A stretch of DNA of 64,000 nucleotides from assembly GCF_910596095.1 (NCBI RefSeq), contig NC_056534.1, positions 11,412,990 to 11,476,989 on the forward strand. Direction: 5' to 3'. Made by a program: the position numbers and the translations under genes. The stretch comes from Thunnus maccoyii (taxonomy: Eukaryota; Chordata; Actinopteri; Scombriformes; Scombridae). The notes beneath the pieces were generated by a model. That model was given only the letters and a program-made list of their open reading frames with translations. It was not told where the DNA came from and made no database searches. Numbering within the stretch: position 1 is the stretch's first letter; the number at the start of each line of letters is the position of its first letter. Below, in pieces: positions 1 through 64,000 of this stretch.

Positions 1-175
1 CTCTCTCAGACAGCTGCGGATTGATTATGGAACAGAAACTAAACTGTTGTTAAGTGTTGTCAAATGTAGCCAGAGTTATTTGGGGCAGGCCAGAGCCGGA
101 TTCACAGCTTTAGATGTAGGAGTGTTGCAGGTTCACGTCCTGCTGTCCTCTGCAAAAGGACAAATAACAGACTCC

Positions 176-12928
<12,753 letters not shown>

Positions 12929-14625
12929 GGAATTCCTGTCGGTTAGACGCAGCCCAGCCAAGATTTAACTCCAAACCCGCACAGACCGGTTACATTTCAT
13001 AGGAAGACCCATCCCGCATCTCATCGCCATCACCTGGACTCAAACCACTGAACCTGAAGCCAAAACGTCTCATACATACAAATCCTCAGACTCACATCAG
13101 CACCTTAAACATATTTACACTCCCACTGACGTCTAAAAACACACACACACAGAAGAAACAGAATAAAACAAACTGGCTTTAGCTGCTGGTTGGTCACAGT
13201 GGAACTGAGCTTGACCAGTAGCCACATGGTAACAAACCAGTTTCCGGAAAACTGCAGGCGTGTGTAGTATTCACGGGACCTCGTCAATACAGAGGCCAGC
13301 GATCAAGAGTCACAGCAAACGTGTAACTGTGTGTATTTGCTCCATCGATCAGCGACAGTGTGTGTGTGTTTGTTTACTCGATTTCCTTCTCTTCGGCCTG
13401 TAAAAGTTGCGTCATGAACATTCCATGATCAATATGTGTCATGTATGTGCTCAAACACACACACAAACATGTGTCTGTGCAGGCTGCGGTTTGGAGAGAA
13501 GGAAGGATTTTGAAAGTCCTGATTTATAACCTCATGTCTAAGTTAGTCCTGAACTTAGTCTTAAGCACGTCTCGTCTTCCAAATTGATGCAAAAAAAAAA
13601 AAAGAAAAGAGAAAAAAAAAAGAGAGAAATCCCCCAAAATGCCTGTTTGGCAGCGATATTTAAAGAAATGTCTCTGTCTTTCTTCTTGCTTAATCTCTCC
13701 CTTCTCTATGGCACTGTGTACGCGGTGGGTTAGTGCTGTGTAGGCCTATACAGTCTTTGTGGTGCAGCTCCTCTATGCATGCCATATTTGTAGGTACAAG
13801 TAGTTCTTTAAAGATTTACTTTTTGACATATCAGAGATTAAAAACAAAACAAAAAAAAAAACCTTTTGTGTCTTGAATTTAATCGATGCAAGTCAGTTTT
13901 GAAATATCCATCCAATATCCAAATCAAGTTTCAGTTTCCACTCCGAATGCTGTGTACGCTATCTCTAATAATGTCAATAAGAGTTTGCTTTACAGTACAA
14001 AGCACGGAACAAAGACTGTTTTTGGCTGTCCATGACAAGAAAATATGAGATTCTGTGGAATGAACATATAAAGTAGTCGTAATAATTCTGTATGACTTGT
14101 GTTTCAGTGTATATGTACATAGGAATGGGATATAGAGCTAGAAGTGGTTTTCATGTTATTGTACACTTCTCTATTTAACTCCTCACCACCCCATCCCCTC
14201 CTTTTTTCTGTTTTATTTTACCCCTGCCAGCACCCTCACCTGTCAATTTTTTTTCTTTGTTTGACCTATTTTCTCCTCCTCTTTCTATAAAATCTCCATT
14301 TCATATCTTTTCTTTTTCCCTCTCCAGTCCCCAACTAACACTCACGTTAAGTAAGTTTTGAGGAGAAGGAACTGGGGAATGAGATAAGAAAGACAAGAGG
14401 GAGAGGAGAGGAGGGGAAAATAAAACGTTTTACTATGCAAAAGGCAGAAGAAGAAGAAGAAGAAGAGGAAGAAGAAGAGTTGGAGAGAGGAAGGCAACTT
14501 TTATAAAGTGACCTAAAGAAATTGTGTAACAGGACAGTAATCTTGTGTTGCATGCGCTGTCTTAACCTGCGCGTGAGAGACACCTACAGTATGATACCTT
14601 CATTAAAATGAATTATCATAATACC
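12929..14625 (+). other. prkcb: prkcb 3' UTR (probable)
   Basis: About 1.7 kb of AT-rich sequence without coding signal follows the beta-I stop. ATTAAA at 14602-14607, followed by a T/G-rich stretch (CTCCTGTGTTTT), is a plausible polyadenylation site. An earlier AATAAA at 13162-13167 is an alternative. An AGA/AGG-rich simple stretch lies at 14447-14480. The end point is inferred from signals only. Confidence 0.5.
14602..14607 (+). promoter_or_regulatory. prkcb: candidate prkcb polyadenylation signal
   Basis: ATTAAA variant hexamer, with a G/T-rich stretch (CTCCTGTGTTTT) about 35-50 bases downstream, at the end of the AT-rich region after the beta-I stop. Confidence 0.45.
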
Positions 14626-14680
14626 ATTTCAGTAACTCTGGCTCCTGTGTTTTCACTCTCTTTATCAATGTATCTCCACT

Positions 14681-15280
14681 TAAAGGACAGCTTCATATAT
14701 ATATATATATATATATCTGTCTTTAAAACAATAGTCAGATGCTCATGTGAAGATTGAAGGAGGTTTAGCTCACTAATTATTCCTCTTGTTCATATTGGCT
14801 ATTAAAATATTTCTTCCTAACGCACTTTCAATGTAAGTGATGGAAGACAAAATCTACAGTCCTGGTTCTGAGTTTCAAAAATGTATTTGAAAGTTTATAT
14901 GATGATAATATGAGGCTTCAGCAGATCTCTTCCAAAGTTACTGTGTTTTTATACAATCCCCCCCTTTGTGTTTCCCTGTTGAGCTGCAGTGGAAGAACAG
15001 TAACAAAAAGAGGGAATTTTGTACTAAAATGATAGAAATTTTGGAAGATATTCACTTGATTTGACTAATTTGGATGCCTGAAGCGTCATATTATCTTCAG
15101 ATAAACATACATTTTTCCAATTTTCCAATCACTTACATTGAAAGAGCTTTAGGAAAGGATATTTTAATGGCCAGTATAAAGAGGAGGAATGATTACAGCA
15201 AGAAAAAACTATTTCAATGTACATTTGGGCACCTGACTGTTGTTTAAAGACAGACTTGAAAAATTGTGATCATCCTTTTA
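14681..15280. mobile_element. foldback element, long inverted repeat
   Basis: Most of the left half is repeated inverted in the right half: CTGTCTTTAAAACAATAGTC against its mirror near 15236-15255, CTTTCAATGTAAGTGAT against its mirror near 15128-15148, and matching TTATTCCTCTTGTTCATA-like blocks. The ends TAAAGGACAGCTTCA and TGATCATCCTTTTA mirror each other. A TA microsatellite (14695-14716) interrupts the left end. A related partial copy is at 58224-58600. No protein is encoded. Confidence 0.7.
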
Positions 15281-16161
15281 TCTTGAAATGAAGTACAACC
15301 ACATATATTGTACAATTAGCAACAGCTACAAAAAGTGATTCAGTGATGACTCATTCTTTCAAAATAGACTTTAATCACGACTTTATGAAGACACTGTTTC
15401 AAAACCAAATTTGTTTACTGATGATGACATTTTGCCTCGGACTCAGGATGGTGAAAAGGTCCCTGCCTGACAGTGTCAGTCTGTGCCAGCTGATTTGGTT
15501 GATTCATGGACTGAAAGCATAAATCTGGGTGGACAAAGTGAAAGAGATGCGCTTGCTGAGATGCCCTTGAGCAAGTCCCTCAATCCCTAACTGCTCCAGA
15601 GGAGACTGTGGTTGTATCTGGCAGCTTCCAGGTGGCAATGTTTGTCACTTCTATTATATGTCAGTATCAAAAAGTACAAAATATCTAATTTAAATATAAA
15701 ATATAATATAAAATTGAGTGTCAAATACTGCACTGTAAACACAAGTGAGCTGCTGTATATTTTCAATAACACTATGCAAACCGGATATTTTACTGCAACA
15801 TAAGATGTGAAAAATGTATTTAAAATTATTTTACGACGAGGCACCATATTTTTTGGTTTGTGCATTGATTGCTTTGGCTTTTCCACACACATGCTTTCCC
15901 ACTTTATATTCAAATCTGTAAATATTCATATTCTCATTTATTTTTTATTCATTGATATGAGGGGGCCTGCGAGTCTCTTGGACAGCTCCTGTCCCATTTA
16001 CTGTTGGATGGAATCCTGATGAGGATATTAATATGAAGGACGTGTAATGAGTAAACAGCTGTGATATCTGCCAAAACGCTCTTTGGAAATTAACATTTCT
16101 GGCTCTTATTTTGTACCCTTCATTTACATACATGGAGGAGCAAAAAACTAGAGAAACATTA

Positions 16162-16450
16162 GGGCTGCAACTAACAGTTATAAATTAATTATAGATTATA
16201 GATAGACATTAATGTGCTTAATGTTTCCTCAATAAATTGTTAAGTCTATAAGATGTCAGAAAAATGTGATAAAGCCCATCACATCCCATTTGACATTTTG
16301 TACATTAAACAATTTATTGATTACTTGAGAATATAAAGGTTAAACTTCTGAAATGAAGATTCTGAATTTTTCAATAAGGGAGAAGAAGAAGATGTCATTT
16401 TTTAGGATTAATCTAACAAGGCAATTGAACAGTTTGTTGAAAAGCCATAT
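16162..16450. repeat. eroded hAT-type MITE copy
   Basis: Starts with the intact family end TAGGGCTGCAACTAACAG and keeps TCTATAAGATGTCAGAAAAATG, but the right half is strongly diverged and the right end is not clear. Confidence 0.5.
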
Positions 16451-16516
16451 CAGACATAAATTATTATACAAAGCAGATTATTTTTAGATGTCATAAAACA
16501 TGTCTGGAGGGGATCT

Positions 16517-16700
16517 TTGAATAAGGCAAGGCAAGTTCATTTGCAGAGTGCCTCTCATACACAAAGGCATTTCAAAGTGCTTTACATAATGCATTTAGAA
16601 AATATAAAAAGCAGCATAAAACATTAACATGCAAATTAGAAAGTTAGAAACATGTTTTAAAATGACACTAAAAAGATGAATACAGAGAAATAAAGAGACT
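16517..16700. repeat. dispersed fish repeat (LINE/SINE-like tail)
   Basis: GGCAAGGCAAGTTCATTTGC followed by CAAAGGCATTTCAAAGTGCT and TTTACATAATGCA is a sequence I recall as a common teleost interspersed repeat. The assignment is from memory. Confidence 0.5.
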
Positions 16701-16870
16701 ACTAGATAAATAGGACTTATTAAGTAAAGCTGTAAGTGCAAGGGGTCAAATTCTGGCTTCAGGACTTAAACTTGGTTAAAGTGTTTCTCCAGTGTGTGAA
16801 GTTTTATAAAACTTCCACCACTGGTTATACTGGGTTACATTAAAGAACATAAGTCACTGGAACCAACGAG

Positions 16871-17437
16871 CTGCTGTCCATGGTGCTGAACTGGCTGCAC
16901 CGCTGGACTGATGCAGATGAAGGCAGCAGGTGTTACACACTCATTTACACACACTCACACACACAAAGGGAGGCGGGGTCATACTGCAGTGAGTGCCACG
17001 CAGAGTTGAGCTACATCAAACTAGATCGTGTCAGAGAGGCGCTGGTGTTGCTGTTTTTTTCTTTTTATCTCGGCTCTAGATTTATCCACTTTTTCTCCAC
17101 TCAGCTGCTCTTTCTACTCTGTTTCTACTATTATTGCACAACTGAAATCAAATCAGAAACATCCCGTGATCCTCTTCTGCGCCCTTGACATGGAAACACC
17201 TCAACTTTGTGAACAAAGTCCTGTGAATGTTTGGTTTAGAGGAAAAAACCTCCACAGTTGTCCAACGATGCGAGTTTAGCGCAGGTTGCGGAAGATGTGC
17301 ACAGAAGTTGATTTTAATTCAGCCGGCTGGATCCACACAAAGATAAGACACCGGGGGAAAGTTTTTAAGAGTTTCTAAACCCTGCTGGTCTCTGTCAACT
17401 GGAGGAGGAGGAGGAGGAGGAAGAGGAGGAGGCCGAC
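16871..17437 (+). promoter_or_regulatory. cacng3: cacng3 promoter and 5' UTR (approximate)
   Basis: The sequence directly upstream of the cacng3 start has no other gene. It contains a GAG/GGA-rich stretch (17401-17431) just before the ATG, typical of 5' UTR low-complexity sequence. No clear TATA box tied to a start site is seen. The transcription start is not determined. Confidence 0.4.
17401..17431. repeat. (GGA)n tract in cacng3 5' UTR
   Basis: A GGA run with one AGA interruption that ends six bases before the cacng3 ATG at 17438. Confidence 0.9.
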
Positions 17438-20400
17438 ATGAGGCTGTGTAACCGGGGTGTGATGATGCTGCTGACCACGGCGGGGGCTTTCTGCGCCTTC
17501 AGCCTCATGACCATCGCCGTGGGAACGGACTACTGGCTGTACTCCCGCGGGATGTGCCGCTCCAAGAGCCAGAACGACAACGAGACCGTCCGGAAGAACG
17601 AGGAGGTCCTGACGCACTCAGGTCTGTGGAGGACCTGCTGCACTGAGGGTAAACATATGAACTGTGCCCCTGTCTGTGATGGCAAAACTCAGTTTACAGC
17701 TTCACTCTTTCACGGATTATTAGGATTTGCAACCAAAACTCACTCAACAGAAAAACTGTAAATTATAGCAATAATATTATTCTATATTAATGATATTAAT
17801 ATCATTCTTATCAGGCCTTTTACTTTCACTGAAGTAAAAATAAACTATAAAGCACCATGTCATTGTATTGACTTATAAATGCTACAGATAGGAAATAGGC
17901 TAGGATATCATTAGAGAACATTGCCTCTGCGGCTAATCATTACAACCAAGTTCATGATCTTGTAGAATTGACTAGACTAAATGAGAGTATTGGCAAACTT
18001 TATTTTTAGCACCCAAACAGTTTTGACACGATGTTCTATAAACTGAGCTGTCAAGATAAAACAAAGTTAAAAAGACACGTTTAACTGTGGTTTCTGGTTT
18101 ATTTCTACAGTAACTTTCAAAAAGTTAGAAAGTGCTTCAAGTCTTCATATAAATACTGTAACATGAAATAACGCAGCGATATCAGGAAAAGAAAAGAAAA
18201 CAACATCAAATCTTTGGGGTTATAGAAATGCTTCTTATGTCTCTACGGGAAAATTTGTAAAAGCTTCTTTAAATGTGGCAGCTGATCTGATACTGATGAT
18301 AGAGGTAAAATAGACCTAAACCAGCTTTAATTAACCAGCCTGCTGAACCAAAAAGGCTAATTTAAAAACACATTGAAGTTACTTCTTTTTTATTTTTTAT
18401 TTTTGCTTTAGTTGTTATAGAAAATGTGCGTTCCTGCAGCAGATCACGTGAAGCTTAAAGGGTTAAATCTGGTGATGGATGAAAATGACATTAATTATTT
18501 ATAATTTTTAAATAGCATCTCTCGTTCTCTTATCCTATATCCTCTGTTTGCTTTGCTTATATTATAATTATAATATTCAGCTCCCTCTTTTCTCCCTCAC
18601 ACACACACACACTCACACACACACACACATCTCTCTCATCCCTCCTTCCTCCCAAACCCCCTCCCTCTGCTGCCCCACTATCGCTAAGCTCCAAAATGGT
18701 TTAATGGAGATGTAACAAAGCATGCAGAGGACATCAATGCCTCAACAATCTTGTGTGTCTGTCTGTCTTTGTATCAGACACAGACGGCTGCAGGACGTCT
18801 GTACATTATGTGCAATAAATTATAGTAAGATGAGGCAGGCGGAGTAGATTTCTTTAGGATTATATTTGTTGATTGGTTGTTTGCATTTATTACAGTTAGT
18901 GTATCCTAGTGCAGAGTTTGGGCACAGAGCCGTAGTTTCATTCATGTCAAACTACAACCAGATTTTGTATAAGAGCTTAGAGAAATGCAGAGCTGACAGT
19001 CACACATGCTGCAAGAAAAAAAATTCTATAGAGTATAAAGGTGTGAACTGATGGAAAACCTCGTCTCTCTTTGTTTTCTATCATTTGAAATAAATGTTTT
19101 CTCAGTGGTGAATTTTCTCTCTGACCCGTTCACCGCGGCCGAGTTTTAACCACTGAATGAGTTTTGTTTTGGTAACCATGGTGACCGAGTCACATCATCA
19201 ATACCGGTCAATCAGTGCAGCACATAGGGACACATTTATCAATATATATCCTCTGTGTGTGCAAATGTTGAAAGGCACCAAAGGTTAGTAAGAGCAGGAA
19301 ACGTAAGTGCAGCTGATTTCAGATGTTCACAAAAACAGCTAATTTGTCCAAATTCAAATACGTCTTTACGGGTTTGTCTATTTGGAAGTTTTATGGTTGG
19401 TGGGACCAGTTAGTGTTTGCGATGGTTTGGATTCTCGCCAACATATAGTGCCAGAGGATGTTTCCTCTCCTACAGAACATCTGTGAGTTAACTCATGTCT
19501 GTTTGACCCCAGTGACATTGTCACATTTACTTACTGTATGTAGAATATCATCGTAGGTCTTACGGTAACCAGTCAGTGATACGTCTACACAGAAAGAAAA
19601 GGACAGGAGCTACAGAAAAGTGAGAACATGTAGGCTAATGTGCAATGTATGTGCACAAATAGATGACGTGAAGACCAAGCAAAGGCTTCATTAAAGCTAA
19701 TTTGAGGTTCCTCTGTGCTTTGAATGTGAAATGTGAAGAGCTGGTGACGCTTGCTTAGTTTAAAATGTTTAAAATGCCAGTTTTATGGCAGAAGTGGACT
19801 TTGTGAAGCCAACATACATTATATCCAGACCCTTGAACATGCTGGATGTCTACTGAACTACTATGTGACGACTATGATGTTTTGTCTTCAGCAATTTGGA
19901 CATGCTGGATTGTTGCTAGCATGCAACTGTTGTTGTGTGCTGTGTAGTGAATCTGCTTTATTGTCCAGGTTTTGCAGAAAAAGACAAACAGTATTTAATC
20001 TTAATTTGAGTTCCAGTGAACCAACATTTAAATGAAGGAAATGTCAAAATTAGTATTAACTTAACTAAATTAACCAGGAAATTTGCAAGCTCCCACATAT
20101 TTATTGCAATTTTTCAACCTGCAGGGTTTTTATCAGGCAAACATCCATGTAAACAAGAAATAAGCTAAATATATTATATGTACAGGCAAAAATGACCCCA
20201 TCTGCAATTAGCTCCTTCACTCCTGTTAATCTGTTATGTTCAGAGAAAACACACAATGTAGCCAATGATACACTTTTTTAAACATTATTATTAAAATAGA
20301 AGAATATGCATAACTTAAATCAACCATTATCAAACTTGACAACATGTCAGTGCTACTTTTACGTGTCCAGAATGTACACAGGAAGTAGAGCTGCAACAAT

Positions 20401-22255
20401 TAGTTGATTAAGCAATTAGTTGCCAACTATTAAATTAATCACCAGCTATTTTGATAGTTGGTTAATCACAGTCACTTTTTGAGAAGAAAATGTCCAAATT
20501 CTCTGATTCCAGCTTCTCAAATGTGAATATTTTCTGGTTTCTTTAGTGTTCTTTGACAGTAAACTGAATATCTTTGGGTTGTGGACTGTTGGTCGGGACA
20601 AAACTAGACATTTGAGGACATCACCTTGGGCTTTTGGAAACAGTTATTGATATTTTTCACCATTTTCTGACATTTTATAAGAGCAAACAACTAATCGATT
20701 AATTGAGAAAATGATCGACAGATTAGACAGTTATTCGCAGCCCTAACAGGAAGTGAAAGAAGCAACCCTGTTTCCTAGAAATTATACATAATACTCATTT
20801 ACGACAGCAAATACATTTCGAGAGAAATGCAAAACCACCTGAATTTAATTTTTTTTATCAACATAATCAATAAATGTTAGTAATTTACAAACATATTTTC
20901 CAGGAGACATGAAAGAACATACTTCCGGTGGCAACTCTGTAGAAGAGATCCAAGTTTAGATAAATAACTCCCCACCTCCTCTTGGCAGACATACAAAATA
21001 TTCTCAGTTAGGCTTGGAACTGAATTGAACTGAAAATCAATACAAAACAGCCCATCAAATGGTCGGAATCACATTTAGCATTATGCAAGTCATTGTTAGA
21101 GAGAGTATGCAAAGTGTACTGGGTCAAAGAGGATGTTGGTTCTAATAATTGTGCAGTAAATATGTCATGTAATGAAATGACACACAGAGCAGAGAGACGA
21201 GGAGGAACGTCGTGATGAACTTCTTTGTTTCTCTGCAGGAACATTTCGGGGCGTTTGCAAAGACATCGATCACTTTCCTGAAGATGCAGACTATGAGCAG
21301 GACGCTGCAGAGTATTTACTACGTGAGTAACACGTGTGACTGTGAGACTTAACAGAAATAAAAGTCACAGGAATTCAAATGTAATATATAACTGATTCTC
21401 CTCTCCTCTCCTCTCCTCTCCTCTCCTCTCCTCTCCTCTCCTCTCCTCTCCTCTCAGGAGCAGTGCGAGCCTCCAGCCTCTTCCCCATCCTCAGTGTGGG
21501 TTTATTATTTCTCGGAGGTGTGTGCGTCGCTGCCAGCGAGTTCTACAAGTCGCGCTACAATGTCATCCTCAGCGCGGGTATACTCTTCGTCTCTGCAGGT
21601 CAGAAACAAAACCTCCACAGACTGATTTCTCCATTATGTGCGTTTCCTACACTGTGTATCATCACTCCTGATTCTCTCTATCGCCCTCACCTCTTCAGGT
21701 CTCAGTAACATCATTGGCATCATCGTGTACATATCAGCCAACTCAGGTGACCCCAGCCAGAGTGACAACAAGAAGAGCTACTCCTACGGCTGGTCTTTTT
21801 ATTTTGGAGCTCTGTCCTTTGTGCTGGCTGAGATGGTTGGCGTCCTGGCAGTGCATGTGTTCATAGAGAAGCACAGGCAGCTGCGCACTAAAGGCCGGCC
21901 TTCACTCATTAAGCCGCCCATCTCCCGCACCTCATCTTACTACCGCAACCGTTACTACCATAACCGCTCCCGCCGATGCAGTTACAGGAGTAACCACAGT
22001 GCCGGGGACTCGACATCACACTCCTTTCGAGCATCCTTGATGCGAGACCGAGAGCCGTCCATCTCTGCTGAATCCAAGGTCGTGCCAGGTGTGCCGACAA
22101 TGGGCTCAGACTTCATGCTCTACACGTTGACCTCGCCTCTGAAAGACGGTAAAATTGACATGGCTGTGGATGATTTAACCACTGCAGCAGCTCACAACAA
22201 CACAGAGATACTGCCTGGAAACTGTGCCGCCAACAGAAGGACCACACCGGTCTGA
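17438..22255 (+). CDS. cacng3: TARP gamma-3 (calcium channel gamma subunit 3)
   Basis: This is an auxiliary subunit (TARP) that traffics and gates AMPA receptors at synapses; it was originally named a voltage-gated Ca-channel gamma subunit. Four coding exons: 17438-17648, 21239-21322, 21458-21598 and 21699-22255. They join in frame to 330 aa (human CACNG3 is 315). Four membrane segments: residues about 9-30 ([20 protein letters not shown]), [40 protein letters not shown], and [20 protein letters not shown]. The claudin-family motif GLWRTCC is at 62-68, with an N-glycosylation site N48-E-T. The C-terminus RRTTPV is the type I PDZ ligand that binds PSD-95. The protein is close to both gamma-2 and gamma-3; the position between prkcb and rbbp6, as in human 16p, decides for gamma-3. 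The tail (residues 195-320) is divergent. Confidence 0.95.
17649..21238. other. cacng3: cacng3 intron 1
   Basis: A 3.6-kb intron bounded by GGTAAAC and CTCTGCAG. It contains an AC microsatellite (18597-18630), an X-box-like palindrome GGTAACCATGGTGACC (19171-19186), and the best hAT-type MITE (20386-20745). The stretch 18660-18840 is free of recognisable repeats and could be a conserved non-coding element, but this cannot be tested here. No additional exon is supported. Confidence 0.7.
20386..20745. mobile_element. hAT-type MITE with intact 8-bp TSD
   Basis: The ends TAGAGCTGC and GCAGCCCTA are inverted repeats. They are flanked by identical 8-bp direct repeats ACAGGAAG (20378-20385 and 20746-20753), the target-site duplication length of hAT transposons. 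The 360-bp interior has no coding capacity. Related copies lie at 3600, 5189, 16162, 27263, 45473 and 50859. Confidence 0.85.
21397..21455. repeat. (CTCCT)n pentanucleotide microsatellite
   Basis: About eleven CTCCT units run directly into the CAG acceptor of cacng3 exon 3 (exon starts at 21458) and serve as its pyrimidine tract. Confidence 0.95.
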
Positions 22256-22740
22256 GAGACGAGGAACAGGAGGAGGAGACGGTTATAACAGCAACTCAAA
22301 CATCTAATTAGAGGAAGTTGTTTCCTTTTCTCAGAGAAGAAAGAGGAAAGTGTTTGGAGACTGAAGCAACCTGTATCTATGATTTACTGTTGACAAGCTC
22401 TAAGATGAAGAAATGAAGTAAACAAGAACACAATTTTGACATCGAACATGTTTGTGCTCTTTGTGTGTCGTACTGCTATGCTATTAAAGTAGCTATATCT
22501 ACAGTATATCTGTAGTGTGTGTGCGGATGAGTGTGTATAATAACAGGAATGTGTGTGTGACACAGACAGACATGCAGAGATAGACAGAAAGGGAGAGTTG
22601 TCAATGAAAATAAGAAATTATCGTTTAGAAATACAAGACACACAAATACAGGCATCCGGGAAATGACATAACTAACTATGTCCTGTTTTTGTCCTCCTTT
22701 CTGTGGACCTAAGCTCAAAATCGAAACCCCATTAAATGCA
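22256..22740 (+). other. cacng3: cacng3 3' UTR (probable)
   Basis: Non-coding sequence after the stop at 22253-22255. Two ATTAAA hexamers (22483-22488 and 22731-22736) are possible polyadenylation signals. The first is followed by a TGTAGTGTGTGTGCGG stretch, a good G/U-rich element. Confidence 0.45.
22483..22488 (+). promoter_or_regulatory. cacng3: candidate cacng3 polyadenylation signal
   Basis: ATTAAA with a GTGTGTGTGCGGATGAGTGT stretch 25-45 bases downstream. Confidence 0.4.
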
Positions 22741-23349
22741 TTAGAACTCTCTCTATCTGTCTGTCACTGCGTGTGTTTTACGTGTCTGTGTGTGTGTGTG
22801 TTGCGTAAGCGTGTGTGTGAGCATGCATAAGTGTAACAAAGGTTCTGTCCTGACGGTTATGTTACTGAGTCTCTGTTTACATCAAATAAAGCTTATAAAT
22901 GATAGGATTTCACAAAATGTTCTTTTCGGAGGGATAAGTGTGGTTCAAGGTGCAGTGTTGTGTTGTTGCTCTTGTGTTGCACAGCGCACACATCTCAGGT
23001 GTGTGCGTGTATAAGAGCAAGTGAGAGAGAATATTCAAATGTGTCCTTGCATGAGTGGGCTCACAAGCAAATGTCCAAGCCAAATGCAAATATATAAACA
23101 AAGGCACAAACAATTTCTCAAAAATAACTGACCCCGTGTGCTGAAAAATATTGTGACCTTCATGTGTGAACACGCACGAACAGATGATGGAAGGACAGAC
23201 CTACAGCTGCTGAACAGCAGGCAGACTGAAACATGATGCGTCACCAAAATCAAATCAAATTTTGCTTTATCGGCATGAATGTCACAACAATGATATTGCC
23301 AAAGCATCAAGAATCAATGAAACAAAATAACATTAACACAACATTAGGA

Positions 23350-23352
<3 letters not shown>

Positions 23353-23404
<52 letters not shown>

Positions 23405-23418
23405 CAACTCTCCCTTTC

Positions 23419-23458
<40 letters not shown>

Positions 23459-23484
23459 TATATGTATATATACAGTATATCCTA

Positions 23485-23527
<43 letters not shown>
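23353..23527. repeat. compound TA / GT microsatellite cluster
   Basis: A TA run of about 50 bases, a 20-base spacer, a second TA run of about 30 bases, then a GT run of about 40 bases. The sequence is likely to be length-variable. Confidence 0.95.
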
Positions 23528-23528
<1 letters not shown>

Positions 23529-24207
23529 TAGGTCATTCACTGTCCCTCAGGTGAACATGAATACACTCACAGTGACCACACAAGAGATTACCTGACACCA
23601 CCATTACACATACTATGGTTGCCATGTCAACAGTACAAACCACTTAACACCTCTGGTCATGTTTTAAGATATTTAAAAATAATCTGCTTGGAATAATCAA
23701 TTGTGTCTGATATGTTTTTTCCACAGAAAAAAGTTAAATTTACCTTGTTAAAAATCAAGAATCTATGAATATGCATATATTGTTAATTTAAAAAGTTGAA
23801 CTGCTGGATATAATATGTCTCCTTCTTCACTGAAAAGTCCATTCTCAGTGAATGAATCAAGATTGGCTCCAAACTTGTTGTGATGTCACAAATCATGCTC
23901 ATAGGCACACAAAGTAAGCTAAAGAAATTCGGATAAGCACAGAGAAACTTTCCATTTCCAGCAAATTAATGTGAAAACCGCCTTCTAGTGTCAAACTCAG
24001 CACATAGACAACATCATTCTGCTCAAACATCCAGTTTTTTTTTTTACTGGAGGGAGACTTTGAACATTTTTGGAAGGATTGGCGTCTATTTCCTATTCCA
24101 CAGTTTCTATAGTCCACAGGAAGACGGAATGACTTGTAAATCAGACGTATGTTCCCTATTATGTGATTTTAATTTATGATGATATCATTTCAGATACTCC
24201 TCAGGAC

Positions 24208-24211
24208 AAAA
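24208..24211 (-). terminator. Pol III terminator of tRNA-Leu
   Basis: A TTTT run on the minus strand, starting three bases after the tRNA 3' end. Confidence 0.8.
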
Positions 24212-24214
24212 CCT

Positions 24215-24296
24215 TGGCAGCGGTGGGATTCGAACCCACGCCCCCGAAGAGACTGGAGCCTTAATCCAGCGCCTTAGACCGCTCGGCCACGCTACC
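24215..24296 (-). tRNA. tRNA-Leu (AAG)
   Basis: An 82-nt gene on the minus strand. The acceptor stem GGTAGCG pairs with CGCTGCC (one G-U) with discriminator A. The A box is TGGCCGAGCGG. The anticodon stem CTGGA/TCCAG encloses loop TTAAGGC, giving anticodon AAG. A long variable arm (GTCTCTTCGGGGGC), typical of tRNA-Leu, is followed by the B box GGTTCGAATCC. There is no intron and no encoded CCA. A Pol III TTTT terminator follows directly. It matches vertebrate nuclear tRNA-Leu(AAG) almost completely as I recall it, so it looks functional. The gene is solitary in this window. Confidence 0.97.
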
Positions 24297-25925
24297 TCTG
24301 CATCAGCCCAGAACACTATCTGTTCCAGTGACTGTACATTATTTTGTTGAATACATTAAAGGTTGACTATAAAAGTAATGTTTGACTGTTGAATGTTGTA
24401 ATGAGACATAAAAAGCTGTTTTTCAGCATGGAACAATCAAAGAACACCAGGAAGTCAAGATAGTTCACACCTAGCACATCAGTGTTAGCAAAGGAAATCT
24501 ACTGCATGTCCCATCAGATTCTGTGACTCTATAGATGTAACTATAGAGAAATTTAAAGGGTTATGAGTAGGTTATTTGGGTTTAAAAAATGTCTTAAATA
24601 TAATTAGATGACCTAATATTGACAGGTCAGACAGGAAAATCTCAAGTCCTGGGCACTAGTTTCTGCTCTCACAACTAACAAAATGTGTGACCCTTTCTAC
24701 TGTATTTATATGGGGAGGGTCACATTCAAGGTTTAAGTTTTGGTTTAATTTCAACACATACCATTTGAATAGCAAGTGTGGGCACTGGCGACCTGGGTAG
24801 AGGTCAGGAACCAGGAGACAAATAAGGCAAATAATCATTATAACAAGACTGAATGTAGATATCATTAAATACATTTCTCTAAAAAAAATGAAATGTTGCA
24901 GTGCTTATACAGTTCTCACTTTTCTGTATCTATTGTTTTTGAACTGCAATTTCTACATTTTTCTATTTTATTTTAAGTTATCTTTACTTGTTACTTCAAG
25001 AAAATCAGAATCATCTTTATTGGCCAAGTATGTTTACGCACACAAGTAATTTGACTCCTGTTTAGTGGCTCTCAATGTATTCACACACAACACAAAGATC
25101 TTAAGAAAGATATAAAAGGAATGTATACACTTATTTCTTATTTGTACATTTGACTACAATCTTACAATGTGACACATTATGTTTACACATTTCTTTATTC
25201 TGGTTGCTCTTTACCTATAGTATGTACATTTTTTGTTTTATTTCACACTTGCTTTGGCAATGTAAACATATGTTTCCAATGCCAAACAAGTATGGGATTA
25301 AATTAGTGTCATAATAATTGAACAAAATCTCCTGAGAATCAAACCAAAAAAATTAAGTTGAAAGTGAAAAATACTTTTGATAAAGCTATACAAGAGTGAA
25401 ACATTTGAATACAATATTTTCCACTTTTCTTTCACTGATCAGGATTTCTCTTTTGTTGTCTCTTTTTGCTGCTTAATTTTTCAGTTTCGCTGTTAAACGT
25501 TTCAGTTTCAGGTCAGAATTTTTCGGTTTCAATGGTCTAGAAGTGCAACAAGTAGTACAAACTTACCATTGACCTACCTGCCCCTTCAAAAGTAATTGAT
25601 TAATGGGGACGCAGCCCTGTAACACCTACCAACATGCCCTTTGTGTCAGAACCATAGACTATATATATCTTTATATACAGTCTATGATCAGACCTGAAAC
25701 TGAAAAATTCTGAACTGGAACTGAAAAAAGTGACCACAAAAGTTTTGTCGTAAGTTTTCCTTTAAGGTAAATTGTTCACTTTCAATTTATTTGTATTCAA
25801 CATTCAATTTATTTATTTATTTTTGATGCTATTTATGCTTGTGGAACAAACTTAATCCCATAATAAAAAGTCCCTTCTTTGTATTGAACGGAATTCTCTT
25901 GCTTCTTGTACTCTTTGGAAGAACC
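24297..25925. other. intergenic, tRNA-Leu to rbbp6
   Basis: AT-rich with no supported gene. Repeat pieces: LINE-tail-like AATCAGAATCATCTTTATTG (about 25006) with AATTTGACTCCTGTTTAGTG; another tail TTGCTTTGGCAATGTAAACA (about 25249); and a hairpin-forming block around 25646-25687 (ATAGACTATATATA mirrored by TATATACAGTCTAT). Confidence 0.65.
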
Positions 25926-26975
25926 CTGGATACTTCCGGTTCCGTCATGCGCCATTTTGATGAAACAGCGAGGAGAGAAGAAGCTTCGACCTGCGATTCT
26001 GGATTTTATGGATTAAATTAAATTGTGAAAAATACACCCGGATAACACAACTTTTCTTCGCATGATGGAAAATAACCGTGGACGGAAGAGGAAACTCTAC
26101 GCCCTGTCTGCGTAACTGGTGGATTTAGTTAGATTATTCGACAGCTACGTTGAACAACATTGTTAGCATAGCAACGGTTAGCATCCCCGTTAGCTGTTAG
26201 CTCTTGTTTCCGTTAAACTGCGGCGAGGCGACGTTAGCTAATCTCGAGGTGCTTGCATGTTAGCCTTGGCATTAGCTAACGAGCTAATTCAACGGTTAAA
26301 CGGTAGATTGCGGTTTCACAATCATCTCCTTTGAGGTCTTAAACAACGATAAAGAGGAAACTGGTGGACTCGGTGCGGAAGCTTTCACGCAGTTTTGTGG
26401 ACTCTTTTGTGGAGCTCGATTTTGTTTGTCTTGTCTTGAAGAATACGAACTGTACCCCCCCAAACAACAAAAAAAGCAAAACATTGCCTAGGACTGATGT
26501 TCAGGAAATCCCAGGCCCGCTGCTAGCGACATTAGCGGCTTGCAGCGCGGCCGCCCGGGCTTTCCGCCAAGGACAATTTACGACGGACCTGTCCTCATTT
26601 ACATCCATGTGACAGATTTACACGGTGCTGCATGGACTGTCTTGGATTTGGTGGCATCCTGTTGTGATTTATTGGACTTTAAAGAACTGACGAGGCACAC
26701 AGCGCCGATCAATGGCGCTCTGGTCTCTCACCTCGATATTTTTCTTTGGCAAAAACAAGGACTCTGTCGTCATCTGCGAGCTGAACCCTTCCCTATCTTA
26801 GTCCTTTCTTTGTCCACAGTGTTTTCAACGAAATATAAAGAGGGTTTACTCATTAAAGTCACCAGATTTAGCCTCCTGTGTTCAGTGTTGACGCTGTTTT
26901 ATTTTGTTATCATACCAGGCCTGTGTTTTTTTTTCTTCTTGTGCTTGATTGACTTAAGTGCTTAGACCTGTAAAA
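25926..26975 (+). promoter_or_regulatory. rbbp6: rbbp6 promoter and long 5' UTR (probable)
   Basis: An ETS-type site ACTTCCGGTT (25932-25941) and a YY1-type site GCGCCATTTTG (25950-25959 region) lie close together. This pairing is typical of TATA-less housekeeping promoters near the start site. From there to the ATG at 26976 there is no strong acceptor that forces a spliced leader, so a long 5' UTR of about 1 kb is inferred. It contains several upstream ATGs, including a frame at 26540-26965 that shows no protein signature. Confidence 0.5.
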
Positions 26976-28700
26976 ATGTCGTGTGTTCACTATAAGTTTT
27001 CTTCCAAACTGGACTACAACACAGTAACTTTCGATGGGCTGCATATCACCCTCAGTGAGCTTAAAAGGCAGATTATGGGCCGGGAGCGCCTCAAGGCCAC
27101 AGACTGCGACCTGCAGATCACCAATGCGCAGACTCGAGAAGGTAAGTTATCATCTGACACATGACTCACTCTCATTTATATGTGACTAACATGTCATACA
27201 TTATTTTTCTTTTAATAGTTACAGTGATAGGATAGGGTCAGTTGTCTCAACAATAAGGTTTGTAGAGCTGCAACTAATGGTGGTTTTCTTCATTACTCTC
27301 TTTTTATCAAGTGAGATAAGACATTTCTTGCTCATCACAATTTCACAGAGCCCAAAGTGATATCTTGAAAAAAATCTTGATTTGTCTGATCGACAGTCCA
27401 AAACAAAAAATATATCTAGATTACAACAAGTTAAGACCAAGAAAAGCAACAACTGCTCACATTTGAGAAGTTTGAACCATCAGGTGTTTGGTATATTTAC
27501 TTGAAATATGACAAAAGAGTATTTGATTATCAAAATTGTTGAAGATTAATTTTCCCTCAATCGCCTAATTTTTGCAGCTCTAAAAGTTTGTAGCAAAAAT
27601 GAGTAGGAAATGTGATTAAGCAGCTTCAAGACAACTATGTTTGTATTATACCACAGTCACCACCACACAAATAAAGGAAATGGTGATACAGTTGAAGAAA
27701 GTAACATCAAAACATTTCCTAAGTCATATTTTCCCTATCTATCTACCTATGACTTCCTATCACAACAACTACATAGTTAGACTTTTTTTCCATTTATAAC
27801 AAATTGTACATAGATCAGTTAATAGTTTGGTCATTAAAATGGAGATGAATGCCCATTAAAATTTCCCAGAGCACTTGTTGACGCCTTAAGGTTTTTTGTT
27901 TGTTTGGGTTTTTTTGCCTTGCCAACACTCAGATATATTCAAATAACTACAGTTAAAGATGAAGAAAAGCAGCAAAATGTCTCAAAATGATCCAAATCAT
28001 GTTTGAAATCTTTCTTAAAAATTATTTCAATGACTAATTGTTTCATCTCTATATTTTTATTTATGATTTTTTTACAGGCATGGTTATAAATTATGAGAAT
28101 TAGGTTTCTTTTCTTACTTAACAAAAAGATGTTACATCTTCATGTGGGAGTAACTTTTGCATTTTTAGACTTTTTGATACTGTTTATACACATCTGATAT
28201 ACTTTACACCTCTGTTTTGTTATCTTGACCCATAAATGTTACCTCTTTTGTTGATTGAATTTTGGTTGTGTTGTTTAGGCGTCATGTTTTATGTTTTCTA
28301 ATGATCTTTGTCTCCTGTTTTGTAGAATACACAGATGATGAAGCCCACATCCCGAAACACTCGTCCGTGATCGTCCGCCGCACTCCGATTGGTGGAGTAA
28401 AACCTGCTGGCAGGACGTTCATTGTGTATGTATTATTTTAAAATTTATTACTGGAAACATGAGTGAACAGCACAATAACTTATAAGTGAAAGCCATGAAT
28501 AGGTTTACACCAGATCTCTTCTAGTTTTCTTTTAAATATAGATCAGAGATTTTTCTATAAACAACTATAGGTGAAAAATTGATCCTACATTGAGTTAATT
28601 TGGCTGTCGAGTTCGATCAGTAACTGATAATTCCTTTCTGTCCTGTGTTTGTTTCTGCAGAGATCGTTCTGACACAGCTGTGGTGGGATCTTCTAGACCC
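26976..28700 (+). CDS. rbbp6: rbbp6 DWNN-domain exons 1-3
   Basis: Three exons encode the ubiquitin-like DWNN domain (residues 1 to about 80): MSCVHYKFSSKLDYNTVTFD, DLQITNAQTREEYTDDEAHI, SSVIVRRTPIGG. This is nearly identical to human. In the yeast homologue Mpe1 this region contacts the cleavage factor core. Reading past the exon 3 donor gives VCK, as I recall for the human short isoform (see findings). Intron 1 contains a hAT-type MITE (27263-27582). Confidence 0.95.
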
Positions 28701-31700
28701 GTATGTAAAACAAACCCAAAATCAACACTCTCTCCTCCTCCTCTCACCTCTCTCTCTCTCCCCCTCTTTCTGGCTTTAGTCACCTTTCTCGAGAACATTC
28801 TGTCAACAATGATCGAGTCGTGTGTATCTTCTGTTCACTGTGTGTTGGCTACATTTGTGTTATTTGATGTCTTTTTTGAGAGGGTTTCCTGGAGTCACCA
28901 CAGTTTAAAGCAGTTTGTTGTTTCTCTTCAAAACCCTGGTTTTCTGTTTTTAATACATTATTAATATTAGCTCATTTAAATGTTTTAATTGTGGCTGAGT
29001 GAGATGAGGTTGATAAGAGAAACAACAGACTAGCCATCATTGTTTTTTAATGCTCTGAACTGACCAAATGTTGAACTGTTGCCACTTTATAACTGGTTGA
29101 GAAATCATTTAAACTGTTATGACTGTATTTCATAATGAAATGGGTTTTGTAGCCTGCTTCAGGTCAGGCAAATGTATTTTTTAAAAGGGTTGTAAAAGGA
29201 AAATATGCTATTTTTGTATTGATAATTCATTGTCATTTTATTTTCTGTGAAAATATTTTATATGGTTTAAGAACCCAATGAAGTAAAGTATGGCTGGGAT
29301 TGATTGTAATTAACTTTGATTACAATTACCAGACTAAAGTTGTGTGAATGGAATAGGCTCGTCAGTGATTTTTATTTTTAAATCTTACCCTGCTAAACTT
29401 TAATATACTCAAATCTGTTGTTCAGTAACATTTGCCAATGTCAATTGTTTTGTCCTGTACAATTTTAATCTTGAAGATGTTGATGAAGATGTCAATTCTG
29501 CATTGAGTATGGACTGCACATAACCCTTAGTCTTTGAAGGCTCACAGATTTCATCCTGCTGAGTTAAATGAGTCCTAAGTGTCTGTTTTTAAAAAGAAGA
29601 GGGTACCAGCTCAAAGTGTATTGTTAAAACTGTGGTTTGGGGGTCAGTAAGAAGCTAGACTTGGCCGCTGACGTATAATGCTGTGACATGATCACAAAGT
29701 ACAATGACACATTATCAGTAAATATCTTGTCAATCTCTGGAGGCCTTCCATGGTTGCTGCAGTGAGAAGTAATACTGGTGTAGTGTGTCCTGTAAGCTGT
29801 AAGCTGCAGAACCTGTCAATAAAGTTGTTCAGTGGTTCAGTGTCAGAACCGCTTGCACCAGATCCCTGTGTGTTCCCTCCGCAGCATTCTGCAATAACCA
29901 GTCTTTCCTGCGTATCACGATGGACAACCCACCCTGCCCCGCTTGTTTATTTTATGTAAAGTAGTTTTTCACAAGAATCAGGCAGAACAGCCTTTTTGCT
30001 CTTATAAAATTACTTTTTTTTTGTCTGTGCATGAGACTTTATTCATAGTTCATTGACTCCTGACCTGCATTAGAGACATCCCACCACTTGCTTTCACCCT
30101 GTAGTGGTGTAGGGGCTGTTTTTAGGGAAAAATTTGAAAGAACTCTTGACAACTCTTGTTAGTTTCTTTCTTTTTTTTTTCTTCATTAGGCATTTCATTG
30201 TGTTGTATCAGCCCTACATGTTTGACACTTTACAGTGTTTGCATTTTTTATTGGCACCACTCCTAGCTAGCTCATTAGTTTACAACTAGTAGCCTGGTTT
30301 TGATGAGAGTTTCTAGCACTCATGACAACTTCTTTTGACAGGTCGGTGCAGAAACTTCAATCAGTGTGGCCTGGTGAAGGGGAAACTGCATGCTAAAATT
30401 AAATGTCAAGTATTCCTTTGAGAAAATTGGCCCCTCTCCCTTTTAATAGCAGGAGAAGATGTAGGATTTCCATAGAGGGATGTTCCAGTGGTGTAAATTC
30501 AGACCCAAATAGCAAGGAAGGTGTTTAAGCAGACGCTCTTGGATGTTACAGATAGAACTTAAAGGTGTAGAATACAACTTGTTTATATGGAAGAGTCGTT
30601 GGAGTAAACATCAGCTTTAATTATTGATAGTAATTGCAACTTAATGTTCAGCAGTGTTGACTTCCTCTAGGATTTTCATACAGTGACAATCATAAATGTG
30701 TCTATACTGTAAATTTTTTCAGGATGAGTTCAACTAAATGCACAAAAGTTGCATGTTGTGTACTAGCTGTATACTTAATATCATCTGGCAAGGGAATAGA
30801 CAATACCTTGAGGACAGATAGATTTTTTTTAAAAAGTCGAGTAACCCTTGGGCATTAATTTGTTATTCCTTTCTTTTAAACATCAGCTTTTGTGTAATTA
30901 TATTCCAACGTTTGGGTAATTTCTTAATCTATTTACTCTGCAAACAGTTTAGATCTCTTCCATGTAAACAGCTCTGAAAAGACAGAACCCTAGAGGAGGT
31001 TTTCACGTCCGTTAACTTTTTCGAGATTATGACACACCGCTGTCAGAAGAGGAATGAACGTCACACACAAGCCTAGTGATCCATGTCTCGGCTTAAATGC
31101 TCACTCCCGTGTACCTGCGTTATTTCGTGCGCTTTGAGAACTTAATTTTTGGTGCGAAGGATTAGATGGAGACTCTTAAGGCACTGGACACAGATGTGGT
31201 GGGGAACTATCTGGGCTCTTATCTTCCACTGTATGTCTATAAGATATCATGTTAAAACTTTTAATATCTGTACTCTGATTCTCCTGCAGACTGATTCTTC
31301 TCCTTCTATGTCACTCGCCCAACTGACCAAGGTACTGTTGCTGAACATGCTGGTTAACACTTCCAGATAGTATTTCTCAAGTTGAACAGATAAACACTTT
31401 CCTTTTCTTCTTCTTGTGAGGTTAATATCCCTCTTTTTTATCTCTCCGTTATGTGCTTTAGACTGCTAACCTGGTTGACGCAAATGCATCAGAGGAAGAC
31501 AAGATTAAAGCCATGATGACTCAGTCGAACCATGAATATGACCCGATACAGTTAGTACACACACACAAATATCTGTGAACTAAACATTATTACTCTCCAG
31601 CTGTAGGTAGTTTTAAAAACTGAGCTTTTCTTCATAGTTACTCCAAAAAGGCAGTTGGACCTCCTCCTGCTCACTACACCTGCTATCGTTGTGGAAAAGC

Positions 31701-34700
31701 CGGTCACTACATTCGGCAGTGTCCCATGCTGATGGTAATTATTATGTATCACTTGATTTTCGTAGCCTGTGGCGTTAATTTTAACTGCATTGCAGTGTAA
31801 GTAATGATGATGTGTGCTTTTTGAATGATAATTATAATGACTCTGTTTTGTTCTGCTTAGGTCCAGGATAAGAGTGTGGAGGGTCCTAAGTCAGTAAGGA
31901 CTAGTAAAGGGATCCCTCAGAGCTTCATGGTGAAAGCAGAGCCTGGCACTAAGGGAGCCATGTTAACCAGCACCGGAGAATATGCTATACCTGCTATAGA
32001 TGCGTACGTGTCAACAAGGACATCCACAAATACACTCTGTTTAGTGTACTTGTGTCATATTTGTCATAGCCCTGTTTGTATCTGTGTCCTACTTAATGTT
32101 AACTATTCACAAACACTTACGATAACTGCTGTTTTTTTTTGGTTTTGGTACAAACAGTCCTCTAGAATTAACAAAAAAATAAACAAATCTGTGTTAATAC
32201 AGGGAGGCATACGCACAAGGAAAGAAGGAGCGCCCTCCGTTTGTTCCTCATGACCAGTCGTCCTCTGAGGATGATTCAGACCCGATCCCTGATGAACTCC
32301 TGTGTCCCATCTGCAACGACCTGATGACCGACGCTGTAGTTATACCCTGCTGTGGAAACAGTTACTGCGATGATTGTGAGTTGTTATAATCATATAGTGT
32401 GATAACGATAAAAAATCTGGTGTCTTGGTCGCCATAAAACGGATAACAAATACATTTTCCTGCCACCCATGTGTATCATTCTGAGCTCCATTTTGTCATT
32501 CAGGAAATCACTGGACATGATACAAATGCAGATTTATACAAATGTGGCCTAATTAGAGCAGTACCCTGCCCCCAAGCAATGCTGTATTTGAAGTAGAAAA
32601 CTCATTTTTTGCTTATTGGAAAAAATATATGCGCTTACATTCCAGTGTGTCAGAAAGATTTCACTTCCAACATGTAAAGTTTGGAAGATGTATATGAGGC
32701 AGGGTGATGGGAGGTTTTTTTCAAGTTATCACAATATTAACAGTATAAAGATGAACAAGTTTTCAGTGTGAGCATTCAGCTAATTTAAGGACTTATTTGT
32801 TTTCAGGTATCAGGACGGCCTTGCTGGACTCAGAGGAGCACGTCTGCTATACATGCAAACAGTCGGATGTTTCACCTGATAATCTCATAGCCAATAAGTT
32901 CCTTCGACAGGTAACCCACTCAAATTCTTACACTTTGATGTTTTGCATTGTTTGGTTCATTATACATGAGATTAGATAAATACAGCAATTCACAAGAGGT
33001 TTATTATGTTATTTTAAATGATTTGTCATTTGTCATCATGCAGGCTGTGAACAATTTTAAGAACGAGACGGGATACACCAAACATGTGAGGAAGCAGGTC
33101 CAACATACAGCCCCGCCTCCACCGCGCCCTCTGTTGGTCAGGCCTCTGCACTCCAGACAGCAGGACCCGCTGATGGCTAATATCTCTCACCCTCCCTCTA
33201 CAAGCGTACCCACCACCGCTCCTCAAGTACAGCCCCCGACCCCTGCACCACCTGCTACTACCACTGCTGCTCCTACTCCTCCGCACGCTGCTACTGTTGA
33301 AGAACGAGATGCTTCACCAGCTCCCGCACCCGTCGTCGACCACCATTCTCCTATGCACTCGACCAGCCAGGGTGAACCACCTCCTCCAGGGTGAGTATTT
33401 ACCAGTGTTGGAAGTTAGAAGATGTAGAGATGTACTGGCTCTGGTCAGTGTCATATATCAGATTTTTAGCTGGTCAAATGTACACACATGTGCAGCACAT
33501 GGCCAAACGATGGTTCACGTGGCGCACACAGCAGCACAGACAGTAACATCACAGTCACACACAAGCTAAAACTAAATGATATGAACTGCAGCAGAGACTC
33601 ACTGTCGACTCGTAATCTTACAGCATGTCGGCCTCCGTGGCTGGTAGGTTGAGCAAATTTACTGACATTTGGCCGGTGCAAATTTCCATCCGTGTACTTT
33701 ACAATATACACCAAAATAAATCCACACACTCCAGAACAGATGTTTGGTTGAAAATGAATAGAATCTCCCAGTCAAGAGGAATTTTTACTGGTAACAATAT
33801 GTGTCTGTTTGTTTGTGTGTTAGTGAGACCGACCCGGAGCCTACTGTGAAACCAGACTCATCTGGTCCGTCTGATCGTGGACCATCTGAAAGTGGATCCC
33901 AGGTGAGTTCGCCTTGATGAGCCTGAATAATATTGCACTGGTTTGATATCATTTCAGCAGTTGCTCCAAACTTTGATCTTGCTCTACTTGCACTTTATCA
34001 AGATTGTTGTTTCTCACTTGTAACAGCGGTTGCTACGACAAGAGATTCAACTTGATAACGCTGTAATTTATTTCATTAGTCAATTTATGCCAATCAAATG
34101 CAACAACTTGACCTGATTAAGACTGTTGAACTGAAAGAGCTTCTCGTTTCCACCCATACCTACTATTTTGAGTATTAATGAATCTAAATGTTCACTTCAG
34201 TAATCATGTAGTTATCAGTAATGTTGGTTAGGCCTTGTATACCAAAGCTGTGCAGGTGCAGACCCGTGTTTAATCCAATTTGGGATTATAGGTAGGAGCC
34301 AAGTTAAATAATGCATGTTGGCAATTATAAAATGGCAGACACAATTTTCCCCTACGCTGTTAGATGTGTTATCCTCAGCCCATACTTGCCATCCCTGATC
34401 AAGAGAAACTGTAACTCTTACATTTTTCTCACTGTGATTTCTCCCTCAGGGCTACCATTTAACTGTTATTGGCCACCCGCCACCTCCAAGGCCACCTCAT
34501 CCATCAGGTAAGAGGTTAACTTCAAGCCATTTCAGGAGATTAAGAGAGCTTGACGGAAATGCATTCAGTAACTAACCAGCTGTCTGTGGTCTATTAGGTC
34601 ACCAGTCACGGCCTCACCACTCTCACAGAGGAGGCGGCAGCAGACACTGGGACAGGTAAGACCTATCTGTGGGATTGTCTGATATATTACAATACGAACT

Positions 34701-37700
34701 CTTAATGTATCAATCTCACTAATCTTTTTATCGTTCTCTTTGTTACTCCGTGTGTCAGGCCCTACAGAAGTAGAGGAGAGCACCCCTCCGCTCACCTCCA
34801 GACAGCTCCGCCTCCTGTAGCTGCTCCCCCAGTCTATCCAGCACCGTCCATGTACCCGCCGCCACCACAGCCCTACCCCCCTCCGTACGCCACTGGCCCC
34901 GGCCTTGTGCCTCCTCCTATCAGTTACCAGCCCCAGCCTGTCTATGCCCCTGGACCACCAGGACTCAACCCTCCCTGGGTTGCCCCTGGTGCACAGCCCC
35001 CTCTCCTCCCTCTTCCACCCTCCCTCACTCAGCCCCCTCTCTCAAAAGAAGATTTCTACAGGCAGCGGCACCACCGTCAGGACAAGTGAGTCATTTCTTT
35101 TCCATTTCGGGTCTTCAAACAGCTACTGACTGATTATGTGGCATTTATACAGATAGAATATACTTAACATCAAAACTATTGAAGTTTGACACTGGATTAG
35201 TTTAAAGGTTTCATTGTTTTTTATCTTTTTATACGCAGAGTTACATCTAAACTGGATGAATTTACTAAAGACTTCCACAAAGAGCTTATGAAGTACAGAA
35301 ATGCACCAAAGAGGCGAAGACCGTCTTATTCCAGGTAACGTCATTTAAAGGGTTTTAGTTTTTACATGGATTACAAACACATAATCCTTCATGCCATTTG
35401 CAGTTTTTTTTACATAATCTGCCTTCTTTCTTCCCGTGTCTTCTCAACCATTTCCATCTCTAGGTCCCGGTCATACAGCCGCTCTCCATTCAGCCGCTCT
35501 CCTTACACTCGATCTAGATCCAGATCAAGATCTAGATCCAGATCAAGATCCCGGTCTTACTCTTATTCCCCCAGCAGATCCCGTTCACGCTCTCATGGCC
35601 GGTCTTATCCCCGTTCTCCTTATTCTCGACGCAATGGACGCAGTTATGGACGCTCACGAACGAGGTCCCGCTCACGTTCCAGGTCTTATGGGTATCGGCG
35701 CTCTGGCTCACCACGGTCTCCTCCGTCCTTCCGGGGAGGAGGCTGGGAGGGAGCGGAAGCAGCAGGACCCTACAGGTCTAGGTCACGGTCTCGCTCCCCA
35801 GGCGGCTACCGGAGCCGCAGCCCCGGTGGACGAAAGCCACCTCCTCGAGATGTAGTACCATATGAACTAAAGGGTCCGAGCCCTGGAGGCCATGAGCGCT
35901 GGGATAGAGATAGCTATCGACAGTGGGAGAAGGAGTACAGAGACTGGTACAACAAGTACTACAAAGACTACGACAACCAACATCCGCCGCTGCATCACAG
36001 AGGTCGTGGCAGCAGAGACAGAGAGAGAGACAGAATGTCCCCCTTATCCAGAGATTACTCCCCCCAGGGGCGAGGGAGGAGAGGGAGAGAAGAGAGAGGC
36101 GCTCCACCTCACCATCCTCCATCATCTTCCTCATCAGGAACCAAGTCCAGCACTAAAGTCCTAAAGACAAAGAAAGTGAAAAAGAAGAAGACCGGAGAAG
36201 AGCCTGAGCCATCACACCAGTCAGTGGACAGAGGCGATGCTACACCCGTCAGAGACGAACCAATGGACGAAATCCCTTCACTTACTAAAACGCCTCCCAT
36301 CTCCTCAAAGCCTCCAGTTGGCACTGCAACCACTAAGGCTCCAGCCTCTAAAAGCACCGCTGCACCTGTTAAACCACCTGCCAAGTCAACATCGAAGACT
36401 CAGTCTGACAAGACCAAGAAGGACAAGGGTCAGAAGGTAAAAGCTAAAGTAAAAACAGAAGGTGTGAAGGTCAAGAGTGACAAGGTGAAGAAGAAGACAG
36501 GAGAGGGAGTGGTGACCAAAAAGAAAGACTCCTCATCCTCGTCCTCCTCTGTCGCAAAACCATTAAAGACCACCAAAGCCAAACCAGAAGATGCCCCCAA
36601 CTCAACTACCCCTAAAAAGGAAAAGAGTAAAAGCTCCGCAGCGAGACCTGCCCGGCCTAAGACCCCTCCACTGTCCTCCCAGAACCTACCTCTACCTCAT
36701 CCCTCTCTCCACGACGGCCCTCGATCCAGCCACGACATACGAGGTAGAAGAGATCTTCCTCAGAGCGGTGGTCTCCTTCCCCTCCCCCATCACCCACTCC
36801 TCCACCTCCCTCCCTCCCCAGGAGACAGTCGGAGAAGGATGGGAGAAGAGAGTCGCTCCTTACTCGGGCCTCCACCTGGAAAGCTGAGGAGAATAGACGG
36901 GCCGGGGGGCGGAGGTGACGTCCTCTCGCACTCACACATCTCTCATCAGCCTCCGCTCCAGAGACTCCCACACCCCTCTGACAGGCCCGGTCTTCTTCCC
37001 TTACCGGGGAGCCGTGAGATGGGCCGAGGAGACACAGATCGAGGATCCATCAGGCCTCTCATGGACCTTCAGGTGGGTCATGTGACATGGTGTATCAATT
37101 CATACCAGAAAATTTGTGATGCGATTATTTTTTTAAATTTTTTTTTCATGCCATTTTGATATCTTTACAGTTCAAAACCAATCTTCGTCTTAATCCTAAC
37201 CCAATGATATTCAAGTTTCAATCATATAAAAGCAGAGAGTGAAGCAACAAATTCTTATCTTTGAATAGCTGGAACCTGCCGATATTTTTTTTTTTTAATC
37301 TAAATAAATAAATTTGCTAATCGGTTAATCGACTACTCTTTGTGATTCAACCCTTTTTTAATGTTTCGCATATCCTTTGTCCACATCCAGGTGAAGCCAC
37401 TGAGTCAGACTCAGAGGAGGATCAAGTTGAACAGAGAGCTGGGGAGAAAAGGCAGCACAGAGACGGCACCCTCAGACAGATCATCCTCAGGCCCCGAGAA
37501 GACGAGCTCTACCTCAGACCGATCAACTGCCGCCAACATCCCAGAAGGAGACCGACCGAGCAGCGCAGCAGAAGGTGCAGGAAGAAAAGAGAGGTCAACC
37601 TCTGGCGAGAGAGGAGTCTCCAGAGAGAGACCAGGGAGCGCTGGGGAGAGACTGCTGGGCTCGGACAGAGTGTCGGACAGAAGCTCGGGACTGGACAGAG

Positions 37701-40700
37701 AGCGGGAGAGAGCTTCAGGACTTGACAGGGAAAGGGAAAGGGAAAGGGACCGAGACAGAGACAGAGACAGAGGTCTGGGGTCTGAAAGAGAGAGGGACAG
37801 AGCCTCGGCGTCAGGCTCACAGAAGGCATCGGTTACAGTGGAGAGAGAAGCCGAAGGAGAGAGGTCAGGGAGGACGGAACGAAAGAACTCCAGTGGTAGA
37901 AGTGGAGGCGGGAGGTCGGTCTCTCTGGATAAACTGACCATCGCAGAAAAATCAGCCAGCACCAAGAAAGTAGTAGACCCTGAGGAGAAACCAAGCGTAT
38001 CCTCTAAGAGAGGAGAGGGGTCAGAAAGAGCCGCTAAATCTGACAGGTCTGTTAAATTTATTTACTCGCTGCTTGTTATGCATAGTATGATCAAAAGAAA
38101 GCATGATATAGTGCTTTTATCTGTAAATACAGTTGTTAAAGCATGTAATTATTTTCTCTTTTATTTCCCAGGAGTGTGTCCAAGGACAGAACAGAGAGGA
38201 GTGTCCCCTCAGGAGAGAAACCAGCTGCTGCTCACAGAGAAGGTAATTTGAATCACTGACTGTGTGCACCCATGTGAAGAGATGATAACTTTGATTTTGT
38301 CTTGTGCGGTGTAATTAGGCATAGATTAAACCTGAGTTTCTCTTCTCCTTCCCCCTCCTTTTCAGCAGTGAAAGATGCTGAGGTGTCTTCTGTGAAGAGC
38401 AAACCCAGGATCAGTCGAAAGGCTCTGACAAGCCACAGTGGGAGCTCCAGCAGGTGAGTACATTTTGTAGAGCAAGGATTTTATTTTATATTCCTAATAT
38501 GTGTTGGAGGCATGGATCAGTTGGTTGGTCGGTGCACCACTTTAGTCCAGACTGAAATATATCAACACCTATTTGATGGATTGTCATGTTTTTTTAGAGA
38601 CAGACATTCATGGTTACAAATGTATCTTGATGACTTTAGTGGCTCATTTGCGTTTCCTCTTGAGTCACCATGAGGTTGACATTTGTGTTATTGAGTGAAA
38701 TGCCTCAACAACTATTAAATGGATTGCAGTTAAATTTGGTTCAAACATTCATGTACCCTTCAGGATGATTTTTATTAACTTTGGTGATGCCTTGATTTTT
38801 CATCTAGCACCATCATCAGGTTAAAAATTCATCAGGTTTATGACTAAATACTTGAAAAACTGTTGACATTCCCATCAGCCTCAGCTGTGGTTTGTTTACT
38901 GTGAATTAGCTGTTGTTAGCATGCTAACATGCTAAACTAAGGTGTACACAGTAAACATGGCCTGGTCATTGCTCATTGGTCATATTAGCATGCTGATGTT
39001 TGTATTTAGCTCAAAGCACTGATGTGCCTAAATACAGCATCACAGAGCCACTTTAATCGCTGTAGACTCTTATTATTGTTATATTGTGTGTTGCTTTTAT
39101 GTTTCTGACTGTGTTGTTTGTTGTCACTGATGCGTTCCTGTGATGTATTTGTTAAATCCCTGGCTGCACACCAGATGTCCTTCAGGATAATACATAATTG
39201 GCCTAAATAGATATTCTGTACTATACTAAAATACCATTAGTGTGTTTTAGTATAGTGAAGTGGGTGTAAATGTTGGCTTGTCTGTTTCGGAAAGTTACAG
39301 AAATGGCTGTGCAAAGCCAAAGGAGGGGGTTTAATTGGCTTTTCCACCGTTCGATAAGCATGTCTGATGGAGTATACAGCCGCACTCAGTCGAAGGAGAA
39401 AAGAAGTCTTCACCTTGCAGCCCTTTCTCTTGTAAAAGTGAAACATAAAATACTTCAAATGCATGAATCTTACATTCGTCTCACTTGATCATGTATGATT
39501 TTTAGTTACAGCTCATTCCATTAATCTGTCATCAGTCATATACTCTCCAGTCAGGCTCTTTTGAAGCCGTTGGAAGGATTTCCCCCGACAATAAGCATTT
39601 TTCAGTTTTTCTGAAAGTCTTTTTGAGCTCTCTGATCCGTTTCTGCAACAAAGGAGATGCTTTTCGACTCTTTTTAACTCATCAGAAATTGATTTCCTCT
39701 GTGGCAGCAAAATATGTTTCACAAGCCATTAGAAACTCCTTTAGGTTCAACTGGGCTGACAAAACACTTTTTGGGCTGACTAAGTCTAATACGAGAATGT
39801 TTTTGGTATCTGTAACCAAGCACAGGTCTTATATTGTATTAGGAAGATTGATTGGACATGATCAGGCATTTTCATAAATAATTTTCAATATGCATTTTTT
39901 GTTTGTTTGTTTTTTCTAAACAGTAGGTCAAGTCAAGAGACGAAACAGGACTCAGAAAAAGACCAGAGGAGTGCATCCTCCAAACCTACAGAGCAGCCTC
40001 TGCCTAGCCCTGTGAACAGCCGTGGCCGCAGCCGCAGCCCCAGCATCAGCCCAGCACCCAGCCCTGCCAGGGAGGAGCCGCTCATTCAAGCTCCCCCTCG
40101 CTCCAAGTGGGAGAGAGAAGATGATGAAGAGGGGCAGGAAAACGGTCTAAGCGCACCTAAGGAGCCCTCACCGTTGCCGCAGAGGGGCCGAGGCAGAGAG
40201 GGGCAGACTGAAGCACCTAAACCTGTCAGGAGCGAGGGCCGGGATGCTGCAAGGGAGGAGAGGAGAGGAGTAGTGAGGGAGGAGAAGAAAGGGAGAGCGC
40301 CAAGGGAGGAAGGTAAAGGTGGCAGGGCAGCGCAGGCAAATTCTGACAAACCAACCAAAACTAAAATCGTGAGGGAAGAGGGGAGAGGCGTCCGAGAAGA
40401 AGGGAGAGCTGGAGCAAGAGAGGAAGGAAGAGGGGGAGGAGGAAGAGAGGAGGGAAGAGGAATGCCTGGGAAGGAGGAGAGAGCAGCAGAAGGCAGAGGC
40501 GGCGGAGGAGGAGGACGAGAGGAGAGCCGTGGCCCAGAGCCCAGGAGACAGCGTTTGTGCTCTGACCTGGGTCGTGAGACCGACGAGGCCGCCTTCGTCC
40601 CGGACTACAGCGAAGGAGAAGGCTCGGACACGGAGAGAGGGAGGAGCGGCAGCCCCAGCCCGTCCATCGGCCAACAATCCCACAGCCCCTCCCCTAGCAA

Positions 40701-40923
40701 CCACAGCGACTCGGCAACCACCTCCACCACCACAGCGGACAAGAAGAAGAAGAAACACAAGAAACACAAAAAACACAAAAAGCACAAGAAGCACAACAGC
40801 CAGGAGAAAGAGGGAGAACCCAAGGAGCACAAGCACAAACACAAGAAGAAGAAACACAAAAAGAACAAGGACAAAGATGGAGAGGAAAAGGAAGAGAAAG
40901 CAGAGGAGGGCGCACCTTGCTAA
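26976..40923 (+). CDS. rbbp6: E3 ubiquitin ligase RBBP6
   Basis: RBBP6 (Mpe1 in yeast) is a nuclear protein of the cleavage and polyadenylation machinery and a RING-type ubiquitin ligase that binds RB and p53. Twenty coding exons: 26976-27141, 28326-28425, 28661-28700, 31290-31331, 31462-31550, 31638-31734, 31861-32003, 32203-32375, 32807-32910, 33044-33390, 33824-33902, 34450-34507, 34598-34655, 34759-35085, 35239-35334, 35464-37072, 37391-38046, 38172-38242, 38366-38453, 39924-40923. All borders are GT-AG and the sum is 5,343 nt, exactly 1,780 codons plus stop, against about 1,792 aa in human. Domain order: DWNN, zinc knuckle, RING, Pro-rich, RS, Lys-rich tail. The start ATG has A at -3 and opens the conserved MSCVHYKFSSKL. 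Confidence 0.97.
27263..27582. mobile_element. hAT-type MITE copy in rbbp6 intron 1
   Basis: The ends TAGAGCTGCAAC and TTTGCAGCTCTA are inverted repeats. The flanking 8-mers AAGGTTTG (27255-27262) and AAAGTTTG (27583-27590) match at seven of eight bases, an old target-site duplication. Confidence 0.8.
28701..31289. other. rbbp6: rbbp6 intron 3
   Basis: At 2.6 kb, the longest rbbp6 intron. It starts with GTATGT, and the frame of exon 3 stays open through it to 28964. No repeat that I recognise fills it, unlike neighbouring introns. AATAAA at 29818-29823, followed by a G/T-rich stretch, could be an intronic polyadenylation site. A frame at 29750-29959 overlaps this site and is not coding-like. 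Confidence 0.6.
29818..29823 (+). promoter_or_regulatory. rbbp6: candidate intronic polyadenylation signal in rbbp6
   Basis: A canonical AATAAA followed by GTTGTTCAGTGGTTCAGTGT, a suitable G/U-rich element. It would end a short transcript carrying only the DWNN exons. Confidence 0.35.
31290..32003 (+). CDS. rbbp6: rbbp6 exons 4-7 with CCHC zinc knuckle
   Basis: Exons 31290-31331 and 31462-31550 encode SLAQLTKTANLVDANASEED and HEYDPI. Exon 31638-31734 contains the CX2CX4HX4C zinc knuckle C161-Y-R-C164-GKAG-H169-YIRQ-C174, an RNA-binding module of polyadenylation factors. Exon 31861-32003 carries GIPQSFMVK and GAMLTSTGEYAIPAIDA, conserved linker sequence in human RBBP6. Confidence 0.94.
32203..32910 (+). 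CDS. rbbp6: rbbp6 RING-domain exons 8-9
   Basis: Residues about 226-318. After an acidic SSSEDDSDPIPDELL the RING begins: C260-PI-C263, then CCGNSYCDDC (275-284), then C297-YT-C300, followed by SDVSPDNLIANKFLRQ. All zinc ligands expected from human are present. The human sequence at the last pair is CPTC; here it is CYTC, so the proline that usually sits in this RING loop near the E2 surface is replaced. The domain recruits E2 enzymes and is required for ubiquitin ligase activity. Confidence 0.95.
33044..35085 (+). CDS. rbbp6: rbbp6 proline-rich exons 10-14
   Basis: Exon 10 (33044-33390) opens with the conserved AVNNFKNETGYTKHVRKQV and then becomes Pro/Thr/Ala-rich. Exons 11-13 are short (79, 58 and 58 nt) and little conserved. 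Exon 14 (34759-35085) is Pro/Tyr-rich (MYPPPPQPYPPPYA) and ends with QPPLSKEDFYRQR, matching human APPLSREEFYREQ. The region is probably disordered and may bind SH3/WW-type partners. Exon borders 11-13 rest on phase and splice consensus rather than on similarity. Confidence 0.88.
35239..37072 (+). CDS. rbbp6: rbbp6 RS-rich exons 15-16
   Basis: Exon 15 (35239-35334) encodes SKLDEFTKDFHKELMKYRNA, near-identical to human. Exon 16 (35464-37072) opens with an SR/RS domain (SRSPFSRSPYTRSRSRSRSR), continues with a basic-aromatic YRQWEKEYRDWYNKYYKDY that matches human YREWERKYREWYEKYYKGY, and contains DATPVRDEPMD as in human. The later part is Lys/Ser/Pro-rich. RS domains direct proteins to nuclear speckles and splicing complexes. 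Purine/pyrimidine bias here creates long meaningless antisense frames. Confidence 0.93.
37391..38453 (+). CDS. rbbp6: rbbp6 exons 17-19, charged region
   Basis: Exon 17 (37391-38046) begins RRIKLNRELGRKGSTET, matching human KKIKLNRETGKKIGSTE, and then runs into an Arg/Asp/Glu/Ser low-complexity tract (RERERERDRDRDRDR). Exons 38172-38242 and 38366-38453 are short and Ser/Lys-rich. The acceptor of exon 19 is a CAGCAG tandem (38363-38368), so one alanine may be optional. The donor of exon 17 is AG/GTCTGT, a weaker site. Confidence 0.88.
38454..39923. other. rbbp6: rbbp6 intron 19 with module repeat
   Basis: A 1.5-kb intron. About 38520-39060 is a copy of the dispersed repeat whose larger copy spans 48223-49840. 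The remainder shows no feature; several small frames at 39237-39877 are not coding-like. Confidence 0.7.
38520..39060 (+). repeat. 150-bp-module dispersed repeat
   Basis: Contains the repeated phrases ACTATTAAATGGATTGCAGT, CAAACATTCATGTACCCTTC and TAGCACCATCATCAGG, then the block TTAGCATGCTAACATGCTAA. The same phrases recur at 46295-46620 (inverted) and 48223-49840. Confidence 0.75.
39924..40923 (+). CDS. rbbp6: rbbp6 last coding exon 20
   Basis: After a CAGTAG tandem acceptor (39921-39926) the exon encodes SSQETKQDS, a Ser/Pro segment, an Arg/Glu/Gly repeat region (REEGRG units), the conserved LGRETDEAAFVPDYSEGEG (human LTRETDEAAFEPDYNES), SPSPSNHSDSATTS, and a Lys/His tail HKKHKKHKKHKKHN like human. 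The stop TAA is at 40921-40923. The ending EKAEEGAPC differs from the human KSVTV. Confidence 0.94.
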
Positions 40924-42290
40924 CAGGGGCTAAACTAAGCCTGCTGGCTGAAATCTGTAACCTTGTGTATTAATAAGGAGAAAATGATAAATCTGCTAAC
41001 ATTTGCAAGCCCCTCTCTGTGCCAGGGAATAGACAGAATAGGTCTTTAGCTGTCTATGACCTTGCAGGACACTGGTGGAGGGCCGTCTGTCTGGCTGTTA
41101 TTCTAACACTTACTGTTACTGCAGCTTTCCAAACCTACACGGTACTTTTGTTGTGCCTGAATCGCAGCATTATGAGCGCTGCTGAGGTCTCTTTAATGTT
41201 CTTATGAACGTCTTCGGTGACTCTGGGTCAGAAAAACAGAGGGAGTGCTGTTGTACTGCACTGTTGTCATCAGCCAGAAAGGACTTGATGATAATAACTG
41301 ATCACACAGCAGTGAATCTAAACGGATAGGAATAACAAACACTGTACTCAGGGATGTGATTGCTTCTTTGTAGAGGAGAAATTACTGTTTCTTTGCCTCT
41401 GATTCATTGTAAATAGAGATGAACTGTTCCTCCACATAATTTTTCCTCAGTTTGTTTTGCTCACATCCCTGTGTGCTGTTCAAGGCTTAAATACGGAATA
41501 ACCTTCATTGCTGTGAGGGCCATTGTAAGCTCTTTTTGAAGGATCTTACGAGCGGTTTTGCATGTTTTAGCACATTAACTACAGATTGTGTGTACTTTCC
41601 ATTACTGCTAACCATTTTCCACCTTGATAATCTCATCTTCAGGCAGATATTGGTTTCAGGATATGTCAGTACAGTTATTATTTTTTAAGTTTTTGGTTTA
41701 AGTTGTGTTACTATTTCATGTAAAGACTTAAAAACTCAGCTTGTTTGGAAAACATTTAAGCAAACATAGACACTGGGAAAAACGTCATGTGACTTTTAAA
41801 TGAAGGTGACAAATGCTCTCAGATGGGATGACCTGTCTACACAGAGATTAAGTCACTACAAGTCCATTTTTCAAGTTTAACATGATGGAAATCTTGTACT
41901 TTCCTGAAATATTATGGAATTATTTGGAGATTATCAGCAGTAATTTATTTGTGATTAATCGGCTAAAACTTGCAAAATTAACAGTAATGGTCTTTGACGT
42001 TAAAGCAGACGTTTATGCATTCATGCTACACTGGATTGTATTATCTAGGATGTGTTTATTAATAATGACAAATCAGTCTGCATGTTTTTGTTCCCAAGGT
42101 GCAGTGGTTGTCTATCACGTTGTGTGTGTGTGTGAGTGAATGTGTGTGTGTGTGTGTGTGTCAGAGTGAAAGTGAAATGTGACAGAAATGAGACAAATGG
42201 GAGGACTGGTGTTCTTACAAATGAGTTGTTCCTTTTTTTTTAATTAAAATGTTTTGACCTCATGAAAATGTCTGAGTTGTATTTTATCAA
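40924..42290 (+). other. rbbp6: rbbp6 3' UTR (probable)
   Basis: About 1.3 kb without coding signal, AT-rich, with a GT repeat at 42119-42162. It ends near ATTAAA (42243-42248), followed by TGAAAATGTCTGAGTTGTAT, a reasonable polyadenylation context. Small frames at 41019-41207 and 41882-42139 have no support. Confidence 0.55.
42243..42248 (+). promoter_or_regulatory. rbbp6: candidate rbbp6 polyadenylation signal
   Basis: ATTAAA after a T run, with a G/U-rich element (GTCTGAGTTGTATTTT) 20-40 bases downstream. Confidence 0.45.
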
Positions 42291-43324
42291 TCACTGAGTT
42301 ACTAGTGTATAATTACTACACATATGAAGGTTAAATGTACTGTGTTGTGCAAAATTGGCAAAGTGGAAACATTTGGACATTTAAGTGCAACGTTGAAGTA
42401 TTTCAGGTTTTTATAATTACAACATTTTATACAGACCAGAAAGTATAAGCGATTCATATGAAGCCCAAACATTAGGCTATGAGGAACAGTGAAAATGATC
42501 ACACTGATATAGAAGGAAATATTTTTAAAAATCTGTTAAAATTCAAATGTAATTCTGACGTCTAGTACCTTTGCTCTGGATTTGTTGTAAAAAGCAAACA
42601 GTTTATCTTCCAATAATCTTTCGTTGATGTCAACACACTGTAAAATCCCATTTTTAAACATCACATCAGCCTCTCGATGCGATTTCAACCTGTCACTGTT
42701 CAACACTCATCAGTGGGCATCAGCAGCTCAAATGTTATATAATATAATACAGTAGTTATAGTGCTGTCAGTGATTATGAAATTAACTTAAAATATCTGGA
42801 GTATTAAAGATAACTGCAACAGTCCAAAATAATATAGTGGAATAATTTCTGCCAAAATACTGTATTTTACCACAGTCTAATCCAGATTTATTAAACAACA
42901 TAAATGAGTAAGGTCGTTATAAATAAACCACAAAGTAATTTGTACAGTAACTAAGGTTACAATAGTATTACTAGGAAAGAGAATATGCTTAAATATATAA
43001 GTGATAATGTTTTATTCTTGATGCACTCTCTCGATTTCAGCATATTTTTTTACGAGTGCCCTCATTGATCTTATCTGAAAGTGTAAAACAAGCACCATAA
43101 AATGATTTTGAGTGCTCATCCAGAGACAGCTGACTACTCTGTATTCATATTCCTTGTGTATATTGCAGTTTTATATTCTTCAAATTAAAATAGTCATGTT
43201 TCTAGTGGAGACTTGAATCAGTTTAGCTGTCAGTTGTGTGTGGATCACATTCTTTGTAGCTATATATATATATCGATCTATAATTTTAATTGTCCTTTTT
43301 CCATACTGTAAGTTTGTTATCTTG

Positions 43325-43535
43325 GTCTATCTGTACTCTGAACATCTGTTGCACGTCTGTCTGTCCTGGAAGAGGAATCCGTCCTCCTCTGTTGCTCTTC
43401 CTGAGTTTTTACTTACATAGATCCAGGGTCTTAGGATAGAGGATGTCGTATGCTTTAAGACTGTAAAGCCCCCTTTGGCAAATTTGTGGTGTGTGTGATT
43501 TGTGTGATATTGGGCTGTATAAATAAAAAATGACA
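43325..43535 (+). mobile_element. retroelement 3' tail (LINE/SINE-type)
   Basis: GAACATCTGTTGCACGTCTG, CCTGGAAGAGGAATCCGTCC, TCCTCTGTTGCTCTTCCTGA, GGATGTCGTATGCTTTAAGA and ATTGGGCTGTATAAATAAA follow in the order of a very common teleost retroelement 3' tail that I recall. It is 5'-truncated and no reverse transcriptase is present. Confidence 0.7.
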
Positions 43536-44470
43536 TGACCACACATTAGTTTCCTGTGCTTTCCAGGGCTCATTCTGTTCCTCTGTGATCCCACCATCTA
43601 ACACTGTGTAATTAAAATTTACTATAGTTGCAGCTTTTTTCCTTTTTTTCCCTCCTTCCTCTTTTGCATGATAATTTATCCTCTTTTAATGATCTACATC
43701 TTCATTTTGAGATGAAAGTAGATTTTTGTTCATTATAGCTGAGTAGAGCGGTAGGCTGATGACCTTTCAACCAAAATTATATTAATATCGATGATATTTA
43801 AGTAATATCAACTTACAAGCATTAACTTTATAATCAAAATTATTTCAGCCAAAATTATAAAAACCTACTTTAAAGCTAATACAAAAAAATGTATCAATAA
43901 AACTGATTTTTATGTGTTATTCTGTATTAACTTGCTTTTAATGTGAATGATGATCTTCCATGCAACGACAGCAACATGGACATGATGACTAGACCTTTTT
44001 GAATATTTAATTATGTGCTTCTGTTTTTAGTACTGAAATATGTACCACAGATATTTGTTACAGGAAGACAAACAACACATACCACACATACAGTACGGGT
44101 GACAAAATAAGATGTACTGCAGCACATTGAGTGTCAGATATATTTGGAAATAACTAGATTTTTCAGAGAGGATGGAGTACGTCCTCGAAAGCAGTTCTTC
44201 AGACACAATGGTGAGTTCCAGAGTCTTTGGCAGCTCATTCCTTTACAAACATGAATAATTAAAATAAAACGTCCCAGAGGGAGACAAGTGCAGTGAGACA
44301 AAGTGAACACTGTGTGGAGCTGTAACTCCTACAACTTATAACGTGAGGGGGAAGCCGATTAACAATAAAAAAATTTCTCTCATATGCCTCATCTCTAAAA
44401 TATAACCCCACATGTCACTACCTCTCTCTCTCTCTCCCAGAGTACACAGTAATAAGCTTCATTGTGTTAG

Positions 44471-44878
44471 TGTGTGTGTGTGTGCGTGTGTGTGTGTGTG
44501 TGTGTGTGGTAAGTGTGTGTACCTTGTCAGTGCGATGGCGTGACTGGTGGATCACACAGAAAACAGACTGAAGGCAGGAGATGGGTTCACAGACGGGTTG
44601 AGGGAACACTGAGAAACAAGAGAGCAGCAGATGTATAACAGTACAGCAGTACATAAAAGCACACTCACAGCTTGACAGCTTAGTCCATACATTGTGTGTG
44701 TGTGTGTGTGTGTGTGTGCGTGCGTCCACGTGCATGCATATATATATATTTAAGGTCATCCTTAATGGACTCAGAGATCAGTGAGACCATTAGAGAAGAT
44801 TAATATATTGTTTTAACCCCAGATTATCATCACAACTCATTATTCCTCTCATCTGCCATCCTGCAAGGTTTACTCTGA

Positions 44879-44922
<44 letters not shown>
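44471..44922. repeat. three GT microsatellites
   Basis: GT runs at about 44471-44509, 44695-44718 and 44880-44922 within 450 bases. All antisense threonine-histidine frames here are translations of these runs. Confidence 0.95.
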
Positions 44923-44923
<1 letters not shown>

Positions 44924-45472
44924 TGCGGGTCCACACGTGTGCGCGCATGTGTGCACCTGTTATCTGCTTGAGCATTTGTGTGTCTGCTTGTGTTTTGTCT
45001 TACAAGCATGACATCATTTCCTGTCATCAAGGCCAAAGGTTGCTAAGCAACTTCATTTCTGCCGATTGTCAGAAAAGATGCTTCTCCGGCTTCTCTCCTC
45101 TGACTGGCTCGCAACCTAACTCTCTCTTATGCCTCTCGTCATAAATGTAATGTCTAAGGGAGAAGCTGGCTTTGTGCGCATGATTTCACATTTGTATGGA
45201 CCAGTGTGCATTTGTGCTCGCATACACGGAGCAGGATAAAAGGTGAGAGAAAGAGGATGTATTGTCTGACTCCTAGAACTAATAAAGAGGAGAAGTCAGT
45301 AATGTTGCTGCATGTGAATCTCTTCAGTTGTTTGTCTAAAATACAGCAAAACATCTGAGGTTGAGATGTTTATTATGCTGCTGAAAAAGTTGCTTACATC
45401 TTTGATTTGTGATTCTGAAAGCAACTGCTTTTTTAAAATGTCATATTTCACATATTTGCAGTATTTTCAATT

Positions 45473-45715
45473 AGAGCTGCAATGATTAGTTGATTAATCA
45501 ATTAGTTGACAACAATCAAATCAATCACCAACTATTTTGATAATCAAGTGATGAAGCAGAAAATCCAAATTCTCTGACTCAAGCTTCTTAAATGTGAATA
45601 TTTTCTGGTTTCTTTACTCCTCTATGACAGTACTCTGAATATCTTTGGGTTGTTGACTGTCAGGATGAAGGACAGATTAAACGATAATGAAAATAATCAT
45701 TAGTTGCAGCCATAC
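45473..45715. repeat. hAT-type MITE copy
   Basis: Left end TAGAGCTGCAATGATTAG, right end TTAGTTGCAGCCATA. Internal AATGTGAATATTTTCTGGTT and TGAATATCTTTGGGTTGT match the copy at 20386. The copy is internally deleted. No target duplication is clear. Confidence 0.7.
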
Positions 45716-46294
45716 TTTAGATTACAGACCACAAATTACAGTGTAAATATTTTGTGCATACAGAGAATCAATAAAACACTTACAAGGTGTAAGGACACAT
45801 GTAGGAGAGGACAGGAGGTCAGGGAATAAGAGGGTTACAAATATTTTTTTAAATTACAGAGTACCGATTCAGTAATAACAAGGCAGGTTGATATTGTTAC
45901 TGGGCAACAAGACATGCACCCTGTTTTCATGAGTGAGACAGTTTACTATACAGTTGTGCAGCACCACAAAACTACAGTCTCCAAAATGACCATAACGTTG
46001 AATCAACACCTATCTATGAAAACCTTAATTCAGGTAGGATTTTTGCAGGGTTGTTGCATTAGACTACATTAGTTTATGCTAGGTGGACCAACAACAAGAA
46101 TTCAACAATTCAACACGGACTCTTTTCTCCTGGACTAACAGTATCATAGTACAGTATAGAATATAAATATGGGTCTATAAGGTATTATCCTGAAGGAAAT
46201 TTGGTTTGCAGAACAGGATTTAACACATACATCACAGGAATGTATCAATGAAATATAGTCAAAAACCTAAATGGTATTCCCTGTATAACAATAT

Positions 46295-46620
46295 TATGAG
46301 TCTACAGACATGGAAGTGGCCCAGTGAGGCTGTACTAAGGCACATCAGCACTTTATGCTAATATTTGCATTTTAATATGCTCACAATGACAAAGCTAACA
46401 TGCTGGTGATTAGCAGCGGGTACAGTGTTTACCATGGATATTTGGTCAGAAACCTGATATGGACAAATTAAGATTTTGACCTGATGATGGCGCTAGAGGA
46501 AAAGTTAAGACATCACTAATAGGATTCACCCTCTGGGGGCCATGAATTTCATGGCAGTCCCTTAGTTGTTGGGATATTTCAGTCTGGACAAAAGTGACAC
46601 TAACGTGGCTAAAAAAATAC
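46295..46620 (-). repeat. 150-bp-module dispersed repeat, inverted
   Basis: On the minus strand it reads the same phrases as 38520-39060 (for example AATATCCCAACAACTAAGGG, GACTGCCATGAAATTCATGG, TAGCGCCATCATCAGG). Confidence 0.7.
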
Positions 46621-48222
46621 CTATTTCATTAATGTTTCTTAGAATATGCTTCTTGCAGATTTTTCTAGCCCAAGTATCATGTAGTTTTCACCCATTTACT
46701 ATATCACACCATGAATATAGTCAAACTAATGATTATACTGTAATTTTTCTAATTTATTTATACTATAACTACTTTTTGAGTCCGTCATACATAAAAGTAT
46801 ATCAGTACTGTCTCCCTGTTTTACCTACACTTCATGTTGGTCTCTTGTATGTAACCTGTAATTTGTTACTATGAAACACTTTTGTACCACTCTTTAACAT
46901 CTTCTCTAATGAGATACTTTAAAAAAGTACTTAATTTATTTCTAGGTCTTGCAAATTTATTGCTCTCTTATTCCATATCATCCTCATTTAAATAAATCTT
47001 ATGAGTATTTTATTGATACGTAGTGTATATACAAACAATGTGACTTGCAGGCTTTAATCTAACGAGTTTCCATAAATGCCTACAACAGTGTAAGTAAACA
47101 ATAAGGCAAAGACTGAAGGGCAGAAGAAACAAATTTACTGTCAACAGAGACACATAATTACTGTTGTCTTCTTTGTCGCCCTACTCTGAAAACTGATGCT
47201 TTAAGACGTTGACACTGACACCTCTGACCACGGTGTGTGTGTATGTGTGTGTGTGTGTGTGTGTGTATGTGTGTGCGTGCGTGTGCGTGTGTGCTCACAC
47301 TCCGTCACCTCTTCATGCACTACTACTGTAACCAGGTCAAGTAAAATAGGCAGGCTCAGTGTCACACTGCTCCTGTGTTCCTGCACACGTGTGTGCATGT
47401 ACAGTATGTGTGTGTGTGTGTGTGTGTTCATGCTCTGTATCAGGATGTGCCCTCAGGTGGTTGTCATGGCAATTTCAACGACCGATCAAGATTATTGATC
47501 TGTAATCGAATTCCCACAGTGTGTGTGTGCGTATTGCTGACAATGGCATGGAATAAAACACTTCCCCATATATTATGTTATGTAACGGTCATCATGGAAA
47601 CACACCCATGGGGCGCCTACCACTCACTGATAATAATGTTTGGCCTAGATACTCATCCTCAACTGATAACAGAGGGAATGTATTTTTGTGTGTGTGTGTA
47701 TGTGTGTGTGTGCATTTCAGTGACTAATGTAAACCAGCATTTGAACACACCACACTGACAGAGCTGGAGTAAAAAATGCATGAAATGATTCTGTGGAGCA
47801 GAAAGAGTCTTGCATGAGTTACACGAGACAGTAAGTGTGAGAAGGATGAGACGAGCTGGAAGGAGAGGGAAAACAAATGGGAATGGGAGTGGACATACAC
47901 AGCCAGGGAGAACCTACAACAACTGATTACTACCAACACACACGCAAACACACACATACAAAGAGGCTTACAACAATGCCCATCGCTTCTCCTCCCAGGG
48001 AGAGTAAGATATTAGTTCAAGAGGTCTGTGTGAGCCTTTGTGTGGTTCAATGTGTCCTAGATTCTTAAACTCTGTTGTTGAGATACACTAAATGTTTGAT
48101 GTATGCTGCTGCTGTTAGAGTCATTATGATGGCTGCGAGCAGTCTGTCTGCTGTGGGTGTTGATTGGGTATTGCACGGTGTTTCCCTACTCTGAGTGAAA
48201 AACTCATCTCAGTTTTTAGCCA

Positions 48223-49840
48223 CACTAACGGTGAAACGGTCTGTGTGCTGGTCTGTTAGTTTGTCAGTCCAACATCCAGGGTGAAATATCTCAACAATTT
48301 GGTGCGGGGAAATGATTGTGCCCTGAGGATCAATCCAATTGACTTTGGGGATCCCCTGACTTTTCATCTTGTGCCACCAACAGGCCACAATTTCCATTTA
48401 GTCCATGACAACATACAGTTGGGTGACAAATTTAAAAAAAACCCAACATCATAGTGTCTTAATAAGGTGTTGGTCCACCACAAGTCTCCAGAACAGCTTC
48501 AGTGCTCCTTGAAATAGATTTTCCAAGTGTCTGTAACTGGAGGGATGAACACCATTATTACAAAAGATTCCCTCATTTGGTGTTTAAATGAGAGTGGTGG
48601 GGTGTGCTTTCTATCATGTTGGTCATTAAACCATTCAGTGACCCCTCATGCCCTGTATGGACGAATCCTTTTTGTCATGTTTCTCCACTAATTTATTCAA
48701 GTTTCCTTTTCATTTTTCACCCGTCCTAAGGTCCTAATCTCTATAACCAATGACCAAATTTCCATCAAAATCAGTTGTACTTTGAGATTAATGGTAACAT
48801 AACATTCTAACATGCTAGACCTCAGTATGGTGTGCTAACATGCTGAATGTTAGCAAGTTAACATGACATGATAAAAGTAATATTTGATGATGTTCGCATT
48901 CTAATAAGCAAATATTCTAAATAAGATTACATGCTAACTGTGAGCATGTTAACGTGATAAATAACAACATCTCTAAACTCACCAAGAACTCTGTTCCTCT
49001 TTCTTATTTTTAGCCATGCTATTTTGGTCTGACAGTCGTTCTGTTGCGCCACTTAAATATCTGGACAACTATTGGATGGATTTCTATGAAATTTTGTACA
49101 GACATTCATGGTCCCCAGAGGATGATGTTCACTGACTTTGGTGAACCCCTGATAGTTCCTCTAGCGCCACCAGAGGTTGACATTTGTGGTTCAGACTGAA
49201 AAATCTTGACAACTATTTGATGGATTACCATGAAATTTACACGGGATCCGTAGAGGATTTATTTTAACGACTTCAGTGATCCTCTGAATTTATCTCTAGT
49301 GCCACCAGCAGGTCAAAGTTTCCACTTATGCTGTGATATGTGGTGGATTGGCACAAAATTTTGTACGGACATTCATCAATATTCGCAATATACTCTAATG
49401 ACTTTGTGAACAGTGATTCCTTGATGTTTCTATAGCGGCACCAGCAGGTTGACTTTATACTTCTTTAATGAAATATCTGGACAACTACTGGATGGATTCC
49501 TGTGAAAGTTGGTTCACACATTCTTGGTCCTGAGAGGATAAATTATAATAACTTTGATCTCCTGAGTTTTCATCTAGCACCATCATCTGGTCAAAATGTA
49601 TCATTGTCCAAAACTTTTGTTTACGACTAAATACCTGCAAAACCATTGACATTCCTGCAACCTCAGCTGTATTTTGTGTTTATTACGATGGTAAATGCAT
49701 GCTAACACACAAATCAACACTGTCAACATGGTAAACATTACACCTGCTAAGCATCAACATGCTAGCATTATCATGTGAGTGTGTTAGCATGATGATGTGA
49801 ACATTTAGCTCAAATACTGCCTCACAGAGACTCCCAGTCT
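48223..49840 (+). repeat. 150-bp-module dispersed repeat, large copy
   Basis: Successive modules of about 150 bp each carry a phrase like ACTATTGGATGGATTTCTAT, then ACATTCATGGTCCCCAGAGG, then TAGCGCCACCAG. At least four modules run from 49060 to 49580, and the copy ends with a GCATGCTAACA-rich block. It is interrupted at 48405-48740 by another element. Confidence 0.75.
48405..48740 (-). mobile_element. nested DNA-repeat insertion
   Basis: CATACAGTTGGGTGACAAAT, AAGGTGTTGGTCCACCACAA, TTCCCTCATTTGGTGTTT and CATTCAGTGACCCCTCATGC are phrases of a teleost DNA repeat that I recall. It splits the module repeat. A piece of the same family in the opposite orientation is at about 63060-63180. Strand is arbitrary. 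Confidence 0.55.
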
Positions 49841-50858
49841 TGTTCTCTAGTTTCTCCTTTTTCTTCATGTCTCTACTCATTTAAAGTCATACATCCTCAA
49901 GATAAGTGCAAATTCTGCGCTCAAGTTGACTTAACATGAAATCATGCAGCCACTAAAATCCTCCTCATGTTCAGGTGCCTTGACAATGTAGAGCTGAGCC
50001 TCACAAGCTGAGACTGAGATACCCTCATGTACATGTTTTTTTTTTCCTCTGGTATCATACGTAGGCCAACATTTGAATCTTTTGCTCTGCTAGTAGCATC
50101 TAAGAATAGCAAAATTGCCTGTCTATTTTTAATCCATTTAGCAACTCTGTTTTCCTGTGTTTAATGAGCATTACAGCCTCACAGAGCCTCTACTGTGGGA
50201 CTCTTGTTTTCTGTCTAATGGAGTGTAAACATCAAATTTGGAGGCCATGTGTAGATATTTAAAAAATAAGCAGGAGAGCATTTAAGACTAGTACTCACTG
50301 TAAGCTGTTTGATTAGACCTACACGATACTGCAAGTCTAATATTATTTCCCAAAGTGGGATCCAGGGACCACCAGCGGGGCCATCAGGGAGTTGCATGAG
50401 GCCCCAAGAAAAATGAACAGTAGTTGAGTGTCAGCACTATTTCATGTCTGAGGATATCTTTTCTGCCTTTTTGACTCTCTGCCCTTGGATATCACCGCAG
50501 CTCCTGTAAAATATACAAGTATTTTCTCTGATAAAAGTTCATAAGAAACATGTTAGACAATTTATTACTCAAGTAAGCTATACATAATTTATTACTCAAG
50601 TAAGCTATACATAAGTACAAATTTGTATAGCCTGCTTAAATATTCCATTTTCAGTAACTGTATATGTCTACTCCTCTACATTTCAGAGAGAAAAATTACA
50701 CTTTTAATCCTTTTAATTCACTTTTCAGGTTAAAATTTTGACCCTGAATCCTCAGCTAATAAAATGTTATCCAGTGTTGTAGATTAAACTACTCAATAAG
50801 TCAGTAGAAATTAAAGTCTGGTAAATAAGTCCACCACCTCGACTAACATAAAAAATAT

Positions 50859-51183
50859 GGCTACAACTAACGATTATTTTGTTTATCGATTAATCTGTTG
50901 ATTATTTTCTCAATTAATCGATTAGTTAGTTGGCCTATATAATGTCAGAAAATGGTGAAAAATGTTGATCATTGTTTCCCAAAGCACAAGGTGACGTCCC
51001 CAAAGGTCTTCATAGAAGACTAAATAAACCAGAAATTATTCACATTTGAGAAGCTGTAATCAGAGAATTTTTACTTTTTTTTCTTAAAAAATGACTCAAA
51101 ACAATTGATTATCAGAGTAGTTGATAATTAATTTGATACACGGCAACTAATTGATTAATCAACTTATTGTTGCATCTCTAATT
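50859..51183. mobile_element. hAT-type MITE copy, near complete
   Basis: Left end TATGGCTACAACTAACGATT, right end TTATTGTTGCATCTCTA. The interior ATGTCAGAAAATGGTGAAAA and AAGGTGACGTCCCC is well preserved. The flanks ATAAAAAA and ATTAAAAA match at seven of eight bases. Confidence 0.75.
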
Positions 51184-51603
51184 AAAAATACTGAAAACAT
51201 GTGAATGCTTGCATCAGTAATAATAAGCCTATGATCATGACAAAACATTCTGACAGGGGCCACTCTGCAGAGGTTAACTTTTGAAATGGAAGTACATTTG
51301 GCCAAAAACAATTTTTTACTTAAGAAAAAAACATGAATTGATTGCAGAGCTTTTACTTGTAATTGTGTATTGTTACATTGTTACAGGCTATTTCTTTTTA
51401 CCATTGAGCCACTGTGCTATGGACTAAATATAATGTCAGTAATTCCTTGTTCCCTGAAACCTAACATAGCATAAGCTGATTTCAAGGTATTGTGTTGGAG
51501 CTCAGCCACACCTTTGGGTTTAGTGAATCGACACCCTTGCTGAGTGTGACTGTGGAGCATCATCTATGACAGCATCCCCTGCCCACCCTTTCCCTCTCTC
51601 TCT

Positions 51604-51606
<3 letters not shown>

Positions 51607-51666
<60 letters not shown>
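51607..51666. repeat. (AC)n microsatellite, 30 units
   Basis: An uninterrupted 60-base AC run. Confidence 0.95.
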
Positions 51667-51669
<3 letters not shown>

Positions 51670-51980
51670 ATCCGCCGGGGTCGCTGGCTGGTCAGATAAC
51701 TCCAGGCAGAGAAGGAGGGATATTGGGATGGGGTGCACTGTGAGGCGGAGGAGAGGGGACCAGTCACATGCTCGTTCCATCACTGTCAAGTTACACAGCA
51801 TTAAGAAGGTCTCCAGTCAAAGCTTTCAAAAATAAAACGGTTATTGGCGAACATAGAGTGCCACAATATCAAGATTTTTTAATGGAAAAAAAACACTCAC
51901 CACGATGGAAGCAATAATGCTAGCCGGTAGTTATAAATGACCAGCAGTTAAATAGCAGAGTAACTTAGTGAATGAACTGA

Positions 51981-52490
51981 GTGAAATTAGAGAAATTACC
52001 TAACAAATAGTTGGTCGGTAATGGTAAATGTTGTCTGTTTTGTGTCTTCCTCTTATAGGTAAGTGTGAAAGACAAGTAGCGCTTACCTGTTCACTTTTGC
52101 ATTTATAGCCTAGCTAGCCACCTGGTTGCCAAGGAAACAGAGAGCTCTTAACGGTTTAGTTTGAGGCAAACGTTTTTCCAAGGTGAAATACGGTTTTATT
52201 TACTCAGAATAACTAATTTAATGAAAAGTAAACAAACTTAATGAAATTAGAGAATGTACCTAACAAATAGTTGGTTGGTGATAGTAAATGCTGTCAGTTT
52301 TGTGTGTTTCCCTTATAGCTAAGCTAAGTGTCAAAGTCAAGTGGCGCCTACTTGTTCACTTTGGCATTTATAGCCTAGTTAGTCATCTGGTTGCCGAGGA
52401 AACAGAGGGATCTTAACGGTTTAGTTTGGGGCAAAATTTTCCCAAGGTAAAATACAGCTTTATTCACTCAGAAAAACATGTTAAGTTATG
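51981..52490. repeat. tandem duplication, about 260-bp unit
   Basis: Unit 1 (51981-52240) and unit 2 (52241-about 52490) share GAAATTAGAGAA, CCTAACAAATAGTTGGT, TTATAGCCTAG, GGTTGCC-AGGAAACAGAG and TCTTAACGGTTTAGTTTG in the same order. Each unit carries one X-box-like GTTGCC(N)AGGAAAC site (52125-52138, 52390-52403). Confidence 0.85.
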
Positions 52491-52799
52491 ATTTTTTAAA
52501 ATAATTTGTAGGCTACTGTCAAAATGAAAGCTGCCCAAACATGTTATATAGTAACCTACAGTTATGTACTTTTCTATAAGTAGCCATCAGTTATGTAGCT
52601 ACTGCGCAATAGGTTATATAGTAGCCTACAGTTATGCACTGTGCTATATGACAATTATATGTTTATAGTACAGTTTTTATTGTAAAATGTTTTGTCTCAT
52701 AATCTCTAGAAGGCAACAGTTTTTGTCCATGTGGGACCTTAAGTCCAGCATATGTACGATAATGTTACAAGTTGAGGAGCAGTCAGTGTGTTTTAAACT

Positions 52800-53267
52800 G
52801 ATATTTTATTAAACAATTAGCTAATATTTATAAAGACTATCTCGTACAGGGAGCTTCCGGGACCATACTGTCTTATTGTGAAGGTAAAATCCTGGTATCT
52901 CCGGTCTGCCTTTCTCTGGCGGGCTTGACGCAGCTCTCCGTCTCCCCGGTGCGCCTGAACTCCGGTACCTGACACCGCAGAGCGCGTCCAGGGGCTGAGG
53001 GGACGCAGAAGCACGGGGAGCCACCCGGTCCTGTTTAACTTTACTTTCCCCGTTTATTGAAACTTCTGCGCCTCATCCCTCTCTCATCTTTTATCTTTTC
53101 TTCATCCTGCCGACTGGCGAACTGAGTTTGGATTTGCAGGGGGAGGGGGGGTGGCAGGAGGCAGAGGACCAGCGGGCTGCTCTCAGATGGAGCACCAGGG
53201 CTCCGGGAGCTCAGGGCGCACGGCGGACCCGGAGTGAGTGACGCTGGTGGATGGACGCTGCTCCAAG
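52800..53267 (+). promoter_or_regulatory. GC-rich promoter / first exon of T-type channel gene (candidate)
   Basis: The base composition changes sharply to GC-rich with many CpG between about 52840 and 53270, unlike the AT-rich flanks. It ends at CCAAG/GTAAGG, a strong splice donor (53268). A short upstream frame ATG 53187 to TGA 53237 (MEHQGSGSSGRTADPE) would be a uORF if this is a 5' UTR exon. Linking it to the coding exon at 55381 is inference from position, strand and the acceptors at 55121 (TTTGTTTCAG) and 55356 (CTTCTTTTAG). Confidence 0.5.
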
Positions 53268-55356
53268 GTAAGGACGGCAGGCAAAGTTTTTGCCGTTTGT
53301 GTAATAAATGTACTTTTTCTTTGCTTTGCTGTCCCGGGCACTGCGCTGGGTGAATGCCCGCGGCACAAAAGAAAATGTCCAGATCCTATGATGCCGCTCT
53401 ATGTAAATGGCGATGTGTCATCCACAATGAGATACAATACAATATTTTTGCAGGCAACTATAATGTGCCTGTAGAAGTGTACTGTAAGTTAATGACTTAG
53501 GGTAGCCTACTTTATGTATGCCTATATTGTTTTACATCATATAACACCATGAAAATTTTGAGACTTGTTTTGAGATATTTGATTTTATATTCAACTTTAA
53601 TTAATATAAGATTAATAAAAAATGTTTTTCGTTTGAGTGCTCCGAGCCAGAAGAATGCTGGCAAATGCTGTAGCCTCATAGATGTCGTAGGTATATGTTA
53701 CTGGCTGGCCTTCAGAGGGATGTATATCACGATATAACACTTTAAGTAAAAAGAAAATATTTAATTGCGGACGACACACACTGTTCTTAATTCCTGGTAA
53801 AAGAAAATGAAAATGTGGGCAATTTATGCATTTGTGCGCAGTGGGAATAGGCTATGAAACAGAGTTAATGGATCTCAGAGGTCTTATTGAGGTGTGAATA
53901 GGTTTTATTCTGGTGACTGGTTGTGATTCAGTAGAATTATTTAATTTCCACATGGTCTGGCTGTTAGCAAGGGAGGCTCATAATGAGTTTTTAAAACGTT
54001 TTGAAAGGGCTCATCAGCAGGTTTTTAGCTGTGCAGAAGATTTGCTTTTTTTCTTTTCTTTTTGCAATGGTTAATTGATGTCCACCCAAAAGCTACTATT
54101 GAATCACAACAGAAAGCCTTAAACTGTGAGGGCCTGGAGTCCTCACGCAGTCTAGGCTACATGCCCATAAATACACAGGAAAGAAGGATACTGGCTGATT
54201 CAATCTCATTATTTCCATCAAACACACACACACACTGTGATACACTCCTATTAGACTGTGAAACTGCATGCCAGCTCTCCTGTAGTCCTGTATATATGCC
54301 TACATGGACTCGTGGTTGGCCCAGACTAATATTGTCTTGATTCTTCTTCATGTTAGTTGTCAAAATAATCCAGCTCCTGCTCCAATTTAACATCAAATCA
54401 GTAGCTTTTGAATAAATTTGCCTGAATCTCTGGCGATCAATAATCAATGGAATGAGCACACTGTAGACCAATGGCAAGTATTTACTGTACTCGTGACAAT
54501 GTGGATTGAGTCACATGCTCCAACTCCTATCTTTTCCTGCCAAACTCCACTGCATACTGCCCAATAAAGCAGAAAATATGATCAAATTAAAACAATTCTG
54601 AAGCCAAGATATGAATCCGCTCCTGTGATCATGCTCTTAATTTGAACTAAGATTATCATTCACTTTGACATTTCCTACATGATATTACAGTGCTCCAGTG
54701 CTCCGCAGTGTTTAGACATTGTGACTGTGTTTCATGTGATTTTATCTCAAATTATAGCTCAAGGAAAAAAAATATCTTAGAAAACTTGGCAGAATAGACA
54801 ATATCACTACCCAACCATACTCTCCATTCTCTTAATAGTAATATGAAATAGGCTTGTAAGCTACTTTCTCTTTCTATGTCCAGATTGTTTAAAGCCAGTG
54901 TGGATTAAAAATAATAATCAGTAATGGTCTGTTGTCATCACAGAGTTGTACAGCTGTGGGATTATAACAAAGGGGTCTAAGTGCTTCCTGTTGTCTGCAC
55001 GGACTCTGTGTTTACACCTTTGCTCTTGTCTATTAGTTCACTCTGTTTAGATTTATGTTTCCTGGACTGGAGTGCGCAATGGCTGTGACGCTTCTCATGA
55101 AGGTTTTGCTCTTTGTTTCAGAGAAAAACAGAGGAGGATTTTACATTTTTTTTCTTTGCTGCTTTGCTAGAGGGTAAAGGGTCTCGTGGACAGGATGGCA
55201 GGCTTGACAGTTTGCGCAGTTCCAGTTTGTTTTGGGAGCTGCAGTGCCACACAGCAGAAAACACACGCCTGCACACAGAAGCACAGCACACACACACATG
55301 AAGCCATATGTTACGGTGTCCTGAACAGTCTGCCGGTGCCCTGCGCCTTCTTTTAG
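53268..55356. other. 5' UTR intron of the channel gene (candidate)
   Basis: A 2.1-kb stretch between the strong donor at 53268 and the acceptor at 55355-55356. It shows no other gene. The frames at 53238-53737 and 54062-54477 are unsupported. A TTTCAG acceptor at 55116-55121 could define an additional non-coding exon. Confidence 0.4.
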
Positions 55357-55380
55357 GTTCAGGCTGTTCACAGCACGGCC

Positions 55381-55610
55381 ATGACGGGCACTCAGGAGCC
55401 AGACCTGCATGAGCAGCACAGAGCACCAACGCAGGAGGAAGGGGATGAGGAGGAGGAGGGGGAGAAGGTGCATGTGTCAGTTGAGGGAGATGAGAGGGAG
55501 CAGGAGGAAAAGGAAGAGCTGCCATACCCCACTCTAGCACCAGTGGTTCTTTTGGCTCTGACCCAAACCAGCCCGCCCCGCTCCTGGTGCCTTCGAGCCG
55601 TCTGCCACCC
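55381..55610 (+). CDS. cacna1h: T-type calcium channel alpha-1 (Cav3), N-terminal exon
   Basis: The ATG at 55381 (G at -3) opens [18 protein letters not shown], an acidic Glu-rich stretch, then [20 protein letters not shown] and [12 protein letters not shown]. The last part aligns with the start of the Cav3 channels (human CACNA1G LPYPALAPVVFFYL...PRSWCLRTVCNP; CACNA1H VPYPALAATVFF...PRSWCLRLVCNP), directly before the IS1 segment. In human the following residues WFE lie on the next exon. Here the exon stops after CAC CC at 55610 and is followed by ATATCCTT, a U12-type 5' splice site. Read without splicing, the frame hits TGA 19 bases later. Exon 2 is not in the window. Similarity alone does not separate 1g from 1h; linkage with prkcb and cacng3 favours cacna1h. 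Confidence 0.8.
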
Positions 55611-55618
55611 ATATCCTT
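55611..55618 (+). promoter_or_regulatory. cacna1h: U12-type AT-AC 5' splice site
   Basis: ATATCCTT matches the minor-spliceosome 5' splice-site consensus exactly and sits at the expected Cav3 exon 1 border (phase 2 within the proline of VCxP). No GT donor fits here. Confidence 0.75.
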
Positions 55619-57921
55619 CACCTGAAGCCTGAAGCACTGTGAACATATGTGTGTTTGTACGTCTGTGTGTGTTTCTGTTTATAATATGAGAGAGATATTG
55701 TCTGTTTTTGTTTCAGCTCTGTACTTTCTCAAAGCCGTAACTACATGTCACTTAGCGCCTAGATGTTTACTTTACGTTTAAACACAAGGGAGACAGGAAG
55801 AAGGTCAGTATTGTGCATGTCCGCGTGCGTGTGTGTGTGTTTGGAGGACCTCAGGTATTTCCTTAGAACCATTAGTTGAAGGCAAGGATGGCTAACATTT
55901 TTCCCTGATTGGAGGTTTCCATAGTGACAAGCCCTAATGAATCTCCAGGGTTACAGTCGCCTGTCAGTAGCATTGTTACCGGCCTCCATTTATACAGCAG
56001 AAGGAGTCACAAATAGTAAAAACTCACGTCACCCATCGAACCTCGCCCTGCTTCTGTCTTCATCGTCTCACCTCACATTCCCCTCCCTGTCTCTCACTCG
56101 CTGTCTCAACCTCTACCCACTCCTGGTGTAGATGCGAAGGTTTGAGTGTGTCTATGTGTGTAGTTATCACCGCTGTAGTGTGTGTGTGAGCAGCTATGAA
56201 TACTCCGAAGCATGCATAAACGTCAGCAACACCTAAGGGATTTGTCAAGACTTTCTAAATTGAATATTTTCCACTGCTTGTGACTTTACGTGTGCATGTG
56301 TGTATGTGCATGTGAGTTCTGGTTGCGCGTGCGTGTGTAGTTGTGCACGTCTGCGGGTATTTGGCACCGTCAGCACTCTGTGTACTCTATAAAATATAAA
56401 TACATAATTGCTGAATAAATAAAATGTACACCAAGAGGAAAAGAAGAAAAAAAAAAAACTACAAATGCCATGAACCAAGCTCTTCTGTAGCCTGCTGGGC
56501 TGTTACCATGGTCGCATCCCAGAACATTGTACGCTCACTGTGTCAGCACTAACTTACTGGACACACTTGCAAACACACACCCACGATCTCATACACACAC
56601 ACACACATACGCGCGCACACAATCGAGCACACACGCACACACACACTCAAGCAAGTGAATGCCCTCACAAAAACGAGGGAATCTCCCATGGAGAGGCTCT
56701 TTAGAGGAATCACCTGGTTGCTTGGCAACAGCGTAGCTCTGCCCCGACGGCCCGGTTACTTCCGCTTGCAGCATTTGTTTGTTTTTGTGTGTGTTTGCGT
56801 GTCTGTCTGTCTCTCTATCTGCTTTTGTGTGCTCACAGCATGGCTACTAGCATGTGTCCCATTTTATAAAAATTCGTATATATATATATTCATATAAACT
56901 TACAATGTGTGTGTGTGTCTATGTGTGTGTGTATATTACTGTGAGTGATCTGCGGGGGAAGTAATGTGGGTGGACGTTGTTCGACAGGGACATTAATGTG
57001 AGCGCACTGGGGGGAGTGAAGGAGGGTGGGCAGTCCCCAAGAGCTGTAAGTCCCATTTTTCCTGAGGTGACCCCTCCTTCCTTTCTGCCTTTTTTTTACT
57101 CAGTACATATTACAAATTAATATCCGATCTCCTTCCTTCCATTTCCTCCCTCTTAGAAACACAGTCATCCTCCTTTGTACCATGTTTACAACATACTGTA
57201 CATCTCTCCACCCCACGGCACGTCTAACAAATTATTTGGAACAAAAACAAGATAGGCTTTTGCTATTATATAACATTTTCTTGTATTCTTTCCATTGATT
57301 TCTCTTATTAACTGTTTCTTCGGGAGGAAACGTTACTTATACTTTAAGTGTGGAACAAGGTGCCTACTTTGTGAAGTGCTGAGCTTACCATGTGGCAGTC
57401 ATCCCGCTCCTTTAATGTAACATACGACACACACAGGAACATGCGCACACGTGTGTAGAGGCGAGTGCATGTACGCACACACACACGACATAACTTATTC
57501 AGCAGTGCATGAAACATTCAGAGCATTTCCTTTTGTTTAAAGATGAGAAAAGCTGATTCTGTCACTCCTATACAAGTACCTTTCTCTGCCCGCCTTTTTT
57601 CTTCTGTTCCGTCTCTCTTTTCGTCTTTCACTCAGCCCTCGCTACTCCATATCAATCATGCTCTCTTTTCCTTTTCCTAAACTGTCTCTTAATTGGGTTG
57701 AGGTATGTGTGTGCGTGTGTGTGTGTTCGTTATGGGGGTGATAGAGAGACGATGGATTGGAGGAGGACTTATTCAAAGTAGGGTGAGCTGTCAGAATCAT
57801 TTCAGCCAATTAATATGATCCCAGAATGTGTCTCCATGGTTACCAGCTGTCAGACTCTAAGGGGGTGGAGTCAGAGGACTTGACAACTTGACAGACACTT
57901 AACTTGGTCCACCTCCACTTC

Positions 57922-57923
57922 AG

Positions 57924-57955
<32 letters not shown>

Positions 57956-57961
57956 ACACAC
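57922..57961. repeat. (AC)n microsatellite
   Basis: An AC run with a single TA interruption. Confidence 0.95.
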
Positions 57962-58223
57962 TGCACATGACAGACTTTGAGCTTAACTAGGTTATGTTTA
58001 ATCAAGTCTGTGTGTGTGGATTCCAAAGTGAAAGTGCGGGCCAAGCAGCAAAGAGCATGAGCAGTTTGCTCATTCATATACACTCATTGCCATTCAAAAC
58101 CACATATTTTTTTTAGATGGGTCCCACTTTCTAGTGAGGTACCCTTTTTAGTAATTTACAAGTCATGACTTAGTTTTTTAATGAATCATTTACAAATGCT
58201 GTATGGATCAGTTAAAACTGCTT

Positions 58224-58600
58224 TAAAGATAGATTCACAATTTTCAAGTCTTAAATTAATAGTCAAGTGCACATGATGAATATTGAAACTGTTTTTGTTT
58301 GCTGTAATTATTCGTACTGTTCATACTGGCCATTAAGAGATCACTTCCTTCCAATGTAAGCGATAGGGAATACAATCCACAGTCCTCATTTTGTTAAAAA
58401 AAAAGTTAACCTCAGTTAATGTGAGGAGCAGCCCAAATTAGTCAAATGAAGTGTGCATTTTTCAAAGTTACATGTACAGTCTTTTTAGTATGAAATTCCC
58501 TTCTTTGTGTTACTATTCCTCCACCGCAGCTCAGCATGTAAACAGAGTCTGGGGAAACACGCAGCGGTAATTCTGTGCTAAAAAGACTTTTGTGAATCCA
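58224..58600. repeat. partial copy of the 14681 foldback family
   Basis: AGATTCACAATTTTCAAGTC, CATACTGGCCATTAAGAGAT, CTTCCAATGTAAGCGATAGG and ATGAAATTCCCTTCTTTGTG correspond in order to the right arm of the element at 14681-15280 read inverted. Only one arm is well preserved. Confidence 0.6.
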
Positions 58601-61600
58601 ATTTTTTGATCTGTGTTGTGAAAAATCTCTTTGGCTGGTGTTGATCCTCCCTCAGCATGACACTTTTGTCTTTTTACTGTAGCTAGTTCTTTAATTTATC
58701 AGGAAGACCCCTATTAATGACTTAACAATATTTGTAACTACACTCGGAAACTTTTAATAAGCCATCAAATGTTAAGTTAGTAAGTCATTATCTTATCCAG
58801 TGTATTTATTCTGTTTTTGTATCTACATCAGACATACAAAACACAGTATTAATAGAATTGTATCAAAAGAAAAAATACAAAAAGCAAAAGCAGCAAGATA
58901 TATTAAACGTAAGATTAAAAGACACAACATCAATGATGCACAGTTTGTCCATACGTTACTTATGTCAACTTCAAAACAAACAGGCTTCTTGTTTTGGGGA
59001 ATTCCTACTCAAGAAAGGAAGTCTTTGAATTAACCTCCAACAAGTCCTTGGGGTTTCCCTCAATTGCAATTTTTTCCACAGATAGAGCTTTTTATGACTG
59101 ACTGAGAGTTGTTTTTTGTGTTGTTTTGTAAAACACAGCAGTCATATATTTGGTATTGAGATAACAAAAATCTGCCATCTTCATGTTAGTCATTAATAAG
59201 GAGTCACAGGTATCTCACTTTGTATTAAGCCATTGAGTCTGCAATTATTGATTGTTTGTGAATCATACATCAAGGGATTTTACATCAATCCATCAAGTGT
59301 GCAGTCGTAAATGTTAATAAGTTGTTAATTTGGTCTCTGTAGAACTTTTCCAGAAGGCGAGTGGTTGATGAAGAGTTAGCTAAAAAGACAAACTAAATGT
59401 CATACTGGAGGTGTTTATACACCAGCCAATGGGATTTTTTACAACCTCGTAACCAAAAAGTAGTTCTTGTTAACACTGTAGTTAACTTCTATATAAAGGG
59501 GTGCTTTATCTGAAAATGGTGCCACACTGGGATATCTAAAACCTTTTCAAGCAAGCATGAAGAAATAAAATCTTCCCACATCCTACATGTATCCAGATGG
59601 CTTGTGTGTCTTTATGGATGATGCTTTTAAGTTAATGAACGTTTCATATGAAAATGTTCCTGCACGTCAGCCTTAGCATGTGTATCCTTGCCAAGGGAGG
59701 AGGATGATGCCAGAAAGATCAGGGTGATGTGATCTGATTTGATTTACAATGTCTGCCTGACCTTTATTACCTGTGTTGGCACTGGAGGAGAGAGACTTTG
59801 TGAGGAGGAGAGAACGAGAGAGGAGGAGAAGGACGAGACTCTTGGAGAGGGAGGAGGAATGAGAAGATGAGAGGAAGAGGCAATTAGAGCGAGAAGACAA
59901 AAGCGTGGAGGCCACGTAACACTCGCAGTTGTTTACACATAAAAGCTCAACTTGTCAGGGTCTTAACCTCTTTCATCCTTCTGTTCAGCTGCGTGATTTT
60001 TTTTCATCAGGCATCAAGCCATTTTTCTTCACCTCATCTCTAATTGCACTTGTTTCTTGTCCCATGTTTTTTGGCTGAACCGCTACAGCAGGGCCAGCCT
60101 TATAAACGTGACTGTCTGTCCCTAAACTGACTGACTGACTGACTGACTGAGTGATGAAGTTACATCACTGGTTGGCCGAAGCATGGGACAGCCAAGTATC
60201 CCAGAATGCATTTTGCGCTAACCGGCAGCGATGGCTGAGACTTTGAGCCAGGCTAAAAGCTGTTGTAATATTCGCTGTAGGACTGTTAATGTGTCACTTT
60301 ATTAAATTTTAATATTTGTTCGGGCGAGAAAGTAACCATTTAGATTCCCAAATGGGGTCAGTTTATCCAAATAATGCCTATTTGGAAATTTGCTCCGACG
60401 CTTTTGGAGATGTGAGGAGCCACTGGCCGGGTGAGAACAGCTGGTTATCTCGGCCGCTAGCAGCCCGACTCCTGAGATGATCGGCTGGTCACAACTGTCG
60501 TCATCCCAGGGAGAACATGATCCAATTACCTGTACAGCTCTTTGGTAATTTACTGCTGGTTCTACTGTCTCTGTAACATTTTGATACATGATATAATTCC
60601 TCTTGGAAGATAAATGTTGGTCTCACATATGAAATCTAACAATTGAAGCTGCCGCATTAGTTTGTCTGAATGTAAAGTGAAGCTTCATGTTTTTACTGGA
60701 TAGAACAACAGCCCTGCGTCTGGGGCTTTATATGTACAGATATCACCACATTTCAGTAAATATAAATGTATTAAAATGAACAGATCAGTCCATATTAAAT
60801 TTCATTTTATTTTATTAAGCGGCATAACAGTTTAGATTTTTATTATAGCTACATTACAGACTGAATAACAAGATTTACAGCATCTCTCTGTCAGTGAGGT
60901 TATTTTTTTTTTAGTGGAGCTCTGAGCTGAGATTATTTTGTCACAGTACAGTCAGGTAGTTGTGTTGAAGCTGAGCTTGTGCTGTCAGCAAGTACGCTGC
61001 TGTTCCAATTGCAGAATGATCGTGCTGCGTCCTCCCGTCCTTAGAAGTCTGTACTCCTGAGTCAAACTTGCCAAGTCTGAACTAGCAAGTACACAAGTCT
61101 GAACTTGGCGTACTTGGTATTGAGAAAGGTCCTACGTCAAATTGGATTCAGTCAAAGCCTGGCGCACTTCCTAGGGGCTTAGTTGCCACTACCTGTATCC
61201 ATCGATTAAAATTAAAACCCTCTAGCGTTTCACACACGGTCCAGCAATATACTAGGTTTCGACCTGGTCCTGTTTCTCCCCTACCTTTCCTTTACTGTAT
61301 CTATATCTCTGTCTCTCACCCTGTAGGTCTCTCGGGCCTCTCCATCTCTCTGACGATGTTAATTATTAAGTTTAGTTGTAGTTTATCTGTTGGCTGAGAC
61401 TCAGGTTTCTAACAGAGAGTTCTACCCAAGGGCAGTCATTTGTGGAGATGGTAGAAATGGACGGAGAGGGCACCGGGTGAAAGTGGTTCGGAGATAGAGA
61501 GGAGAGTATGTGTATGTGCACAGGAGTGGATGAAAGAAGGGAAAAAAAAATATGCGAGAAATGATATGGAATGAAGATGGGAAATTATACCGTACTATAT

Positions 61601-62466
61601 AAAGGAAGAAGGAGAGCCAAGGAGCAGGAGGAGCAGAGCTGAGAGAAAAATAATTGGGCCAAGAGAGGGGAAAACGCTGTAGAGGAAAATGAGAGATGAT
61701 AGAGGGAAAGGTTGAGTGTGAGAGGAGATAAAGAAAAAGCAATGGAGAGCGTGAAACAGAGAGACAGAGGAGAGGATGTTCCCTCTGTGTTTCATCGCTG
61801 ATGTTGAATGATGGGCCAACCGTGGAAATTCTCCTATCTCATCCATCACTCACACCTTGACCCTGCCCTGTCCCTTGTTTAACTATGCGTGCGTGTGTGT
61901 GTGTGTGTGTGTATGCGAGTGTTATAGACACACAGGGTTATTTAAGCTGCTGTAACTTATACAGATGGAGCAGGATTAAAATGACCCTCCTCAGCATCGA
62001 GGAAATTAAGGATGCTTCAGCAGGAGTTGTGCTGAAGGACGTCATTTTCTATTATGTATGTGTGTGTGTGTGTGTGTTTTTGTGTATATGTATTAATTGT
62101 GTTGTGTTCCAGTCCAGACAGGATGCAAGCGGATTGTGAAACTCAGTAGTCAGTTCCCACGGTGAGATGGGGGTTCCCATGGCAACCACAGCAAAGGGAG
62201 GACACTGGATTACCCTCTCTCTCTCTTTTTCTCTCTCTCTCTCTCTCTGTCTCAAGGGTGATAAAGGATTGTACTCTCATTAATTTTTCCGCCCTCTCGA
62301 GAGCAAAGTGTCCGCGAAGGGGACTCTGTGTGTGACCGCGCGTGTGTGCGCACATATGTCTATGTGTATGAGTCCATGTGCATGCTCCAGGCTTTGTTAT
62401 GTATGCGTCCTTGGTTCTTGAATACATTCCTGTCATCCATTCAGCAGTTTTCACATTTGCGCTCAA

Positions 62467-62467
<1 letters not shown>

Positions 62468-62500
<33 letters not shown>
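62468..62500. repeat. (TG)n microsatellite
   Basis: A pure TG run of about 16 units. Confidence 0.95.
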
Positions 62501-62501
<1 letters not shown>

Positions 62502-63368
62502 TGTGTTTGTACGAAGCCGACACAATCTTTCCTTTAACTTTCTACTTCAGACTATTTTTCCCTTTTAAACCTCTCTGTTTTTCACTTCTGAGCTGTCCTC
62601 CTTCTTCCAGTTTGACAGCTAGCAAGCAACACAGATGCACAAACACACCATACACAAGTTTACACTTAAACTGACTTCAAATGCCTCACCAACTGATGCA
62701 TGGTAGCTGTCTTGCTTTTGTAGTCGTGAATATTAAACATGTCAAAATGTCTTGTCAGAAGTTGTGCTTGTAATTTAAGCTTGATACATTTAAGCTTATT
62801 ATCGCAAGTTTCCACTCTCATAAAAGTTGTTTTTTTAGGTTAGTATATTCAGTTCTGTGCCTACAAATTAGATTTTACAAGCTGTGTGGCATAAAATCCA
62901 CACATTGACTTGTATGTGTACGCTCAGACAGATTTTTTTTAAGTTCAGTCCATGGTACATGTTTTGTACACTGTGAGATAGACACGGCTGGACCATTAAC
63001 TTCAATTAGTCAGTTTCTTCAGGGTTTCCTCGAGGTTGCTACTAACATTACCATTGGCTAGATACTGACAGGGAAAAACCTGAATAAATGAGTGGAGAAA
63101 CATAATGAATGCAGATAATTCCATACAGGGCACAAAGGGTCACTGACTGGTTTGATGAGTATGAAAATGATATGAATCATTTGCTATAGCCTTTGAAGTT
63201 GCTAGATCTAAATAGGGGATTTTGGACTGACGTGTTAGACAGAGCTCTCCACCACCATCACCTGAACACCAAATCATGTCCATCCCTCCGAAAGAGTCAA
63301 CAGACTTGTAGAAACCACACCAAAGTTGTACTGGAGACTCGCTAACACACTTTATGTTGTTTTTTCCT

Positions 63369-63860
63369 TTAAAGCTAAAGTATGCAAGTTTTTTCTTATA
63401 TTTAGGTGAATTCAAAAGCTTCTGTAATCCAGGCTCATTGGCAGCAGTAAAGAGATATTCCCTCTTGAAGTTTTCTAGCGAGCCTCGTCCTTCTAACCAA
63501 TCAGAGAAGGCCAAAGTCATTGGTGGGAACTCACAGCTGTCAATCAATACATGAACGCACATCTGGCCTACTACTTCTCTCGTATTGAGGCTCCAAGCTA
63601 GCATTAGCTGCTGGAAGGCATTGCTATGACTTACTCATGGGCTAGCCAGCTCCCGATACCTGCATTAGTCAAATTGAAGAGGTATGTTACCTCCAGTTCC
63701 CGGGGAGAAATCAATACATCGGGTGTATGTGATCACGAGGATGCAGGTGAAGGACTAGATGGAGCAGGGAGAGGGAGGGGAAGGAGAAGCGGAGTGATTT
63801 GCTTTCAAGTCTCATGCTAGTACTAGCTTTATTTACAGAACTTGCATATTATAGCTTTAA
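63369..63860. mobile_element. MITE with 22-bp inverted ends
   Basis: The left end TTAAAGCTAAAGTATGCAAG is mirrored by CTTGCATATTATAGCTTTAA at 63841-63860. The 490-bp interior contains CAGGCTCATTGGCAGCAGTA and CTAACCAATCAGAGAAGGCC and has no transposase. A 154-residue minus-strand frame crosses its border, so it is not a gene. Confidence 0.7.
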
Positions 63861-64000
63861 GTTGTCATCCATTTGTAATAACATAAACCAAATTTTAACA
63901 CGCAGATACTTCCATAGACTCAAGAAAAACATGAATGTTACTATCACCCGCTGGTTTCTGATGGTACATTAGATGGGACGCACCCTGTCAGTCAAACTAT

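Follow-up and report, generated by a model that had tools for sequence, protein, structure and literature searches.

The window analysed here, a stretch of 64,000 nucleotides from Thunnus maccoyii, ends inside a gene that starts as a T-type calcium channel (Cav3) alpha-1 gene, and it carries several other genes upstream. The features discussed below are the following.

1459-7041, plus strand: conventional PKC gene (best match beta, 4.5e-27; alpha close, 5.9e-26)
17369-22252, plus strand: TARP gene (gamma-3, CACNG3, 5.7e-35; gamma-2, CACNG2, 7.2e-35)
24215-24296, minus strand: tRNA-Leu (AAG) gene, 57 bits
26976-41000, plus strand: RBBP6 gene; 3' limit set by eye from RS-rich reading frames
55381-55610, plus strand: first coding exon of the Cav3 gene, from the ATG to CC (phase 2), identified by homology and with four counterparts elsewhere in the genome
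55611-55618, plus strand: U12-type AT-AC 5' splice site, ATATCCTT; the same eight bases in the same codon phase in all five Cav3 first exons found
55611-64000, plus strand: portion of intron 1 that the window covers (8,390 bp or more), with no exon 2 found in the window and channel exons downstream of it
55630-55632, plus strand: in-frame TGA that translation would meet only on retention of the intron (83-residue read-through product)

The tRNA gene was the sole match of Rfam and ARAGORN over the window.

The first coding exon

The ATG at 55381 opens a frame of 83 codons (55381-55632), whose product starts with MTGTQEP and ends with PYPSPEA. When this product was compared with all PDB chains (phmmer, E up to 10), eight distinct sequences matched, of which four are T-type channels: Cav3.1 (alpha-1G, 4.1e-9 for the better of two constructs), Cav3.2 (alpha-1H, 1.4e-8) and Cav3.3 (alpha-1I, 4.5e-5). 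The other four matches are weak, with E values of 0.16 or worse, the next after the T-type channels being Cullin-7 at 0.16. A search of Pfam with the 83 residues found no family. The likeness to Cav3 occupies the second half of the frame and extends to VCHP. The alignments with the PDB chains stop one residue after the CxP motif, at a position where the channels have a tryptophan and the frame has a tyrosine (TAT), which comes from reading through into the intron. Re-reading the sequence and its frames thus bears out what an earlier note on this DNA had described, i.e. the coordinates, the frame ending in PYPSPEA and a Cav3-like stretch that breaks off where Cav3 proteins go on with tryptophan. 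It also bears out the note's claim of a perfect minor-spliceosome donor, with AT in the place of GT, at the end of this exon.

By eye, a pyrimidine stretch with AG (cttcttttag, gttcag) lies directly before the ATG, at 55340-55362 on the plus strand. This could be the 3' splice site of an intron in the 5' UTR, in which case the gene may begin with another exon, upstream of the coding one.

The donor of intron 1 and what follows it

The donor begins at 55611, directly after CC and in phase 2, and its eight bases, ATATCCTT, agree with the 5' splice site consensus (R)TATCCTT. How much weight should such a match carry? The window holds five RTATCCTT sites on its two strands when 4.25 are expected, i.e. 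no excess over chance, and the branch-site-like motif TCCTTRAY occurs six times when 10.8 are expected, i.e. below chance. Such counts are uninformative on their own, so the evidence lies in the exact place of the donor and not in its presence. The exact octamer ATATCCTT occurs 13 times, the five Cav3 exon-1 ends included, among 694,690 positions of host DNA on both strands, or about 1.9e-5 per position. This sample is made of the window and the fetched loci, leaving aside two (L001 and L006) that overlap the window.

Exon 2 was sought in the remainder of the window. The motif TGGTTYGAR has no plus-strand occurrence in the window, its sole site being at 13039 on the minus strand; a fragment of domain I of human Cav3.1 gave no tblastn match there up to an E value of 1; and CCTTAAC is absent from both strands between 55611 and 64000. 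Together these results indicate that the acceptor most likely lies outside the window, and that intron 1 most likely exceeds 8.3 kb. Past the end of the window, the genome partly reads N where exon 2 and the acceptor are expected. Because the acceptor would then fall within the N stretch, we infer the AC end and the branch site of this gene. Further downstream, the same strand carries an exon for the pore loop of domain I (L007:1424-1720, best match Cav3.2, E 2.6e-31), then one for S6 and the beginning of the I-II linker (L007:2126-2350, Cav3.2 8.9e-27, Cav3.1 1.8e-26), and matches resembling further channel domains in the loci L007 to L009. Hence what follows the first exon appears to be a channel gene and more than a fragment.

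Which of the Cav3 genes this is cannot be read from exon 1, where naming is ambiguous: over a core of 32 residues it shares 22 with Cav3.1, 19 with Cav3.2 and 15 with Cav3.3, being slightly nearer Cav3.1. The two domain I exons are nearest Cav3.2, the second narrowly so. The order PKC, TARP, RBBP6 in the window resembles that of human 16p12; on human 16p, PRKCB, CACNG3 and RBBP6 are found together, and CACNA1H is on the same arm. From its sequence and neighbours, the window gene is likely a cacna1h-type (Cav3.2) paralogue.

Intron 1 in the Cav3 genes of the genome

We searched the host genome (782 Mb, 54 contigs), whose size, gene order and number of paralogues point to a teleost, with the frame of the window. 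This gave at least five matches with E values of 0.001 or lower: the window itself, two on contig C18 and one each on C16 and C20; the counts of this search are lower bounds. In all five first exons, CC is followed by ATATCCTT at the identical codon phase. The intron bases after these eight read CACCTGA, TTACTTA, TCATATG, CCTTAGT and TCATTTA. Apart from TCAT, which two of them share, they differ. Conservation of the eight bases read by the minor spliceosome, followed by divergence, is the pattern that a kept splice site would show. The five donors are nevertheless not independent draws, since the paralogues share ancestry.

The other end of the intron was approached through exon 2. In the plus-strand gene of C18, exon 2 was found by tblastn with the human Cav3.1 fragment, and its translation was then used as a query against the genome. 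This gave five matches, with identities of 100%, 92%, 76%, 68% and 48%, the last (E 0.12) being in the divergent gene of C16, whose exon 2 had been missed by tblastn and was first recognised by eye. The first base of exon 2, which completes the proline codon, reads A, G, C, G and G in the five genes; it is followed by TGG TTC GAR in four of them and by TTT TTT GAT in the C16 gene. Here the earlier note needs a small correction. It had exon 2 start with TGG TTY GAR, and TGG TTC GAR does stand there in four of the five paralogues, but with the intron in phase 2 the exon starts one base earlier, with N and then TGG.

Intron 1 ends in AC in all five Cav3 genes with a readable exon 2. Upstream of this AC, three genes have the branch site TCCTTAAC: the C20 gene (12 nt before the intron end), a gene on contig C2 near 7.31 Mb (15 nt) and the plus-strand gene of C18 (17 nt). 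The other two, the minus-strand gene of C18 (11 nt) and the C16 gene (12 nt), have ACCTTAAC. In these paralogues of the window gene the match to TCCTTRAC is thus 8/8 in three genes and 7/8 in two, at 11-17 nt from the end. A U12 branch site normally lies about 10-20 nt from the 3' end of the intron. As a background, we took all AC sites of the fetched paralogue sequences (n=12,295), a set that includes the real sites of the C18 plus-strand and C16 genes, and the best branch match ending 5-24 nt upstream of each; it reaches 8/8 in 0.033% and 7/8 in 0.55% of them. Overall, five donors and five acceptors of intron 1 were read, both ends in four genes, and every one is of the AT-AC U12 kind. In those four genes the intron measures 471, 41,280, 54,872 and 90,286 bp. 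For the C2 gene the 3' end was read.

Six Cav3 genes were seen in part in this genome. The sixth has its exon 2 at G000:C2:7309560-7309670 (minus strand; L036), on the same contig as the window. This exon is 92% identical to that of the plus-strand gene of C18, a likeness that makes it possible that the two are a cacna1i pair. Its exon 1 was not among the genome matches to exon 1 of the window. The C16 gene is compact and strongly diverged (L004, G000:C16:10663741-10666857, minus strand, and L029 to L033); its exon 2 is shorter than those of the other genes and reads FFDYASLLMVLLNFVPLGMYKPC, and its AT-AC intron 1 is the one of 471 bp. This gene may encode an additional T-type channel that evolves fast.

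These observations leave little room for other accounts of the exon border. One might suppose that a U2-type GT donor near the end of the homology is used, and that ATATCCTT stands there by coincidence. GT dinucleotides are indeed at hand: 15 in 55501-55700, the nearest being those at 55587 (ctg/GTGCCT), 55600 (gcc/GTCTGC) and 55639 (act/GTGAAC). Yet, by eye, none of these three is a good likeness of the major donor. Splicing at 55587 or 55600 would remove some of the residues CLRAVCHP, a stretch aligned with Cav3, and the GT at 55639 comes after the in-frame TGA. Coincidence is also difficult to reconcile with the same octamer at the same place in all five copies of exon 1 found and with AC at all five readable acceptors. 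We therefore regard a GT donor as highly improbable. An intron with AT-AC ends might instead be removed by the major spliceosome, as is the case for some U2-type introns with these ends in sodium channel genes (PMC2831892). But the AT-AC U2-type introns described there have G at position +5, where the window has C. Furthermore, the first eight bases of the intron agree with the U12 consensus given in PMC6259924 and the paralogues carry U12 branch sites, so that removal by the major spliceosome has a very slim chance of being right.

The frame is open as far as the TGA at 55630, and one could accordingly read it as a short independent gene of 83 residues ending at 55632, or as a decayed piece of a Cav3 gene. 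This is at odds with the Cav3 exons for the pore loop and S6, and the stretches resembling further channel domains, that lie downstream on the same strand, and with PDB matches that go no further than the first residue after CHP; we give such a gene or fragment hardly any credence. We are thus nearly certain that the coding sequence of a teleost-like Cav3 gene (probably cacna1h-type) begins in the window, and that its first coding exon is followed by the conserved U12-type AT-AC intron between the Cav3 N-terminus and S1 of domain I.

Consequences and known minor introns in channel genes

In the minor spliceosome, U11 and U12 bind the 5' splice site and the branch site, and U6atac then takes the place of U11. 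U6atac, the snRNA that acts as its catalyst, is encoded in the host genome (one match, on C3, at 132 bits for a gathering score of 33) and is the sole component of this machinery confirmed there. By analogy with what is established for the minor spliceosome, from which we infer splicing itself and the snRNP steps at the window gene, U11 and U12 would recognise ATATCCTT and a branch site like TCCTTAAC, and the intron would then be removed by U6atac, U4atac and U5. This would join the half-codon CC to an exon starting N TGG TTY GAR and restore the CHP-WFE junction of the channel. Were the intron retained, translation would stop after 83 residues.

The practical consequence concerns mainly annotation: a gene finder that accepts GT donors alone could lose the N-terminus of the channel or report a false gene of 83 residues. 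As for evolution, an ancient intron has kept its AT-AC form in the four Cav3 copies read at both ends, including the diverged one where it is 471 bp long. In the six Cav3 genes seen in part, all ends of intron 1 that were read are AT-AC U12, in spite of measured lengths from 471 bp to about 90 kb. One might speculate from this that the minor spliceosome is a control step shared by all T-type channels and limiting their rate, and that retained introns yield short truncated products, but we consider this unlikely.

Minor introns in such genes are well documented. Every one of the ten genes for alpha-1 subunits of voltage-gated calcium channels has at least one (PMC6865273, PMC8767276), and Cacna1h is named as one of the channel genes with minor introns that spinal muscular atrophy affects (PMC6558932). 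A U12-type AT-AC site is conserved in Nav1, Nav2, Cav1, Cav2 and Cav3 at S1 of domain I (PMC6259924, 2018), a statement repeated in PMC10120453. In the fly T-type gene (Ca-alphaT), intron 1 of 23 is AT-AC U12, and that of the human orthologue is U12 too (PMC2831892, 2010, Table 2, row 19). Section 8 of the latter paper mentions one subtype switch in fish, in Syntaxin-6. The earlier note had stated that minor introns are known in voltage-gated sodium and calcium channel genes, and had proposed that the border in the window is one of them; the donors, AC ends and U12 branch sites of the paralogues, together with this literature, support that proposal. Since a Cav3 intron of the AT-AC U12 kind is already in print in PMC6259924 and PMC2831892, the finding is correct and its kind is known: the AT-AC minor intron of the window is genuine, but other animals had already shown it in related channel genes, and current views of minor introns are unchanged by it.

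How close is the likeness? The human CACNA1 genes are stated to have minor introns in passages that give neither sequence nor position for the T-type genes (PMC6865273, PMC8767276). Drosophila Ca-alphaT has in common with the window gene the T-type channel, the first intron and the AT-AC U12 type, in a table without codon positions (PMC2831892). The closest counterpart is the site described in PMC6259924. There, the kind of gene and the position before S1 of domain I are alike, the donor ATATCCTT compares with the consensus ATATCCTTT, and the branch site TCCTTRAC and the AC end are matched by the paralogues of the window gene. The sole difference seen from the site described there is at position +9, where the window has C instead of T.
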